Shown: positions 1 through 64,000 of the stretch, one piece after another
How positions within the stretch are numbered: the stretch's first letter is position 1
Layout: each line of letters begins with the position of its first letter
Source: Parapedobacter luteus
GTDB taxonomy: Bacteria > Bacteroidota > Bacteroidia > Sphingobacteriales > Sphingobacteriaceae
Reading direction: 5' to 3'
Assembly: GCF_900168055.1 (NCBI RefSeq)
Contig: NZ_FUYS01000006.1
Span: 186,001-250,000 of the forward strand
Length of the DNA: 64,000 nt
The notes under the pieces: model-generated
Told to the model about the DNA's origin: nothing
Databases searched by the model: none
The model's input: the letters and a program-made list of their open reading frames with translations, nothing else
Program-made: the position numbers and the translations under genes

Positions 1-1775
1 TGCATAAAAACTTCCAGTATTACAATCCGCAGAACCAACCGAGAAATCCCAGTATCCACTTGGGCAGTTACGGATTGGCCACCCGCGACCTGCTTTTTGT
101 ACCCAACAAAACTATCGGATTTCAACCGGGATATCATAGCTTGGACCGATTTCTATACCAGCCTGATTCGATTAAGTATTACCGCGCACGAGCCCCTTTC
201 TCAGAACTCTATAATGTGGGCTTCTTCTTTGACGACCAGATTCTCCGGGCAAAAGTCACCCAGAACATTACCCCACGGCTAAATATCGGAGGAGAATTTC
301 ACGCGGCAAGGGCAGACGGCTACTATATTAATCAACGATATAATGACATCAAATCTGCACTGTTTGCTTGGTATGAGTCTTCAGACCACCGGTATAACCT
401 ATTGACCAACGTGGTATTCAACCGGCTTACCTCTACAGAAAATGGCTCCGTGCTCAACGACACGTTATTCAGGGACAGCGATCGGGGCCCCAGCGATTCA
501 GAATCCACCCGGTTGCGGGGTACGGGTGACGAACGCCCACGGCACACATGGCGCGACAACAGCTTTTTTCTTCGGCAAAGTCTCTTTTTAGGGCGGTTGG
601 ATACGATAAATGCAGGAAAGCCGGAACAACAAATCCTGCCTACCAACCGGATGTCGCACAGCTTAAACGTGCGTTTCCGGAATTTCCAGTTTTATAAAAA
701 CGAGGAAGATGTGAACAATGCGTTTCCTTTCGGGGACAACGTCTTAACGCAGGATACCACCAAAGTCACCACGATTACCAATGACTTTGGTTACAGCTTT
801 TACCTTAGAGGCAAATCCTTGGCATTTATCAAAAACGAAGTGAAACTTGATTTGGGGTACCAACACGATATGCATTGGTACCAAGACAGGGGCTACAGCA
901 CTTTTCTGCAAAACAGCATGTTGAAGGCAGGGGTGGGGTACCGGTTCAGCGACCGGGTGAGCATCACGGGCGACCTAAACCAGATTGTACAGGGAGCAAA
1001 TTTTGGTGATTACCTTTATGAAGCCAAGGCTGACATCCTGCTGAGCAATGCTATCGGGCGGGTTGTATTGGGCGCTTATATCCAAAATAAATCTCCCGAA
1101 TGGACGTTCCAACGAGTCAACTACACCTACCATCAATGGGAACATGATTTCGAAAAAATAAAAACCACCAACTTTTCATTTGCCTATGAAAACCCATCAC
1201 TTGGGTTTTCTGGAAAAGCTGAATATTTTTTAATCGCCAACCACCTTTATTTTAGAGAAATAGACAATCCGCCACCCATGGACGCACGATTACTTCGCGT
1301 GATTGAGCCTGCCCAGCTTGGCAACAACATCAACTTATTGAAAGTCACCGTCGGCCAGAATTTTCGACTCGGTAAATTCCATTTGGATAATTATGTGGTG
1401 TATCAGCAATCGGATTACAATGCGGTTTTAGCCATTCCCGAATTGTACACTTGGCATAGTCTTTATTACAATGGGTTGCTCTACAAAATTGTCGATTTTA
1501 ACTTAGGTTTTGACGTCCGTTTCAACACTCCCTTTCGCACGCCGTCTTACGCCATCAATATCGGGCAATTTTATAACGACAATGCGGGCATCGAATTTTC
1601 CACCTACCCCATCATGGATGTTTGGGCGACCGCTACACTCAAACGAGCAAATTTATTTCTCAGCTATAATTTCATCAACCAGTTTGTGTGGCCGGCTGGT
1701 TATTACACCGTACGGAGATATCCGATGAATAACGCGAACCTACGGGTAGGTATCTCCTGGAAGTTCTATGACTAA
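1..1775 (+). CDS. Putative outer-membrane porin (3' part; start lies left of window)
   Basis: The reading frame is open from base 3 to a TAA at 1773-1775, so this is the C-terminal ~590 residues of a larger protein. The TTG at 60 is probably an internal codon. The chain has dense alternating polar/aromatic stretches typical of a transmembrane beta-barrel. Its first visible part (a run of LGSYG-type residues followed by a 'DLLF' and a 'TIGFQPGYH' stretch) resembles the Bacteroidota 'putative porin' family, and it ends in an amphipathic strand (ISWKFYD). Expected location is the outer membrane, as a passive channel; the substrate is unknown. No terminator was seen directly downstream. Confidence 0.75.
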   Translation, partial: HKNFQYYNPQNQPRNPSIHLGSYGLATRDLLFVPNKTIGFQPGYHSLDRFLYQPDSIKYYRARAPFSELYNVGFFFDDQILRAKVTQNITPRLNIGGEFHAARADGYYINQRYNDIKSALFAWYESSDHRYNLLTNVVFNRLTSTENGSVLNDTLFRDSDRGPSDSESTRLRGTGDERPRHTWRDNSFFLRQSLFLGRLDTINAGKPEQQILPTNRMSHSLNVRFRNFQFYKNEEDVNNAFPFGDNVLTQDTTKVTTITNDFGYSFYLRGKSLAFIKNEVKLDLGYQHDMHWYQDRGYSTFLQNSMLKAGVGYRFSDRVSITGDLNQIVQGANFGDYLYEAKADILLSNAIGRVVLGAYIQNKSPEWTFQRVNYTYHQWEHDFEKIKTTNFSFAYENPSLGFSGKAEYFLIANHLYFREIDNPPPMDARLLRVIEPAQLGNNINLLKVTVGQNFRLGKFHLDNYVVYQQSDYNAVLAIPELYTWHSLYYNGLLYKIVDFNLGFDVRFNTPFRTPSYAINIGQFYNDNAGIEFSTYPIMDVWATATLKRANLFLSYNFINQFVWPAGYYTVRRYPMNNANLRVGISWKFYD

Positions 1776-1940
1776 TGCTGTCCGGGGCTGTCTACCTGTC
1801 GCAGCCTATTCGGCGCTGAAGTCGTCATGACGGCAGCTCGTCCTATATACCGCTACGTCAATTATCGCCCACGCTTTGGGATGTCCCGGATTGCCCGCAA
1901 AATGTCAGGTTTCCCCCCTCAACATGTACACACCATTTCA

Positions 1941-1948
1941 TACATTTG
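1941..1948 (+). promoter_or_regulatory. Candidate -7 promoter element for the cupin gene
   Basis: TACATTTG fits the Bacteroidota -7 consensus TAnnTTTG, 35 bases before the cupin ATG. No convincing TTTG is seen at the proper upstream spacing, so only half of the promoter is supported. The rest of the 207-base gap (1776-1982) shows no gene. Confidence 0.45.
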
Positions 1949-1982
1949 AACGATCAATGTAGTAATATAACGAATCAAGGAT

Positions 1983-2390
1983 ATGACACACCAAAACAAC
2001 CATACGCACACCTTGATCTTAGCTCCGGGAGAAGGGCGTCTTTACCCATGCGGGACAATGACTGCCGTTTTTAAAGCCGATGAAAACGAGACGGACGAAA
2101 AATACAGCGTCTCGGAATGGTGGTTAGCCCCCAATTCCGACGGACCTGGCGCTCATCTGCATGAGGCCAATGACGAAGTATTTTATGTATTGGAAGGCAC
2201 CGTCACATTTCTTGTTGGCGAGAAATGGGCCGACGCAGAAAAAGGAACATTCCTAAGGATACCCGCCAATACCGTTCATGACTTTAAAAACCGAACCGGT
2301 CAAAAAACGGGCGTGCTCAATTTTTTCATTCCAGGGGGTTTTGAGCGAAATATGCCTGCCATTGTCCAATGGTTTAAAGACAATAGATAA
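1983..2390 (+). CDS. Cupin-domain protein
   Basis: This 135-residue single-domain cupin carries the first metal-binding motif with H58, H60 and E65 (GAHLHEANDE), followed by a 'FYVLEG' strand. A second half contains 'RIPANTVHDF', where H is the likely fourth ligand. Such small cupins bind a metal and act as dioxygenases, isomerases or ligand sensors; the substrate cannot be deduced here. No signal peptide is present, so it should be cytoplasmic. The gene stands alone, with a candidate promoter upstream and a hairpin terminator downstream. It converges on the phosphodiesterase gene. Confidence 0.85.
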   Translation: MTHQNNHTHTLILAPGEGRLYPCGTMTAVFKADENETDEKYSVSEWWLAPNSDGPGAHLHEANDEVFYVLEGTVTFLVGEKWADAEKGTFLRIPANTVHDFKNRTGQKTGVLNFFIPGGFERNMPAIVQWFKDNR

Positions 2391-2464
2391 CAGAACGACC
2401 ATACCGGCTCTGGCCCTTTGCAATTGGATGCCCGTATTTGCTGCTGGCGGATACGGCCTCGACG

Positions 2465-2499
2465 AAAACATCCGGAATAAGACACTCCGGATGTTTTTT
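2465..2499. terminator. Rho-independent terminator, probably bidirectional
   Basis: A perfect 12-bp stem (AAAACATCCGGA at 2465-2476 with TCCGGATGTTTT at 2486-2497) closes a 9-base loop and runs into a T tract. A-rich and T-rich flanks on opposite sides suit termination of both the cupin gene and the convergent phosphodiesterase gene. Confidence 0.8.
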
Positions 2500-2541
2500 G
2501 AACGTATGAGGAAAAGCGATGGCGGACACCCGCACCCGCTA

Positions 2542-3882
2542 TCAGCGAACGCCGGAGAGGAGCGAAATCGGCAAAACTCCATCCCCGCTGGGAAATTCCA
2601 GCCCCAGAAGATAAGCAACGAGCGCAGATACGTCCCGAATATCCATTTCGTCCAGGAACACCCCTTCCCGGATCCCGGCTCCATACGCAACCAAGCCGGA
2701 TTTCATTTGCGGATTGGAGGGCAAATGCCCATGGGAGCCCTTGCGCGGTGCAGGTTCGTAAAAAGGCCCGTCGGATTTTTCCGAAAACACCACCCCGGGC
2801 TGGCCGGACAGTGCCAGTATCGCCTCCACGGAGCTTTCCAGCCGGTCCAACGCTGTCCTTTCCACAATTTCAAACTGCGCCCGTATCGCATCCGGCAACC
2901 TCCGCAGGACGCTCCTGATGGAATCAGCCGTTGCCGGATCACTGTCTTTCACCATCAGGAAGGTGCTCCCGCTGGCATTATGAAACCGCGCTTTCCATTC
3001 TCCGCGCGGCCCATCGTAGAGCCCATGTTGACGCAGCCATACATTCGGGTTTAATTGGGTGTGAACATCCATAAAGCCATGGTCTCCCATGACAATGACC
3101 GCAGTGCTATCAGCGATCCCCGCTGCAGCTATGCCATCCAATATGGTTTGGATAGCGTGATCAGCACCCGCAATCGATTTGCGGACGTGGAGGCCGTCCA
3201 GTCCTTCGGCATGCTGTGCCTTGTCCAGTAAGGGCAAGTTCAAGGTAAGCAATGCGGGCCGATAAGTACGCAATAGGTATGCCGCCATGCGTCCGATATT
3301 CTGATCGCGCATGAGGTAGCTACCCTGTACACTAAAGGCGACGGAATCAAGCGTCCCTGTTGCATGGCGCTGCAATTCCTCAAACAACCCCTCAGGCGTC
3401 GCTTTCTGGGAAGTAATAGCGCGGCTATCATACGAGCTGGGTGACCATACCGGAGGTATGTTGTAATCGATTTCAGCGTCGACCGTCACTGGCCACAGTA
3501 GCGAAGCCGTTCTTAGCCCAGCCTGCTTTGCCGCTTGCCATAGGGTGGTTGACCGGATAGCTTGGTTTTCCCAGTACCACCGTCCCCTTGGTCCCTCTGG
3601 TTCAAAACGGGCGTTATAAAAAACACCGTGTTTCGCCGGGGACACACCGGTGACAATGGAAGTGTGGGATGGGTACGTGATAGCGGGAAAAACAGGGTTC
3701 ACTCCGCCGACCGCCGCGCCACGTTCCTTCAGCGCCTGCAATGTAGGCGCCGGCCAAGAGTCATGTAAATAAAACGTCGGCCTAAGCCCATCTACCACAA
3801 TCAGCACCACGTGTTTCGCAGGCTGCGCATTCCCTACTGTGCCCAGGATCGTCAGGACAAAAATTAAAATGAATAATCGCAT
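2542..3882 (-). CDS. Secreted type I phosphodiesterase / nucleotide pyrophosphatase (alkaline phosphatase superfamily)
   Basis: The 446-residue product begins with a signal peptide (MRLFILIFVLTILG...NAQP). The start chosen here avoids overlap with susD; a longer start at 3909 would add nine residues. It has the alkaline-phosphatase-superfamily layout: metal-binding D31 in VVDGLR, the nucleophile region ITYPSHTSIVTG with T69 as probable nucleophile, a later GDHGFMD metal site and a distal SHGHLP histidine site. The family hydrolyses nucleotide pyrophosphates or phosphodiesters in the periplasm. It lies 17 bases after susD, as last gene of the uptake operon, so it probably processes the imported or captured ligand. 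Confidence 0.88.
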   Translation of the reverse strand: MRLFILIFVLTILGTVGNAQPAKHVVLIVVDGLRPTFYLHDSWPAPTLQALKERGAAVGGVNPVFPAITYPSHTSIVTGVSPAKHGVFYNARFEPEGPRGRWYWENQAIRSTTLWQAAKQAGLRTASLLWPVTVDAEIDYNIPPVWSPSSYDSRAITSQKATPEGLFEELQRHATGTLDSVAFSVQGSYLMRDQNIGRMAAYLLRTYRPALLTLNLPLLDKAQHAEGLDGLHVRKSIAGADHAIQTILDGIAAAGIADSTAVIVMGDHGFMDVHTQLNPNVWLRQHGLYDGPRGEWKARFHNASGSTFLMVKDSDPATADSIRSVLRRLPDAIRAQFEIVERTALDRLESSVEAILALSGQPGVVFSEKSDGPFYEPAPRKGSHGHLPSNPQMKSGLVAYGAGIREGVFLDEMDIRDVSALVAYLLGLEFPSGDGVLPISLLSGVR

Positions 3883-3899
3883 GATGATAATGTTTAGTT

Positions 3900-5633
3900 T
3901 CAGTTCCATCCCTCGTTCTGTTCCAGATTTGGGTTGCGTACCAGCTCGTTATACGGGATCGGGTAAACGAACTTGTAGTTTTCCCATACTCTTCTGATAT
4001 TATTCAGCCATAGCAACCGTCCACGATCCCCTTCGGTGAGCCTGGATTGCGTCCCATCAATCACGTAATATTGGATGCCGGGTTGGGTCTCCCGTGGCAC
4101 TTCATTGACGAAGGCGACGTCCGGTCGTCCATCACCACTGATATCCACCGGGATATCCAGCGCCGGCACATACATCCCTTCGTAGGGCATTTCCAGCAGT
4201 TTGCCACGATTCCAGCGAATCAGATCAGGATAGCGAAAACCTTCGAGGGCCAGCTCGATGGCGCGCTCCCTACGGATTTCCAATAGGACAGCGTCATTCA
4301 ATCCAGGAAAATAGTTGGTTTGCAAATACGGGTCGATAGTTTGCGGATAGGATACATTCGTTATTCCTGCACGGCGGCGCAATGCGGCTACCGTCATCTC
4401 CCAATCATTGGTATTAAACACGCCGCGCTCAGCTCGTGCTTCCGCATAATTCAACAGTACCTCGGCATAACGGATGATAGGAATAGCATTGATATTCTCC
4501 GCCCTACCGTCTGCCGATCGGGCCTCCACCGTGAATTTAAGCGGTTGATATCCCGTATAGGTATAGGTAAAGTCAGGTGGCGCCGGCGTCCCTTCGCGGG
4601 TATAGCTCGGCATCCTGATTGTCTGGGCAAGCCGCCGATCGCGCCCGGCGAGTTCTTGCGTCAGCAATTGTGTGCCATAGTCCTCCTCGTCGGTAAACCG
4701 TGTGCCGTCGAGCTTCAGGTAGGTATTGATAAAAGTCTTGGTGAAGCTGACCCTACTGCCATAGCTTGCACTGGTATAAGCCCAGTTAGCATCGTGAAAG
4801 ATGCGTAGGCTGCGATCACCCACCCATGACAGGATCACCTCATCGGACACGGGCCGGTCGCTGACAAACAGTTGCCGATAGCTAGCCTGTTCGCCGGCAT
4901 TCGTATACAGGATGTACGCGCCACCATCCATCACGGCCTGTGCGGCATTCACCGCCTCGTCCAGCCAATGATCGGCGTCTGAGAGCTCAAGATCCGTCCG
5001 GTATTTACGCAACGTTCCTTCAAATAGACATACCCTTGACTTAAAAGCCTGCGCCACCCAAGACGTCACCTGCGTAGCCGAAGGGTCTTTTTGGTTACTG
5101 ATGTGCTGCACCGCGAAATTGAGGTCAGCCAGCACACTATCCATGACCAGTTGGCGCGGGTCGCGCGGCTTATAAAGATCCGGATCGTCTGTATTTAGGG
5201 TATGGCCATACCAAGGTACATCACCGAAACGTTTTACCTTGTCAAAATAAAACCATGCCCGAAAAAAGCGGGCAATGCCTCGGTAATGGTTCTTCACCGC
5301 ATCGCTGACCTCAGCCCTACCCACGTGTTCTAAGAAGAAGTTAATGTTTCTCAGATTTCCCCAGTTCCATCCCGAAGACTGGTTTGCATTGAATGCCCCA
5401 TCGAGCAGGAACGGATTGACATTGCGCCCAGCGAGGTAGTCGCTCATCACATCTTCTCGAATTATCTCCTCCGCACTGGGAAGTACCAAGTAAAACGAAT
5501 TGGTATACAATCTCAGGTCCTGTTCGGTGCGGAATGCGTCTTCCGGATTCAGTTTATCGATTGGTTGCAGGTCGAACAGCTTACTGCAAGACGCCAGCAA
5601 CCCCATAGTGAGTATAATAAGTAACTTTTTCAT
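3900..5633 (-). CDS. SusD/RagB-family outer-membrane lipoprotein
   Basis: This 577-residue protein has a lipoprotein signal with lipobox LLASC (C16), followed by the typical N-terminal LQPIDKLNPEDAF segment that precedes the SusD TPR-like fold. SusD proteins sit on the cell surface and cap the SusC channel, capturing the nutrient. Length and layout are normal. The gene follows susC by 38 bases on the same strand and precedes the phosphodiesterase. The ligand cannot be read from the sequence; no glycoside hydrolase is linked, so a polysaccharide substrate is not supported by the context. Confidence 0.95.
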   Translation of the reverse strand: MKKLLIILTMGLLASCSKLFDLQPIDKLNPEDAFRTEQDLRLYTNSFYLVLPSAEEIIREDVMSDYLAGRNVNPFLLDGAFNANQSSGWNWGNLRNINFFLEHVGRAEVSDAVKNHYRGIARFFRAWFYFDKVKRFGDVPWYGHTLNTDDPDLYKPRDPRQLVMDSVLADLNFAVQHISNQKDPSATQVTSWVAQAFKSRVCLFEGTLRKYRTDLELSDADHWLDEAVNAAQAVMDGGAYILYTNAGEQASYRQLFVSDRPVSDEVILSWVGDRSLRIFHDANWAYTSASYGSRVSFTKTFINTYLKLDGTRFTDEEDYGTQLLTQELAGRDRRLAQTIRMPSYTREGTPAPPDFTYTYTGYQPLKFTVEARSADGRAENINAIPIIRYAEVLLNYAEARAERGVFNTNDWEMTVAALRRRAGITNVSYPQTIDPYLQTNYFPGLNDAVLLEIRRERAIELALEGFRYPDLIRWNRGKLLEMPYEGMYVPALDIPVDISGDGRPDVAFVNEVPRETQPGIQYYVIDGTQSRLTEGDRGRLLWLNNIRRVWENYKFVYPIPYNELVRNPNLEQNEGWN

Positions 5634-5671
5634 CGTTTGTCTTTTATATCAGTGCCAGTATTTACATGCGC

Positions 5672-8600
5672 TCATAAGCCTACGCTGATACCCACGGTGT
5701 AAGTCTTCAGCATCGGATAGGAAAGGCCGTTGCCACTGGTACGGTTCACCTCCGGATCAGATCCGTCAATTACTTCAGGATCCATTGTTTTCACATGCCG
5801 GTGCAAGGGTGTCCAGGTCCAAAGATTCTGCCCTGTGACAAACATTGTTAGCGCACTCATTCCTAACCTGTTGGTTAAGCGTTCGGAGAATTTATATCCC
5901 AGCGAAACGTTTTTGAGCCGTATATAGGCAGCGTTTTGCATGTACTTGGACTGTACCATCGCGAGTGAACCGCTGGCATTCTGCGCGAGGTAACCGCGGA
6001 AGCGCGGAAAATACGCATTCGGATTTTCTTCGCTCCACCGGTTGTCCAGCACATCCTGGGGCATCCAGTTGTACGGGCGGTTATATTGCCCCCAGAAAAG
6101 CGACCCTTCTCTACCTGGCCACCAATCTTGCCGGCCGATCCCCTGGAAAAAAAAGGTCAGGAATACACCCCTATGGTCCAGGGATCCGTTTATGCCGAAT
6201 GCATAGCGTGGCTCGGTGTTTCCAACAATCGTCTGGTCACCCGGATCAGCCAATGTATTGGCGCCGCGGTCGATCCGGCCGTCACCGTTCAGGTCCTTGA
6301 ATTTAATATCTCCCGGAAGCGGCTTGTTGGTGTTGGAATACCTGATGAACGAGTAATCGATGGGATAAGCCGCAATTTCCGCTTCACTACCGAAGTAGCC
6401 GTCGTTGACGAAACCCCAGGTATCTCCCACTCGCATGCCTTCATAGTAGGTATTCAGAAGACCCTGAGGGTTATTAAACCGGGTGATAACCGAATAGTGA
6501 TCAGCAAGCACCGCCCCCAGTGAATAGCTGAATGCGCGTTCCCCTGTTCCACGGCTATCCTTCCAATTAATGGTCAGTTCCCATCCTCTGGTCCGCAGGT
6601 CAGCATAATTTCCCCGGGGGACGTCCGTCCCAAAAACGCCTGGAAGTGGTGTACCCACGGTAAACATATCTGCTGTGTTGCGCGTATACCAATCGAACAC
6701 AAAGTTCAAACGCCTCCTGAACAGCGAGAGATCGGTCCCGAAATTAACTGTCGTTGCCGACTCCCAGGTTAGGCCATTGGGGATCACGTTTGGGGCACTG
6801 GTATAATCGGGCGCAACCCCATTCAGTATACGTGGCAGCCGCTGCACGTCCATAGTGGCCAGGTACTGATAAGGCGGCACATTCCCGTTGCCAAGCGTAC
6901 CCCACGATGCACGCAGCTTCCAGTCGGACACCCAACGTTCGGGGATACTCCAGAAGCGTTCGCGGGCTACGTTCCAAGCCGCTGAAAAGGACGGGAAAAA
7001 GCCGAACTGCTGCCGTTCCGGAAACTTGGATGACCCATCATACCGTGCGTTCATTTCAACCAGATAGCGGCTATCGTAAGCATATTGCAAGCGCATAAAG
7101 CCTCCCATGGTACGCCAATCGTACCCACCGCCCTCGATGAGGTAATTCTGTCCATTCAGCAGGGAAAAATCCGGTATTGCACTGTTTATGATACCATCCC
7201 GTTGATAAAAACGGGTGCGGAGTGATGTGCTTTCATAGTTGAGCCCGATTACCCCGCCAATCCCATGTTTGCCCATGGCCCTGTCATAATTCAGGTACAG
7301 GTTTACAGCCGTGTACCGGTTTCGGTCGTTCCGTTCGTTGAGCTTGCTTTCGCCCTGCGTCGCTTCGACGTCTGGCCGACGACGGAAAGGTACCGGTGTA
7401 AATACGCGGCCATCGGTATCGAAAGTATATGCGAATGTGTAATCTCCGTTCAAGTCAAGTCCGGTGTCGCCGACCCTGGCCTTGAACCGGCTCGTGTTTC
7501 TGATTGACAACGTCGAGGATTCCGAGGCGTTGTTGTCGTAAAGAAAGCCCCCCACAGAGCCGGCTGCGTACTCTGAGAGCGACCCGTCGGGATTCTTCAG
7601 TACGACCATCGGAAATGTTGCATCGGTGATCGTCCGCCAAACGGGTGAATTCCAAGCGTTATTGACAATCGGGTAACGGTAATCCCGCTGATTGAATTCG
7701 GTATTATTATCGATCCGCAGCCAGTCAGTGGCGTTGCCCCCCAGCTTCGCACGCAAATTATAAATATTGAAATTATCTGGGTTGTAGCGGAATACCCCTT
7801 GCTGGTAATGGTACCTTCCAGAAAGGTAGTAATCAATTTTATCTTGGCTGCCCGTCACAGCCAGCGTATGCTCTGTTGACGGATTATAATCCGCATAAAG
7901 CTCACGCAACCAGTCGGTGTTGCCATAGTAGACGTAGTTTCCTGTGACCGGGTCAACATCGACCTTCGGCAAAGACGGATCCATGTCCCTTCTTCTCAAT
8001 TCATCGAGGTAATCGAGCGAAAAGGGGAATAGGTTGTTCACCCGTTGCGGGTACGCCTGATAGTCGTTCCATGCAACGAATGCCTCATTGAAGCTCTCGG
8101 CCCATTGGTACCCGTTGGTCACCATGCGCGGTTTCACAGTGCGGTCGTTAAGCGAGAAGTTGCTGTTTAATGTGATTGAAGTTTTACCCGGTTTAGCCGA
8201 CTTGGTGGTGATAAGCACCACTCCAAAGCTACCCCTAGCCCCATAGATGGCAGCAGACGCAGCATCTTTCAGCACGGTGACGCTCTGAATATCATTTGGA
8301 TTGAGCAGGGCAGGATCCCCTACGACGCCATCGATTAGTACCAAGGCACTTCCCCCCGCACCTATCGACGTTGTACCCCGTACATTAAACTCAGCACCCC
8401 GGGTTGGCTTCCCGTCCGTCATCCGGATATTCAGATTCGGCAGCACGCCCTGAAGACCTCGCGTTGCACTCGTCAACGGACGGTTTTCAAACACTTCTCC
8501 GCCAAGCTGGTCCACAGCACCCGTCAGATTAATCTTTCGCTGCGTACCATAACCGACCACGACGACTTCCTCAATCTCATCCAGCCGTTCGCGAAGCGTA

Positions 8601-9199
8601 AACAACACTTCCGTAACTTGACCCCGCACGACCGAAACGTCTGAAATGCGCTGGCCTTCATAGGCAATATAGCTCACTTCAATACGATAAGTACCCGGCT
8701 GCAGGCCAAACGAAAAATTCCCTTCAGCGTCCGAGGTATACCGACCACCAGTTTCCACCACATGGATACTGGCCCCCGCCAGCGGGGTTCCCCCCGCATC
8801 CACTACGCGGCCGGCGACCCTTCCCTGTTGCTGCGGGGGTCGGTACGTAACAACGATATGCGTCCCTGTCAGCTCATGCACCGTGTGTGTCTGCCGTTCA
8901 ATCTCGTCAAGCACGCTTGCCAGGTTGCTCTTTATCGACAGGCTGATTTCCTGATCTTCCGGAACCGCATCCCTGCTATAAACGAAACGGAAATGGCTTT
9001 GCCGTTCGATTTCACGGTACACCGCTTTAAGGCTTGTGTTTTTGACTTTAAGGGCCACTTTCGTGTCATGGAGCCCTTGTGCGTCCACGTGCTTGGCACT
9101 GCAGAGCGATAGGCCGAAGGCCAGTACCAAAAGCATCAATGAACTGTATCTCATGGCATTAAAAATGATTTTTGAATAGCACAGTAAATTCCTGTTCAT
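5672..9199 (-). CDS. SusC/RagA-family TonB-dependent outer-membrane transporter with STN domain
   Basis: The 1175-residue receptor has an N-terminal extension, then a signal sequence (MRYSSLMLLVLAFGLSLC...), an STN (secretin/TonB short N-terminal) domain at about residues 45-115, a carboxypeptidase-like beta-sandwich at about 125-205, and a TonB-box-like EEVVVVGYGTQ. The plug has the SusC signature DAASAAIYGARGSFGVV, followed by a large beta-barrel. The STN domain is the part that contacts a FecR anti-sigma factor, and a FecR/sigma pair lies directly upstream on the same strand. The transporter should therefore both import its ligand and signal its own induction. M at 9154 is an alternative start. 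Confidence 0.96.
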   Translation of the reverse strand: MNRNLLCYSKIIFNAMRYSSLMLLVLAFGLSLCSAKHVDAQGLHDTKVALKVKNTSLKAVYREIERQSHFRFVYSRDAVPEDQEISLSIKSNLASVLDEIERQTHTVHELTGTHIVVTYRPPQQQGRVAGRVVDAGGTPLAGASIHVVETGGRYTSDAEGNFSFGLQPGTYRIEVSYIAYEGQRISDVSVVRGQVTEVLFTLRERLDEIEEVVVVGYGTQRKINLTGAVDQLGGEVFENRPLTSATRGLQGVLPNLNIRMTDGKPTRGAEFNVRGTTSIGAGGSALVLIDGVVGDPALLNPNDIQSVTVLKDAASAAIYGARGSFGVVLITTKSAKPGKTSITLNSNFSLNDRTVKPRMVTNGYQWAESFNEAFVAWNDYQAYPQRVNNLFPFSLDYLDELRRRDMDPSLPKVDVDPVTGNYVYYGNTDWLRELYADYNPSTEHTLAVTGSQDKIDYYLSGRYHYQQGVFRYNPDNFNIYNLRAKLGGNATDWLRIDNNTEFNQRDYRYPIVNNAWNSPVWRTITDATFPMVVLKNPDGSLSEYAAGSVGGFLYDNNASESSTLSIRNTSRFKARVGDTGLDLNGDYTFAYTFDTDGRVFTPVPFRRRPDVEATQGESKLNERNDRNRYTAVNLYLNYDRAMGKHGIGGVIGLNYESTSLRTRFYQRDGIINSAIPDFSLLNGQNYLIEGGGYDWRTMGGFMRLQYAYDSRYLVEMNARYDGSSKFPERQQFGFFPSFSAAWNVARERFWSIPERWVSDWKLRASWGTLGNGNVPPYQYLATMDVQRLPRILNGVAPDYTSAPNVIPNGLTWESATTVNFGTDLSLFRRRLNFVFDWYTRNTADMFTVGTPLPGVFGTDVPRGNYADLRTRGWELTINWKDSRGTGERAFSYSLGAVLADHYSVITRFNNPQGLLNTYYEGMRVGDTWGFVNDGYFGSEAEIAAYPIDYSFIRYSNTNKPLPGDIKFKDLNGDGRIDRGANTLADPGDQTIVGNTEPRYAFGINGSLDHRGVFLTFFFQGIGRQDWWPGREGSLFWGQYNRPYNWMPQDVLDNRWSEENPNAYFPRFRGYLAQNASGSLAMVQSKYMQNAAYIRLKNVSLGYKFSERLTNRLGMSALTMFVTGQNLWTWTPLHRHVKTMDPEVIDGSDPEVNRTSGNGLSYPMLKTYTVGISVGL

Positions 9200-9245
9200 T
9201 ATCTTTGAATGATTTTAATAAGTTTCATACTTCTTGAAATCCATG

Positions 9246-9316
9246 GTTGCCAATGAGTTGTCCAGACCGCTTGGCAACACGTCCATAAGCTTCCGGCCTC
9301 CTGCCGGAAGTTTTTT
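9246..9316. promoter_or_regulatory. Two adjacent hairpins between fecR and susC
   Basis: In the 179-base gap between fecR and susC there is an 8-bp perfect inverted repeat (GTTGCCAA at 9246-9253 with TTGGCAAC at 9271-9278). A second hairpin (CTTCCGGC at 9290-9297 with GCCGGAAG at 9303-9310) is followed on the plus strand by six T. The T tract is on the antisense side, so this is not an ordinary terminator for fecR. The hairpins lie in the susC leader or at an antisense transcript end. A role in uncoupling susC from fecR expression is inference. Confidence 0.5.
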
Positions 9317-9378
9317 GATTCCTGTCTCCTGTTACATACGCCGCTCCTTTTTAATGTTTACATTTATCTGATAGCCGG

Positions 9379-10386
9379 TTATCCGCCGCATCCCGGACCA
9401 CTCAGAAAGACTGTACCGCCTTCAATCCGGAATTTAAAGCCGCTTCCCTTTTGCAGCAGTCCCAGCAGGCTGTTGATAGGCATCCGGTTGAACTTGCCCG
9501 CAAACCGACAGCGTTCAAGTGCCTTGTCTTCAAAAACAATCGACATTCCATACCAACGTTCCAGGCGTTTTGCTACCTGAGCAAACGATTCATCTTCCTG
9601 AATCACGAACACCTCATCTTTCCAGTCCAGCATGCCCGTTTCTTCATTGAAATCACTAATTTCAGCTTCGAGGGTCTCCCGGTCGAAGTGCAGTTGTTTG
9701 CCTGCCCCCAATTTTCCGTAATGCAGCAATGAATCGCCTGACGCCGTCACTTCGACAAGCCCACTGCGGACGGCCACGCAGACGGCCGTTTCGTCGTCAA
9801 ACGCCAGCACATTGAAAGCCGTACCTAACACTTGGATATGCAGTGTTTGCGTACGAACGACAAACGGCTTTTCAGGATTTTGTTGTACATCAAAAAAAGC
9901 TTCGCCGTCCAGCACCACATCTCGCATGCTTCGATTGTAATCACTGCTATACCTCAACGCGCTTCCAGCATTCAGGTACACCACACTGCCGTCCGGCATA
10001 TGCACGGTTTTTTTCTGTCCGTGCGCAGCCGCTATGCAATATTCCGTTGCGTGGCGGGTGGTATCGAAGACAGTTTGCATTCGGTGCAGCGCCCAAACCG
10101 CAACGATTCCCATGAGACAGGCCGCTGCCATCCAGGGAAGCCAACGTCTGCGGTGACGGTCTTTCCGCACATACCCCATCACAGCAGCGATCCGTCTTTC
10201 ACTGCTTTTCTGGACATTCCGCGCGCCGTCCCGCACAGCGTCCCGCCAATATGTCCGAAGAAACTCATCCAATAACGCCTCGTTCTCGGGGTCTTCGACA
10301 AAGTGTAAAAACACTTCCCTTTCGGCCGGAGCCAGCTCACCGCTGACATACTTCTTGAACAGTACCCGATATTTTTCCTTATCCAT
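9379..10386 (-). CDS. FecR-family anti-sigma factor
   Basis: This 335-residue inner-membrane regulator has a cytoplasmic N-terminal region (about 1-80) that would hold the sigma factor and one membrane helix (WLPWMAAACLMGIVAVWAL, about 84-102). Its periplasmic FecR domain contains the HMPDGSVVYLNAGS and GEAFFDVQ stretches. A C-terminal DUF4974-like secretin/TonB domain contains ERWYGMSIVFEDKAL. It receives the signal from the STN domain of the neighbouring SusC. It follows the sigma gene by 72 bases on the same strand, the standard order for these trans-envelope circuits. Confidence 0.95.
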   Translation of the reverse strand: MDKEKYRVLFKKYVSGELAPAEREVFLHFVEDPENEALLDEFLRTYWRDAVRDGARNVQKSSERRIAAVMGYVRKDRHRRRWLPWMAAACLMGIVAVWALHRMQTVFDTTRHATEYCIAAAHGQKKTVHMPDGSVVYLNAGSALRYSSDYNRSMRDVVLDGEAFFDVQQNPEKPFVVRTQTLHIQVLGTAFNVLAFDDETAVCVAVRSGLVEVTASGDSLLHYGKLGAGKQLHFDRETLEAEISDFNEETGMLDWKDEVFVIQEDESFAQVAKRLERWYGMSIVFEDKALERCRFAGKFNRMPINSLLGLLQKGSGFKFRIEGGTVFLSGPGCGG

Positions 10387-10458
10387 CAGTACTATGACGC
10401 AGCCGGTGGCTGCGCGGGACTACGAGGTATTATTAAGAATGTGTTAAGTTTAGGATCG

Positions 10459-11046
10459 TCAGAATAAACCGCTTCCGACAATCAGGAGGTAGGCGTGTTC
10501 GGTCATCCATCGCCGCAGCAAGGCATATGCTTTTTGCAGTTGGTTTTTCACCGTATAGGGCGAGATGTTAAGCCGGGCACCGATTTCTTCAATGGATAAC
10601 CCATGTTTCAGGTTAAGCAGAAAAATTTCACGTCGTTTAGGTGGCAATTGGAGAATAAACTCATCCATCAGTGCCTTGGTATCGTAGCGATAAATATCGT
10701 CCTCCGGTCTCGCAGCGATTTCCTGTTCGGCCATATAGCACTGTTCACGTGCCTGGCGGGCCGTTTCCTCCCGGATCATGGAGATCGAGCGATTCCGGCT
10801 TGCAGTATAAAACCAGCCGGCGGCCGACTTTATCTGAGATGCTTGACCTCTGTTTTCCCAGATTTTTATAAATACATCCTGCGTGATTTCCTCAGCAATT
10901 TGAGAGTTTTTGACCAATTTTAGGGCAAAATCGTACACCAAGCCGTCGTAGCGGCGCATCAGTTGTTCAAGCGCCTCCACGTTGCCCAAAGCAATTTGCT
11001 CCAGCAGGTGACTGTCTGAATAACGATCCGGAACTTTTAGTGTCAT
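10459..11046 (-). CDS. ECF RNA polymerase sigma-70 factor (Bacteroidota FecI-like expansion)
   Basis: The 195-residue protein has region 2 at about residues 25-95 (the ITQDVFIKIWENR stretch is the region 2.3-2.4 hallmark). Region 4 is at about 130-180, with the helix-turn-helix LSIEEIGARLNISPYTVKNQ. Regions 1.1 and 3 are lacking, as in all ECF sigma factors. Together with FecR downstream it should activate the susC-susD-phosphodiesterase genes when the SusC ligand is bound. Direct targets cannot be read, but the compact same-strand arrangement makes this locus the natural regulon. Confidence 0.95.
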   Translation of the reverse strand: MTLKVPDRYSDSHLLEQIALGNVEALEQLMRRYDGLVYDFALKLVKNSQIAEEITQDVFIKIWENRGQASQIKSAAGWFYTASRNRSISMIREETARQAREQCYMAEQEIAARPEDDIYRYDTKALMDEFILQLPPKRREIFLLNLKHGLSIEEIGARLNISPYTVKNQLQKAYALLRRWMTEHAYLLIVGSGLF

Positions 11047-11071
11047 TCACGGTGTGTTGGTGATCCGGATG

Positions 11072-11105
11072 CAAAGCTAACACCTCACTGTTACTTTTAT
11101 GTTAC
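11072..11105 (-). promoter_or_regulatory. Candidate promoter of the ECF sigma gene, with repeated GTAAC
   Basis: On the minus strand TAGCTTTG (11072-11079) matches TAnnTTTG, 25 bases before the sigma ATG. Instead of a TTTG at -33 there are two GTAAC copies exactly 11 bases apart (11090-11094 and 11101-11105). These could be an activator or sigma contact site. The assignment is weak. Confidence 0.35.
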
Positions 11106-11160
11106 CTTTCTGTGGAGGTGGCCAAAACGATATCATTCTCGACGGCACGTATTGACAGAT

Positions 11161-11641
11161 CTAAAAAATAAAGCCTATGCCCGTTTCCACGATCTGTTTT
11201 CTGGGACTTGGGTCATCCTGAAACCTATTCATCCGGCGCTGATAATTAGCTTTGATAACGATATTTTCTCTGGTATTGAAATTGGCACCGAATGTCCAGA
11301 TGTCCATGTTGCTTTCCACCCGCGGAAGATGCAGCAATTCCACACGTACTCCGGCGTGGGTGTTCAGCCGCTCATATCGCGAAAACAAACTAAGTTTCAT
11401 CTCGTGTGGATCATGGACAAACGAAGATCCACCCTTTATTTTCCTGTTTTGCCGGATGTATGGCAGGACATCGCATCCAACCTCAAACAGGTAACCAAAC
11501 ACACGTATGCTCTATCACGATTTCGTGGTGGATTTCTTGCGACTTATAATGCAGGAACTCGACCTGACACTCCGAGTTCCAAATCAACTTGTCGGTAATG
11601 CGGTAGCCGAAAAAGGTCGCTCCCGGTACCCAATCGGCCAT
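11161..11641 (-). pseudogene. Decayed phosphate-selective-porin-like fragment (frameshifted C-terminal part)
   Basis: Two minus-strand reading frames together spell the end of one protein. The first (ATG at 11639-11641) carries WVPGATFFGYRITDKLIWNS and ends in TGA near 11486. The second (from about 11502 to 11161) carries FGYLFEVGCDVLPYIRQNRK, then a barrel-like run ending in VETGIGFIF. The patterns (DKLIWNSE; a 'LFSRYERLNT' strand; a 'VIKANYQRRMN' strand; an aromatic C-terminus) match the C-terminal barrel of Bacteroidota porins related to the OprO/OprP family. An in-frame stop cuts it off upstream, and a one-base shift near 11500 separates the pieces. I read it as a remnant next to tRNA-Val. 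Confidence 0.6.
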
Positions 11642-11677
11642 CGTGCGCCATCGAGGTCAGTCAGGAGAGCCTCTAAT

Positions 11678-11713
11678 AAAAAAGCCGCTTTTCTACGAGA
11701 AAAACGGCTTTTT
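11678..11713 (-). terminator. Rho-independent terminator of tRNA-Val
   Basis: An AAAAAGCCG / CGGCTTTTT stem with a second inner complementary run (TTTTC/GAAAA) forms a strong hairpin ending in T residues on the minus strand. It begins 11 bases past the tRNA 3' end. Confidence 0.8.
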
Positions 11714-11723
11714 GCAAATTTTG

Positions 11724-11798
11724 TGGGAGCTACTGGATTCGAACCAGTGACCCTCTGCTTGTAAGGCAGATGCTCTGAACCAGCTGAGCTAAGCTCCC
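11724..11798 (-). tRNA. tRNA-Val (anticodon TAC)
   Basis: Reading the minus strand, the 75-base cloverleaf starts with GGGAGCTTAGCTCAG and ends AGCTCCCA. The acceptor stem pairs GGGAGCT with AGCTCCC. The D-arm contains the usual TAGCTCAG...GGTTCAGAGC. The anticodon loop is CTTACAA, giving anticodon TAC (valine, GTA codon). The T-arm contains GGTTCGAATCC. CCA is not encoded: after the discriminator A the sequence continues as CAA. A good promoter and a terminator flank it, so it is a single-gene transcript. Confidence 0.97.
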
Positions 11799-11813
11799 TT
11801 CCTTTTGGGTCTG

Positions 11814-11843
11814 CAAATATAGTGCTGTTATGCGACATTCAAA
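11814..11843 (-). promoter_or_regulatory. Promoter of tRNA-Val
   Basis: On the minus strand TTTG (11840-11843) is followed after 18 bases by TATATTTG (11814-11821), close to the Bacteroidota TTTG / TAnnTTTG consensus. The predicted start falls about ten bases before the tRNA 5' end. Confidence 0.75.
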
Positions 11844-11924
11844 ATTATTTTTTCATTTTTTTGCGGGCCGCCATAGATATCGTAGTTTTACATTTTAATT
11901 GGATGTCATATTTAACTAAACAAT

Positions 11925-13280
11925 ATGAAGCACTCGCGTATACTAGTCGTGGATGACGATCCCGATGTACTGACCGCCGTACGCCTATTACTCAAACAGC
12001 AAGCTGGAAAAGTCATAACAGAGCGCAACCCCGAGCAAATTCCTTCACTTCTGGCCAAGGAAACACCGGATCTTGTACTGCTGGACATGAATTTCAAAAG
12101 CACCATCAACACGGGCAATGAGGGCTTATATTGGCTAAACCGTATCAAAACCATCAAACCAAACCTGCCCGTCGTGATGATAACGGCGTATGGAGCCATC
12201 GATCTGGCGGTCACATCGCTCAAACAGGGTGCAGCAGACTTTGTCGTCAAACCGTGGCAAAACGAACAGTTGATAGGCGTGATCACCGGGCTATTGTCGA
12301 AAAGCGATCGCAAGAAAGCCGTAGAGCCTAATAAAGCGGTGATGGATGCCGAGTTTATCGGTGAATCCGAAATCATGCAAGACTTGCTTTACAAGATCAG
12401 CAAAATTGCACCTACCGACGCCAATATACTGGTGCTTGGCGAAAACGGCACGGGAAAAGACCTTATCGCAACGGCCATCCATAAACAATCCCGAAGAGCG
12501 GACAAACCCTTTGTCAAAGTAGACGTAGGAGCACTCACGGAAAGCCTTTTTGAGAGCGAACTTTTTGGGCACAAAAAAGGGGCGTTCACAGACGCCCGGG
12601 AGGATAGGGTCGGTCGGTTTGAGGCCGCAAACGGCGGAACGCTTTTTCTGGATGAGATTGGCAACATCTCCCTTCAACAGCAAGCCAAACTGCTCAGCGT
12701 ACTACAAAACAGGCAAGTCATCCCGTTGGGAAGCAATACACCCATTCCCGTGGATATCAGGTTGATTTGTGCCACGAACGTGCCCCTGACCGACTTGGCC
12801 AACGAAAACCGCTTTCGAAAAGACCTCATCTACCGCATTAATACGGTAGACATACAGGTGCCTCCATTACGTGATCGAGGCGAAGACATCCTCCGGATCG
12901 CACGTCATTTCCTTCAGAAGTATGCCCAAAAATACATGAAATCTATTGCCGACTTGGATAAAAAGGCAGAGCAGAAGTTATTGAAATACCATTACCCCGG
13001 CAATGTCAGAGAACTTCAGTACAGCATTGAACGCGCAGTCATCATGGCTGATACTGAAATTTTAGGCGCTGAAGATCTCATCTTCTCGGCCATCGAACAA
13101 GCGCCACAGAACAACCAAACCCAGCGGCAGGCACCGGAAGAACACAACTTAGTCGAGCTGGAACGTATTACCATCGCAAACGTCGTGGAGAAACACGGCG
13201 GGAACATCAGCAAGGCAGCCAAGGAGTTGGGCATTACCCGTACTGCACTCTATCGGCGGCTAAGCAAATACGATATCTGA
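11925..13280 (+). CDS. Sigma-54-dependent response regulator (NtrC family)
   Basis: The 451-residue regulator has a receiver domain (acidic pocket D10-D12, phospho-acceptor D54 in LVLLDMNF). It has an AAA+ sigma-54 interaction domain with Walker A GENGTGKD, a sigma-54 contact loop GAFTDA (a variant of GAFTGA), Walker B GGTLFLDEIG and an arginine-finger region. The C-terminal Fis-type helix-turn-helix contains ISKAAKELGITRTALYRRL. When phosphorylated it should open sigma-54 promoters. The kinase gene starts two bases downstream, so the pair is a two-component system. Its stimulus is unknown. Confidence 0.96.
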   Translation: MKHSRILVVDDDPDVLTAVRLLLKQQAGKVITERNPEQIPSLLAKETPDLVLLDMNFKSTINTGNEGLYWLNRIKTIKPNLPVVMITAYGAIDLAVTSLKQGAADFVVKPWQNEQLIGVITGLLSKSDRKKAVEPNKAVMDAEFIGESEIMQDLLYKISKIAPTDANILVLGENGTGKDLIATAIHKQSRRADKPFVKVDVGALTESLFESELFGHKKGAFTDAREDRVGRFEAANGGTLFLDEIGNISLQQQAKLLSVLQNRQVIPLGSNTPIPVDIRLICATNVPLTDLANENRFRKDLIYRINTVDIQVPPLRDRGEDILRIARHFLQKYAQKYMKSIADLDKKAEQKLLKYHYPGNVRELQYSIERAVIMADTEILGAEDLIFSAIEQAPQNNQTQRQAPEEHNLVELERITIANVVEKHGGNISKAAKELGITRTALYRRLSKYDI

Positions 13281-13282
13281 GG

Positions 13283-14602
13283 ATGCGACGATTCAGGCGA
13301 TTGATTTTTTTCCGGGCGATATTGCTATTGGTGGCCTTGACGAGCTTAGCGTATTTATTGTTCAAAGCGCAATATTTGTACGCATTCCTATTAGGCCCGT
13401 TTTGCATCTGGATGCTCACACTTAATTTCCGCTCGCAGTTGCTGGCCTATCGCGAGCTGGAGGAGTTTGCCGAAGCAGCCCGATACCGCGATTTTACCCG
13501 CCACTTTCCGCTCAACTATGCCAAGGCAGAGTTGCTGCCCTTGCGAAGTGCGTTCAATGAAATCAATGCCGTCTTCAAAAAAATCAGCGGCGAACGCGAA
13601 ACACAATATCAGTACCTGCATCAAATCCTGGAAATTGTCGATACAGCAATCCTCTCGTATAACACCGAGACCCACGAAGTCGTATGGATGAATGAAGCCT
13701 TTAAAAAACTTTTTCATATCCCGTATTTACATCGGTTTGAAGGACTTCAGCGCAAAAACGAAGATTTGTATCAAAAAACCATGCAATTGGTCCCCGGTGA
13801 ACAAACGCTGCTCAGTGTCAATTCTGCCAAGGGGAATATCAAGCTGCTGCTTACCTCCAGCTACTTTCAAACGCCCGAAGGCAAATTCCAGCTTGTTGTC
13901 TACCAAAATGTCAACGAAGCCATTGATGAAACGGAGGCCAAAGCCTGGCAAAAGCTGTTGAGCGTACTTACACACGAAATCATGAACTCCATTGCGCCCA
14001 TATCATCCCTTGCGGATACGCTAAAAAGTCGACTGGATAACATGCCCAATAACGAGGAATTGGAAGACATTCGACTAGGCACCGAAACGATAAAACGCCG
14101 GAGCGAAGGATTGCTCAAATTTGCAGGCACTTACCGTTCATTAAACAAAATAGAACGGCCGAACATCAGCAGGGTATATGCATCCGACCTGTTTGAAAAT
14201 CTCTATCAGCTCATGGAACCTTCGCTTATCCAAAAAAATATCGAGCTGGATATTATTTTGAAAGACACGCAGCTACAGCTTGATCTGGATATAAACCTCA
14301 TTGAGCAGGTGCTGATCAACCTCTTATTGAACGCGATGGAGGCCGTCAAAGAATCGCCGGCCCCCTATATTTCGCTTTCGGCATCGGCGAACGACGGCCG
14401 ACCGCAGATCAAGGTAAGCGACAACGGAAAAGGCATTCCCGCAGAGTTGCTGGAGAGTATTTTTATTCCATTTTTTACTACACGTAAAACGGGAAGCGGA
14501 GTAGGACTTACGCTCAGCAAACAAATTATGCTCCTGCATGGCGGTAACATTCTGGTGCAAAGTGAAGAAGGGAAAGGCAGTGTATTTACCCTCCAGTTTT
14601 AA
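13283..14602 (+). CDS. Membrane sensor histidine kinase, partner of the NtrC-type regulator
   Basis: The 439-residue kinase has two N-terminal membrane helices within about residues 5-50, a PAS-like sensory segment (about 115-215), and a phospho-acceptor H-box (LLSVLTHEIMNSIAP). The HATPase domain has an N-box (LLLNAMEAV), G1 (DNGKGIP), an F-box (FIPFFTTRKTGSG) and G2 (GVGLTLSKQI). The short loop between the two helices suggests sensing in the membrane or cytoplasm rather than through a large periplasmic domain. The tight spacing (2 bases after the regulator, 6 before the phosphatase) indicates one transcript. Confidence 0.95.
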   Translation: MRRFRRLIFFRAILLLVALTSLAYLLFKAQYLYAFLLGPFCIWMLTLNFRSQLLAYRELEEFAEAARYRDFTRHFPLNYAKAELLPLRSAFNEINAVFKKISGERETQYQYLHQILEIVDTAILSYNTETHEVVWMNEAFKKLFHIPYLHRFEGLQRKNEDLYQKTMQLVPGEQTLLSVNSAKGNIKLLLTSSYFQTPEGKFQLVVYQNVNEAIDETEAKAWQKLLSVLTHEIMNSIAPISSLADTLKSRLDNMPNNEELEDIRLGTETIKRRSEGLLKFAGTYRSLNKIERPNISRVYASDLFENLYQLMEPSLIQKNIELDIILKDTQLQLDLDINLIEQVLINLLLNAMEAVKESPAPYISLSASANDGRPQIKVSDNGKGIPAELLESIFIPFFTTRKTGSGVGLTLSKQIMLLHGGNILVQSEEGKGSVFTLQF

Positions 14603-14608
14603 CCAACC

Positions 14609-15046
14609 ATGAAGATACTCATTGTATGCCTGGGAAACATTTGCCGTTCGCCATTGGCGCACGGCATCTTGCAGCATTTGGCTGATGAACGAGGTCTGGA
14701 CTGGAAAATTGACTCCGCAGGCATTGGTGGATGGCATGTCGGCAATCCGCCTGATCACCGCGCCATCGCCGTAGCTAAACGCCATGGCATTGATATCAGC
14801 AAGCAACGGGCAAAACAATTACACCACCGCCATCTGGAGGAATTTGATCACATTCTGGCCATGGATCGCGATAATCTGCGACACTTATTGGCTTACGCAA
14901 AAACCAGCGAACAGCGGGCACGCATCCAGTTATTTTTAGGCGGCCAGGAAGTACCCGACCCTTATTATGACGGCCGCTTGTTCGACGTCGTGTATCAGCT
15001 GGTTGAAAAGCGGTGCCGGGAGCTATTGGCGATTTGGGGGAAATAA
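14609..15046 (+). CDS. Low-molecular-weight protein-tyrosine phosphatase
   Basis: This 145-residue enzyme has the P-loop CLGNICRS at residues 7-14 (C7 nucleophile, R13) and the acid/base motif DPYYD near residue 113, both complete. In bacteria these phosphatases often act on tyrosine kinases of polysaccharide export. No such BY-kinase appears in this window, so the target is open; here the gene is the last one of the two-component operon. A hairpin terminator overlaps its stop. Confidence 0.94.
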   Translation: MKILIVCLGNICRSPLAHGILQHLADERGLDWKIDSAGIGGWHVGNPPDHRAIAVAKRHGIDISKQRAKQLHHRHLEEFDHILAMDRDNLRHLLAYAKTSEQRARIQLFLGGQEVPDPYYDGRLFDVVYQLVEKRCRELLAIWGK

Positions 15047-15048
15047 AA

Positions 15049-15074
15049 AAAAGCGCCACCGAAGCGACGCTTTT
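15049..15074 (+). terminator. Terminator after the regulator/kinase/phosphatase operon
   Basis: AAAAGCG (15049-15055) pairs with CGCTTTT (15068-15074) around a 12-base loop, immediately after the phosphatase stop. The T tract is short (4), so this is a moderate call. Confidence 0.55.
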
Positions 15075-15079
15075 CCAGA

Positions 15080-15510
15080 TACTAAAACAAACAGTTCATA
15101 CTATGCTAAGTAATTTACCGTTATCGTTCAACTTACCTCAAGCGCGGTAATGTTATATGGTTAAAGTCTTTAGCTAAACACCGTGTACTATGCTCTTTTA
15201 TATAACAATATGATGCCAATTGCTACCGAATCCGCGCCGCGGCAAGCAATCCGACAAGACAACCACCTAACAGCGTGAGTATCAACCAGGTTCATTAGTC
15301 AAAAAACCACAACTTGCTTACGAAAAATTCACCGGCGATGAATACAAGCTCATCATTGACCCACACCTTGTAGAAAGAATTCCCCAAAATGTTGCTTTCC
15401 TTTCCCTCCGGGACGCAACAGACGGCCACGCTATCAGGGAATAGCAAACCGGTCTTCAAGCGACAATGGGCAATCGATGAAATTGTTAAGACAATTTTAG
15501 CTAAATTTGC
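15080..15510. other. Gene-poor gap, 430 bases, possible coding remnant
   Basis: No complete gene is seen. Between about 15280 and 15445 both strands have an open frame of about 50-65 codons without a good start. The plus frame reads KFTGDEYKLIIDPHLVERI and ends at TAG near 15445. The minus frame reads NSFYKVWVNDELVFIAGEFF and ends in TAA near 15299. Either could be a scrap of a lost gene; I cannot tell which. Confidence 0.3.
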
Positions 15511-15861
15511 ATGGTGAACGCATCATTGATTAATAAGAGATGGTCTGAGCTGCAAGCCGATACGGCTAAGCAGTTCGACATGGAAAAGCCCGACATCAAG
15601 GTAATGCTGTTTCTCATCGGGGTGCAGGAGCTTGGTAAAGGCCCCATGAAATTTAGCAAAAGACAGAAGGAAGAATTAATGCACATCGCTACATGCCGTC
15701 TTTTTAGCGCTATGGGGTTTTATGAACTGGAAGGACTCGATCAAGAAGGCTGGCCACACTGGCGCCTTATCAAACCGATACCCAACTATACCCTTTTGGA
15801 GCAAGAGCTCATCATCAAATCATTGATCATCGATTATTTCGACGAAGCTATTCAGCAGTGA
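15511..15861 (+). CDS. Conserved hypothetical protein, about 116 residues
   Basis: This small soluble protein has no signal peptide or membrane helix. It is rich in helix-forming residues, with an N-terminal helical segment, a central KFSKRQKEELMHIATCRLF helix and a C-terminal LLEQELIIKSLIIDYFDEA helix. I do not recognise a catalytic motif. It looks like one of the short cytoplasmic proteins of unknown function widespread in Bacteroidota. The cyclophilin gene follows by 27 bases and is probably co-transcribed. Confidence 0.75.
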   Translation: MVNASLINKRWSELQADTAKQFDMEKPDIKVMLFLIGVQELGKGPMKFSKRQKEELMHIATCRLFSAMGFYELEGLDQEGWPHWRLIKPIPNYTLLEQELIIKSLIIDYFDEAIQQ

Positions 15862-15888
15862 ATAGCCCCTATACGTTTAAAAACGCTC

Positions 15889-16635
15889 ATGAAGAAAACG
15901 CTGATACTCGTAGCACTCATTGCATCTATTCTTACATCGCACGCTGCCCCTCCCGCCAAGTACGTCCGGATCATCACACCAAAAGGCGAATGCCTGCTGA
16001 AGTTGTATGACGAAACGCCTTTACATCGTGACAATTTCACGAAGTTGGTCCGTGAGGGTTATTTCAAGGACTTATTGTTTCATCGCGTTATCCAGCATTT
16101 CATGATTCAGGGTGGCGATCCAAATTCCCGCTATGCGGCTGAAAAGCAGCGGCTGGGTGAAGGCGGACCGGAATACACCATTCCCGCCGAATTCAACGAT
16201 AGCCTTTTTCATAAAAAGGGTGCCATTGGAGCTGCCCGCGACAATAATCCTGCAAAAGCCTCCAGTGGGTCGCAATTTTACCTGGTGCAAGGGCGTACCT
16301 TTACCGATAGCGGCCTGGATAGCCTGGAGCAATTGCGCCTCGGCGGGCGCAAAATCCCGCCGTACCAGCGGGAGGTATACAAGACACTCGGTGGTACGCC
16401 CCACCTCGACCAAAGTTATACCGTCTTTGGTGAATTGGTTTCGGGGATAGCTGTCGTCGATAGCATCGCCGCGGTACAGACCGATCGCTATGACCGCCCA
16501 CTGCAGGATCAACGAATGGATATGGTGATGCTTACCCGGCGGGAGGCCATCAACTTCGAACGTGAGCAAGCCGGCCTGCCTCCGCATAATGGCATCTTCA
16601 CCAAATTCTTTGATTTGTTCAAGCCGAAATACTAG
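15889..16635 (+). CDS. Secreted cyclophilin-type peptidyl-prolyl cis-trans isomerase
   Basis: The 248-residue protein has a cleavable signal (MKKTLILVALIASILTSHAA) and a cyclophilin domain. Family landmarks are YFKDLLFHRVIQHFMIQGGD (catalytic R and Q), then GAIGAARDNNPAKASSGSQF and YTVFGELVSGIAVVDSIA. A ~35-residue insertion after SQFYLVQG and a basic C-terminal tail are common in Bacteroidota versions. It should assist folding of exported proteins in the periplasm. Its end overlaps the stop of the convergent AsmA-like gene by four bases. Confidence 0.95.
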   Translation: MKKTLILVALIASILTSHAAPPAKYVRIITPKGECLLKLYDETPLHRDNFTKLVREGYFKDLLFHRVIQHFMIQGGDPNSRYAAEKQRLGEGGPEYTIPAEFNDSLFHKKGAIGAARDNNPAKASSGSQFYLVQGRTFTDSGLDSLEQLRLGGRKIPPYQREVYKTLGGTPHLDQSYTVFGELVSGIAVVDSIAAVQTDRYDRPLQDQRMDMVMLTRREAINFEREQAGLPPHNGIFTKFFDLFKPKY

Positions 16636-18401
16636 TTGCCTTCTGCTTTCTTGCCAAATACCCGCCTGAAAAAGCCACCTGTTTTTTCTGCGGCTTGCTT
16701 AGCTTCTTCCGCGGCATTTAGCAGTCGTCGCTCGCGCTCGGGGCTGATTCCAGCACACTCCTTGATGCCCTGAGCCAAACTTTGCCAAAGCATTTTGAAA
16801 AAAGAATAAGTGGGCGGACGTGTATAATTAATCCGACCCCGATGATATTGGCCATTGGCATCGGGGTTACTATCATTGATGATAAAACTATTTGCCAGAA
16901 AGGATACGACGCGTTTCGACGACCGGCCTCCGTCATCCCCCTCGGTCAGTAAGTGGAGCCGCATGTTGTCATAGTCAAACCGCAGCGAACCCCGTGCCCG
17001 GCGATCATCAGCCTGCACGTCAAAGCGTAGGCCCTTTATGTTTGCACTACCTATCTCTGCGTTCAATAATGGTGTAATCATACGATTAAGCGGAGTGCCG
17101 TTCATGGGTCCAAGCTGTCCTTTATAGGTGTATTTGCCGTCTTTATCGAGCATATCAAACGCAAACAACACATCCAGTTTGCCGGTATTCATCAGATATG
17201 TGGTCAGCTGTGCCTCCATCACCTGATTCCGCAGCAACGCCGATGTATCGTTCGTCACGTTCCTAAAAACGCCACTTGCGTCGTCAAACGTTATTTTCCC
17301 CTCCTTCCCGTACTTTTTGCCCACCTCGGCGTAGCTGATGTTCAAATGATTGAGCAACACCGAATCAATTTTAATCGTCTGCTTCATGTTGAGCAACAAT
17401 TGATGGGGCGACTTGCCCATCTTATTGGTCGCATGCCGGGGATAACGAAGATCATTGGATATCGCCACCGTACCGCTGTCGATATGCAGACTACCTGCAT
17501 ACAGCTTTCGGCTATCGACAAATCGCTGCAAATCGATGTCTTCAAGATGAATCGCCGGAAAGGCGATGATAGCCATATCTTTTGCCTGCTGGCTTCGCTT
17601 GTAGAATTCGCTCTTATTCATCCGCGGAGCGTACTTCAACCCCGTGACAAGCAGTCGCTTGTACAATGTAGCCAGCTGCACCCGGTCAAAGCTCACATAA
17701 TAAAAGCTATCGGGCGTCTCATACCGGAAACCAGGCATGTCCACATCGATGGCCCGTGTCAAGTAAAACCGCGATGTATCAAACTGGGAAACCGAATCAA
17801 TAAGCACATCACGCACATGGATGTTGAGATTGTTCAGCGCCGTTTCGTTTACAGCGGAGTCGGTGTTTTTGGTAAACTTAAACTGAATATCGTTAAGATA
17901 GATATTCCCTACGCTCACCTCGTTGAGCAGATGAGCGATCCGTTGGTAGAGTGTCCGTGGGTCGCGCTTTGTCGCTACCGTATCGTTGTAGACATGGTAG
18001 GTATTCACCACTTGAATAGCCGGCGTATCGATGATGATGTCATCGATGTTCAACCTGCGATCAGCGAGGATGCGGCGTGGATGGAATCGCCGGATCTGCA
18101 GATTGGCTATGCTAATGTTGTAAACATTGTCTGGTGCCTGTTGGTTAATCTCCATCTTTGCATACCTGGCGGTATCCACCGTCAGCCGCAGGTTTTCAAT
18201 CGTAGCGTTTCCCGTAACCAAATTGAAACCCAACTCGTCATAAGCGATCAGGTAAAGGCTGTCCGTGGCGTTCATCACAGCTTCTTTGAGTCGAGCGTCC
18301 AATATCGGCCGCCAATGCCTGCTTAGGTACCAAGCACTCACCGATATCACCAATAGGAGGCTAACAGTAATCCCGATGACCCATTTCCAGATTGGTTTCA
18401 T
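16632..18401 (-). CDS. AsmA-like membrane-anchored protein (paralogue 1)
   Basis: The 589-residue protein has one N-terminal membrane helix (about residues 6-28), then a long repetitive beta-rich region, and a short C-terminal helical, Lys/Ala-rich tail. The start (helix, a RHWRP motif, then a 'LKEAV' helix) and the overall plan resemble AsmA/DUF748-type proteins. Their beta-groove is thought to bridge the envelope and carry lipid. It is clearly paralogous to the gene at 26597: both share MKPxWKWxxGI at the start, KxSPHQLLLxMKQ in the middle and RPPTYSFFKMLWQS-like text near the end. The function is inferred from the fold only. Confidence 0.7.
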   Translation of the reverse strand: MKPIWKWVIGITVSLLLVISVSAWYLSRHWRPILDARLKEAVMNATDSLYLIAYDELGFNLVTGNATIENLRLTVDTARYAKMEINQQAPDNVYNISIANLQIRRFHPRRILADRRLNIDDIIIDTPAIQVVNTYHVYNDTVATKRDPRTLYQRIAHLLNEVSVGNIYLNDIQFKFTKNTDSAVNETALNNLNIHVRDVLIDSVSQFDTSRFYLTRAIDVDMPGFRYETPDSFYYVSFDRVQLATLYKRLLVTGLKYAPRMNKSEFYKRSQQAKDMAIIAFPAIHLEDIDLQRFVDSRKLYAGSLHIDSGTVAISNDLRYPRHATNKMGKSPHQLLLNMKQTIKIDSVLLNHLNISYAEVGKKYGKEGKITFDDASGVFRNVTNDTSALLRNQVMEAQLTTYLMNTGKLDVLFAFDMLDKDGKYTYKGQLGPMNGTPLNRMITPLLNAEIGSANIKGLRFDVQADDRRARGSLRFDYDNMRLHLLTEGDDGGRSSKRVVSFLANSFIINDSNPDANGQYHRGRINYTRPPTYSFFKMLWQSLAQGIKECAGISPERERRLLNAAEEAKQAAEKTGGFFRRVFGKKAEGN

Positions 18402-18532
18402 GAAACATAGCGTTACATTGACGGAGAAACAACAATTGGCCCTGAATGTTTCGTAAAGATAAGGATTTTCGGTGTAAAGTAAAAAACCACAAAACCGGAT
18501 CTTGACTTACCGAAAAAAGCAGTAACTTAGGC

Positions 18533-18650
18533 CTGATGTTCGCTGCTTACCCGCACGACGTTGTTGGATGACTGGAACGCTCGCTCCGTCCATGCCCTTT
18601 GGGTACAATCCAACGGCGAAACATCGTGAATGGCGAAACATCTGAAGTTT
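18533..18650. repeat. Palindromic element, family copy A
   Basis: The inner arms GTTGGAT (18563-18569) and ATCCAAC (18608-18614) enclose the family core TGGAACGCTCGCTCCG. Looser complementary stretches extend to about 18535 and 18650 (GATGTTCGC against GGCGAAACATC). It lies between the divergent AsmA-like and vWFA genes. It is the most diverged copy; its core ends CCCTTTGGG instead of CCTAGG. Confidence 0.6.
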
Positions 18651-18699
18651 GTTGTGCATCCGCGGACAGTACAAACAAAACAATAAAACAGCAGAACAT

Positions 18700-19797
18700 A
18701 TGCGTGGCTACCATTTCTCACAATATACACCCAATACGTTGCCAAAAGGCGGTTTTGATGAGTTGCTGAAACTTTTTATGCAACTGCTCCAATACACCGC
18801 GGGTGACGCTATGGAAGCATTGGCCTGGCTCAATGAGCTGGACAAGCAATACAACCTCACCACGGATGACTATGGCATAGGCGATTTCATCCAGGATCTT
18901 AAAGACAGAGGCTACCTTAGCGACGATCCAAGCTCAGGCCAATTCCGGATTACGGCTAAAAGCGAGCAGACTATCCGCCAATCGGCGCTGGAAGAGATTT
19001 TCGGCAAACTGCGCAAAAGCGGACGTGGCAACCACAACAGCAACCTCTCCGGATTGGGCGACGAAAAAAATGCCGACCGCCGGGAGTACCAGTATGGCGA
19101 CAGCCTGGATCAGATTGATATGACCACGTCCATCCACAATGCACAGGTAAACCATGGTATTGGCAACTTCATGCTCACCGAACGCGACCTTGAAGTCGAA
19201 GAACGGGACTATAAAACACTGACGTCTACCGTACTGATGATAGATATTTCCCATAGTATGATCTTGTACGGGGAAGATCGCATTACGCCAGCCAAAAAAG
19301 TTGCGATGGCGTTGGCCGAGCTGATTCATACCCGCTACCCCAAAGACACACTGGATATCGTCGTATTTGGCAATGATGCCTGGCCCATTACGATCAAAGA
19401 CTTACCCTACCTGCAAGTAGGCCCATATCACACCAACACGTTAGCCGGGCTTGAGCTGGCCACGGATTTATTGCGCAGGCGCAAAACCCATAACAAGCAG
19501 ATTTTCATGATTACGGACGGTAAACCGACGTGCCTGAAGGAAAATGGCCGTTATTATAAAAACAGCGTAGGCCTGGATCGCAAAGTTGTCAACAAAACGT
19601 TAAATATGGCCGCTCAGTGCAAACGGCTCAACATCCCCATCACCACGTTTATGATTGCCCGCGACCCCTATTTACAGCAATTCGTCCGACAATTTACCGA
19701 AACCAACGGCGGAAGAGCATTTTACAGCTCTCTCCAGGGGTTGGGTGAGTATATTTTCGAAGACTACATCCGCAACCGGAGAAAAACGGTGCGGTAG
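18700..19797 (+). CDS. von Willebrand factor A domain protein (COG4867-like), partner of the AAA+ ATPase
   Basis: The 365-residue product has a helical N-terminal part (about 1-170) and a C-terminal vWFA domain. Its metal-ion-dependent adhesion site DISHS is at residues 182-186, with a conserved T in 'HTNTLAG' and a D in MITDGKP. ATG at 18700 is preferred over a TTG at 18649, whose extra residues lack family character. Proteins of this type pair with Mg-chelatase-like AAA+ ATPases, and one lies just downstream. Together they would form a metal-dependent chaperone or remodelling complex in the cytoplasm. The client is unknown. Confidence 0.88.
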   Translation: MRGYHFSQYTPNTLPKGGFDELLKLFMQLLQYTAGDAMEALAWLNELDKQYNLTTDDYGIGDFIQDLKDRGYLSDDPSSGQFRITAKSEQTIRQSALEEIFGKLRKSGRGNHNSNLSGLGDEKNADRREYQYGDSLDQIDMTTSIHNAQVNHGIGNFMLTERDLEVEERDYKTLTSTVLMIDISHSMILYGEDRITPAKKVAMALAELIHTRYPKDTLDIVVFGNDAWPITIKDLPYLQVGPYHTNTLAGLELATDLLRRRKTHNKQIFMITDGKPTCLKENGRYYKNSVGLDRKVVNKTLNMAAQCKRLNIPITTFMIARDPYLQQFVRQFTETNGGRAFYSSLQGLGEYIFEDYIRNRRKTVR

Positions 19798-19926
19798 GGG
19801 ATGGCGGCACTTCGCTTCTGTATCCATGTTTAGTGTTCAACAGCCCGAATCGGTAGCATCGGAAATAGTAATCAGTAGCGGGGGCCAGTGATCGATACAA
19901 TAAAAAACAACGATTTTAAAAATAGT

Positions 19927-21411
19927 ATGACTCATATTCACACATTAGGCGAACTCAAAAAATCAGGATACCAATACCGTACCGTAAAAGACGAACTAAG
20001 AGCTAATCTCATCAGGCAGCTACAAGAAAAAAAAGCTGGGTTTAAAGGCATTGTCGGTTATGACGAGACCGTCATCCCCGAACTACAGACCGCCGTCCTA
20101 TCCCGGCATAATATCCTACTGCTGGGATTGCGGGGGCAGGCAAAAACACGTATTGCCCGCCTGATGGTGCACTTGTTAGACGAATACGTGCCTTATGTGG
20201 CAGGGAGCGAGCTTTTCGACGATCCGTTGCACCCTATCTCATGGTATGCACGGAACGAAATCCAGGTAAAAGGCGACGACACGCCCATCGCCTGGCTACA
20301 CCGTTCAGAGCGGTATACGGAAAAGCTGGCTACCCCGGATGTCACCGTAGCCGATCTCGTGGGGGATGTCGATCCGATTAAAGCGGCAACACTGAAATTG
20401 ACTTATAATGACGAGCGTGTCATCCACTTCGGGCTGATTCCGAGAGCCCACCGCGGTATTTTTGTCATCAACGAACTGCCCGATCTGCAAGCCCGGATAC
20501 AGGTCGCTTTGTTTAATATGCTACAGGAAAAAGATATCCAGATACGTGGATTCAAATTGCGCTTACCACTTGATATCCAATTTGTGTTCACCGCCAATCC
20601 GGAAGACTACACCAACCGCGGCTCCATCGTTACCCCGCTGAAAGATCGCATCGAAAGCCAGATACTGACACATTATCCAAACAGCATCGATATTTCCCGC
20701 AAAATCACCTTTCAGGAAGCGCGCGTCACTCCCGAGCAACAGGCAGCCATTGAAGTAGACGGCCTGTTGAAGGACTTGATTGAACAAGTAGCCTTTGAAG
20801 CTCGAAAAAGTGAATTTATTGACCAAAAATCCGGCGTGTCCGCACGCCTGACGATAGCTGCATTTGAAAATCTAATCAGTGCCGCAGAACGGCGGATGCT
20901 GATAGCAGGCCAACAGAAGACTGCCGCCCGCCTGTCGGATTTCGCTGGCATCGTACCAGCCATTACCGGGAAAATCGAGCTCGTCTACGAAGGCGAGCTG
21001 GAGGGACCTGTCCACGTTGCACACCGGCTGATCGGCTCTGCGATAAAAACCTTGTTTACACAGTATTTTCCGCACCCGGAGAAGACCAAAAAGTCGAAAA
21101 TCGAAAATCCATACACCCCCATTATTGACTGGTTCACGGATGGCCACCGACTGGAATTGACAGATGAACTCTCAGACAGCCAGTATAAAAAAGCTGTGAT
21201 GCAGGTACCTGGCTTACACGCCTTAGTTAAAAAGCTTCATCCGAAGCTTGCCGAAAGCCAGCAATTGCTGCTCATGGAATTTGTGCTTCATGGATTAGCC
21301 GAACATTCACAGCTCAACAAAAGCTACCTCGACGGCGGTATCGCCTTTGCCGATATGCTGGGGAGTCTATTTGACAACGACTTCAATGATGATGAATTTG
21401 AAGAACAGTGA
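19927..21411 (+). CDS. AAA+ ATPase of the magnesium-chelatase/MoxR group (COG1239-like)
   Basis: This 494-residue protein (ATG at 19927 preferred over one at 19888) has a Walker A region GLRGQAKT at residues 67-74. Alanine replaces the usual glycine before the lysine. It also has a Walker B/ELP segment FVINELPDL, sensor-1 FVFTANPEDY and an arginine-rich LKDRIESQI segment, as in BchI/MoxR ATPases. There is no chlorophyll context, so the label 'magnesium chelatase' would mislead. The upstream vWFA protein is the expected partner, giving a MoxR/vWFA module. Confidence 0.9.
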   Translation: MTHIHTLGELKKSGYQYRTVKDELRANLIRQLQEKKAGFKGIVGYDETVIPELQTAVLSRHNILLLGLRGQAKTRIARLMVHLLDEYVPYVAGSELFDDPLHPISWYARNEIQVKGDDTPIAWLHRSERYTEKLATPDVTVADLVGDVDPIKAATLKLTYNDERVIHFGLIPRAHRGIFVINELPDLQARIQVALFNMLQEKDIQIRGFKLRLPLDIQFVFTANPEDYTNRGSIVTPLKDRIESQILTHYPNSIDISRKITFQEARVTPEQQAAIEVDGLLKDLIEQVAFEARKSEFIDQKSGVSARLTIAAFENLISAAERRMLIAGQQKTAARLSDFAGIVPAITGKIELVYEGELEGPVHVAHRLIGSAIKTLFTQYFPHPEKTKKSKIENPYTPIIDWFTDGHRLELTDELSDSQYKKAVMQVPGLHALVKKLHPKLAESQQLLLMEFVLHGLAEHSQLNKSYLDGGIAFADMLGSLFDNDFNDDEFEEQ

Positions 21412-21420
21412 GGCATCACG

Positions 21421-21600
21421 TAGCCGATCTCCAATCGGATTCGGTGCGCTTCGCTGCCGTCTCCTAGGTTTCGTATGCAACTACTTGTCAGGTAGTGTTA
21501 GGACACGGGGCTTGCCCAGGCACCCTTGGATGCGCAACGCAACTGGCAGACTCGCTCCGCTCATCCCCCTAGGTTGCTTTTGCGCATCCAAGGGTGCCTG
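21421..21600. repeat. Palindromic element, family copy B, plus a partial core
   Basis: A long hairpin spans 21517-21600. Arms of about 27 bases (CAGGCACCCTTGGATGCGCAA and its near-perfect complement) enclose the core CAGACTCGCTCCGCTCATCC...CCTAGG. A separate core-like piece without matching arms, GTGCGCTTCGCTGCCGTCTCC followed by TAGG, lies at about 21446-21470. Both fill the gap between the convergent AAA+ and DUF6702 genes and could also terminate transcription. Confidence 0.8.
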
Positions 21601-21616
21601 ATTCCGACTCCACTGG

Positions 21617-22093
21617 TCACCACACAAAAACGGCCCTACGCATCGGGTTGTCCAGCTTCGCGCTTTTCCGTTTGCCATAGGCCGTCACGTGCAAGATGTT
21701 GCTTTGCTTGGGAAATTGGTCAAATAAGATGCGGTTGTCTATGGTGATGCGCTGCACCCCGGCTACATTGCTGGCCTCAAGATAGCACCACGCCACGTCG
21801 TCCTCAATTTCGTAACCAAGGAAGCTTAAGGTTTTTGATGTTCCGTTTACACCAAGCTTAAGCTGCTTTCCAAAGTAATCCGCCAACAAGCTGTCTGTCC
21901 TGCGGCGATCGGCCGGATGTATGAGGTCAATTTTTGTCTTATACTCCGCACGGATCGCTTCTTCCAGGTCGTCATAGAAAATGCGGCAGCTTACTTCCAT
22001 CGTTTTTGCCTTTTCGTTGAAGTCAATCGACGTAATGCTAACATAAAACGGATGGAAAACCAACAAAAAAAAGCCGATAATTATAGTCAACAT
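21617..22093 (-). CDS. DUF6702-family protein
   Basis: The 158-residue product has an N-terminal hydrophobic signal or anchor (MLTIIIGFFLLVFHPFYVS) followed by a beta-rich domain. The HPFYVSITSIDFN start, the RIFYDDLEEAI segment and the end 'LHVTAYGKRKSAKLD' are the marks I associate with DUF6702. Its function is unknown; the location should be periplasmic. It is divergent from a HupE/UreJ gene and close to an M1 peptidase gene, a neighbourhood that I believe recurs in Bacteroidota and hints at a common envelope process. Confidence 0.75.
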   Translation of the reverse strand: MLTIIIGFFLLVFHPFYVSITSIDFNEKAKTMEVSCRIFYDDLEEAIRAEYKTKIDLIHPADRRRTDSLLADYFGKQLKLGVNGTSKTLSFLGYEIEDDVAWCYLEASNVAGVQRITIDNRILFDQFPKQSNILHVTAYGKRKSAKLDNPMRRAVFVW

Positions 22094-22202
22094 GAAATTT
22101 AAGCCTCCATCAACGGAACGTCACGATATTTTTTCCGTTATCGATTGTGTTTTCGCCGCAATAAACGTAATATTGTCGCGAATATAACAACAAAACTTCA
22201 AT

Positions 22203-22778
22203 ATGCAGGATTTCGGGGTTTATTTCGAGTTGGGTCTACAGCACATCTTAGACCTTTCGGGATACGACCATATCCTTTTTGTCATTGCGCTTTGTTGTAC
22301 CTATTTCATGAAAGACTGGCGAAAGGTCGTTGTACTGGTCACCGCATTTACCGTTGGCCACTCACTTACGTTGGCACTGAGCGTATTCAACCTTATCCGG
22401 GTAAATACCGAATTGATTGAATTCCTCATCCCGGTCACCATTGTCATCACCGCCTTCAGCAATGTGGTCAAAAAACGCAGGCGGGCATCAAGCACCGACT
22501 GGCTTACCTACGGCTATGCGTTGTTTTTCGGACTCATCCACGGATTGGGATTTTCCAATTACCTGCGGTCGCTGCTGGGCAAGGAAAGTAGTATCACGTG
22601 GCCTTTATTCGCTTTTAATGTGGGGTTGGAAATAGGGCAGCTGGCCATCGTTTTCGTGGTCTTGGTCGTCTCATTCATTGCCACGAGCATTTTTTCCGTA
22701 TCGAGGCGAGACTGGACGTTTTTTCTGTCTGCCGCTATTTTCGGCATCGCTTTGGTGATGGCATTGGAACGGGTGTAA
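22203..22778 (+). CDS. HupE/UreJ-family membrane protein
   Basis: This 191-residue integral membrane protein has about six helices. The family motifs are present: GLQHILDLSGYDHILF (the histidines proposed to bind metal), FTVGHSLTLAL and FFGLIHGLGFSNYL. Relatives are nickel or cobalt permeases or hydrogenase/urease accessory proteins. No urease or hydrogenase gene is in the window, and this short form lacks a signal-peptide extension. The M1 peptidase gene follows 38 bases later on the same strand. Confidence 0.9.
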   Translation: MQDFGVYFELGLQHILDLSGYDHILFVIALCCTYFMKDWRKVVVLVTAFTVGHSLTLALSVFNLIRVNTELIEFLIPVTIVITAFSNVVKKRRRASSTDWLTYGYALFFGLIHGLGFSNYLRSLLGKESSITWPLFAFNVGLEIGQLAIVFVVLVVSFIATSIFSVSRRDWTFFLSAAIFGIALVMALERV

Positions 22779-22816
22779 AAACCGACAGCTTAACACTTAA
22801 CATAAAACATGAAAAC

Positions 22817-25159
22817 ATGAAACGAAGATACTATCAGTTGTTCATGCTTCTCGGGTTTGGAACGCTCTCCTCCCCCGTCCTGGCGCAATATCAAAACAAT
22901 CCCGGTTCGAACCATGGGAACAAGTTTGAGCAGCTCGGCACATTATTGAGCGACCCGAACGTATACCGTACAGCTTCAGGCGCCCCTGGTCACCAATATT
23001 GGCAGCAGAAAGCTGATTACGTCATCGACGTAGAGGTCGATGACGAAAATCAGCGGGTCATCGGCGCTGAAACCATCACGTATACCAACAATTCGCCCGA
23101 CCCCTTGACTTACCTGTGGATCCAGTTGGATGAAAACGAACACAAGGCCGATGCCGAAAGCAAGAAGTTCGACGAAAGCTCACTCGGTGATCAGGTGACC
23201 ACCCGCCAGCTGCAGCAGCTTATAGCCCACGATAAAGATTTGGGTGTCAACATCCTGAAAGTGGCTGATGCGGCTGGCAAAGCGCTTCCATATACCATCA
23301 ATTATACCATGATGCGCGTGGAGCTGCCAACCCCCCTGAAACCCGGCGCCAAGTTTGTGTTGCAAATCGATTGGCAATACAACATCAGCGATCGGATGAC
23401 GGAAGGAGGGCGCGGCGGCTACGAATACTTTGCCGAAGACGGCAACTATCTTTATACCATTGCGCAATGGTACCCGCGTATGGCCGTATATTCCGACTTC
23501 CAAGGGTGGCAAAACAAGCAATTTACAGGTCGGGGCGAATTTGCATTGGCATTCGGGGACTTCAAGGTGAACATTACCGTACCGGCCGACCACATTGTTG
23601 GTGCCACGGGCGAATGCCGCAATTATGCCAACGTGCTCACCGCTGCGCAATACGATCGCTGGCGGCAGGCACAGCAGGCGGACGAGCCGGTGGAAGTCGT
23701 CACGCTCGATGAGGCCCGGCAAGCTATGCGAGGTAAGGCCAAGGGCAAGAAAACTTGGATCTATGAAGCCGAAAATGTACGTGACTTTGCCTTTGTGACA
23801 TCCCGCCGCCTCGTGTGGGACGCCATGCGCGTCAAGGACGGCATTGCGGGGAACGCACCCATGGCCATGTCATATTACGGCCCCGAGGCCTATCCCCTCT
23901 ATCGCCCATATTCCACAAAAGTTGTCGCCCACACCCTGAAGGTATATTCCAAGCACACCATTGCCTACCCCTATCCGGTAGCCATCTCCGTGGAAGCCGC
24001 CAACGGCATGGAATATCCCATGATTTGCTTCAACTACGGCCGTGCTGATAAAGACGGCACGTATTCAGAAGCCACTAAATACGGGATGATTGGCGTTATC
24101 ATCCATGAGGTCGGCCATAACTTCTTTCCCATGATTGTCAACTCCGATGAACGGCAGTGGACATGGATGGACGAAGGCCTCAACACCTTCTGCCAGTTCC
24201 TCGCGGAGCAGGAATGGGATAAGGATTTCCCCTCACGCCGCGGTCCCGCACATAAGATCGTCGATTACATGAAGCTTCCGAAAGACCAGCTGGAGCCCAT
24301 CATGACCAACTCGGAAAATATCGTGCAGTTTGGGCCAAATGCTTATGCCAAACCCGCCACGGCGCTCAATATCCTGCGTGAAACCGTGATGGGCCGTGAG
24401 CTTTTTGACTATGCGTTCAAGGAGTATTCCCGACGTTGGGCGTTTAAGCACCCCACCCCTGCTGACTTTTTCCGCACCATGGAAGACGCTTCGGCTGTCG
24501 ATCTCGATTGGTTTTGGCGTGGATGGTTTTTCAGTACCGATCCCGTGGATATCTCCCTGGACGATGTACAGTACTTCCGGCCCGTGGGAAACCTGCAGGA
24601 AGCGCAAGCCGAGGCCAAGGCAGCCCACGAAAATGACCTAAATACCATTTCCCGCCGGCGCAACATCGAAGCCGGCGTCAATTTTGCCGTGGAGGCCGAC
24701 ACCTCCTTGCAGGATTTTTATAACAAATGGGATCGCTTCGCAATCACAGCGGAAGACAAGCAAGCCTTCGAGCAATACTACCAGTCGTTATCGGCAGAAG
24801 AAAAAGCGCTGTATGATGGCGAGTACCATTTCTACCAGCTTAAAATGAGCAATAAGGGCGGGCTGGTCATGCCCATTATCATTCAGTGGACCTTTGTGGA
24901 TGGCACCACGGAAACCGAGCGGATTCCGGCCTATATCTGGCGGAAAAACGAACATGAAGTCACCAAGGTCTTTGCGAAAACCAAGGAGGTGAAGACCATC
25001 CTTATCGATCCCCTGCGGGAGACGGCAGATATTGACGAAGCCAACAATTCGTGGCCCCGCCAACATACGCCCACACGTTTTGAATTGTTTAAGCAGGGAA
25101 CCGGGCCGGCGCGTGGCGCATCCGTCGGACCAAATCCCATGCAACGGGCAAGGCAATAA
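22817..25159 (+). CDS. Secreted M1-family metallopeptidase
   Basis: The 780-residue protein has a signal peptide (ending LSSPVLAQ). The gluzincin site HEVGH at residues 430-434 has the third ligand E453 in WMDEGLNTF, exactly the HExxH-18-E spacing. The canonical GxMEN motif appears as NGMEYPM. The N-terminal domain is beta-rich as in M1 aminopeptidases, and the last ~200 residues form an additional beta-rich region. It should trim peptides in the periplasm or at the cell surface. It is probably co-transcribed with the HupE gene and the following dehydrogenase. Confidence 0.94.
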   Translation: MKRRYYQLFMLLGFGTLSSPVLAQYQNNPGSNHGNKFEQLGTLLSDPNVYRTASGAPGHQYWQQKADYVIDVEVDDENQRVIGAETITYTNNSPDPLTYLWIQLDENEHKADAESKKFDESSLGDQVTTRQLQQLIAHDKDLGVNILKVADAAGKALPYTINYTMMRVELPTPLKPGAKFVLQIDWQYNISDRMTEGGRGGYEYFAEDGNYLYTIAQWYPRMAVYSDFQGWQNKQFTGRGEFALAFGDFKVNITVPADHIVGATGECRNYANVLTAAQYDRWRQAQQADEPVEVVTLDEARQAMRGKAKGKKTWIYEAENVRDFAFVTSRRLVWDAMRVKDGIAGNAPMAMSYYGPEAYPLYRPYSTKVVAHTLKVYSKHTIAYPYPVAISVEAANGMEYPMICFNYGRADKDGTYSEATKYGMIGVIIHEVGHNFFPMIVNSDERQWTWMDEGLNTFCQFLAEQEWDKDFPSRRGPAHKIVDYMKLPKDQLEPIMTNSENIVQFGPNAYAKPATALNILRETVMGRELFDYAFKEYSRRWAFKHPTPADFFRTMEDASAVDLDWFWRGWFFSTDPVDISLDDVQYFRPVGNLQEAQAEAKAAHENDLNTISRRRNIEAGVNFAVEADTSLQDFYNKWDRFAITAEDKQAFEQYYQSLSAEEKALYDGEYHFYQLKMSNKGGLVMPIIIQWTFVDGTTETERIPAYIWRKNEHEVTKVFAKTKEVKTILIDPLRETADIDEANNSWPRQHTPTRFELFKQGTGPARGASVGPNPMQRARQ

Positions 25160-25199
25160 GAGAAGGCGACCCAACATTTATCGCAAAAAGCACAAGAAC

Positions 25200-26285
25200 A
25201 TGATCGTACAAGAACGGCAATTAAGGGATTTTACATACCGCATCTTCCAATCCATCGGATGCCCTGATGCCGATGCTGCGTTAGCGGCGGATGTACTCCT
25301 TTCGGCCGACCTGCGTGGCATTGATTCACATGGTGTGGCGCGACTCAGCGGTTATGTACGCTTATGGGAAAACAACCGGCTCAACCCAACGCCCCATATC
25401 CGCATTGTCCATGAGACACCGACTACCGCCACGGTCGACGGCGATGGTGGCTTAGGACTGGTGGTGGCCCCCTATGCGATGAACCTTGCCATCGAGAAAG
25501 CCCGGCAATATGGTTCCGGTTGGGTAGCCATCCGCCATTCCAATCATTTCGGTATCGCCGCTTATCACGCCCTGAAAGCCGTGGAGCAGGAAATGATCGG
25601 ATATGCCATGACCAACGCCAGCCCACTGGTGGCTCCCACGTTTTCGTCCGAACGGCTGCTGGGCACCAATCCAATGTGCTATGCCTTTCCAGCCGGCGCC
25701 TATCCGCCCGTGGTGGTCGACATGGCCACCTCAGCTGCCGCCAACGGCAAGCTGGAAATCGCGCAGCGGATGAACGTTCCCATTCCCGAAGGCTGGGCAT
25801 TGACGCCCGACGGCAAGGCTACCACCGACCCCAATGCGGTGACGGCCGGCGGCGCACTGTTGCCTTTGGGCAGCGAATATGGCCGAGGCAGCCACAAAGG
25901 GTTTGGATTATCCGCCACCGTGGACATCCTTTCCGGTGTATTGTCCGGCGCCAACTACGGCCCATGGGTACCGCCGTTTGTGGCGTACTTACAACCCGTA
26001 GCCGACCAGCCCGGCAAAGGCATTGGTCACTTCGTCGGTGCCATGCGTGTAGATGGATTCCGACCTGTCGCCGATTTCAAAGCCCATATGGATCAATGGA
26101 TTAGCCGGTTTAAAAATGCCCAACGGATAAACGAGGAACAAGGTGTTATCATCCCGGGCGAACCGGAGTATCGCGCCACACAACACCGCAAAGAACACGG
26201 CATTCCATTGGTTGATGCCGTTTGGGAAAACCTGCAGGCATTAGCGGTCAAACTTGGTGTGGAAGGGATTGCAGACGAAACGTAA
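25200..26285 (+). CDS. Ldh-family (malate/L-lactate dehydrogenase type 2) NAD(P)-dependent oxidoreductase
   Basis: This 361-residue enzyme has family signatures ADLRGIDSHGVARL near the N-terminus (catalytic H), SNHFGIAAYHALKA, and the nucleotide-binding LLGTNPMCYAFPA. The start ATG at 25200 matches the usual family length; an upstream in-frame extension overlaps the peptidase gene and is unlikely. Members reduce 2-oxo acids such as oxaloacetate, pyruvate, 2,3-diketogulonate or ureidoglycolate analogues; the substrate is undetermined. It sits 40 bases after the peptidase stop. Confidence 0.93.
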   Translation: MIVQERQLRDFTYRIFQSIGCPDADAALAADVLLSADLRGIDSHGVARLSGYVRLWENNRLNPTPHIRIVHETPTTATVDGDGGLGLVVAPYAMNLAIEKARQYGSGWVAIRHSNHFGIAAYHALKAVEQEMIGYAMTNASPLVAPTFSSERLLGTNPMCYAFPAGAYPPVVVDMATSAAANGKLEIAQRMNVPIPEGWALTPDGKATTDPNAVTAGGALLPLGSEYGRGSHKGFGLSATVDILSGVLSGANYGPWVPPFVAYLQPVADQPGKGIGHFVGAMRVDGFRPVADFKAHMDQWISRFKNAQRINEEQGVIIPGEPEYRATQHRKEHGIPLVDAVWENLQALAVKLGVEGIADET

Positions 26286-26305
26286 GAGACGGCAGCGGAA
26301 GTGGC

Positions 26306-26602
26306 GGCACCTTGGATATGCAACGCAACTGGAAGACTCGCTCCGCTCATCTCCCTAGGTCGCTTGTGCACATCCAAGGTGCCTTAGGAGGGAGAGGAAA
26401 GGCATAGCTGAGGGACTGGCATGTTGGATACGCAACGCAACTGGAAGACTCGCTCCGCTCATCTCCCTAGGTCGCTTGTGCACATCCAAGGTGCCTTAGG
26501 AGGGAGAGGAAAGGCATAACTGAGGGACTGGCATGTTGGATATGCGACGCAACTGGAAGACTCGCTCCGCTCATCCCCTAGGTCGCTTGTGCGCATTCAA
26601 GG
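26306..26602. repeat. Three tandem palindromic elements, 112-bp period (family copies C1-C3)
   Basis: The string AACTGGAAGACTCGCTCCGC recurs at 26327, 26439 and 26551, exactly 112 bases apart. Each copy is a hairpin: arms around TTGGATATGCAACGCAAC pair with GTCGCTTGTGCACATCCAA, around a core ending CCTAGG. C1 spans about 26306-26383, C2 26424-26489 and C3 26534-26602. C1 and C2 differ at only a few bases over the whole unit; C3 is more diverged. The right arm of C3 contains the stop codon of the convergent AsmA-like gene. Confidence 0.9.
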
Positions 26603-28255
26603 TTCGAGTCCAATGCATTGCTTCGTCCCCTCACGGATGCTATGCCAGATCATCTTAAAGAACGAATATGTTGGATCGCGCACCAAATATACGCTGCCCT
26701 GATGGTATATCCCGTTGGCATCCGGGTTGCTATCATTCACCAAAAACCGGTTTGCAAAAAACGATACCACCGGCCTCGCCGATGTCTCGCCGTTACCGGC
26801 TTCCCTAAGCAAGCTTACCTTCAAATTCCGATAATCCAACTGCAGCGTGCCGCTCGTCTGGCGATCGTTAGCCTCCATCTCAAAGGCCATCGCCTGGATA
26901 TCCGCCTGTTCAACCTCCACATTCATCTGCGGCGTGAGCATCCGGTTGAAGGACCTACCATCCATGCGTCCAACCTTGGCCTGATACGTATGCGCACCAA
27001 GGGTATCCAGCAGGTCAAAGCGAAACCTCACTTCCAGATCCCCAGCCCCCATGACGCGGGAGGTCGCATCAAGCTGCAGGAACCTGTTACGGGCCAGCAT
27101 TACAGAATCGTTGGTCATATTGCGAATTAGGCCGTTAACATCGTCGAACGTCACGGTGCCCGCTTTGGCCGTCTGGTCGCTTACCTCCGTAAAACTGATA
27201 TCCATTGCATTGATTAGCACCGAATCAATCGCGAGCCGCTGCTTCATCCCCAGCAACTGCTGGTGCGGCGACTCACCGATTTTATACGCAGGTGGGTTGG
27301 GCTTTGTTTTGTCTTTATAGACGGCGATGCTGCCACTGTCAATGCGAAGTACCGACGCTGCCAACGTTTGGCTGTTGACCCACCTTGCCAGGTTCACATC
27401 GTTTAATGCGACATGAGCAACCGCTATGCCTGCAATGTCCTTAGCCCGTTGCACCCGGCGGTAAAACTCGGCTTTGCTCACCGTAAGTCCATAACGCAGA
27501 TCGCGGAGCGCCAATTCCCGCGTATCCGTTTGGAAACGCAGCGGCCCTACATGCAGCCGATAAAGGCTGTCCGGCCGGAGAAAATCGAGTGAATCTATCT
27601 CCAATCGGATTGCCCTCGCGAAATACAGGCGTGCCGTATCAAGCAACGAGGCCGGGTCTATCCTTATATCGCGTATCGCCAGGGTGATATCCCGTATCCG
27701 GACGTCCATCGCACTGCTGTCGTCCGTCATTTCAAATTGGCCGGCATTCAGTACCATGCGATTTACCCGAGTACCTGCCAACGTCTTAGCGAGGCGTTCG
27801 GCAAATGTATCCACAGTCGGGTCGGCGGCCGCCGTATCCTTGTCGGGCCAATGATGGCGGACAAGCTGTAACGATGGCGCGTCGATAACCACCGTGTTGA
27901 CATGCACCTTCTTGCTGATAAGCAGCCGCATCAGTCCGACTCCTTTAACTTGGAGACGGCTTATCCGGACGAGATACGACGCGCCGGATGCCGGACGCTG
28001 CCGGCCATCACCCTTATAAGTTGCCGTATCGGGGATGAGGGAAACGTTTACGGCCGCCGCATTGCCCCCCAGCAACGACACCTCCAAGCGATCGTAGTTC
28101 AATTGATAACGGCCGTCTGTCTCGCGGGCGATCAGGTCCTTTAACTTCACCTCCATCCGCGGCTTCCACCGATGGTTTACATACCAATTACTTCCAATGA
28201 TGAATACGATCAGGCCAGCGGCGATGCCAAGGCCCCATTTCCAAAAGGGCTTCAT
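26597..28255 (-). CDS. AsmA-like membrane-anchored protein (paralogue 2)
   Basis: The 552-residue protein has one N-terminal membrane helix (WGLGIAAGLIVFIIGSNWYV) and then a beta-rich body with repeated 'IDSVLINAMDISFTEV'-type segments. It aligns along its length with the 16632 gene: shared start MKPFWKWGLGI, a SPHQQLLGMKQ motif, an AELNVEVEQADI-like region and the end VRDPTYSFFKMIWHS. It lacks the Lys/Ala-rich tail of paralogue 1. By analogy to AsmA-like proteins it would lie in the periplasm, anchored in the inner membrane. Its stop codon lies in the arm of palindromic copy C3. Confidence 0.7.
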   Translation of the reverse strand: MKPFWKWGLGIAAGLIVFIIGSNWYVNHRWKPRMEVKLKDLIARETDGRYQLNYDRLEVSLLGGNAAAVNVSLIPDTATYKGDGRQRPASGASYLVRISRLQVKGVGLMRLLISKKVHVNTVVIDAPSLQLVRHHWPDKDTAAADPTVDTFAERLAKTLAGTRVNRMVLNAGQFEMTDDSSAMDVRIRDITLAIRDIRIDPASLLDTARLYFARAIRLEIDSLDFLRPDSLYRLHVGPLRFQTDTRELALRDLRYGLTVSKAEFYRRVQRAKDIAGIAVAHVALNDVNLARWVNSQTLAASVLRIDSGSIAVYKDKTKPNPPAYKIGESPHQQLLGMKQRLAIDSVLINAMDISFTEVSDQTAKAGTVTFDDVNGLIRNMTNDSVMLARNRFLQLDATSRVMGAGDLEVRFRFDLLDTLGAHTYQAKVGRMDGRSFNRMLTPQMNVEVEQADIQAMAFEMEANDRQTSGTLQLDYRNLKVSLLREAGNGETSARPVVSFFANRFLVNDSNPDANGIYHQGSVYLVRDPTYSFFKMIWHSIREGTKQCIGLEP

Positions 28256-28293
28256 TACGATAAGAAACGCAACGGACGCCTAAATGTTTGCCG

Positions 28294-28731
28294 TCAAACA
28301 CCCAGTGCAAGGCGCTTTTCCTTATCGATAATATCCGCTATACTGGTATCGTTTAGGATTTGTAACATGGCGTTGCGTACGTCAATAAAGGTATCGCGGA
28401 TACCGCATACCTCTTCCGATTTGCACTCGTCGCAACTCCGGTAAAAATTGAGGCTTACACAGGGCAGCAGTGCAATCGGGCCGTCAATAAGCCGCATCAC
28501 CTGCGACAACCGGATATCTTCGGGCGCTTTATTCAGGTTGTAGCCGCCACCGGCCCCTTTTTTACTATACAGGATTCCTGCATTACGCATTTCTAACAAA
28601 ATCTGTTCGAGGAATTTCTTCGGAATACGTTCTTCTTCCGCAATGCGTAAAATCTGCATCGGTTCCTTACCGTAATTCCTGCCCAAAACAATCAGGGCTT
28701 TGATGGCGTATTTGGCTTTTTTGGATAACAT
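28294..28731 (-). CDS. Rrf2-family transcriptional regulator with four cysteines
   Basis: This 145-residue winged-helix protein starts MLSKKAKYAIKALIVLGRN. The recognition helix contains ERIPKKFLEQILLEMRNAG and the wing KKGAGGGYNLNKA, typical of Rrf2/IscR. The sensor part holds cysteines in C-x8-C-x2-C-x5-C spacing (LPCVSLNFYRSCDECKSEEV then C). This suggests an iron-sulfur cluster, but it differs from the three-cysteine spacing of IscR/NsrR. Likely signals are iron-sulfur status, nitric oxide or redox. Targets are not evident; the divergent gene is an FAD oxidase. Confidence 0.93.
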   Translation of the reverse strand: MLSKKAKYAIKALIVLGRNYGKEPMQILRIAEEERIPKKFLEQILLEMRNAGILYSKKGAGGGYNLNKAPEDIRLSQVMRLIDGPIALLPCVSLNFYRSCDECKSEEVCGIRDTFIDVRNAMLQILNDTSIADIIDKEKRLALGV

Positions 28732-28771
28732 TGACGAATAGCTTTACCGTACGTAATAAGCAATACAGCTA

Positions 28772-28779
28772 CAAAGGTA
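28772..28779 (-). promoter_or_regulatory. Candidate -7 promoter element for the Rrf2 gene
   Basis: TACCTTTG on the minus strand fits TAnnTTTG, 40 bases before the Rrf2 ATG. The nearest TTTG is 25 bases upstream, longer than usual, so a regulated or weak promoter is possible. Confidence 0.5.
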
Positions 28780-28840
28780 CAATATTTGGAATACATCCGG
28801 GCCGCAAATCTCAGCAACGGCGCACGACAAATTCCGTTTA

Positions 28841-28913
28841 TTCCAGTTGGCGGATTTTTGGCTGGAACGCTCACTTCGTTTACGCTCCTAGGCCAAAAAT
28901 CCGGCAACTGGAA
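28841..28913. repeat. Palindromic element, family copy D
   Basis: A 73-base hairpin. The 22-base arms TTCCAGTTGGCGGATTTTTGG and the complement pair with one mismatch, around the core TGGAACGCTCACTTCGTTTA and CGCTCCTAGG. Weaker pairing continues a few bases outward. It lies between the divergent Rrf2 and FAD-oxidase genes, so it cannot be a simple terminator for either. Confidence 0.9.
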
Positions 28914-29030
28914 ATACCGTGACTTGCTCAACATCCGAAGTATGCCGTGCACCCTACGGACAGCAATACCCTTCGCAAACATTAATCCCCCCTGGTTGTT
29001 GCATAAACAGGACTTACCTATCATGTTACT

Positions 29031-30248
29031 ATGGAGCAAACGCTACGCCGACATACCTGGACCAGTTGGTCCGGAAGCATCCAGTTTACGCCTGAGCGAC
29101 TGCTGACGCCTGTCGATGAAACAGCCCTGCAACAAATCGTCAAAGAGACCTACCATCAGGGCAAGACCCTTCGCGTGGTGGGTGCCAGCCATTCATGTTC
29201 CGATATCTACACCACCAAGGAGACACTTATCAACATGGATAAGTTCACTGGCCTGCTTGGCGCCGATCCCGGCGCACAGACAGCCGTGCTTCTACCCAAT
29301 ACTACGATCGAGGCGGTGGGTGAGGCCATCGCGCCTTATGCGCTCGCCATGGAAAACATGGGCCACATCGACAAACAGACATTGGCCGGTGCCATCAGTA
29401 CCGGCACGCATGGCGCCGGCAAATACTTGGCTAACCTGTCTTCACAGCTGCACGGGGTCCGTCTTATCAGCGGCACGGGCGCTATACATGACTTTGATGC
29501 AGACCAGCACCCCGAAATGATGCAGGCGCTGCGCGTATCCCTGGGCTCGATTGGCCTGTTTACCGCTGTCAAGCTCAAGCTACTCCCGCAATACCGCCTC
29601 GTCCGCAAACAGTACCGCGCCTCACTGGATGACTGTTTAGCCCAGCTGGACGAACTCATGGAACTTCACCGCAATTTCTGCTTTTACTGGTATCCCCGGC
29701 GGGATGATGTAACGATCCGCACATGGAACGAAGAAGATCGCCAAGTGCCCGACCTTCCCTTCGGCCAGCTGTACAAAGAAATGCGCGGCTATGCCAAAGA
29801 TGTGCTGCCTTCCGAGCAGACGTTAAAATTCAATGAACTCGAATATTCCGTAGACCTGCGTGATGCCGTCCCCTGCTTCCTCGAAATCCGCCAACGAATC
29901 AAAGAAAAACACCGCAAAGACGTGGGCTGGCGTGTGCTCTTCCGGCCGGTCAAAGGAGACAGCAACTGGCTCAGTAATGGGTATGGAAAATCCACGGTGG
30001 CCGCCATCACGCTGCACCAGAATGCCAGCCTGCCCTATCAGGCCTATTTCGACGACGTTGAACCCATATTCCATGCTTACGGCGGAAGGCCGCACTGGGG
30101 CAAGAAACATAGCATGCGCGCCGCCGATCTGGAACAGCTGTATCCCCGTTGGGCTGATTTCCAACGCATCCGCACGCAGTTCGACCCGCAGGGTATTTTC
30201 CTGAATGAACACTTAAAAACGATTTTTACGCATGACGAACAGCAATAG
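29031..30248 (+). CDS. FAD-linked aldonolactone oxidase (D-arabinono-1,4-lactone / L-gulonolactone oxidase type)
   Basis: This 405-residue flavoprotein has an N-terminal FAD-binding (PCMH-type) domain with GASHSCSD, whose H may bind FAD covalently as in this family. TLAGAISTGTHGAGK is the pyrophosphate-binding stretch. The C-terminal aldonolactone-oxidase domain contains RPHWGKKH, matching the conserved HWxK motif. There is no signal peptide. The family oxidises aldono-lactones or sugar alcohols using oxygen; the exact substrate is open. Its 3' end overlaps the next gene by 17 bases, implying a shared transcript and perhaps a linked function. Confidence 0.93.
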   Translation: MEQTLRRHTWTSWSGSIQFTPERLLTPVDETALQQIVKETYHQGKTLRVVGASHSCSDIYTTKETLINMDKFTGLLGADPGAQTAVLLPNTTIEAVGEAIAPYALAMENMGHIDKQTLAGAISTGTHGAGKYLANLSSQLHGVRLISGTGAIHDFDADQHPEMMQALRVSLGSIGLFTAVKLKLLPQYRLVRKQYRASLDDCLAQLDELMELHRNFCFYWYPRRDDVTIRTWNEEDRQVPDLPFGQLYKEMRGYAKDVLPSEQTLKFNELEYSVDLRDAVPCFLEIRQRIKEKHRKDVGWRVLFRPVKGDSNWLSNGYGKSTVAAITLHQNASLPYQAYFDDVEPIFHAYGGRPHWGKKHSMRAADLEQLYPRWADFQRIRTQFDPQGIFLNEHLKTIFTHDEQQ

Positions 30249-30627
30249 CCATGAACCCATCGCCGGGTATATGCGGTGGGTTATTCCCGGCGGCTACATC
30301 CCTTTGGAGAGCCATGGCCCCGAACCGGCATGTACCAGCCGCGATGAGTTAATCATCCTCAATACCCACGCCGAGGAAGCGCAGGTGAGCCTCCACGTCT
30401 ATTACGCCGACCGTGACCCGGTGGGCCCATATCATATCAGCGTACCCGCCCAGCGCATCCAGTGCTTCCGCTGCAATGACCTCATCGATCCAGAAGCCAT
30501 CCCCTTGGAGACCCTTTACGCGCTCGTCGTTTCGGCGGATCGGCCCATCACGGTACAATTCAAACAGCACGATTTCGGCACACACCATCAGGCAAACCAT
30601 ACCCTTACGGCCTATCCCGTCAGCTGA
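30232..30627 (+). CDS. Sensory-rhodopsin-transducer-family protein (ASRT-like), orphan
   Basis: This 131-residue all-beta protein has the ASRT family marks: an IPGGYIPLESHGPEP start, a DELIILNTHAEEA strand, an FRCNDLIDPE motif and an end rich in QHDFGTHH-type residues. The Anabaena founder (ASRT) is a tetrameric beta-sandwich that binds a light-sensing rhodopsin. No rhodopsin gene is in the window. Many relatives are likewise rhodopsin-free and may bind carbohydrates or other ligands. Overlap with the oxidase gene favours a role linked to sugar-acid metabolism rather than light. Confidence 0.85.
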   Translation: MTNSNSHEPIAGYMRWVIPGGYIPLESHGPEPACTSRDELIILNTHAEEAQVSLHVYYADRDPVGPYHISVPAQRIQCFRCNDLIDPEAIPLETLYALVVSADRPITVQFKQHDFGTHHQANHTLTAYPVS

Positions 30628-30636
30628 CCATACCAC

Positions 30637-31173
30637 ATGGATGCGCTCTCCCACACATTGTCCGTACTATCGGCCATGATCACCCCAGTGGTGCTGATTA
30701 TGGCCAGCAGTTCACTGATACTCTCCACGTCGCAGCGCCTCAGCCGATCCATCGAACGATCACGCAAAGTAAGCAGTATCATCAGTGATATCATTCGCGA
30801 AAACAGCAGCACTCCCCGGCTTGCGGATGTCCCCGTACTCATCCAACAACTGGAGCTGTCCAGCCGCCGTGCCCGCCTGCTCCAGCGCGCCATGACAAGC
30901 CTGTACATCACCCTTTTCTTCTTCGTCGCCTCATGCATCAGCATAGCGTTGGTCTACTTCCTGTCTGACGGCTATTCCTGGTTTCCGATAGCCCTTGACC
31001 TCATCGGCGTCGGTTTCCTCTGTTACGCCAGCGTCCTGCTCGTCGATGAATCCCGCATTGCCCTTTCGGCCGTCGATGCCGAGATGCAGCACACGCTGCA
31101 ACAATTCAAACAATACCGTCAGCAGCAGACCCACGCTGCCAGACGCTGGCTATGGCGAAAACGAAATCGTTGA
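30637..31173 (+). CDS. DUF2721-family membrane protein
   Basis: The 178-residue protein starts with a helix (LSVLSAMITPVVLIMASSSL) followed by an SRSIERSRKVSS cytoplasmic stretch and two further helices at about 85-140, which is the pattern of DUF2721. Function is unknown. It begins 9 bases after the ASRT-like gene and is probably the third gene of that transcript. The basic C-terminal end (RRWLWRKRNR) should be cytoplasmic. Confidence 0.85.
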   Translation: MDALSHTLSVLSAMITPVVLIMASSSLILSTSQRLSRSIERSRKVSSIISDIIRENSSTPRLADVPVLIQQLELSSRRARLLQRAMTSLYITLFFFVASCISIALVYFLSDGYSWFPIALDLIGVGFLCYASVLLVDESRIALSAVDAEMQHTLQQFKQYRQQQTHAARRWLWRKRNR

Positions 31174-31193
31174 TCAGATTAAGTAGTTCGTGA

Positions 31194-31270
31194 TGTTTCC
31201 GGCTAGCAGATTTAGGCTGGAACGCTCACTGCGTTCACGCTCCTAGGCCAAAATCTGCTAGCCGGAAACA
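31194..31270. repeat. Palindromic element, family copy E
   Basis: A 77-base hairpin. The 24-base arms TGTTTCCGGCTAGCAGATTT and the complement match at 23 of 24 positions, around the core TGGAACGCTCACTGCGTTCA and CGCTCCTAGG. Its core is nearly identical to copy D although the arms are unrelated. It is placed just before the promoter of the polysaccharide locus and could act as terminator for the upstream genes. Confidence 0.9.
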
Positions 31271-31289
31271 AAGATATCGTATGACGGCA

Positions 31290-31320
31290 TTTGGAGTTTA
31301 CAAAAAAGTGAGTACCTTTG
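31290..31320 (+). promoter_or_regulatory. Promoter of the polysaccharide-locus regulator
   Basis: TTTG (31290-31293), 19 bases, then TACCTTTG (31313-31320): an exact Bacteroidota promoter, 26 bases before the ATG. The bases from AGTAC to CAATT around the predicted start recur at 37330 (19 of 20 identical). Confidence 0.8.
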
Positions 31321-31345
31321 TTGCTCAATTAGTCTATCGTTTTAG

Positions 31346-31849
31346 ATGCTCGACTCACTCATCACCTCGAAGACCCGCTTGCGCCTATTGGTGAAGTTTT
31401 TCATCAACGCTGCCAATCGGGGACACATGCGAGGTTTAGCCGAAGAATTCAACGAATCCACCAACGCCATCCGCAAAGAACTCAACAACTTATCAGAAGC
31501 CGGTTACCTGGAAAAGGAAGCCGATCAAAACCGTGTTTCCTACCGCGCCAATATAAAGCATCCCTTGTTCGGTTCGTTGCAGGATATTGTACATAAGTAC
31601 CTTGGGTTAGACCGGATTGTCGAGACCGTCCTCAGCCGCATGGGTGATGTCGAGCAGGTTGTACTCACCGGCGATTATGCCGAAGGGCGCGACAGCGGTT
31701 CCATTGAGGTGACCATCGTGGGGCAGGCACTCAATGCCGACTATCTCGAACAACTGGCCCCGAAGGTGGAAGGGGTGATCGCACGCAAGGTACGCTTTAC
31801 GTTAAGTCAAGTAAAAACAGCGGGGGGGCTGGTGTTGTATGAGCGGTAA
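31346..31849 (+). CDS. Winged-helix regulator at the head of the polysaccharide locus
   Basis: This 167-residue protein has an N-terminal winged-helix domain (about 1-70; the NESTNAIRKELNNLSEAGYL helix-turn-helix and the VSYRANIKHPLF wing). The C-terminal part (about 75-167) contains VVLTGDYAEGRDSGSIEVTI. That segment resembles a degenerate minimal nucleotidyltransferase core (G-S/D-x-A-x-G...). Such proteins open many Bacteroidota capsule/exopolysaccharide clusters and are taken to control them. Its own promoter and that of wza-like and gmd share sequence, which fits autoregulation, though that is inference. Confidence 0.8.
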   Translation: MLDSLITSKTRLRLLVKFFINAANRGHMRGLAEEFNESTNAIRKELNNLSEAGYLEKEADQNRVSYRANIKHPLFGSLQDIVHKYLGLDRIVETVLSRMGDVEQVVLTGDYAEGRDSGSIEVTIVGQALNADYLEQLAPKVEGVIARKVRFTLSQVKTAGGLVLYER

Positions 31850-31930
31850 AATCAAGTCCATAACACAAAACCTTGGCTTATTTTTTTGTGGGTTAACATC
31901 CGACGTAACGATAAATTTGGATACTAACGC

Positions 31931-31960
31931 TGTGAGGACCACAGAGAATACGTACCTTTG
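31931..31960 (+). promoter_or_regulatory. Candidate promoter of the Wza-like export gene
   Basis: TGTG (31931-31934), 18 bases, TACCTTTG (31953-31960), then CTCAATTTTAG, resembling the start region of the promoters at 31313 and 37332. It lies 44 bases before the ATG at 32004. Confidence 0.6.
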
Positions 31961-32003
31961 CTCAATTTTAGCATTATATAAACACAAGAAAGCGAATAGA
32001 TTG

Positions 32004-34529
32004 ATGAAAAGAAGTATCCTGTTATTGATAGGCTTTTTGTGGTTGATTACGACACAGGCGCAGACGCAGTCACAAACGAAATCACAGAACCAATCGCAAA
32101 GCCAGTCACAGCAGCAGCAACCTCCTGTGCAATTGTCGGATATTTCCAAGGTCCGGGTGGATCAGCTGTCCGACGAGCAGATCACAAAGATCATGACCGA
32201 CGCCGAAAAGCGTGGCTTGACGGATGATCAACTGCTACAAGCCCTCGCTCAGCGAGGGATGCCAGCAGCCGAGCAACAAAAGTTGCGTAGCAGGATGGCC
32301 GCGCTTCGGCAGAAAGGCTCCCCTGTCGGAAAGCGTGCTGCCGCTATGCCCACACCGATGGATCAGCAAGGACGCCAGGTAGTCGACACGACAACTGCCT
32401 TTGTCGACAGCTTGATGATTGTTGAGGAGGAGGCCGATACCAGCCGTATATTCGGCGCCAAGCTGTTCCGCAATACCAATATCCAATTCCAGCCCAATCT
32501 CAATATCCCGACACCGAAAAATTATGTGATCGGCACAGGCGATGAACTCCTGATCGATGTAACCGGCGATAACGAGGAAAGTTACAGATTGACGGTATCC
32601 CCTGAAGGAACTATCAATATTGATTATGTCGGGATTATATCCGTTGGCGGATTGACCATCGAAGACGCAACCAGCAAGTTGAAACAGCAACTGCAATCGA
32701 TATATTCGCGATTACGAACAGGGGGGACACGCCTGTCACTCACGCTGGGCAATATCCGCAGCATCAAGGTGACGCTCACGGGCTACGTCACCCGCCCGGG
32801 CACATACACCCTGCCGTCGCTGGCCAACGTATTCCATGCGTTGTACGCATCCGGCGGCCCATCCGACAAAGGAACTTATCGCGGCATCCAGCTCATCCGT
32901 AACAACCGGGTGATAGAAACCATCGACACGTATGATTTTCTGACCAAGGGCATCCAGCCCGGCAATGTGCGGTTGGAAGATGGCGATGTCATCCATATAC
33001 CCGTGTTTAACCGCCATGTCACCGTCGATGGGCTCGTAAACAACCCCGGCATCTTCGAGCCGGTAGAAAGCGAAACATTGGAAGACGTGCTGCGCTTTGC
33101 AGGCGACTTCTCCCCCGAGGCTTACCGGGCCAAGGTCAAGGTACTTCAGGTTACCGACCGTCAGCGCAGCGTAGCCGATATCTATGCCGAAGACTTTAGT
33201 AGTTATACTCCGAGAAACGGTGACCATTACATCGTGGAGGAGGTTCTCGACCGGTATGCGAACCGCGTCGCTATCGAAGGCGCGGTATTCCGCCCCGGAT
33301 TGTATGCCCTTACAGACGGGCTTACCCTTCGGGAGTTGATCCGTCGAGCCGATGGCCTCAAGGAGGATGCGTTCATGTCGCGGGCTTATATCAACCGCCT
33401 GAATCCCGACAATACCCAGCAGCTCATCACGGTAGACTTAGCCCAGCTCATGGCCGGCTCTACGCAACAAGACCACGTGCTGCAGCGTGAAGACAAGGTC
33501 ATCATTTCATCGATTTTTGATCTCCGCGAAGAATACACCGTGTCCATCAGTGGGCAGGTGCGCAAACCTGGCGAATTCGAATATGTAGAGCAGATGACCC
33601 TCGGTAACCTCATCCAGATGAGCGGCGGGCTGGCAGAAGCCGCCAATATCGAGTATATCGACGTTGCCCGCCGTATCCGCCGGAATACCAACGAGCGGGA
33701 TTCAACGATTTCTGAACTGGTACGGGTTAGTTTTGATAGCCGCGAGGAAGCCGTGCAATCCGACTTCGTGCTGCAGCCGTTTGACATGGTCAGTGTGCAT
33801 ACCAGCACCGGTTATCAAGTGCAGCGGCTCGTACGTATCGAAGGGGAGGTCATGTATCCGGGCGAGTATGTGCTGCTGAAGAAAGACGAGAAGGTCTCTG
33901 ACCTCATCCGGCGTGCCGGCGGTGTCACCGAATTTGCCTATTTACAAGGCGCTTCACTGCAGCGGAAGGCATCAGACGCAATGGTCTCCCAGAGCCACGG
34001 CGCGTTGACGAGCCAAGATCAACAGAAGCTAGACGAGTTGGAGCAGGAACAACGTGAGCTGCAAAGCTTAGCGTTGGAAAACATCGCCGAAGCGGGCACT
34101 AACACCGAACTATTTTTCAGCAATTACGTGGGCATCCATTTGGATAAAATATTAGCGGGCAATCGCAAATACGACATCCCATTGGAAGACGAGGATGTCA
34201 TCGTGGTGCCGCGGCAGTTACGCACTGTCACGGTCCGCGGTCAGGTGCTCAACCCCAACCGAGTCGTGTATCAAAAGGGCAAGCCGCTGCGTTATTACAT
34301 CAACCAAGCCGGTGGCTTTACGTCCAAGGCCCACAAGCGCAAAACGTTTGTACAGCATGCCAACGGTGCTGTTGAAGGAAGCAGAGGTGGTTATCCTGAG
34401 GTGCTGCCAGGTAGTGAAATCATTGTACCCACGAGACCTGATCGGGAACGAATTCCTGCACAGGCTTGGGTGAGCATGGCTAGTGTGATTACCTCAATGG
34501 CCGCGGTGATTGTTAGTTTATTGAGGTAA
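32004..34529 (+). CDS. Wza-like polysaccharide export protein with SLBB repeats
   Basis: The 841-residue protein starts at ATG 32004; an upstream in-frame frame exists but lacks family features. It has a signal peptide (MKRSILLLIGFLWLITTQAQ), a Gln/Ser-rich linker, and a poly-export domain (NYVIGTGDELLIDVTG...GTINIDYVG). A series of about five or six SLBB domains follows (recurrent VxGxVxxPGxY patterns), then a C-terminal hydrophobic segment MASVITSMAAVIVSLL. It is more than twice as long as E. coli Wza, typical of Bacteroidota. It forms the outer-membrane exit channel of the locus. Its stop overlaps the next start by one base. Confidence 0.93.
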   Translation: MKRSILLLIGFLWLITTQAQTQSQTKSQNQSQSQSQQQQPPVQLSDISKVRVDQLSDEQITKIMTDAEKRGLTDDQLLQALAQRGMPAAEQQKLRSRMAALRQKGSPVGKRAAAMPTPMDQQGRQVVDTTTAFVDSLMIVEEEADTSRIFGAKLFRNTNIQFQPNLNIPTPKNYVIGTGDELLIDVTGDNEESYRLTVSPEGTINIDYVGIISVGGLTIEDATSKLKQQLQSIYSRLRTGGTRLSLTLGNIRSIKVTLTGYVTRPGTYTLPSLANVFHALYASGGPSDKGTYRGIQLIRNNRVIETIDTYDFLTKGIQPGNVRLEDGDVIHIPVFNRHVTVDGLVNNPGIFEPVESETLEDVLRFAGDFSPEAYRAKVKVLQVTDRQRSVADIYAEDFSSYTPRNGDHYIVEEVLDRYANRVAIEGAVFRPGLYALTDGLTLRELIRRADGLKEDAFMSRAYINRLNPDNTQQLITVDLAQLMAGSTQQDHVLQREDKVIISSIFDLREEYTVSISGQVRKPGEFEYVEQMTLGNLIQMSGGLAEAANIEYIDVARRIRRNTNERDSTISELVRVSFDSREEAVQSDFVLQPFDMVSVHTSTGYQVQRLVRIEGEVMYPGEYVLLKKDEKVSDLIRRAGGVTEFAYLQGASLQRKASDAMVSQSHGALTSQDQQKLDELEQEQRELQSLALENIAEAGTNTELFFSNYVGIHLDKILAGNRKYDIPLEDEDVIVVPRQLRTVTVRGQVLNPNRVVYQKGKPLRYYINQAGGFTSKAHKRKTFVQHANGAVEGSRGGYPEVLPGSEIIVPTRPDRERIPAQAWVSMASVITSMAAVIVSLLR

Positions 34530-35866
34530 TGGGGCATGTAAATGCAGAACAGCCAGGAGTCAATGCTTCCACTCCCTCAGCAATAAACGCCAAAATTGCT
34601 GTTATTGGGTTAGGCTACGTTGGTTTACCCCTCGCCATTGAATTTGGAAAAAAATATGACGTCCTTGGTTTTGATATTGATATAGAGCGGGTTTCAGAGT
34701 TGAAATCGGGAAAAGACCGTACTCAAGAAACTGACTTCAACGACCTGGCCGTTGCCTTAAATTTAAAAGAAAAAGATGGTATCGGACTAACTTTCTCCAC
34801 GAATATCGAAGACCTGCATCCGTATGACACATATATTGTCACCGTTCCTACTCCGATAGATCACTTCAAAGCGCCAGACCTAACCCCCCTAATAAAAGCA
34901 TCCGAGATGTTGGGAAAAGTGATCGGAAAAGGTAACATCGTCATCTATGAGTCGACGGTTTACCCGGGGTGTACCGAAGAGGATTGTGTACCCGTATTAG
35001 AGCAAGTATCGGGTTTGAAATTTAATGAAGATTTTTTTGTCGGGTATTCCCCCGAGCGCGTCAATCCGGGAGACAAAGTCAATACGCTGACCAAGATCAG
35101 AAAGGTCACCAGCGGCTCTACCCTCGAAACCGCCCGTTGGGTTGACGACCTGTACCGGTCCATTATTAAAGCCGGCACACACCGGGCGCCCAGCATTAAG
35201 GTCGCCGAAGCCTCCAAGGCTATTGAAAACGCGCAACGGGATGTTAATATTTCTTTTGTCAACGAATTGGCCTTGATCTTTGACCGGATGGGTATCGATA
35301 CCTACGACGTGCTAGCTGCAGCCGGTACTAAGTGGAACTTTCTCCCCTACAAGCCGGGCCTGGTGGGTGGGCATTGTATCAGCGTGGATCCCTATTACCT
35401 GGCACACCGGGCAGAACGCCTGGGCTACACACCCAACGTCATCCTTTCCGGCCGTCGTGTTAACGAACAGATGGGCGCCTTCGTGGCCAGTAAAGTCGTG
35501 AAGTTGATGCTGCAAAAGAATATTTCGGTCAAAGGTGCCCGCGCGTTGATTATGGGCATTACGTTCAAGGAAAACTGCCCCGACATCCGCAATACCGGCG
35601 TGGTAAACATCTACAACGAGCTCGTTCAATTTGGCCTATCGGTAGACCTCTATGACCCTTGGGCCGATGCCAAAGCGGTCAAGCACGAATACGGATTGGA
35701 CATGGTCCATAAAATGGAAGATACCGCCGTTTATGATGCCGTCGTCGTCGCTGTGGCACATCGCGAATTTTTGACGTTTGATTACCAAAAAATCAAGCGG
35801 CACAATGGGGTAATTTTTGACACGAAGGCATGTTTGGACAGAAGGCTCGTGGACGGGAGGTTGTAA
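34529..35866 (+). CDS. UDP-N-acetyl-hexosamine 6-dehydrogenase (WbpA/WbpO/TviB type)
   Basis: The 445-residue enzyme has the Rossmann motif GLGYVGLP, the central domain NAQRDVNISFVNELA and the catalytic cysteine in GGHCISVDPYYL. The C-terminal UDP-binding domain carries GITFKENCPDIRNT. The SVDPYYL wording places it with UDP-GlcNAc/GalNAc dehydrogenases rather than UDP-glucose dehydrogenases. It oxidises C6 of a UDP-HexNAc twice with NAD to the uronate, indicating a HexNAcA residue in the polymer. Confidence 0.93.
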   Translation: MGHVNAEQPGVNASTPSAINAKIAVIGLGYVGLPLAIEFGKKYDVLGFDIDIERVSELKSGKDRTQETDFNDLAVALNLKEKDGIGLTFSTNIEDLHPYDTYIVTVPTPIDHFKAPDLTPLIKASEMLGKVIGKGNIVIYESTVYPGCTEEDCVPVLEQVSGLKFNEDFFVGYSPERVNPGDKVNTLTKIRKVTSGSTLETARWVDDLYRSIIKAGTHRAPSIKVAEASKAIENAQRDVNISFVNELALIFDRMGIDTYDVLAAAGTKWNFLPYKPGLVGGHCISVDPYYLAHRAERLGYTPNVILSGRRVNEQMGAFVASKVVKLMLQKNISVKGARALIMGITFKENCPDIRNTGVVNIYNELVQFGLSVDLYDPWADAKAVKHEYGLDMVHKMEDTAVYDAVVVAVAHREFLTFDYQKIKRHNGVIFDTKACLDRRLVDGRL

Positions 35867-35890
35867 GTTTAAAAATTGTAGTTCACAGAT

Positions 35891-36445
35891 ATGAAAGTAA
35901 CCGAAACCAAGTTAGCAGGATGCTTTATCATAGCACCCAGCAAGTTTGAAGATAGCCGAGGTTATTTCTTTGAAAGTTTCAATGAAGCGAAGTTTCAAGA
36001 GGCCATTGGCGCGAATACGCACTTTGTACAGGATAACCAGTCCTTTTCCAGGCGGGGTGTGCTGCGTGGATTACACGCCCAAGCCGGCGAACATGCCCAG
36101 GCAAAGCTGGTACGGGTACTTCAAGGGGAGGTACTTGATGTAGCCGTAGATGTCCGGCCAGGTTCAGAAACATTCGGGCAACACGTAGCGATACAGCTTT
36201 CAGACCGGAATATGCTACAACTATACATTCCACGAGGCTTTTTACATGGCTTTGTCGTGCTTTCAAAAACCGCCGAGTTCTTTTACAAATGTGACAACTA
36301 TTACCATAAAGCATCTGAAGCCGGTATTCGGTTTGATGATCCCGCCTTAAGGATTGATTGGTTATTGCCGAGTGCCGACATCATTATTTCGGAAAAGGAC
36401 AACGAACTCCCCTTATTCAGCGAAGTTTATACCGATAAGGCATGA
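35891..36445 (+). CDS. rfbC: dTDP-4-dehydrorhamnose 3,5-epimerase
   Basis: A 184-residue cupin-fold epimerase. Landmarks are GYFFESFNEAKF, the catalytic histidine in RGLHAQ, LVRVLQGEVLDVAVDVR, and YIPRGFLHGFVVLS. It converts dTDP-4-keto-6-deoxyglucose to the L-lyxo form in the cytoplasm. RfbA and RfbB are not in the window, so the substrate must be supplied by genes elsewhere, or the enzyme acts on a related dTDP/UDP sugar. Its end overlaps rfbD by 4 bases. Confidence 0.93.
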   Translation: MKVTETKLAGCFIIAPSKFEDSRGYFFESFNEAKFQEAIGANTHFVQDNQSFSRRGVLRGLHAQAGEHAQAKLVRVLQGEVLDVAVDVRPGSETFGQHVAIQLSDRNMLQLYIPRGFLHGFVVLSKTAEFFYKCDNYYHKASEAGIRFDDPALRIDWLLPSADIIISEKDNELPLFSEVYTDKA

Positions 36446-37326
36446 AGCTATTAGTTACCGGCACTGGAGGCCAGTTAGGTTCCGAATTAAAGGATTTAAG
36501 CGCGTCATACAGTGGATATGATTTTATTTTCGTAGGAAGGAAGGAATTTCCATTGGAGGACATTGGCGGCATAGCCGGACGATTGGATGCATTAAAGCCA
36601 GACACCATCATTAACGCAGCTGCCTATACCGCAGTCGATCTGGCCGAAACAGCGGCCGATTCCGCCGATCGCATCAATCACCTGGGCGTTGGTCAAATCG
36701 CTGATTGGTGCCGGGGCAACCGGGCGAAACTCGTGCATCTATCGACCGACTACGTGTTTGACGGCAATAATGACCAGCCGATAGTTGAAGAATCCGCCAA
36801 AAATCCCATCAACACATATGGGCAAACCAAGCATTTGGGCGAAGAAGCCATTATCGCGTCCGGCGCGGATGCCATCATCATCCGCACGGCTTGGGTATAT
36901 TCATCCTATGGCAAGAATTTTGTGAAGACGATGTTGCGACTAATGAGCGAAAGAGACGAAATTGCTGTCGTGAATGATCAGATTGGCAGCCCTACCTATG
37001 CCCATGACTTAGCCAAAGCGATCTTGGACATCGTCCATTCCGACAAGTGGGCAAATGGGGTTTACAACTATTCGAACGAAGGCCGGATTTCGTGGTACGA
37101 CTTTGCTGTCGCTATCCGGGATATCCGAGGCTTAGCGTGCAAGGTAAACGGCATTCCAACCGAGGCGTACCCCACTCCCGCCAAACGGCCGCAATATTCC
37201 CTGCTGGACAAGCGGAAAATCAAAGCAACGTTCGGTGTGGCCGTACCGGATTGGCGCGCAAGTTTGACCGCATGCTTAGGCAAGCTGAAACCAACAAGTA
37301 GACAAAATTTGCAACCTTACACATAA
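36442..37326 (+). CDS. rfbD: dTDP-4-dehydrorhamnose reductase
   Basis: This 294-residue extended SDR has GTGGQLG at the N-terminus, [13 protein letters not shown], the STDYVFDG strand, and the active-site pair YGQTKHLGE (YxxxK). It reduces the RfbC product to dTDP-L-rhamnose with NAD(P)H. A four-base overlap with rfbC indicates translational coupling. An internal promoter follows, before gmd, so the rhamnose and fucose genes may be separately tuned. Confidence 0.93.
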
Positions 37327-37339
37327 ATGAGTACTTTTG
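37308..37339 (+). promoter_or_regulatory. Internal promoter ahead of gmd
   Basis: TTTG (37308-37311), 20 bases, TACTTTTG (37332-37339): an exact Bacteroidota promoter overlapping the rfbD 3' end, about 35 bases before gmd. AGTAC through CAATT around the start repeats the 31312 promoter with one change. Confidence 0.75.
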
Positions 37340-37373
37340 TTGCTCAATTTGCGAACAGATAAAACCACGGCAA

Positions 37374-38486
37374 ATGAAGACAGCGTTTATTACAGGAGTT
37401 ACTGGTCAGGATGGCGCCTATTTAAGCGAATTCCTCTTAAAAAAAGGATACACGGTCCATGGCCTCAAACGGCGGACATCGCTATTCAACACCGATCGGA
37501 TTGACCACCTGTATGAAGATCCCCATGTCGCCCATCCTAAATTTGTGCTGCATTACGGTGACATGACGGATAGTACGAATCTTATCCGGCTCATCCAGGA
37601 GATTCAGCCCGACGAGATCTACAACCTCGCCGCGATGAGCCACGTCAAGGTCAGCTTTGACACGCCAGAATACACCGCCAATGCCGATGGCATCGGTACC
37701 CTGCGCTTGCTGGAAGCTATCCGGTTTTTGAGGTTAGAAAAGAAAACCCGTATCTACCAAGCCTCCACATCGGAGCTCTACGGCTTGGTGCAAGCCGTGC
37801 CACAGTCCGAAACTACACCGTTTTATCCCCGGAGCCCTTATGCCGTAGCAAAACTTTACGCCTATTGGATTACCGTCAACTACCGGGAAGCGTATAACAT
37901 TTTTGCCAGCAACGGCATTCTTTTCAATCACGAATCGCCCATCCGTGGCGAAACGTTCGTCACACGGAAAATTACCCGTGCAGCGGCTCGTATTGCCCTT
38001 GGCTTACAAGACAAGCTTTATCTTGGCAACCTCGATGCCCAGCGTGATTGGGGCCATGCCAAGGATTACGTGCGCATGATGTGGATGATTTTACAGGCGG
38101 AGCAAGCCGAAGATTGGGTCATCGCCACCGGCAAGACCACCCGTGTACGCGATTTTGTGCGGATGGCATTTGGTCAGGTCGGCATTGAACTGGAATTCCA
38201 GGGAGCGGGCGTAGATGAAAAGGGCTACGTTAAATCCTGCAGCCATCCCGATTATCAGCTGGAAACAGGCAAAGAAGTTGTCGCAGTAGACCCGCGCTAT
38301 TTCCGCCCGACGGAAGTCGATCTCTTAATCGGCGACCCCACCAAGGCAAAGACCAAGCTCGGCTGGGAGCCGGAGTATACCCTTGACGATTTGGTGAAGG
38401 ATATGATGGAAGGCGATATTAAACTCATGGAAAAAGAGCAATACTTAAAAGAAGGTGGCTATCAGACCCTGAATTATTTTGAGTAA
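37374..38486 (+). CDS. gmd: GDP-mannose 4,6-dehydratase
   Basis: A 370-residue extended SDR. It has [19 protein letters not shown] (NADP-binding), the [15 protein letters not shown] segment unique to Gmd, SHVKVSF, and the active-site YAVAKLYAY (YxxxK). [17 protein letters not shown] is also diagnostic. It makes GDP-4-keto-6-deoxymannose, the branch point to GDP-fucose, in the cytoplasm. The next gene, one base overlapping, encodes the partner synthase. Confidence 0.96.
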
Positions 38487-39574
38487 TGGACAAATCCTCC
38501 AAAATATACGTGGCGGGGCACCGCGGGCTGGTGGGCAGCGCTATCCTGAAAAACCTTCAGGACAAGGGTTATACTAACTTAGTGACCCGCACGCATGCCG
38601 AACTGGATTTGACCGATCCGGTAGCCGTGGCTGTTTTCTTTGCTGCAGAAAGACCTGAATATGTCTTTTTAGCTGCGGCTAAAGTGGGCGGCATCGTGGC
38701 CAACAACACTTACCGTGCCGATTTCATCTACGAAAACTTGATGATCCAAAATAATGTGATTCACCAGAGTTACAAGCACGGCGTCAAGAAATTGCTGTTT
38801 TTGGGCAGTACGTGCATCTATCCCAAAGAAGCCCCGCAGCCCATGCCGGAGGATTCCTTGCTGACAGGGCCGTTGGAATACACCAATGAACCCTATGCCA
38901 TTGCCAAGATTGCCGGTATTAAGCTCTGCGAGAGTTATAATATTCAATACGGCACCAATTTCATTTCGGTGATGCCCACGAACCTTTACGGTCCAAATGA
39001 CAATTTCGACCTGGAGAAATCGCACGTGTTGCCGGCACTCATCCGTAAAATACACTTGGGCAAGGCATTGGAGCATGACGATTGGGAAGCCATTCGGAAG
39101 GACTTGAACAAACGCCCCATTGAAGGCTTTGATGGCGCCGCTCCTGGCGATGCTATCCGGAGCATCCTCGCCAAGTATGGCGTGTCCCGGATGATTGACG
39201 GAGCCGTCCAAATCGAAATTTGGGGCAGCGGGCGGCCCATGCGCGAGTTTCTGTGGAGCGAAGACATGGCCGATGCCTGTGTGTATATTATGGAACATCG
39301 GGATTTCAATGACTGCGTTCCCCAAGGAGCTAAAGAAATCCGCAATACGCATCTGAATATCGGTACGGGAGAAGACATCAGCATTGTGAATCTGGCCAGT
39401 CTCATCAAAGACGTCATCGGATTTCGGGGCACCTTCTACTTTAATACCGAAAAGCCCGATGGGACGATGAAAAAACTTACCGACCCCACTAAGCTCCAAC
39501 AACTCGGCTGGAAACATCGGGTCGATTTAACGGCAGGCGTACGACAGCTATTTCAATGGTATAGCAACGATTGA
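38486..39574 (+). CDS. fcl: GDP-L-fucose synthase
   Basis: This 362-residue SDR has the start YVAGHRGLVGSAI, the catalytic FLGSTCIYPKEAPQPMPE, and YAIAKIAGIKL (YxxxK). The LYGPNDNFDLEKSHVLPALI and WGSGRPMREFLW segments are standard for Fcl. It epimerises and reduces the Gmd product to GDP-L-fucose. It is about 40-45 residues longer than the E. coli enzyme, through an insertion at about residues 190-235; I believe similar insertions occur in other Bacteroidota, so it should not be treated as damage. Confidence 0.95.
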   Translation: MDKSSKIYVAGHRGLVGSAILKNLQDKGYTNLVTRTHAELDLTDPVAVAVFFAAERPEYVFLAAAKVGGIVANNTYRADFIYENLMIQNNVIHQSYKHGVKKLLFLGSTCIYPKEAPQPMPEDSLLTGPLEYTNEPYAIAKIAGIKLCESYNIQYGTNFISVMPTNLYGPNDNFDLEKSHVLPALIRKIHLGKALEHDDWEAIRKDLNKRPIEGFDGAAPGDAIRSILAKYGVSRMIDGAVQIEIWGSGRPMREFLWSEDMADACVYIMEHRDFNDCVPQGAKEIRNTHLNIGTGEDISIVNLASLIKDVIGFRGTFYFNTEKPDGTMKKLTDPTKLQQLGWKHRVDLTAGVRQLFQWYSND

Positions 39575-39579
39575 TTTTA

Positions 39580-40449
39580 ATGGAAGCAACACACATAGAA
39601 GAGAAAGAGCAACAGTGGACGGAAGTCATCCGGCCAAAAACCTCCTTATTTGATTTGCGGCTCAGGGAAGTATGGCAATACCGTGACCTCCTTTGGATGT
39701 TTGTCACGCGTGATTTCATTGCGACCTACAAGCAGACCATTCTGGGTCCTACTTGGTTTTTTATCCAACCGGTACTCACGGCTGTCACGTATTCCATCAT
39801 TTTCGGTGGCATTGCAGGGATAGCCACCGATGGCTTGCCACGGATGCTGTTTTACATCTCCGGCATCACCGTATGGACGTATTTCGCGGATAGCCTCACG
39901 AAGACCTCCAATGTATTCATTACCAATGCCAAGATTTTCGGTAAGGTATATTTTCCAAGATTGATTATGCCCTTGTCGATCATTACCTCCGGACTTATTA
40001 AGCTCGGCATTCAAATGTTGCTGTTCTTGGCGGTATGGGGCTACTACTTGGCCAATGGCGAACCCATTGCCCTGCAATGGCAGGTAGTTTTACTACCCTT
40101 GTTAATCGGCATCTCCGCATTGCTGGCATTGGGATTAGGGATGATTATCAGCTCACTGACCACCAAATACCGGGATTTGGCACAACTGCTCACCTTCAGC
40201 ATCCAGCTGTGGATGTACGCCACGCCGGTCATCTATCCTTCCAGCCGGATTAAAGGTACTTCGTTTGCTTGGGTCAACGAATACAATCCAGTAGCTCCTA
40301 TTGTGGAAGCCTTTCGTTACATGTTCACAGGCGTTGGCACCTATTCCTGGCAAGGGTTGGTCTATTCAGCGTCGGTGGCGCTTATTATTTTAGCAATCGG
40401 CACCTTGATCTTCAACAAGGTCGAAAAAAGTTTTATGGATACGGTTTAG
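39580..40449 (+). CDS. wzm: ABC-2-type polysaccharide export permease (Wzm-like)
   Basis: The 289-residue membrane protein has a cytoplasmic start, then about six helices. It includes the ABC2 membrane signature (PTWFFIQPVLTAVTYSIIF) and a conserved region near the C-terminus (EYNPVAPIVEAFRYMFTG). ATG at 39580 is preferred over a TTG at 39571. With the ATPase encoded six bases downstream it would export lipid-linked glycan across the inner membrane, in the ABC-dependent O-antigen pathway. Confidence 0.93.
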   Translation: MEATHIEEKEQQWTEVIRPKTSLFDLRLREVWQYRDLLWMFVTRDFIATYKQTILGPTWFFIQPVLTAVTYSIIFGGIAGIATDGLPRMLFYISGITVWTYFADSLTKTSNVFITNAKIFGKVYFPRLIMPLSIITSGLIKLGIQMLLFLAVWGYYLANGEPIALQWQVVLLPLLIGISALLALGLGMIISSLTTKYRDLAQLLTFSIQLWMYATPVIYPSSRIKGTSFAWVNEYNPVAPIVEAFRYMFTGVGTYSWQGLVYSASVALIILAIGTLIFNKVEKSFMDTV

Positions 40450-40455
40450 AAAGAG

Positions 40456-41748
40456 ATGAGCAACGTCGTTATCAAAGCAGAAAATTTATCCAAGCAATAC
40501 CGCTTGGGCGAAGTCGGCACAGGCACTATCCAGCATGACCTCAAACGGTGGTGGTACAAAGTACGAGGCAAAGAGGACCCGTTTTTGAAGATTGGCGAAA
40601 CTAATGACCGGACCCAAAAAGGAGCAAGCGAATTTGTATGGGCATTGAAGGACATCAACTTCGAAATCGAGCAGGGCGATGTTGTCGGTATTATCGGCCG
40701 GAATGGCGCCGGCAAGAGCACCCTGTTGAAGATTCTTTCTAAAACCACGTTACCCACCACGGGCTGCATAAAAGCGAAAGGAAGAATAGCCAGTTTGCTG
40801 GAAGTAGGTACCGGCTTCCATCCGGAATTGACAGGGCGGGACAATATCTTCCTCAACGGCGCTATTTTGGGCATGACCAAAAAAGAAATCAAAAGAAAAT
40901 TTGACGAGATTGTGGACTTTTCCGGAGTCGAGCGTTATATCGATACGCCGGTGAAACGTTACTCATCAGGCATGTACGTCCGGTTAGCATTTGGCGTAGC
41001 CGCCCATCTGGAATCTGAAATCCTAATCGTGGATGAAGTTTTGGCCGTGGGGGATGCAGAGTTTCAGAAGAAAGCAATCGGGAAGATGCAGGATGTATCC
41101 ACGGATGAGGGGAGAACAGTACTTTTCGTTAGCCATAACATGGCGGCAGTAAAGCAACTTTGCAATGTTGGAATGTTGTTAGAAAATGGCACGATTAAAA
41201 CTTCCGGCAAAATTAATACCGTGTTGGATGCCTATGTGCAAAGAGACGAAACTATAAATCCGGTATATATAAATAATAATTTTGAAAATGAAATAATTGC
41301 AGTTTATGCAATTAAAGTTCTTGATAAAAACTTTCAGCTGGTTAATCAACATTTCCACAACGAATGTTTTTATGTTAACGTGAGCTATAAATTTAAACAG
41401 CCGACGCAGAAAATATACTTTTCCATCCATATTCACGACTCCGAGCTACAGACGATTATTTTTTCACGAGATTTTGAGAAGGACGAATCCTTCTTGGGAC
41501 TTCGAGAAGAAGGCGAATACGAACTAAATATAAGAATACCAGCAATACTGGCCCCAGGGAAATATAACATCAGCCTCCATATCTCACATGCCGAGCCACC
41601 GAGAATAATGCAAGGATTTGACCACATCTGTAACTTCGAAATAGTACCTGCGGTTACTAATCAAAAAACAGCTAGCTTTATTATGAGAGGTAAAGTGATA
41701 GCTGATCTTAGCTGGGAAGTGACCCGCAAACCCATAACATTAACGTAA
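40456..41748 (+). CDS. wzt: ABC transporter ATPase with C-terminal glycan-recognition domain (Wzt-like)
   Basis: The 430-residue protein has an ABC domain with Walker A GRNGAGKST, the signature YSSGMYVRLAFG and Walker B ILIVDEVLAVGD. A C-terminal beta-sandwich (about 255-430) follows, of the type by which Wzt reads the terminal cap of its own O-antigen. The N-terminal half has the GC-richer usage of the upstream genes. From about 41200 the codons turn AT-rich, so the two halves appear to have different histories. The domain should thus fit the sugars made by the variable genes that follow. Confidence 0.94.
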   Translation: MSNVVIKAENLSKQYRLGEVGTGTIQHDLKRWWYKVRGKEDPFLKIGETNDRTQKGASEFVWALKDINFEIEQGDVVGIIGRNGAGKSTLLKILSKTTLPTTGCIKAKGRIASLLEVGTGFHPELTGRDNIFLNGAILGMTKKEIKRKFDEIVDFSGVERYIDTPVKRYSSGMYVRLAFGVAAHLESEILIVDEVLAVGDAEFQKKAIGKMQDVSTDEGRTVLFVSHNMAAVKQLCNVGMLLENGTIKTSGKINTVLDAYVQRDETINPVYINNNFENEIIAVYAIKVLDKNFQLVNQHFHNECFYVNVSYKFKQPTQKIYFSIHIHDSELQTIIFSRDFEKDESFLGLREEGEYELNIRIPAILAPGKYNISLHISHAEPPRIMQGFDHICNFEIVPAVTNQKTASFIMRGKVIADLSWEVTRKPITLT

Positions 41749-41751
41749 ATT

Positions 41752-42708
41752 GTGACTTGTTCAATCATCATACGATCTTATAATGAAGAGCGCCACATCG
41801 GTCGCTTGATGGATGGCATCCAAAGGCAGCAACTCCCTGTTGGAGTCTCTTTAGAGGTGATTGTCGTTGATTCGGGCTCAAATGATTCTACCGTCGCCAT
41901 CGCCAAAAGCATGGGCGCAAAAATAATAAAGATAAAAAAAGAAAATTTTTCGTTTGGAAGGGCTTTGAATATTGGCTGTAACCAAGCAAAGGGAGACATT
42001 TTACTATTTGCTTCAGCGCACGTATATCCTGTTTTTAATGATTGGATTGAAAAAATGATTGCTCCATTTTCTTCTCAACGCGTTGCTTTGGTTTATGGAA
42101 GACAAATAGGAAACGAACAAACACACTTTTCGGAACAACAGGTTTTTGAAAAATGGTTTCCATCAAAAAGTAACTATGTGCAGTCTACCCCCTTTTGTAA
42201 CAATGCAAACTGTGCTATTAGGAAAAAGTTATGGGAGTCGCAACATTACAATGAATCACTGACAGGTTTGGAAGACCTAGATTGGGCACAGAAAATAATG
42301 AATAAAGGTCATCAAATCGTGTATGAAGCAGACGCTGTGATCGTCCATGTACACGAAGAAACACCCAAAAAAATAAAAAATAGGTATCAACGTGAGGCTA
42401 TCGCTTTAAAACAGATTTTACCGCGAGTGCATTTTGATTTTTTCGATTTTCTATGGCTATTTACTTCCAATACTGCTTCTGATTGGTTCCATGCGCTACA
42501 GAAGGGAATATTGTGGAAAGAATGGAAGAACATAATATCATTCAGATTTATGCAATTTTACGGCACTTACTTAGGACATAAGCAAAAGGGTATCATCACC
42601 CAAGAGCTTAAGAATAGGTTCTATTACCCCAACGGAATTAGTAAAGCTAAACACCCTGAAAACGAGAGCCGCCGATACGAAACGGGTAAAAAGATAGAAT
42701 ATGATTAA
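41752..42708 (+). CDS. Glycosyltransferase family 2
   Basis: The 318-residue enzyme (GTG start, three bases after wzt) has a GT-A fold: CSIIIRSYNEERHIGRLM, then VIVVDSGSNDSTVAIA. Where most GT2 enzymes have a DxD, it has LFASAHVYP, an SAH form known in one GT2 branch that includes rhamnosyltransferase-like enzymes. The C-terminal region is longer and basic. AT-rich usage marks it as part of the variable block. Donor and acceptor sugars cannot be read. Confidence 0.9.
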   Translation: MTCSIIIRSYNEERHIGRLMDGIQRQQLPVGVSLEVIVVDSGSNDSTVAIAKSMGAKIIKIKKENFSFGRALNIGCNQAKGDILLFASAHVYPVFNDWIEKMIAPFSSQRVALVYGRQIGNEQTHFSEQQVFEKWFPSKSNYVQSTPFCNNANCAIRKKLWESQHYNESLTGLEDLDWAQKIMNKGHQIVYEADAVIVHVHEETPKKIKNRYQREAIALKQILPRVHFDFFDFLWLFTSNTASDWFHALQKGILWKEWKNIISFRFMQFYGTYLGHKQKGIITQELKNRFYYPNGISKAKHPENESRRYETGKKIEYD

Positions 42709-42775
42709 TCTGACACAAAATATAGCAACAACAAAGAATTAAAACTAATTTAAAGCATTATAAAAACCAATTATT

Positions 42776-43450
42776 ATGACAATTGCCGCTTTAGTGCCCA
42801 TGCGCCATTCAAGCGAAAGAGTGCCTGGCAAAAATTACCGCAATTTTGCCGGTAAACCTCTTTTCTTTCACATCGTAGAGACCCTCTTGGCGGTCAAAAC
42901 TATTAGTAGCGTTGTCGTGGACACCGACAGCCCGACCGTCATGGAGTTGACCCAAAAACATTTCCCATCAGTAATCATTTTGGAAAGACCAGCACATCTG
43001 CAAGATGGCTCTGTTCCCATGAATGATGTACTGCTAAACGCCATTGACCAGGTATCTGCTGATTTCTATTTACAGACGCATAGTACGAATCCTATCCTTA
43101 GCTCATTAACAATAGAAAGTTGCATCAAGAAGTTTTCGGAAATTTACCCTATGTATGACTCGCTTTTTACCGTTACCAGAAGAAATGTGCGTTTTTGGGA
43201 TACATTGGCGCGACCTATAAATCACAATCAAAATATTCTTCTAAGAACACAAGATCTACCTTCTGTTTTTGAAGAAAACTCATGCCTTTATTTATTTAGC
43301 AAAGAAATTCTGAAAAGAAAACATAACCGGATAGGCGATAGACCATTTTTGTTTGAAATCCCGGAGATAGAGGCCCAGGACATAGACGTAGAGTTAAACT
43401 TTAAAATGGCAGAGTTTTTATACAAAGAAATCAACGGACTAAACAACTAA
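42776..43450 (+). CDS. NeuA-like cytidylyltransferase
   Basis: The 224-residue protein has the nucleotide-binding signature MRHSSERVPGKNYRNFAGKP and the VVDTDSPTV strand. It also has the HSTNPILSS motif of acylneuraminate/KDO cytidylyltransferases. Such enzymes couple CTP to the anomeric hydroxyl of a 2-keto sugar acid to give a CMP-sugar. No sialic-, pseudaminic- or legionaminic-acid synthase (NeuB type) or KDO synthase gene is in the window. It heads a four-gene cassette with a D-2-hydroxyacid dehydrogenase, an SDR and a DUF115 protein. The substrate is therefore unclear. Confidence 0.88.
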   Translation: MTIAALVPMRHSSERVPGKNYRNFAGKPLFFHIVETLLAVKTISSVVVDTDSPTVMELTQKHFPSVIILERPAHLQDGSVPMNDVLLNAIDQVSADFYLQTHSTNPILSSLTIESCIKKFSEIYPMYDSLFTVTRRNVRFWDTLARPINHNQNILLRTQDLPSVFEENSCLYLFSKEILKRKHNRIGDRPFLFEIPEIEAQDIDVELNFKMAEFLYKEINGLNN

Positions 43451-43454
43451 TCTC

Positions 43455-44390
43455 ATGAAAGTACTAATCACGTGTCCACCTATGTTGCGAAGAATAGAAG
43501 AATTTAGGCATCTATTCTCAGCGAAAAACATAGAGCTTGTAACCCCAAATGTGGTACAGGTGTTGACAGAACAAGAATTAATAGAACTGGTACCAACAGT
43601 CGATGCCTGGATCATAGGTGATGATCCAGCTACTGCAAGCGTATTCAAAGCAGGTAAAGCAGGCAAGCTTAAGGCAGCTGTTAAATGGGGGGTCGGAATC
43701 GATAACGTAGATTTTGCTGCTTGTAAAGACCTGAATATTCCTATAGCAAACACTCCTCAAATGTTTGGAAGAGAGGTTGCTGACCTTGCCATTGCTTATT
43801 TGTTAGGATTAGCGAGAGAAACCTATTTTATCGACCGAGAAGTAAGAAAAGGGAATTGGGTAAAACCCTCCGGAATGTCTGTATCCGGCAAAACTGTTGC
43901 CGTAATAGGTTTAGGCGACATTGGTAGAGCGACTATCAGACGATTGCAAGGTTTCGATGTTAAGATCAATGCATATGATCCGTTTACCTTTTTCTCTCCC
44001 GAAGAAGTGGGGGCGAATGAAATTCTATCTTTCCCTGAAAAGCTGGAAGAAGCAGATTTTGTAATATTGACTTGCGCATTAACACCGAGTAGCTGTTATA
44101 TGATAAATAAGGATAGCATTGCCTTAATGAAAGATCATGTGCGACTAATCAATGTTGCAAGAGGGCCGTTAATTAACGAACAGGATTTGATAGCTGCATT
44201 AAAATCGGGGAAAGTATATTCTGCCGCATTGGATGTGTTTGAACAAGAGCCGCTTACACCTACGAATGAATTGCGCAGCTTCGAACAGTGTATTTTCGGG
44301 ACTCATAATGGCTCAAACACTGTCGAAGGGGTGAGGAGGGCGAGTTACAAGGCAATAGAACTATTGTTTGACTTCTTAAAAATCTCTTAA
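43455..44390 (+). CDS. D-2-hydroxyacid dehydrogenase (phosphoglycerate-dehydrogenase-like)
   Basis: The 311-residue enzyme has the NAD motif VIGLGDIGRATIRRL, VRLINVARGPLIN (catalytic R), ALDVFEQEPL (the E site) and FGTHNGSN for the H site. The lack of a C-terminal ACT domain separates it from typical SerA. It would interconvert a 2-keto and a 2-hydroxy acid. Here, between the cytidylyltransferase and an SDR (4 bases after the former, 1-base overlap with the latter), it probably acts on the carbohydrate precursor, not in serine synthesis. Confidence 0.9.
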   Translation: MKVLITCPPMLRRIEEFRHLFSAKNIELVTPNVVQVLTEQELIELVPTVDAWIIGDDPATASVFKAGKAGKLKAAVKWGVGIDNVDFAACKDLNIPIANTPQMFGREVADLAIAYLLGLARETYFIDREVRKGNWVKPSGMSVSGKTVAVIGLGDIGRATIRRLQGFDVKINAYDPFTFFSPEEVGANEILSFPEKLEEADFVILTCALTPSSCYMINKDSIALMKDHVRLINVARGPLINEQDLIAALKSGKVYSAALDVFEQEPLTPTNELRSFEQCIFGTHNGSNTVEGVRRASYKAIELLFDFLKIS

Positions 44391-45124
44391 TGAAAAAGAA
44401 AGTTTTGATAACCGGTGTACTTGGTGGAATTGGAAGTGGCCTGGCAAAAACTTTTAAAGAAGCAGACTATTTTGTAATTGGCCTTGACATAAAAACAACG
44501 CCTTCCGATTACTGCGATTTATTCATAAGTTTTGACTTGCATCGGTTTTGTTCAGATGCAAACTACAGAGATAAAATGTGCAATAAGTTTGATAACGAGA
44601 TTCAAACGTTAGATGTCCTGATTAATAACGCTGCTATGCAAATACTTAGTAGCGTAGAAGAAATACGATTAGATGACTGGAATCACACTTTAAATGTAAA
44701 CCTTACTGGCCCTCTGTTACTAAGTCAGTTCTTCTTGAAACAACTAGAGCAAGTACACGGGTGTATTATAAACATTGCGAGTATACATCAGCAGTTGACC
44801 AAGAAGCGGTTTGTTGCGTATGCCACTTCAAAAAGTGCCTTGGTGGGCTTGACAAAATCTATGTCGGTTGATTTACAGGGCAAAGTCAGAGTAAATGCCA
44901 TAAGCCCAGCAGCAATAGACACACCGATGTTGCACGAAGGATTTAACAACGACAGCACGATGGTACAAAAGTTAAACGATTTGCACCCTCTACGGAGAAT
45001 AGGAAAACCAGCAGAAGTATCAAAGTTAGCATTGCTATTAGCTGAGGACGGGCTTGGATTTATCAACGGCGCTAATATACAGATTGACGGAGGAATAAGT
45101 AACGTTTTAAAAGATTTAGATTAA
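44390..45124 (+). CDS. Short-chain dehydrogenase/reductase
   Basis: A 244-residue classical SDR. It has cofactor-binding GVLGGIGSGLAKTF, NNAAMQ, catalytic S in NIASIHQQ, and YATSKSA (YxxxK). The C-terminal FINGANIQIDGG is normal. It resembles PtmA-type SDRs that accompany sialic-acid-like activation enzymes in flagellin glycosylation loci. It overlaps the preceding dehydrogenase gene by one base. The substrate is not determined. Confidence 0.92.
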   Translation: MKKKVLITGVLGGIGSGLAKTFKEADYFVIGLDIKTTPSDYCDLFISFDLHRFCSDANYRDKMCNKFDNEIQTLDVLINNAAMQILSSVEEIRLDDWNHTLNVNLTGPLLLSQFFLKQLEQVHGCIINIASIHQQLTKKRFVAYATSKSALVGLTKSMSVDLQGKVRVNAISPAAIDTPMLHEGFNNDSTMVQKLNDLHPLRRIGKPAEVSKLALLLAEDGLGFINGANIQIDGGISNVLKDLD

Positions 45125-45125
45125 A

Positions 45126-46019
45126 ATGACAAAGCCACCAATCAGTGACAAAATTAAAAGAGGGTTTACAGGATTAACCTTACTTGGCAAGATGTATAGG
45201 TTTATCGCAGGCGACTGGCGCAGGTTAAACTGGTTAAAAGAACATAGGCAGAATGGCGTACCCTTCGAATGGTCCAAAAATAATGACTATTTAGATTGGT
45301 TTTATAAATACCGCCCTCACCTCGCCAAATTCAAAGATATCCATAAAGGCCAAGATTGTTTTATTATAGGAAATGGCCCTTCCCTCAATCAAACAGATTT
45401 GAATTTACTAAACGGGTATCATGTGTTTGGATTAAACAAAATCCATTTAATATTTGAGAAATATCCACGATTGAAATTATCCTATCATGTTACTGTGAAT
45501 CCTCTGGTTATTGAGCAGATTCAGAGAGAAGTGGAAGAGGGAGTCTTCGATTGCCCTACCTTTTTATCTTATCAAGGATCGAAAGGGGTTAATTTTTCCA
45601 GCAAAAATGTCTATAAACTTCTTACTTGCGGTAAATGGTCGTTTTATAAAAACGTGATGGAGCCTATCAACGAGGGCTATACAGTAACTTACGTCGCTAT
45701 GCAACTTGCTTATTACATGGGCTACAAAAATGTTTTTTTAGTAGGAGTGGATCACAATTTCTCTCAAGTTGGGAAGCCAAATGAATTGCAGGATTTTAAA
45801 GGTGACGATCACAACCATTTTCATCCCGATTACTTCAAAGGACAGCTATGGCATTTGGCTGATTTGGAAGGAAACGAGGCATCATATGCATTGGCAAAAC
45901 ACCAATTTCATGAAGATGGCAGGGAAATATTCAATGCTACTGTTGGGGGAAAACTAAATATCTTTAAAAGGATTACATTTGAAGAGGCTTTACAACGTGC
46001 GAAAAAAATGCCCGAATAA
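45126..46019 (+). CDS. DUF115 / MptE-like protein, probable sugar-acid transferase
   Basis: The 297-residue protein has the DUF115 hallmark FIIGNGPSLNQTDLNLL and the VFLVGVDHNFSQ motif. DUF115 occurs in the Maf proteins of epsilonproteobacteria, which transfer nonulosonic acids to flagellin. It is also seen in polysaccharide loci. It follows the cytidylyltransferase, dehydrogenase and SDR genes with 1-base gaps. The simplest reading is that it uses the CMP-activated product as donor. That is inference; the fold also occurs in pterin pyrophosphokinases. Confidence 0.75.
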   Translation: MTKPPISDKIKRGFTGLTLLGKMYRFIAGDWRRLNWLKEHRQNGVPFEWSKNNDYLDWFYKYRPHLAKFKDIHKGQDCFIIGNGPSLNQTDLNLLNGYHVFGLNKIHLIFEKYPRLKLSYHVTVNPLVIEQIQREVEEGVFDCPTFLSYQGSKGVNFSSKNVYKLLTCGKWSFYKNVMEPINEGYTVTYVAMQLAYYMGYKNVFLVGVDHNFSQVGKPNELQDFKGDDHNHFHPDYFKGQLWHLADLEGNEASYALAKHQFHEDGREIFNATVGGKLNIFKRITFEEALQRAKKMPE

Positions 46020-46076
46020 TCCTTATTGGTCAAAACGAGTTAAACAATAAAAGACAAGTAATTTATTAAAACTAAC

Positions 46077-46859
46077 GTGCCCAAGCTCTCCGTCATAACC
46101 ATAAATTTCAATAATTTGTTTGGTCTAAAAAAAACCATTGAAAGCGTTATTAATCAAACCTTCAGAGAGTTTGAGTACGTTATCATTGATGGCGGGTCTA
46201 CGGATGGCAGCAGGGAATTGATCGAGGCGAACCGCGACAAAATAACCTATTGGGTCAGCGAGCCGGACGGGGGCATTTACAATGCCATGAACAAAGGAAC
46301 CCAAAAAGCGACCGGCGATTTTATTATTTACATGAATTCGGGGGATTATTTCTATGATGACAACGTCCTAAGCAATATCATACCCTTTTTAAACGCCGAA
46401 AATGACATCGTTTACGGTGACTTGGTGATCGTAGAACCAAACCGATCGTGGGTAAAGAAATACAATGAAAAGCTTAATTTCCCCTATTTTATAAGGGACA
46501 CGCTCCCCCATCAGGGAAGTTTTATCCGGACAAGTCTTTTGCATAAACAGCAAGGCCCATATGATGAGCGTTTGTCGATTTGCGCGGATTGGAAATTCTT
46601 CATTGATGCTGTCTGCAAACTGCAGGTCAAAACCCACTATGTCGATTATCCAATCTCGTACTATGATTACTCCGGATTAAGTTCAAAAATAGAAAACAGG
46701 GAAAAACTCTTGCATGAGAAGAGGCAATTACTAAAGGAGGAGTATGCTGCTTATTATGAACCTTTTCTGAACATGGCAGAGGAGAATAAAGAGATGCGCC
46801 GTTTATTAAAATCAAGGATTGTCAAAGCTTACCTAAAAATACGAGGGCTTATTGAATGA
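46077..46859 (+). CDS. Glycosyltransferase family 2 (WcaE-like)
   Basis: This 260-residue enzyme (GTG start) has a compact GT-A domain: KLSVITINFNNLFGLKKTI, YVIIDGGSTDGS, SEPDGGIYNAMNKG and the metal-binding variant MNSGDYF. GGIYNAMNKG and NSGD are typical of the WcaE-like branch. It lacks a long C-terminal extension. Its usage is less AT-rich than its neighbours. It overlaps the next GT gene by 4 bases. Confidence 0.9.
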   Translation: MPKLSVITINFNNLFGLKKTIESVINQTFREFEYVIIDGGSTDGSRELIEANRDKITYWVSEPDGGIYNAMNKGTQKATGDFIIYMNSGDYFYDDNVLSNIIPFLNAENDIVYGDLVIVEPNRSWVKKYNEKLNFPYFIRDTLPHQGSFIRTSLLHKQQGPYDERLSICADWKFFIDAVCKLQVKTHYVDYPISYYDYSGLSSKIENREKLLHEKRQLLKEEYAAYYEPFLNMAEENKEMRRLLKSRIVKAYLKIRGLIE

Positions 46860-47662
46860 CAGATATATCCATCATAACGCCATGTTATAATTCCGGTGAT
46901 TTTCTGCAAGACGCCGTTGACAGTGTTATGCAATACCAAGGTATTCACCGTTATGAGCTCATTATCGTTGATGATGGTTCCACCGATGAGAGTACTCTAC
47001 AGATTCTTAGACACCTTGCTACCCAGCAAAGCATAACAGTAATCCATCAGGACAACAAGGGGCCAGCAGGAGCTAGAAATACGGGGTGCCGAGCTGCCAA
47101 AGGGGAATATTTGCTTTTCTTAGACAGTGATAACAAAATAGAACCTAGATATATTGACGCAGGGATCGACATCTTAAGAAACAAAGCTGAAATTGGCGTT
47201 GTGTATTCCGACGCTCATTTCTTTGGAGACGGTAGCAGAAAAAGTTTCAAAACACGGCCTTTTGACATAGACCGCTTGCTATTAGGCAACTATATAGATA
47301 TGTGTGCTGTAGTTAGAAAGGCTGCCTGGGAGAGTGTAAATGGATTTGACGAATCACGTAACATCGTCGCACACGAAGACTGGGATTTCTGGCTCAATTT
47401 GTATGAAAAGGACTGGGGATTCCAGTATATTGACCGCAGGTTATTTTATTACCGAATCAGGGAAGCATCGCTCATCAGCTCTGTCAGGAATTCCGACACG
47501 ATTGTGGACAAGCTCAACCATATACGACACAAGCACTCGGCCTTATTTGTTCAACGGCACAAAACACTATATGAAAAGATGCGCAAAGAACAACAGGAGT
47601 ACCGTATAGGACGTTTGATATTAAAACCATACAGGGCATTAAGAAAATGGACAAAAAAATAG
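46856..47662 (+). CDS. Glycosyltransferase family 2
   Basis: The 268-residue GT-A enzyme has SIITPCYNSGDFLQDAVDSV, IIVDDGSTDES, GPAGARNTGCRAAKGEY and the DSDN metal site at LLFLDSDNKIEP. It ends in a positively charged tail (ALRKWTKK). It is the second of a run of four GT2 genes and is coupled to the previous gene by overlap. Specificity is not readable from sequence. Confidence 0.92.
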   Translation: MTDISIITPCYNSGDFLQDAVDSVMQYQGIHRYELIIVDDGSTDESTLQILRHLATQQSITVIHQDNKGPAGARNTGCRAAKGEYLLFLDSDNKIEPRYIDAGIDILRNKAEIGVVYSDAHFFGDGSRKSFKTRPFDIDRLLLGNYIDMCAVVRKAAWESVNGFDESRNIVAHEDWDFWLNLYEKDWGFQYIDRRLFYYRIREASLISSVRNSDTIVDKLNHIRHKHSALFVQRHKTLYEKMRKEQQEYRIGRLILKPYRALRKWTKK

Positions 47663-47696
47663 AGGATCGGTATTAATCGGTATTAACTTGAATAAA

Positions 47697-48599
47697 ATGG
47701 CAGAAAAACCATTAGTGTCAGTTTGCATTCCCGTCTATAATGGAGCCAAGTTTGTCCAGGAAGCCCTTGACTCCCTAACCAGCCAAACCTACAGAAACCT
47801 TGAAGTTATAATCAGTGACGATTGCTCTGAAGACAACACCATCCAAATCTGTGAAAAGTTTCAGGAGAAGACCGGGTTCCCTACTTTCATTTACAGGCAC
47901 AAACCAGAAGGAATTGGCGCCAATTGGAATCATTGCATTGAAAAGGCCAATGGTAGCTACATAAAATTTCTTTTTCAGGACGATATACTGGAGCCTGCAT
48001 GTATAGAAAAAATGTTGGCCACATTTTCTGTTTATCCGGAGGTAGGATTAGTTGCTTGCAAACGTATTTTTATCATTGATAGTCTTTATGAGGGTACCCC
48101 AAAAATAAAAAAGTGGCTTGACGACTACGGGAACTTGCAGAAGTCGTTACCGACACAACCCCATAACGGAATTTATTTACTTGACAGATCGGTATTCAAG
48201 TACCGTACCTTTTTCGACAAACCCTTCAATAAAATCGGTGAACCCACAGCGGTAATGTTTCGCCGCGAATTGTTTGATGAGCTAGGGCCTTTCAACACAG
48301 CCCTGAAACAAATGTTGGACTACGAATATTGGTACCGAATTTTGAAAGAACACCCTATCGCTGTGCTTGATGAAGCGTTAATCAAATTCAGGCTGCATGA
48401 AGACCAAACAACTGCCCGGAATAAAACAAATAAGATAAGTGAGCGAATGTCCTATATTCGATTCATTGAAAAGGAGTTGTTCTTCTATCTAAGCTTCGGG
48501 CATCAGCTTGAACTTATCAGAAACAAGACCATTCGACTGATTAGGAAAATCGGGAAAATTACACTAAATGGGATAACCTTTGGAAAAAAATCAATTTAG
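47697..48599 (+). CDS. Glycosyltransferase family 2
   Basis: A 300-residue GT-A enzyme: VSVCIPVYNGAKFVQEAL, VIISDDCSEDNT, IGANWNHCIEKANG and the metal site FQDDILEP. ATG at 47697 is chosen over a TTG at 47688. Just upstream is a short direct repeat CGGTATTAA (twice), of unknown meaning. Its 3' end overlaps the next gene by 20 bases, so translation is likely coupled. Confidence 0.92.
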   Translation: MAEKPLVSVCIPVYNGAKFVQEALDSLTSQTYRNLEVIISDDCSEDNTIQICEKFQEKTGFPTFIYRHKPEGIGANWNHCIEKANGSYIKFLFQDDILEPACIEKMLATFSVYPEVGLVACKRIFIIDSLYEGTPKIKKWLDDYGNLQKSLPTQPHNGIYLLDRSVFKYRTFFDKPFNKIGEPTAVMFRRELFDELGPFNTALKQMLDYEYWYRILKEHPIAVLDEALIKFRLHEDQTTARNKTNKISERMSYIRFIEKELFFYLSFGHQLELIRNKTIRLIRKIGKITLNGITFGKKSI

Positions 48600-49521
48600 T
48601 ATTTCAGCCGTTATTGTAACCTATAACGGTATGAGGCGAAACTGGATAGAAAAATGTTTGGGATCACTACAGGGTTCGTCTGTGCTAGTCGACATCATTG
48701 TCATTGACAACGGATCAACCGATGGTAGTGTTGAATTTATTAAACAGCATTATTCGTCCCTAGATCTTGTAATAGCTTCTGAAAACCTGGGATTCGGCAA
48801 AGCCAATAACCTTGGCATTCGCAAAGCCCTTGAAAAAGGAGCTGACTTTGTATTTTTGCTTAACCAGGATGCCTGGGTAGATGTAAATACAATAGAGGAA
48901 CTGGTAAAACAGCAACAACTACACCCCGAATACGGCATCCTAAGCCCTATTCATTGCAATGGTAACGGCGATGCCCTCGATTACCGCTTCTCGGAATACA
49001 TTTCTCCACAAAAAGGATGTAAACTGCTTTCCGACCTCCTGGTCGTCGATAGGCAAACGTCTGGCATCTACGACGTCGGTTTCGTCAATGCCGCAGCTTG
49101 GCTTATTAGCAAGGAATGCCTGCGAAAGGCAGGAGGGTTTAGTCCAATGTTTTATCATTATGGCGAAGATGTGAATTATTGTCACCGTGTGCAATACCAT
49201 GAGTTTAAAATAGGAATACACCCTCGTGTAAAAATATATCATGATCGGCTTGAAACAACTTCCAGTAAATTTTTCTCTCCCGACGAAACTAAAAAGCGAG
49301 TGCTTTTTGTAAAAATGCTCAACCCAAATAGTCCGCTTTCCTACCGCAAAGCTAGCAAAGCCATAAGACGTGAGTTATTTAAATGTTTGATTAATTTGGA
49401 CTTTAAAGCCGCTTGGAGATTCCTTATGGTTAAAAATGAAATTTTAGCAATGAAAAATACTATTGAGAATCATTTGAACGAAGTTATATCCGGCAAGTCA
49501 TTTTTATACATAAATGATTGA
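48580..49521 (+). CDS. Glycosyltransferase family 2, rhamnosyltransferase-like
   Basis: This 313-residue enzyme has SAVIVTYNGMRRNWIEKCL, IDNGSTDGSVEF, ENLGFGKANNLGIRKALE and the metal site FLLNQDAW. The NLGFGKANN wording is common in rhamnosyltransferase-type GT2s, but donor identity is not proven. A TTG start at 48580 is needed because the conserved first strand begins before any ATG. The overlap with the upstream gene supports it. Confidence 0.88.
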   Translation: MEKNQFSISAVIVTYNGMRRNWIEKCLGSLQGSSVLVDIIVIDNGSTDGSVEFIKQHYSSLDLVIASENLGFGKANNLGIRKALEKGADFVFLLNQDAWVDVNTIEELVKQQQLHPEYGILSPIHCNGNGDALDYRFSEYISPQKGCKLLSDLLVVDRQTSGIYDVGFVNAAAWLISKECLRKAGGFSPMFYHYGEDVNYCHRVQYHEFKIGIHPRVKIYHDRLETTSSKFFSPDETKKRVLFVKMLNPNSPLSYRKASKAIRRELFKCLINLDFKAAWRFLMVKNEILAMKNTIENHLNEVISGKSFLYIND

Positions 49522-49536
49522 CCAACCCATATAAAC

Positions 49537-50406
49537 ATGATCAAAGTATCTATAATTATCCCTGTTTACAACGATGAGAAATATCTTATATCGACGTTGG
49601 CAGCGATATCGCCTCAAATCAATGACAAGAAACACATTGAAATCATTATTGTGGATAATGGCTCAAGTGACACATTTCAATGGCTAGAGCAATCGGAACA
49701 GATTAAATTGCTTAGGGAAAAAACGAATTTAAATAGTCCTTATTCTTGCCGGAATCGCGGGATCGAGATTGCCAAAGGAGATATTATCGTTCTTTTAGAT
49801 GCTACCTGCTGTCCTCAAAATGATTGGTTGGAGAAGGGTTTAAATTATCTTGATACCACAAAAGCTGATATAGTAGGTGGTAATGTCTTGTTTGATTTTG
49901 CAGGGAAAGTAACAGGCGCTAAATTATATGATGCGATGACGAATATCAAGATGGAAGAATCGATTAAAAAGGGGGTAGCGAAAACAGCAAACTTGTTTAT
50001 AAAAAAATCTGTTTTCGATAAGATTGGTTTGTTTCCAGAGGGTATTCGTTCAGGGGCTGATGTGCGTTGGACATATAAGGCAACTTCAAATGGATTAAAA
50101 CTGGTGTTTTGTCATGATGCTATCGTATACAAACCAGCAAGAGGTTTTAAGGAGTTACTCAAGAAGCAGTGGCGTGTGGGATTGCATCAGCCGTTGATTT
50201 GGCATGAACTGGGTAAACGGAAATCAAAGATAGGTATGGTTGCGCGGCTATTAACACCGGTAAATCCGGTCGTTATAAAAAAAAATATGGATAAAAGATT
50301 TGGTGATGAAGCACGCGGTTTGTTTATTCCACTTTTATTTTCAGCACAATTGAGCAAGAGTATTATGGGGTTGGCAAATTTAATTGGATCCTTTTCTAAG
50401 AAATAA
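49537..50406 (+). CDS. Glycosyltransferase family 2 (paralogue of the enzyme at 52686)
   Basis: This 289-residue GT-A enzyme starts VSIIIPVYNDEKYL, has IIVDNGSSD, the NLNSPYSCRNRGIEIAKG stretch, and LLDATCCPQNDW in the metal-site place. It is clearly related along its length to the 52686 product (NSPYSARNRGLEIAKG, LLDTTCQP). They lie 2.3 kb apart, separated by the toroid gene and the chain-length gene. Its C-terminal region (VNPVVIKKNMDKRF) is basic. The sugars used are unknown. Confidence 0.92.
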   Translation: MIKVSIIIPVYNDEKYLISTLAAISPQINDKKHIEIIIVDNGSSDTFQWLEQSEQIKLLREKTNLNSPYSCRNRGIEIAKGDIIVLLDATCCPQNDWLEKGLNYLDTTKADIVGGNVLFDFAGKVTGAKLYDAMTNIKMEESIKKGVAKTANLFIKKSVFDKIGLFPEGIRSGADVRWTYKATSNGLKLVFCHDAIVYKPARGFKELLKKQWRVGLHQPLIWHELGKRKSKIGMVARLLTPVNPVVIKKNMDKRFGDEARGLFIPLLFSAQLSKSIMGLANLIGSFSKK

Positions 50407-50408
50407 AT

Positions 50409-51476
50409 ATGACGAGACAAACGCTAAAAGAAACTATTTATACCAGTGCTCAAAGAGCGTTGGTGCAAATTAGGAAAGACGGCTCCTTGCCACCAGGCCA
50501 TAATGGACCTTATTTTGACAACGAGACTCCAGTGAGAAATACTGGACATTGGCTGATGGTCTTTTTGAAAGCGTATGAGCATTCAGGAGAGTCTAGGTTT
50601 AAAGAAGCGGCAGCGCAATGCCTCAATTTTCTTTTATCAGAAAAATCAAGACCTCACAACGCGACATTCTGGCATAGGATGAACCCTAAAAAGGATTTCA
50701 CGAATGGCTTAATTGGACAGGCTTGGACAATAGAGGCACTAGTGTATGCATACACTGTTTTTAAAGATGAACGAATCCTTGAAGTAGCAAAAGAGGTATT
50801 TAATCTGCACCCATACGATAACGAACTTAAAGGATGGAAAACGGTCAATATAGACGGCGCGGTCAGCCGTTTTGACTACACATTCAATCACCAACTTTGG
50901 TTCTGCGCAGCTGGTGCGCTGCTTTTAAAAGAAGGCTCTGATAAAGCAAGCGAGTCGGTGATGGATTTTATTAAAAACATTCCTAACGCCGTAAAACTTT
51001 ACAACAGTGGGGTAATTAGACATATTCCCCCCTTTTTTCTTAAAAAGGGGCTAATTATGAAATTACGCGCGTTTGTTTCAGAAATGAGGCGAAATATCAA
51101 AGAATATTCATATATATATCAAAAGTCTATCGGCTATCATGGTTTCAATCTGTATGCGATTGCTCTTATTGACAATACACTAAAAGATTCAAATTTATTG
51201 CGAACCAATTCTATAAAAAAAGCCATTAGAGCTACAGAAAAAAATACCTTTCGGAAGCTAACACTGTCAAGTAAGTACGCTTATCCATACAACCCTATTG
51301 GTTTCGAACTAGCTTATACTTACTATGTGTTAGGTGATATCGAAAAAACTGATTACTGGCTAACTCAGCAATATCAACAAACATTTGACACTAATTCAGG
51401 CATGTTTGATGGAGGGAAGACTTTTGATAAATTAACTGCAGCAGCTAGAATCTACGAAGCCATAAGATTAGTTTAA
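50409..51476 (+). CDS. Putative alpha/alpha-toroid enzyme of the polysaccharide locus, unrecognised family
   Basis: The 355-residue protein is helix-rich with repeated pairs of helices at roughly 40-residue spacing (for instance NTGHWLMVFLKAYEHSGESR, GLIGQAWTIEALVYAYTVFK, GFELAYTYYVLGDIEKTDYW). That pattern is typical of (alpha/alpha)6 barrels of glycoside hydrolases, lyases and epimerases. Aromatic and acidic residues cluster at FNHQLWF and YHGFNLYA. There is no signal peptide, so it would be cytoplasmic. I cannot name the family. A role as a sugar-modifying enzyme (epimerase, trimming hydrolase) for this glycan is possible. Confidence 0.6.
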   Translation: MTRQTLKETIYTSAQRALVQIRKDGSLPPGHNGPYFDNETPVRNTGHWLMVFLKAYEHSGESRFKEAAAQCLNFLLSEKSRPHNATFWHRMNPKKDFTNGLIGQAWTIEALVYAYTVFKDERILEVAKEVFNLHPYDNELKGWKTVNIDGAVSRFDYTFNHQLWFCAAGALLLKEGSDKASESVMDFIKNIPNAVKLYNSGVIRHIPPFFLKKGLIMKLRAFVSEMRRNIKEYSYIYQKSIGYHGFNLYAIALIDNTLKDSNLLRTNSIKKAIRATEKNTFRKLTLSSKYAYPYNPIGFELAYTYYVLGDIEKTDYWLTQQYQQTFDTNSGMFDGGKTFDKLTAAARIYEAIRLV

Positions 51477-51490
51477 TGTGATTCGGGAAA

Positions 51491-51524
51491 AAATAACGTT
51501 ATTTGATGACGAAATAAGCTTATT
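51491..51524. promoter_or_regulatory. Pair of near-identical palindromes before the chain-length gene
   Basis: A 14-base perfect palindrome AAATAACGTTATTT (51491-51504) and a 12-base perfect palindrome AATAAGCTTATT (51513-51524) share AATAA..TTATT. Their centres are 21 bases apart, about two helical turns. They end six bases before the Wzz-like ATG, so they are a candidate operator, or a translation-controlling site, for that gene. Confidence 0.45.
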
Positions 51525-51530
51525 AATAGA

Positions 51531-52685
51531 ATGGAAACTGGTCTTGATCAAGAAATAAGATTGTTTGTAAGTGAAAGCCGCGATAACGAAGCGATAAAGA
51601 TTAAGTCGCTCCTATCAGTGTTTTATAGTGGTAGATGGCTAGTACTTGCTATAGTATTTGTATTTTTTGTTTTTGGTGTTTTATGGGGCATCAGTACTCC
51701 AAAAGAGTTTACAACGACTTCTAAAGTTTTAACCGAAGAAAACGATGGCTTATCAAACAATATGGGTCTGGGAAATTTGAGTGCACTAGTGGGAATAAAC
51801 AGCCGAAATGTTGCTACGATTGAAACGCTCACCCCTGACTTATATCCTGCTATAGTCACGAATAGTGATTTTTTACTCGAATTAGCGCGAGAAAAGTACT
51901 ATTTCAGAGAGTTGGACACAAATATCTCATTGGTTACTTTTTTTTCAGACTTTGAAAAAGAGAACTGGATAAAATATGGGGTAAAGCAAATATTTAACTT
52001 GCCTTCAAAACTACTCAACAAAACACCGGATATACAATTAGATACCGTAAATACAAATCAATTATCAACTACTGTATTAGATGGCGATTCAACCAATAAA
52101 AACTCTCAAATTCTTTCTATTGCAGCGCCCGAAATTATGGCTTTATCGAAACTGCAAAAAAGAATAACTGTATCTAAAGTAAACAAGATTATAGAGTTAT
52201 CCACTGAAATGCCTGATGCAGATGTAAGCGCCATTTTAAATAAGAAAATTATCGATTATCTCATAAACTATGTCACTAAATATAAAACCGACAAAGAGCG
52301 CCAAAATAATATTTTCATTCAAAACCAGCTAAAGGAGGCCGAAGATCAGTTTAATAAGAATCAAAATGCTTTGGCTTCATACTTAGATGCCAACATCGGA
52401 ATCATAAGAGAAAAAGATAAGTCTGTGGTTCAGAAATTGCAGACTGAATTAAGGCTATCAACAGAGGTATATACCAATTTATCACAGCAGTTGGAACTTT
52501 CTAAACTGAAGTTAGAACAATCGAAACCGATACTTACAATATTTGAAAATCCCAAACGGCCTATCGCACCAAGTTCTACCTCTACCTTTGGGGCAGTATT
52601 GGCATTTATTGTTTTAGGTTTTTTTTTATCAATTACGTTGATTTGCGGAAAAATTTTTTGGGAGTTTTTTAAACAAGCTAAATGA
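51531..52685 (+). CDS. Wzz-like polysaccharide chain-length determinant
   Basis: The 384-residue membrane protein has a short cytoplasmic start and a first helix (LVLAIVFVFFVFGVLWGI, about 35-52). A large periplasmic region includes a coiled-coil (KYKTDKERQNNIFIQNQ onward, about 250-335). A second helix is near the C-terminus (VLAFIVLGFFLSITLIC), preceded by the Pro-rich NPKRPIAPSS. This is the Wzz/PCP plan. It lacks a cytoplasmic kinase domain. It governs length of the polymer. Two palindromes lie just upstream. Confidence 0.9.
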   Translation: METGLDQEIRLFVSESRDNEAIKIKSLLSVFYSGRWLVLAIVFVFFVFGVLWGISTPKEFTTTSKVLTEENDGLSNNMGLGNLSALVGINSRNVATIETLTPDLYPAIVTNSDFLLELAREKYYFRELDTNISLVTFFSDFEKENWIKYGVKQIFNLPSKLLNKTPDIQLDTVNTNQLSTTVLDGDSTNKNSQILSIAAPEIMALSKLQKRITVSKVNKIIELSTEMPDADVSAILNKKIIDYLINYVTKYKTDKERQNNIFIQNQLKEAEDQFNKNQNALASYLDANIGIIREKDKSVVQKLQTELRLSTEVYTNLSQQLELSKLKLEQSKPILTIFENPKRPIAPSSTSTFGAVLAFIVLGFFLSITLICGKIFWEFFKQAK

Positions 52686-53585
52686 ATGGCTAATCTTCCT
52701 TTTGTAAGTGTTATTATCCCTGTATTCAACAATGCAGTGGGCCTTTTTAAAACACTAAGTAGGATAAATCAACAACATTATCCAAAAGACAGGTATGAAG
52801 TAATTGTTGTCGATAATGGATCTATAGATGCTCCTGAGAAAATAGCGAAAGCGTTTGGCGCGACATTCCTTAGAGAAATCCACCATCTGAATAGTCCGTA
52901 TTCTGCTCGAAACAGGGGGTTAGAAATCGCTAAAGGGTCAATCTTAATACTGTTGGACACGACTTGTCAACCAATAGAACAATGGATGGTTAATGGTATT
53001 AAAGATTTACGAGCCAAAGGCGTAGACCTCATTGCTGGTAATGTCGCTTTCGCGGTTGACCATAACAGTTCGATAGGCGAGATTTACGATTCCGTATCGA
53101 ATATTAAAATGAGAGAATTGGTTGAAAACCGTGGAATGGCGGCGGGCTGTAACCTTTTTGTAAAACGCGAGGTGTTTGAATGTATTGGTCACTTCGAGGA
53201 AGGCTTAAGATCCGGAGGAGATTTGAGATGGACTAAAAAAGCAACGGAAAATGGTTTTAAATTATCTTATTCCAATGAAGCTAAGGTGCTAATGACACCA
53301 AAAAAATTCAAGGCCTTGCTTTTAAAAGCAATTAGAGTTTCCAAAGGTCATCCACGACTTTGGTTAGAAGAAAAAGTATTTTTGGCAAACTTTATTAAAC
53401 GAGTCTTACTTTTTTGGTTGCCACCCAATCCGTTGTATCTAAAAAAAAATATTGCGAATAGCAGTTTTCCCGAGGCAAAACGATATTTTGTTTTACTATA
53501 CCTCATCAGATATCTATTTCGACTAATAAGTATTATTGGCTTTATTCAAGGGGGACTCTTATTTATTCAATCTGAAAAAAAATGA
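52686..53585 (+). CDS. Glycosyltransferase family 2 (paralogue of the enzyme at 49537)
   Basis: This 299-residue GT-A enzyme has VSVIIPVFNNAVGLFKTL, VIVVDNGSIDAPEK, HLNSPYSARNRGLEIAKG and LLDTTCQP. It shares organisation and wording with the 49537 product, so the two arose by duplication. The start ATG directly follows the chain-length stop. Its 3' end overlaps the polymerase/ligase gene by 4 bases. AT-rich usage agrees with the variable region. Confidence 0.92.
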   Translation: MANLPFVSVIIPVFNNAVGLFKTLSRINQQHYPKDRYEVIVVDNGSIDAPEKIAKAFGATFLREIHHLNSPYSARNRGLEIAKGSILILLDTTCQPIEQWMVNGIKDLRAKGVDLIAGNVAFAVDHNSSIGEIYDSVSNIKMRELVENRGMAAGCNLFVKREVFECIGHFEEGLRSGGDLRWTKKATENGFKLSYSNEAKVLMTPKKFKALLLKAIRVSKGHPRLWLEEKVFLANFIKRVLLFWLPPNPLYLKKNIANSSFPEAKRYFVLLYLIRYLFRLISIIGFIQGGLLFIQSEKK

Positions 53586-54922
53586 CTAAATATATAATTC
53601 ATATACCTCGTTCATTTGTCAGACTTGAGATTTCTACATATAATTACGCCCTTATTGCCTTTCTTTTCTTTTTTATTAGGCCATATCCTCAGGCCTATAT
53701 TGGCGCAATGGCTATGCGAATTATTGATATGGTAGTATTATGTCTACCCTTAGCTTTTTTTTTGATTAGTAAACAACAAGTAAAGTCTGACAGTAGAATA
53801 TCATTTATCTTTTCCATATTCTTCCTAATTTTTACTTTTGGGCTATTGTCTCTTTCAATTGGTTACTTTTTGAATCTCACCTCGTTAAGTTTCCGAGATC
53901 CCCTTGATGTAGTTCGATATTTGCAAATTCCGGTTTTCTTATTCTTCGGATACCACATAAGTATGAATGACCGTTTCGACGTAAGGCATCCATATTACAT
54001 TATGGCAATCGTTATAATTGCGATTACAGGCTTAGCGCTACTGCAAAAGTTTCTTCCTTCACAAATTAGCTTCCTTACAAAACTGTATTCTCCCGAACAT
54101 CAAAGCGAGAAATTATTTACGACTCAACGTGTCACATCAATTTTTGGCAATCCGAATACAACGTCTTTAATGACATGCTTAATCCTTTCATTTTTTCTAT
54201 CGGCAATGATCACAAAAGGGGTAATTGGTAAGGCAACCACTTATTTTTTTGTTGCGATGGGATTTATGACAATTCTATTATCCGGTTCACGAACAGGCTT
54301 TCTCGCATTTGCGCTTTTAATGGCTATATATCTGTTTACGAGAACAAAGCAGAAAATTATTGTAATATTGGCAACAATAGGAGCTCTTCTTATCATCTAT
54401 TTGCTAAGAAATGAGATTTTGGAAATAATAAAATATTTTAATCACTATCTATACTTAGGCTTAAAAATCATCCTCAATATGGATATCGAGACCCTTGTTT
54501 CTGAAGGAAACACATTCTCCAAGCGTTTTGGGACTTGGGCCAGGGCGTTAAGTATTTTTGAATTGTCGCCAGTTTTTGGTGTGGGGCCTTTACGAGGTGT
54601 TGTGACTTCCTCTACCGATAATTTTTACCTTTATATTTTATTGAGAAACGGCTTGGTAGGTTTAGTCTTATACTTCGCTTTTATCATTTATAGTGTGCGT
54701 GTAGCCCTAAAAATCAAAAATGCTACTAGCGTAAGATCACCTGTAACTTTGCTAGCAAATGCCTATATCTTTCAGACAGCGGTAATCCTGTTCATGAATT
54801 TTTTAATTGAGGCACAGATTCAAAATGTTGTCATCTATTTGCATTTAACGACCCTAGGAGTTCTCATCGGTATGAGCAAACAAACCAAATTCAAAATTCT
54901 GAATGAATCAAAAAAAACTTAA
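53582..54922 (+). CDS. O-antigen ligase / Wzy-like polymerase
   Basis: The 446-residue integral membrane protein has around ten to twelve helices. It contains the Wzy_C / WaaL-type features SIFGNPNTTSLMTCL and ILLSGSRTGFLAF in a loop region, with a large periplasmic segment between about residues 275 and 335. It may polymerise repeat units (Wzy) or ligate the finished glycan to lipid A or another acceptor (WaaL). Because an ABC exporter is present and no Wzx flippase is seen, the ligase role is equally likely. The start overlaps the GT gene by 4 bases. Confidence 0.88.
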   Translation: MTKYIIHIPRSFVRLEISTYNYALIAFLFFFIRPYPQAYIGAMAMRIIDMVVLCLPLAFFLISKQQVKSDSRISFIFSIFFLIFTFGLLSLSIGYFLNLTSLSFRDPLDVVRYLQIPVFLFFGYHISMNDRFDVRHPYYIMAIVIIAITGLALLQKFLPSQISFLTKLYSPEHQSEKLFTTQRVTSIFGNPNTTSLMTCLILSFFLSAMITKGVIGKATTYFFVAMGFMTILLSGSRTGFLAFALLMAIYLFTRTKQKIIVILATIGALLIIYLLRNEILEIIKYFNHYLYLGLKIILNMDIETLVSEGNTFSKRFGTWARALSIFELSPVFGVGPLRGVVTSSTDNFYLYILLRNGLVGLVLYFAFIIYSVRVALKIKNATSVRSPVTLLANAYIFQTAVILFMNFLIEAQIQNVVIYLHLTTLGVLIGMSKQTKFKILNESKKT

Positions 54923-56060
54923 AGTTGTGCATTTAACTAGCGTGCACGCGCGCTATGATAATCGGATCTTATTCAAACAGTGCGTTTCATTGTCCAATCA
55001 TGGTTTTGAGACAACTCTAATTGTTGCAGATGGCCATGGTAATGAGATTTTTAAGGATAATTTAAACATTCTTGATGTAGGCAGCAAAAAGGGACACCTA
55101 CATAGAATGTCTGTCGTATGTTACAAGATTTATCGGCTGGCTTTAAAGTTAGAAGCCCAAATCTATCAAATACACGATCCGGAGTTGATACTTGTTGCTT
55201 ATTTTCTTTTCAAGAAAGGTAAAAAAATTATATACGATATACATGAAGATTACCGGACATCCATCCTGCAAAAAAAATATATTTGGAAACCGGCAAGGAG
55301 ACTGATTGCTAGAATTTATGACCGTATAGAGTCTTTCGCCATAAAGCGATTCACAATTTTACTTGCCGAAAAGTATTACAAAGAGTTTTCATCAAAAGGC
55401 GTGACAATACTTAACTATCCTATAATCTCCAACAATGATAAAGACTGTAATGCTCCTGTTTCAGAAACAAGCGAGCATCAGTCTAATAATTCGAAAAATG
55501 AGCAAATAAAATTACTTTATACAGGGAATGTTACTGAAGCTCGCGGGGCTTTTAATCATAGTAAACTAGTTGATCTTTCAGACGACATTTATGTTACCTT
55601 TGTGGGGTTCTGCTCAGGCGAACTGGCAAGCCGCATGTTAGATAGTATCATTCGAGTAAGTGCCATTAAAATTATTGGGAAAGATTCTTATGTCCCACAA
55701 ACTGAAATTCAACAAATTTACCTTCAAAACTGGACTGCTGGGTTAGCACTATTTCCGAAAACCGCTCATTACGAAAGAAAAGAACTGACAAAATTTTTTG
55801 AGTATATGCTTAACGGCATTCCAATAATTTGTTCTGACTTTCCTTTGTGGAAAGAATTTGTAGAAAAAAATGAATGTGGATTTGCCGTGTCACCAAATAA
55901 TTCCGCAGAGGTCTATAAAGTGATTCAGCGTCTCTTCGATGATCCTCTGTTGCGAAAAAAGCTTGGTCACAATGGCAAACTTATGGTCACCAAGTACTAT
56001 AATTGGGGAACACAAGAGAAGAAGCTTTTAGCCGTATATAATTCCCTTACAGAAGTTTAG
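54903..56060 (+). CDS. Glycosyltransferase family 4
   Basis: This 385-residue GT-B enzyme has VVHLTSVHARYDNRILFKQ near the start and an HDPELILVAY / YDIHEDYRTS region. The C-terminal Rossmann half contains KLLYTGNVTEARGAF and FEYMLNGIPIICSDFPLW, which includes the conserved acidic/EYM donor-sugar segment. It overlaps the ligase gene by 20 bases at its start. Its end overlaps the convergent beta-helix gene by 4 bases. Retaining mechanism is expected for the family. Confidence 0.92.
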   Translation: MNQKKLKVVHLTSVHARYDNRILFKQCVSLSNHGFETTLIVADGHGNEIFKDNLNILDVGSKKGHLHRMSVVCYKIYRLALKLEAQIYQIHDPELILVAYFLFKKGKKIIYDIHEDYRTSILQKKYIWKPARRLIARIYDRIESFAIKRFTILLAEKYYKEFSSKGVTILNYPIISNNDKDCNAPVSETSEHQSNNSKNEQIKLLYTGNVTEARGAFNHSKLVDLSDDIYVTFVGFCSGELASRMLDSIIRVSAIKIIGKDSYVPQTEIQQIYLQNWTAGLALFPKTAHYERKELTKFFEYMLNGIPIICSDFPLWKEFVEKNECGFAVSPNNSAEVYKVIQRLFDDPLLRKKLGHNGKLMVTKYYNWGTQEKKLLAVYNSLTEV

Positions 56061-57664
56061 CTTTCCCCCTGCCATCTACTTAAGTAATTAAAAAGATTGC
56101 TTTTCCTTTGTTCCGGAATAGTGATATTTTCAACAGCTTCTACGCCCAACCGATCTTCTAATTGTTTAAGATACAGTGACCGAGGGCCGCTTTTTGTATC
56201 AATACCCCCAAATATCGCATCCAATACCTTTCCAATACCAGATGAACCAATTGAATGGCGAGTTGTGATATTCCAATTCATCGCAGTAGGTGGCACCTCA
56301 GCTACAACGCCATTTGGCTTTTGGGAAACACAATTCCATAGCATAACTTGCGCGCCGGTCCAACCATGGCCAGTACCATTCTGCTTAGCGTTAATTACTT
56401 TTATCGTATTGGAATATACATTGTCAAATAGTATACCTGTAGCCCAGCGCTGATGAGGTCCAGTATCTACACTAGCGTTAGTTGAATAACAGTCAAGGAA
56501 CACATTCGGTCCGGTTACCCTACCTCCCGTCACAAAATCGTGGCGACCCGATCGAGTATAGCAGCGTTGTATGAGGTTAAATGAGCCCGAAACAATATTG
56601 AATGAATATCTTCTGCCTCCAGAATTCTGTGATACCGGATCTAGCATAGCACAGTCCTCGACAGTATTGAAAACTGCATTTTTTAATATTGTAACGCAAG
56701 ATTGTCCGAAATACTGTGCTGTTACTCCTCTAACCCAACAGTGCTCGGAATTGGCAATTTTAACCGCTTCCCATCCGTGGTTCTCATCATTAGGACTTGT
56801 ATATCTCGAAACCATTCTAACGTACTCTACGCCACTTTGCTTAGTGACCCTGTTGATACGAGCTTTCGCGACACTCGCCCCCCCGTAAGATTTATATATT
56901 GGATCCACTAATGGTATGTTAACTTCCAATTGGTTTCCCTTGATAGCTGTTACAATTCGCTCATGATCGATACGATAGCTTTCTGGTTTCCAACCATATT
57001 TACTCATTCCGATCGCTTTAATCCAAGCATCATTAGGTTCTTTTCGGATGAAAATCGTATCTCCAACAGCGAAGTCACTAATACGCTCTACAGCGAAGCT
57101 AACACTGCCAGTTGGAACAAAATCATCAGTTATTCGCTGTCGAGTCTGATCTATTTGTTCAACTATGGATGCGTCCGTACCTATACCAATCAAAATCTGC
57201 TTATTCTTACCTGTAGCCACTAAAACCGTACCATCTTTACCTTGCCCCTCCCCTGCCAAAACCACTCCCGAAGCGGCAATAGTCAACTTACCCTTGATTT
57301 CATATTCGCCCTTTTTTAGTAATATTTTACCTCTAAATCCATTTTCATCTAACGGTAAATTACTAATTTGAATAATCGCGTCTTGTAATCTTTTAGTTTG
57401 GTCTCCTTTCTCAGGCTCCAAAATAATTTTAGTACTTACAGTAGGAATTGATACCCCCCCTCCCTTATAACCAGCATGCGAAAAGTCTGGTATCACATTG
57501 ACGCTATTTGCATCTCCACTATTTGCATAATTTACCAATGACAGTTGTCCTTTTTGATTTAGTTTAAGAACTTTCGAAGCTGTACTTTGGCCTTGCACAC
57601 ATGAAGAAACTACCGTGAAGATTACGGTAAAGAAAAATGCACTATTGAAATTACTTTTTAACAT
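56057..57664 (-). CDS. Secreted right-handed beta-helix protein (pectate-lyase-like), in reverse orientation inside the locus
   Basis: The 535-residue protein has a signal sequence (FFFTVIFTVVSSCVQGQS; C22 could serve as lipobox cysteine). An N-terminal segment follows (KRLQDAIIQISN...GKILLKKGEYEI), typical of the pectate-lyase-3/Pectate_lyase_SF domain. A parallel beta-helix then contains GVVLAGEGQGKDGTVLV, WVRGVTAQYFGQ and GRHDFVTGGRV. It could trim, cleave or hold the glycan. The catalytic residues are not certain. It is the only gene of the block transcribed leftwards, so it is expressed separately. Confidence 0.82.
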   Translation of the reverse strand: MLKSNFNSAFFFTVIFTVVSSCVQGQSTASKVLKLNQKGQLSLVNYANSGDANSVNVIPDFSHAGYKGGGVSIPTVSTKIILEPEKGDQTKRLQDAIIQISNLPLDENGFRGKILLKKGEYEIKGKLTIAASGVVLAGEGQGKDGTVLVATGKNKQILIGIGTDASIVEQIDQTRQRITDDFVPTGSVSFAVERISDFAVGDTIFIRKEPNDAWIKAIGMSKYGWKPESYRIDHERIVTAIKGNQLEVNIPLVDPIYKSYGGASVAKARINRVTKQSGVEYVRMVSRYTSPNDENHGWEAVKIANSEHCWVRGVTAQYFGQSCVTILKNAVFNTVEDCAMLDPVSQNSGGRRYSFNIVSGSFNLIQRCYTRSGRHDFVTGGRVTGPNVFLDCYSTNASVDTGPHQRWATGILFDNVYSNTIKVINAKQNGTGHGWTGAQVMLWNCVSQKPNGVVAEVPPTAMNWNITTRHSIGSSGIGKVLDAIFGGIDTKSGPRSLYLKQLEDRLGVEAVENITIPEQRKSNLFNYLSRWQGES

Positions 57665-57693
57665 ACTTTAAACTTAATACTGTAATCTATTAA

Positions 57694-57726
57694 TTGGAAA
57701 CTACCACAATATTTTAATTAAATTTG
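57694..57726 (+). promoter_or_regulatory. Candidate promoter for the GT2 gene at 57767
   Basis: TTG (57694-57696), 22 bases, then TAAATTTG (57719-57726), matching TAnnTTTG with slightly long spacing. It restarts transcription after the inverted beta-helix gene. Confidence 0.5.
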
Positions 57727-57766
57727 CTCCAAATAATTGCTATATATTGATCGTTTTCATAAAATA

Positions 57767-58534
57767 ATGCGAAATTATCCAAACGTACACAATCCTTGTG
57801 TAACAATAATCACACCACTTTACAATGGCGGACAATTTGTGAGCGAATCAATAGCTAGCATTGTTAATCAAACCTATTCTAATTGGGAACTCATTGTCAT
57901 AGATGACTGTTCCACAGACGACGGCACCAGAATCGTAGAGGAATACCAAAAAGGGGATAACCGAATCAAATTAATCCGAAATGAGTGTAATCTCGGACCG
58001 GCGAAAACACGCAATCTTGGTATCGAAGCTGCTGCTGGGCGATACATCGCTTTCTTAGATAGCGATGACATCTGGTTGCCTAATAAGCTCGAAGTTCAGC
58101 TCCGATTTATGGAGGATAACAATACACCGTTTACATTTGCGTATTACGAACAAATTGACGAACAGGGGAAACTTATAAAGAAAATGGATTATTTCCCCAA
58201 GAAAGTCACCTACCGGTCAACCATGATGTCTAATAAAATTGGTTGCCTGACAGCAATGTATGATACGCAGTATTTCGGTAAAGTTTATATGGTTGATATA
58301 AGGAACCGACAAGACTATACACTTTGGTTGCAACTGTTAAAGAAAGTAGACTATGCATATTGTGTCCCGGAAATACTAGCGAGATACAGGGTAAGGAAAG
58401 GTTCCATATCCAGCAATAAATGGAAACTTGTAAAATACCATTGGCATATTTATCGGCATATAGAACAGCAATCATTTTTCACATCTTTGTATTACATCAC
58501 AAACTACATCACACTACGGCTGCTGAGAAAATAA
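57767..58534 (+). CDS. Glycosyltransferase family 2
   Basis: The 255-residue GT-A enzyme (ATG at 57767; a TTG at 57737 would lengthen it) has CVTIITPLYNGGQFVSESI, VIDDCSTDDGTRI, GPAKTRNLGIEAAAGRYI and the metal site FLDSDDIWLP. It lies right of the inverted beta-helix gene and has its own predicted promoter. It is the last GT2 of the locus, and the low GC content continues into it. Confidence 0.92.
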   Translation: MRNYPNVHNPCVTIITPLYNGGQFVSESIASIVNQTYSNWELIVIDDCSTDDGTRIVEEYQKGDNRIKLIRNECNLGPAKTRNLGIEAAAGRYIAFLDSDDIWLPNKLEVQLRFMEDNNTPFTFAYYEQIDEQGKLIKKMDYFPKKVTYRSTMMSNKIGCLTAMYDTQYFGKVYMVDIRNRQDYTLWLQLLKKVDYAYCVPEILARYRVRKGSISSNKWKLVKYHWHIYRHIEQQSFFTSLYYITNYITLRLLRK

Positions 58535-58543
58535 ACCAACCAA

Positions 58544-59440
58544 ATGATTATATTAGTCACCGGCTTCACCGGCTTTGTCAGACAAAATCTGATTCCTTAC
58601 CTGAAGGGACAAGGCATGGATTGCCTACCAATTTCGCTTAGGGACGACCAATGGCAACAAAAATTGATAGCTAATTACACGGCCATCATCCACCTTGCCG
58701 GCAAAGCCCACGATACCAAAAACATCAGTAGTCCGGAAGAATATTTCCAGGTCAATACCGAATTAACCAAACAACTGTTTGATCGATTTTTAGAAAGTGA
58801 TGCGCGGGATTTTATTTATTTCAGCAGCGTGAAAGCAGTAGCTGATTCAGTAGTAGGAATTCTCGATGAAGAGGCCGAACCCAATCCCCAAACCCCTTAC
58901 GGCAAATCCAAGTGGATGGCCGAGCAATACCTCAACAGCCAGCCATTGCCTGACGGGAAACGCTTGTTTATCCTGCGCCCCTGTATGATTCACGGGCCGG
59001 GCAATAAAGGTAACCTTAATTTATTATACCAAGTTGTGAGTAAGGGCTTACCCTACCCATTGGCAGCATTCGATAACCGCCGTTCGTTCCTTTCTGTCGA
59101 AAACCTCCAATTTGTCATCAAATGGATTCTTAAGAATCCGGATGTCCTTGGGGGGACGTATCATTTAGCGGATGACGATGCGCTATCGACAAACGAACTC
59201 ATCCGCCTAATCGGTGAAGCCCGAGGAAAAAAAGCAAGATTATGGAAGATATCACCAGGGCTAATCAAGGGGATAGCGCGTCTGGGTGATAAAACGAAAC
59301 TGCCGTTAAATAGTGAACGCTTAAAAAAATTAACAGAAAGCTATGTGGTGAGCAATGAAAAAATCAAAGCGGCTTTGAAGATTAACAGATTGCCTGTTTT
59401 GGCAAAGGATGGGTTAATGAAAACCCTACGAAGTTTTTAA
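58544..59440 (+). CDS. NAD-dependent sugar epimerase/reductase (UDP-sugar 4-reductase type)
   Basis: A 298-residue extended SDR with active-site YFSSVKAVADS (S) and YGKSKWMAEQY (YxxxK), plus FILRPCMIHGPG. The N-terminal cofactor loop reads GFTGFVRQ, where an arginine stands in place of the third glycine of GxxGxxG. Enzymes of this group act on UDP-4-keto-6-deoxy-HexNAc to make the sugar loaded by the WecA/WbpL-type transferase. The transferase lies directly next to it, tail to tail, overlapping 15 bases. Confidence 0.88.
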   Translation: MIILVTGFTGFVRQNLIPYLKGQGMDCLPISLRDDQWQQKLIANYTAIIHLAGKAHDTKNISSPEEYFQVNTELTKQLFDRFLESDARDFIYFSSVKAVADSVVGILDEEAEPNPQTPYGKSKWMAEQYLNSQPLPDGKRLFILRPCMIHGPGNKGNLNLLYQVVSKGLPYPLAAFDNRRSFLSVENLQFVIKWILKNPDVLGGTYHLADDDALSTNELIRLIGEARGKKARLWKISPGLIKGIARLGDKTKLPLNSERLKKLTESYVVSNEKIKAALKINRLPVLAKDGLMKTLRSF

Positions 59441-60418
59441 AACACCTCCCAGTATATACCGCCTTATCCCAACATACGCCAATGTAAGCAAAGCCAAAAG
59501 ACACAACGCCACTTTGAGCTGCGTGATAGATGGATAATCCGTCGCTATCATAATCAACACTCCCACCCCAACCTGCAATAAACCATAACACGTCGCTATC
59601 ACCAACCGGTTCCCTCTGCCCTCATTCGCCAAATATTGATACAGATGCGTCCGGTGCGCCTTAAAGATATTCTCCCGATTGAATAATCGGTGAATGATCG
59701 TAAGCACACTATCCACCCCATACACCGCAAAAAACATGATGTAAATAAGATTCCCCGTTGCTAAAATCAGGCTTAGCGTCGCAAAAATCAAGATAAAACT
59801 CATGCAGACACTTCCGACATCGCCGGCAAAACACTTCGCGCGCTTCCGGAAGTTGAAAAACGCAAATACCCCATTGGCAACAGCCGTGCAATACAATAAG
59901 CGATCGTCGATAAAGCCCACATCCCGGTTGACCAGCCAGAGCAGCAATAAAACGGCAAAGCTGTAGCTTGACGTAATGCCATTGATTCCATCCATAAAGT
60001 TATAGGCGTTGATGGTACCGATAACCAACACCAACGCCAGTAAAATCAGATACCAGGAATAGTCGAAAAGCCGCACATCGGTAAACAGCAATAATACGGC
60101 AATCAAATGGATACTGATTCGCAGCCGGTTTGATAGTGTAAGCACATCGTCAAGGAAGCTGATAAGCGTAATCAGTGTGAGGCCTGCGAAAAAGAGCGGA
60201 TGAGCCCCTCCGCTCCAGACAAACCACGCCAATGCCCCTAAATAAAACACCACCCCGCCACCACGAATCGTCACTAGCGTATGGCTACTACGCTCGTTGG
60301 GCTTATCAATGATGTTGTAGCGATCAGCAATTCGAAAATACAACAATATGGACACAAACAACGAGGCGGCTATACACGCGTAAATCATGCGGGCAAAGAT
60401 AATTCTTTGCCCATACAT
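59426..60418 (-). CDS. WecA/WbpL-type undecaprenyl-phosphate sugar-1-phosphate transferase
   Basis: The 330-residue MraY/WecA-family membrane enzyme has about ten helices. Key motifs are KPNERSSHTLVTIRGGG, the metal-binding ISFLDDVL, NAYNFMDGINGI, and the RTHLYQYLANEG loop corresponding to the HIHH region. It starts polymer synthesis by moving a HexNAc-1-phosphate onto the lipid carrier at the inner membrane. It is the only initiating enzyme seen in this window. It is encoded opposite to the locus. Confidence 0.93.
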   Translation of the reverse strand: MYGQRIIFARMIYACIAASLFVSILLYFRIADRYNIIDKPNERSSHTLVTIRGGGVVFYLGALAWFVWSGGAHPLFFAGLTLITLISFLDDVLTLSNRLRISIHLIAVLLLFTDVRLFDYSWYLILLALVLVIGTINAYNFMDGINGITSSYSFAVLLLLWLVNRDVGFIDDRLLYCTAVANGVFAFFNFRKRAKCFAGDVGSVCMSFILIFATLSLILATGNLIYIMFFAVYGVDSVLTIIHRLFNRENIFKAHRTHLYQYLANEGRGNRLVIATCYGLLQVGVGVLIMIATDYPSITQLKVALCLLALLTLAYVGIRRYILGGVLKTS

Positions 60419-60615
60419 TCACTAATCTACGCGCCGTTTTAGCAAGCAGTAAAGGCAAGCCAAAGTTTCTACGCTAACCGCTTTCAAGTTTTTGTGGTTT
60501 ATGGCCAATATGAAGATGCGGTACTCCCTGTAAATCGGCCATAGGCCAACTCCGCTACAACAAAAGCCTTCCCTTACCTCCGCACTACCCATTTTATACC
60601 CTTTTACTACCTTCA

Positions 60616-60791
60616 GGGTAAGGAATGGGTAAGGAAAAGGTATGGAAAGGGTAAGGAAACGGTATAGAAAGGGTATGGAAAGGGTATAGAAAGGGTATGG
60701 AAAGGGTATGGAAAGGGTAAGGCAGGGGTAAGGAAGAGGTAAGCCAGGGGTAAGGAAGAGGTAAGCCAGGGGTAAGCAAATGGTAAAGCTC
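60616..60791. repeat. 11-bp minisatellite, about 16 units
   Basis: The consensus unit is RGGTAWGGAAA, repeated head to tail from 60616. Later units drift to GGTAAGCCAG, and two more decayed units follow. Because 11 is not a multiple of 3 it is not coding; Pro-rich frames on the opposite strand are artefacts. Just to the left (about 60575-60610) the complement of the same motif occurs (ACCCATTTTATACCC), so part of the array can fold back. It lies between the WecA-type gene and glmS. The rest of 60419-60954 shows no gene. Confidence 0.92.
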
Positions 60792-60916
60792 TACTAAGCA
60801 TTCGGTAAAGCGTTGGCGGCACGGGCGGACACAGTAAGGTTAATCGAATGGTGCGCTTGCCGCTTTTATAGCGTAAAAAAAACCGTCCGCAATCGATTGA
60901 TTAGTCGCAAAAATCC

Positions 60917-60924
60917 TATTTTTG
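60917..60924 (+). promoter_or_regulatory. Candidate -7 promoter element for glmS
   Basis: TATTTTTG matches TAnnTTTG, 30 bases before the glmS ATG. A TTG 16 bases upstream is at short spacing. The minisatellite lies about 125 bases upstream. Confidence 0.5.
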
Positions 60925-60954
60925 CCGTCATACCAAACAACAAAGACATCATAT

Positions 60955-62796
60955 ATGTGCGGAATTGTAGGCTATACGGGCCAGAAACAGGCGTATCCCA
61001 TCTTAATCGACGGACTGAAAAAATTGGAATACCGGGGCTATGACAGCGCTGGCGTGGCATTGCATAGCGGGGATGACGTCCTCGTGTATAAGAAGCAGGG
61101 CAAGGTAGCGGCACTGGAAACGTTTGCTGCCGCGCAACCGCTCACAGCGACAACAGGCATCGGCCATACGCGATGGGCCACGCATGGTGAACCTTCCGAC
61201 CGCAATGCACATCCGCATTATTCCTCATCCAAGCATATCGCCCTCATCCATAATGGCATTATCGAAAACTATGGGCAGCTGAAAAATGAGCTGCTTAATA
61301 AAGGGTATACCTTCAACAGTGATACGGACTCAGAGGTACTACTCAACTTTATCGAAGATATCAAGATCAACAACGTGTGTTCGCTGGAAGAAGCGGTACG
61401 CATCGCGCTCAAACGTGTCACCGGCGCATATGTCATCCTGCTGATCGACAAAGATCTTCCTGACACCATTATCGCTGCGCGGAAGGGCAGCCCTTTAGTC
61501 ATTGGCGTGGGGAAAAACGAGCACTTCCTCGGCTCGGACGCCTCGCCCATGCTTGCCTATACCAAGGAGGTGGTGTACATCAACGACTACGAACTGGCTA
61601 TCGTAAGGCCCGATGAGCTTATCCTAAAAAACCTGGGCAACGAACGCATCACGCCTTTCGTGCAAAAGCTGGACATGGAGCTGGCGGCTATTGAAAAGGG
61701 CAACTTCGACCATTTCATGCTTAAGGAAATACACGAACAGCCTCAGACCATCCAAGATTCGCTGCGGGGCAGGCTGAACGCCGAACAGGGGACCATCACA
61801 TTGAGCGGCCTGGAAAAAATACAGGACAAGCTGCGCGAGGCCAACCGCATTGTCATCGTGGCCTGCGGCACAAGCTGGCACGCGGGGCTTATCGGCGAAT
61901 ATTTGATCGAGGAGCTTTGCCGGCTCAATGTGGAAGTCGAATACGCGTCGGAATACCGCTATCGCAATCCAATCGTGTCACCAAAAGATGTCATCCTTGC
62001 CATTTCCCAGAGCGGCGAAACAGCGGATACATTGGTAGCGCTGGAAAACGCCAAGAAACAGGGGGCAACAATTTTCGGTATCGTCAATGTGGTGGGCTCA
62101 TCCATCGCCCGGCTGGCCGATGCGGGGGCGTATACCCACGCGGGACCGGAAATCGGCGTGGCCAGCACGAAGGCGTTCACTGCACAGCTTGCTGTACTGC
62201 AGCTCATCGCACTGAAACTTGCCGAGATACGGGGTACGATATCAAATGAATTGTTCCAGACGCTGCTCCGCGAACTGGATGACGTACCCGCCAAGGTGGA
62301 GTGGGTATTGAAAAACCAAGTGGAAAACATCAAAGCCATCGCGCGCGGCTATAAGGATGCGGCAAACTTCCTTTACCTGGGCCGTGGATATAACTTCCCA
62401 ATCGCCCTGGAGGGTGCGTTGAAACTGAAGGAAATCACGTATATCCATGCTGAGGGGTATCCGGCGGCGGAGATGAAACATGGACCCATCGCCCTGGTGG
62501 ACGAAAGCCTACCCGTGGTGTTTGTAGCAACCAAGGATGTGTACCACGAGAAAATCGTGAGCAACATTCAGGAAATCAACGCCCGCAAGGGCAAGGTGGT
62601 GGCCGTGGTATCCGAGGGAGACGATGCGATAAATGACATGGCCGAAGCGGTGATGGTTGTACCTGCTTGTCACGAAATTGTGGCGCCGCTGGTGGCCGTC
62701 ATCCCGTTGCAATTGTTGGCCTATTACATTGGCGTGGAACGGGGCTTGGATGTAGACAAACCACGCAACCTGGCCAAATCGGTCACTGTAGAATAA
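60955..62796 (+). CDS. glmS: Glutamine-fructose-6-phosphate aminotransferase (isomerizing)
   Basis: The 613-residue enzyme starts MCGIVGYTG; Cys2 becomes the N-terminal nucleophile of the glutaminase domain after methionine removal. HTRWATHGEPSDRNAHPH is part of that domain. Two SIS sugar-isomerase domains follow (CGTSWHAGLIGEYLIEEL, SGETADTLVALENAKK, GRGYNFPIALEGALKLKEI). It ends DKPRNLAKSVTVE, the family C-terminus. It makes glucosamine-6-phosphate, precursor of UDP-GlcNAc for peptidoglycan, lipid A and the HexNAc residues of the neighbouring polysaccharide. No glmS-ribozyme-like element was noticed upstream. Confidence 0.98.
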   Translation: MCGIVGYTGQKQAYPILIDGLKKLEYRGYDSAGVALHSGDDVLVYKKQGKVAALETFAAAQPLTATTGIGHTRWATHGEPSDRNAHPHYSSSKHIALIHNGIIENYGQLKNELLNKGYTFNSDTDSEVLLNFIEDIKINNVCSLEEAVRIALKRVTGAYVILLIDKDLPDTIIAARKGSPLVIGVGKNEHFLGSDASPMLAYTKEVVYINDYELAIVRPDELILKNLGNERITPFVQKLDMELAAIEKGNFDHFMLKEIHEQPQTIQDSLRGRLNAEQGTITLSGLEKIQDKLREANRIVIVACGTSWHAGLIGEYLIEELCRLNVEVEYASEYRYRNPIVSPKDVILAISQSGETADTLVALENAKKQGATIFGIVNVVGSSIARLADAGAYTHAGPEIGVASTKAFTAQLAVLQLIALKLAEIRGTISNELFQTLLRELDDVPAKVEWVLKNQVENIKAIARGYKDAANFLYLGRGYNFPIALEGALKLKEITYIHAEGYPAAEMKHGPIALVDESLPVVFVATKDVYHEKIVSNIQEINARKGKVVAVVSEGDDAINDMAEAVMVVPACHEIVAPLVAVIPLQLLAYYIGVERGLDVDKPRNLAKSVTVE

Positions 62797-62804
62797 CCAA
62801 ACGC

Positions 62805-64000
62805 ATGATCATTCACAAAAAACCTCTTCATACGCTGGGTTATGATTTTATCCCCGGCGAATACCTGCCGCAGGGCGCGGATGAGTATTACCTCCGCAAC
62901 CGGCAGCAACTGTCGGCATACAGCTACCGGCCTCTTTCCGAAACTGAAATTGACCGTCTTATGCGTAACGGCAACTATTCGCCCAACTGGGCTGATGTGT
63001 GGGTGACGGACAGTTTCCTGCCCGAGCAGATTGAGCACAGCAAATTCTATGGACGGGTGCGCATCGGCGATATGGAGGCTATCTATTTGGAGTACCGCGA
63101 CCTGAAGCTGCCCGCGGGCATTTACAACAGCACAATCGTAAGCTGCGACATCGGGGGGCGGACTGCTGTACATAACGTGCGCTACCTCGCACACTTCGTT
63201 ATTGGCGATGAGGTAGTGCTCTTCAACATCAATGAGATGGAGACGAGCAGCAATGCCAAATTCGGCAACGGCATCCTCCGGGATGGCGACGCCGAAAGTA
63301 GCCTCATCGAGTTGGAGCTGTGCAACGAAAACGGTGGCCGCGGGGTACTGCCTTTCGATGGCATGCAGGCTTCGGATGTGTACCTCTGGACACGCCACCG
63401 GCATGACCGCCAGTTGCAGGATCGGTTTAGTGCCATGACCTTCCAGCGGTTTGATACCTTCCGCGGTTATTACAGCGTGGTGGGCCACCGGACGGTCATC
63501 AAAAACTCCCACACCATCAAGGATGTGAAGATAGGCACGGACGCCTACATCAAGGGCGTAAATAAATTGAAGAACGTAACGGTCAATTCCATAACCGGAG
63601 CCTATACGCAAATCGGAGAAGGGTGCGAACTGGTCAATGGTATCATCGGACATGGCTGCCGCATCTTCTATGGTGTGAAGGCCGTGCGCTTTATACTGTC
63701 GTCGTTTTCGCAACTCAAATATGGTGCCCGCCTCATCAATTCTTTCTTGGGTGACAACAGCACCATATCGTGCTGTGAGGTGCTCAACTCGCTCATCTTC
63801 CCGGCGCATGAGCAGCACCACAATAATTCGTTTCTCTGCGCGGCGCTGGTGATGGGGCAAAGCAACATGGCCGCGGGCGCTACCGTGGGCTCCAACCACA
63901 ACTCCCGGGGCGCGGATGGTGAAATCATCGCCGCCAGGGGCTTCTGGCCCGGCCTGTGCGTGAGCCTCAAGCACAACTCGCGCTTCGCCTCGTACACGCT
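62805..64000 (+). CDS. DUF4954-family protein (5' part; runs off the right edge)
   Basis: From ATG at 62805, eight bases after glmS, the frame stays open to the window end, giving at least 398 residues. It starts MIIHKKPLHTLGYDFIPGEY and includes KFYGRVRIGDMEAIYLEYRD, the NSTIVSCDIGGRTAVHNVRY stretch and a run of hexapeptide-like turns (ITGAYTQIGEGCELVNGIIG, NSFLGDNSTISCCEVLNSL). These are left-handed beta-helix patterns as in sugar-nucleotide and acyl transferases. I place it in DUF4954, a Bacteroidota family of unknown function. A longer reverse-strand frame (62724-63974) is its shadow. Confidence 0.85.
   Translation, partial: MIIHKKPLHTLGYDFIPGEYLPQGADEYYLRNRQQLSAYSYRPLSETEIDRLMRNGNYSPNWADVWVTDSFLPEQIEHSKFYGRVRIGDMEAIYLEYRDLKLPAGIYNSTIVSCDIGGRTAVHNVRYLAHFVIGDEVVLFNINEMETSSNAKFGNGILRDGDAESSLIELELCNENGGRGVLPFDGMQASDVYLWTRHRHDRQLQDRFSAMTFQRFDTFRGYYSVVGHRTVIKNSHTIKDVKIGTDAYIKGVNKLKNVTVNSITGAYTQIGEGCELVNGIIGHGCRIFYGVKAVRFILSSFSQLKYGARLINSFLGDNSTISCCEVLNSLIFPAHEQHHNNSFLCAALVMGQSNMAAGATVGSNHNSRGADGEIIAARGFWPGLCVSLKHNSRFASYT

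Follow-up and report, generated by a model that had tools for sequence, protein, structure and literature searches.

To our knowledge, the CMP-ulosonic acids that have been characterised, for example Kdo and sialic, legionaminic or pseudaminic acid, derive from PEP condensation. The closest described systems are the nonulosonate pathways, represented by NeuB/NeuA, PseI/PseF and LegI/LegF with Maf or sialyltransferases, and the Kdo pathway with KdsA, KdsC, KdsB and the Kdo transferases. The window, by which we mean the whole 64,000-nucleotide stretch of DNA analysed, carries a compact set of genes of related type (Table 1). An earlier note on this DNA had described four packed genes here and read them as a CMP-activation cassette lacking a nonulosonate or Kdo synthase. 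The observation itself, including the placement of the genes, was confirmed: of four successive plus-strand ORFs, the first two are 4 bases apart, the second and third overlap by 1 base and the last two are 1 base apart; all score above the Pfam cut-off. Its interpretation was partly supported. A literature search that covered part of the sources found no published description of this gene set.

Table 1. Genes of the proposed unit, in window coordinates
Feature	Position	Strand	Details
GT2-family glycosyltransferase	41752-42708	+	318 aa, GTG start; PF00535 76 bits
NeuA/KdsB-type CMP-ketoacid cytidylyltransferase	42776-43450	+	224 aa; PF02348 (CTP_transf_3) 93.8 bits, gathering cut-off 22.6
D-2-hydroxyacid dehydrogenase, PGDH-like	43455-44390	+	311 aa; 2-Hacid_dh_C 175.6 bits
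Classical SDR	44390-45124	+	244 aa; adh_short_C2 148.7 bits
DUF115/MptE-like protein	45126-46019	+	297 aa; PF01973 44.1 bits, cut-off 34.6

The four-gene order recurs in the genomes of many phyla and is thus far from a chance arrangement. The gene set was found in Bacteroidota, Cyanobacteria, Chloroflexota, Alphaproteobacteria and Methanosarcina, which rules out a unit private to the window genome. We collected loci around NeuA relatives, taking the 80 with the highest scores out of at least 589. Among these 80 the GT2 gene lies near NeuA in 39 and DUF115 in 30; all 39 loci with GT2 also have the PGDH nearby, and 28 of them the SDR as well. Co-occurrence was also scored as presence per genome, ignoring kinship. 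Across 301 genomes of the family, NeuA (at least 73% identity) and GT2 occupy an identical set of 8, and GT2 at E<=1e-40 occurs in no further genome of the 301. Among 395 genomes of the phylum, NeuA is present in 3 and GT2 in all 3, with a weaker glycosyltransferase (38% identity) in a fourth.

GT2 is therefore NeuA's most faithful partner, and its gene belongs to the unit. The members named in the earlier note are real, but the unit is larger than four genes since the upstream GT2, which had been overlooked, follows NeuA more closely than they do. The association persists where the genes are unlinked. Twenty-one loci had a NeuA without these neighbours; leaving out L095, L104 and L106 gave 18 genomes with a stand-alone NeuA. 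GT2 is encoded elsewhere in 17 of the 18, as is the PGDH type, and at the 17 PGDH loci the SDR stands beside it in 13 and DUF115 in 12. A PF04199 gene adjoins GT2 in 9 of 15 cases. The co-occurrence, linked and unlinked, rules out a four-gene unit without the glycosyltransferase. These results show that the GT2, NeuA-like, PGDH-like and SDR genes form a conserved partnership, often accompanied by DUF115 and a PF04199 hydrolase, that spans many phyla and is maintained even when the genes are scattered. In Saprospiraceae, two apparent partners of stand-alone NeuA, a protein without a Pfam match and a Ham1 protein, were taken to be unrelated.

The window lies on contig C7 of a genome that is 99.99% complete. 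NeuB (PF03102) gave no matches across the whole of this genome (the control matched in 9 of 14 genomes), which excludes a NeuB-fed nonulosonate and supports, genome-wide, the proposal of a CMP-sugar-acid cassette without such a synthase. A search covering 39 loci found NeuB absent from 15 of 38 cassette genomes and only weakly matched in 6, so that it is dispensable for the cassette. The claim that a Kdo synthase is lacking is correct within the window but does not extend to the whole genome. PF00793 has two matches, both on contig C15, in a KdsA-sized frame of 272 aa and a frame of 387 aa, and the genome's two CTP_transf_3 matches are the window's NeuA-like gene (about 93.4-93.8 bits) and a stronger KdsB-like gene, again on C15 (194.6 bits).

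In a profile search of solved structures the NeuA-like protein matched NeuA enzymes (best E 7.8e-24). It falls below the equivalog cut-offs of both PseF (TIGR03584; 89.5 versus 205.7 bits) and KdsB (TIGR00466; 26.9 versus 155.2 bits). Residues H102, R139, N149, H150, N168 and S169 are invariant in its alignment. Given this weak similarity to KdsB models and the KdsA-like gene, the enzyme could be a second Kdo activator fed by the genome's own KdsA, with the other genes serving other sugars. We regard this as very improbable, because a far stronger KdsB-like gene is already there (194.6 versus 93.4 bits), the PGDH and the glycosyltransferase would be superfluous, and Methanosarcina and Anaerolineae, neither of which we know to make Kdo, carry the unit too.

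The PGDH-like protein meets the gathering scores of PF02826 and PF00389 (175.6 and 58 bits), but not the equivalog cut-off of phosphoglycerate dehydrogenase (TIGR01327; 193.7 versus 454 bits). It possesses GDD and KWG at sites that read RS and RAG in a solved PGDH, and both motifs occur together in 54 of 58 relatives. It is a distinct, conserved type that stays with NeuA even when unlinked. The SDR, which adjoins the PGDH in many loci, contains YxxxK and an Asp after beta-2, the latter at a position that usually marks a preference for NAD(H). Its description as PtmA-like was not borne out: the best curated model is an aldose dehydrogenase, below cut-off (166.9 versus 341 bits), and we call it simply a classical SDR. 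The substrates of SDRs are poorly predictable from similarity. Several alphaproteobacterial loci have no SDR beside the PGDH, and in two of these a sulfotransferase or methyltransferase gene follows it. In one locus (L035) an SMP-30 lactonase was seen near the SDR.

The GT2 protein passes the Pfam score for its family and has a GT-A fold (model pLDDT 90.4), its best structural match being a GT2 mannosyltransferase (Z 22.7, rmsd 4.7, 255 aligned). It has no acidic DXD-type motif; the site, which aligns with LDCD of chondroitin synthase, reads S88-A-H90. S88 and H90 are invariant in the 31 rows of alignment A3, which we chose from 38 cluster members, excluding L094:2715-3689, a protein lacking SAH. 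Alignments A2 (29 of 33 cluster members) and A4 (28 rows) were also of our choosing. The DUF115 protein (model pLDDT 90.7) contains an NGPS motif that is invariant in its alignment. GT42 CstII heads its profile matches in the PDB (E 1.8e-4), and its model is closest to Maf (Z 15.3, rmsd 3.9, 208 aligned), then to the GT42 sialyltransferase CstII (Z 12.5, rmsd 3.8, 185 aligned), with HPPK/MptE as near as the latter (Z 12.4). It thus shares the fold of the Maf/GT42 CMP-sugar transferases, and its suggested role as the transferase is plausible on the strength of this model. One could suppose, then, that DUF115 alone uses the CMP sugar, whatever the type of acid, and that GT2 builds the acceptor from an ordinary nucleotide sugar, as the structures nearest to its model come from enzymes associated with UDP-, GDP- or dTDP-sugars. 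This division of labour seems unlikely to us since GT2 is the steadier partner (39 versus 30 of the best 80 loci of at least 589) and DUF115 is displaced or undetected in the seven closest Sphingobacteriaceae loci. Moreover, 37 of 38 members of this GT2 cluster have SAH or SGH at the DXD site, whereas 24 of 30 other GT2 proteins from the same loci carry an acidic motif there, the remaining 6 being unread.

We prefer, tentatively, a reading in which this portable unit produces a CMP-linked 2-ulosonic acid and also transfers it, with no synthase that condenses PEP or pyruvate, and judge it a little short of probable. We infer the oxidation steps and the identity of the sugar as follows. The NAD-type SDR would oxidise C1 of an aldose to give a lactone, which might be opened by the PF04199 hydrolase where present, spontaneously, or by another enzyme in the window genome, where PF04199 had no matches (the control matched in 8 of 14 genomes). 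The GDD/KWG 2-hydroxyacid dehydrogenase would then oxidise C2 to yield a 2-ketoaldonate, whose ring form the NeuA-like enzyme would join to CMP. Finally the DXD-less GT2, DUF115 or both would add the acid to the polysaccharide made by the locus. In favour of this reading are the conserved partnership, the exchange of supply modules described below, the dispensability of NeuB and the NAD-type Asp of the SDR; the aldose dehydrogenase match below cut-off, the loci with no SDR beside the PGDH, the lack of PF04199 in the window genome and the HpcH gene of L109 weigh against it. A bolder and rather unlikely generalisation is that bacteria and archaea share a further CMP-ulosonic acid route, in which an aldose is oxidised first at C1 and next at C2 to a non-3-deoxy 2-ketoaldonate, with no aldol condensation with PEP or pyruvate, and in which GT2 could have lost its metal-binding DXD because the CMP donor has a single phosphate. 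If true, this might be the first GT2 with a CMP donor known to us.

Seven related loci (L034, L045-L049 and L109) contain an HpcH aldolase gene: six of the 25 loci L033-L057, and one (L109) of the best 80 of at least 589. The PGDH lacks GDD/KWG in five of the seven (L034, L047, L048, L049 and L109), is intermediate in L045 and was unread in L046. As the NeuA relatives in these loci are thus mostly accompanied by another PGDH type, the two supply modules appear to be interchangeable alternatives. In L109 the aldolase adjoins a NeuA that is 60% identical to that of the window, so supply by an aldolase is possible within the clade. The keto acid might accordingly be a 3-deoxy-2-ulosonate, KDG-like, made by a dehydratase or pyruvate aldolase elsewhere in the cell, with the PGDH and SDR tailoring it or recycling cofactors and not creating the keto group. 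Two HpcH genes of the window genome exceed the cut-off, and the invariant NeuA residues are common to the NeuA proteins of the HpcH loci. The genome's HpcH matches fall on contigs C10, C26 and C11 and not on C7, which rules out an overlooked aldolase gene linked to the unit within the window. We consider a KDG-like acid possible, though on the unlikely side: the genome's HpcH proteins share only 25-33% identity with the locus type, against 42-57% between members of that type; a single locus among the best 80 has HpcH; and the distinct PGDH is retained with NeuA.

Should a widespread unit work without PEP condensation, the surface glycans of several phyla would include a further class of acidic sugars, and a function would be given to sugar-locus genes with vague labels, for instance acylneuraminate cytidylyltransferase family protein or phosphoglycerate dehydrogenase. 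The unit resembles the nonulosonate pathways in that a NeuA-type enzyme is predicted to activate a 2-keto acid sugar with CMP, and in having a DUF115 protein of Maf/GT42 fold. It differs from them in its PGDH-like enzyme and DXD-less GT2, in a NeuA below the PseF cut-off and in the absence of NeuB from the window genome. With the Kdo pathway it has in common the CMP-ulosonate logic and the cytidylyltransferase superfamily, but KdsA-like and KdsB-like genes are present separately, on another contig. The HpcH loci share a related NeuA (42-60% identical) with the same invariant residues and a PGDH-family enzyme; unlike the present unit, they have the aldolase with phosphatases or isomerases and mostly the other PGDH type. 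On the bolder reading above, they may arrive at an acid of the same class using hydroxypyruvate as aldol donor. Finally, a reference title in PMC10433991 names the E. coli K3 antigen with 4-deoxy-2-hexulosonic acid. Going by its name, this natural capsular 2-ulosonic acid has no 3-deoxy position, which indicates that such residues exist.

The four genes which the earlier note grouped as a CMP-activation cassette, coding for a NeuA/KdsB-type cytidylyltransferase (NeuA), a phosphoglycerate dehydrogenase-like D-2-hydroxyacid dehydrogenase (PGDH), a short-chain dehydrogenase (SDR) and DUF115, were found where it had placed them, on the + strand; the first two are 4 bases apart, the second and third overlap by 1 base, and the last two are separated by 1 base. 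All four names match Pfam, in which PF01973 ('MptE-like') is the former DUF115. The genes are as described, but the unit had been drawn too small, leaving out a GT2 glycosyltransferase gene directly upstream. The surrounding locus is a polysaccharide region. A 355-aa protein of the window gave only sub-cut-off matches, to the C-terminus of D-glucuronyl C5-epimerase and to LanM.

Features of the P. luteus window and of loci with NeuA relatives in other genomes
Location	Coordinates	Feature	Basis
Window	41752-42708	GT2	
Window	42776-43450	NeuA-like	Pfam
Window	43455-44390	PGDH-like	Pfam
Window	44390-45124	SDR	Pfam
Window	45126-46019	DUF115	Pfam
Window	50409-51476	355-aa protein	
Window		UDP-sugar dehydrogenase, RmlC/RmlD-, Gmd- and Fcl-like enzymes, ABC transporter parts	Names by reading the sequences, no search
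Window		Several GT2 genes	Pfam search
L035	1-2850	Possible sugar-acid gene row	
L047	1064-6889	DUF115/MptE-like paralogues	
L117	5225-7365	NeuB operon	

Relatives of NeuA (E<=1e-15) occur in 29 of 301 genomes of the family; seven genomes besides P. luteus carry versions of 73% identity that cluster together as one group, and all others are at 45% or less. A scan of named genomes gave at least 589 relatives, and the best 80 loci, which were kept, are spread over Bacteroidota, Cyanobacteria, Chloroflexota, Alphaproteobacteria and Methanosarcina, with one bin each of Planctomycetota and Zixibacteria. Since many loci are metagenome bins, single placements may be mis-binned, as may be L058, an 8.6 kb contig in a Nitrotoga bin, which carries the closest NeuA among the matches listed (79%) and groups with Bacteroidota.

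Among these best 80 of at least 589, the genes counted near NeuA are GT2 (39 loci), PGDH (59), SDR (42), DUF115 (30) and a PF04199 hydrolase (19); PGDH is near in all 39 loci with GT2. The four-gene order sought in other genomes recurs, the usual arrangement being GT2, (PF04199), NeuA, PGDH, SDR, (DUF115). In each of the seven close Sphingobacteriaceae loci, GT2, NeuA, PGDH and SDR follow one another directly; DUF115 lies 2.3 to 2.9 kb past SDR in five and was not detected in two. A stronger test of partnership than linked loci is provided by 18 genomes, mainly Saprospiraceae bins, in which NeuA lies amid unrelated genes. Seventeen of the 18 carry GT2 elsewhere (52-59% identity) and 17 a PGDH of the same type (53-64%), beside which are SDR (13/17 loci) and DUF115 (12/17); PF04199 adjoins GT2 in 9/15. 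Within the family GT2 is confined to exactly the 8 genomes having close NeuA, and across 395 phylum genomes all three with NeuA have GT2, one further genome having a weaker GT2. This co-occurrence, in presence counts uncorrected for kinship, is evidence for one shared function. The cassette is a real, conserved unit.

That it lacks a nonulosonate synthase was borne out by a search of the whole genome (99.99% complete), which gave no NeuB match. Two PF00793 proteins, one KdsA-sized and one longer, are encoded on another contig, C15, as is a much better KdsB-like match than the cassette gene, the only other CTP_transf_3 protein. Kdo therefore appears to be served by its own gene pair, the cassette enzyme being a second, different one. 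HpcH/HpaI aldolases above cut-off occur at two places, on contigs other than the window's. Among 38 genomes with the GT2-NeuA unit, NeuB was absent from 15, a weak partial match in 6 (E 4e-6 to 6e-10) and strong in 17; judging from these gene inventories, the unit does not need NeuB. In some Chloroflexota the unit adjoins a NeuB operon that includes a cytidylyltransferase of its own. At L117 NeuB lies beside a gene for a CTP_transf_3-HAD fusion, in a separate nonulosonate operon adjoining the cassette.

The NeuA profile matches solved NeuA enzymes (best E 7.8e-24), with H102, R139, N149, H150, N168 and S169 invariant. SDR is a classical member with Asp after beta-2. The best solved match of PGDH is a phosphoglycerate dehydrogenase, at a score under the PGDH cut-off, and it has GDD and KWG (both in 54/58 relatives) in place of the RS and RAG of that enzyme. 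Binding of the phosphate group of phosphoglycerate is aided by the arginines that are replaced here, which makes phosphoglycerate an improbable substrate.

Some NeuA relatives (42-45% identical) sit with HpcH aldolase, DUF386, phosphatases, SIS and MocA proteins. L109 (NeuA 60% identical) has HpcH, PGDH and HAD and no GT2 of cassette type; in the tree it falls inside the GT2 clade, at a weakly resolved position, and three changes of the HpcH label are required. PGDH lacks GDD/KWG in five of seven HpcH loci (L034, L047, L048, L049, L109) and has GDD with KYG in L045, the PGDH of L046 not being read. This pattern suggests that PGDH with GDD/KWG, together with SDR, may replace the aldolase of other loci as keto-acid source. 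Loci L046 to L049, with NeuA-like, HpcH, DUF386, SIS, MocA-type and PGDH genes and in some IMPase or DHQ-synthase, look like another CMP-acid pathway. On a Thalassovita plasmid (L035), a run of kdsA, SDR, SMP-30/gluconolactonase and MptE-like genes is a possible further sugar-acid module.

There are two candidate transferases. GT2 is modelled with a GT-A fold, and in 37/38 members the DXD place, aligned with LDCD of chondroitin synthase, reads S-A-H or S-G-H; 24 of 30 other GT2 proteins from the same loci and the window have an acidic motif, 6 not being read. The DUF115 model (pLDDT 90.7) is closest to Maf (Z 15.3), CstII (12.5) and HPPK/MptE (12.4), and a profile search placed CstII first (E 1.8e-4), with NGPSL in common. 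According to PMC11339370, a Maf enzyme takes several sugars, Neu5Ac and Kdo among them. Four DUF115/MptE-like paralogues inside 6 kb at L047 suggest several transferases of that fold in one polysaccharide locus.

The earlier reading of a CMP-linked acid is right in outline, for a larger unit that includes GT2. A search of open-access papers found no description of the gene set. Because SDR and PGDH are both oxidoreductases, the simplest chemistry would be oxidation of an aldose at C1, then C2. A lactone could be opened by the PF04199 hydrolase, a relative of solved kynurenine formamidases; it is absent from the P. luteus genome and many loci, and this patchy presence fits an opening that can also happen unaided. 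The product is likely a CMP-linked 2-ulosonic acid formed without a condensing synthase. A natural 2-hexulosonic acid, its name without 3-deoxy, is known from the E. coli K3 antigen, according to a reference title in PMC10433991.
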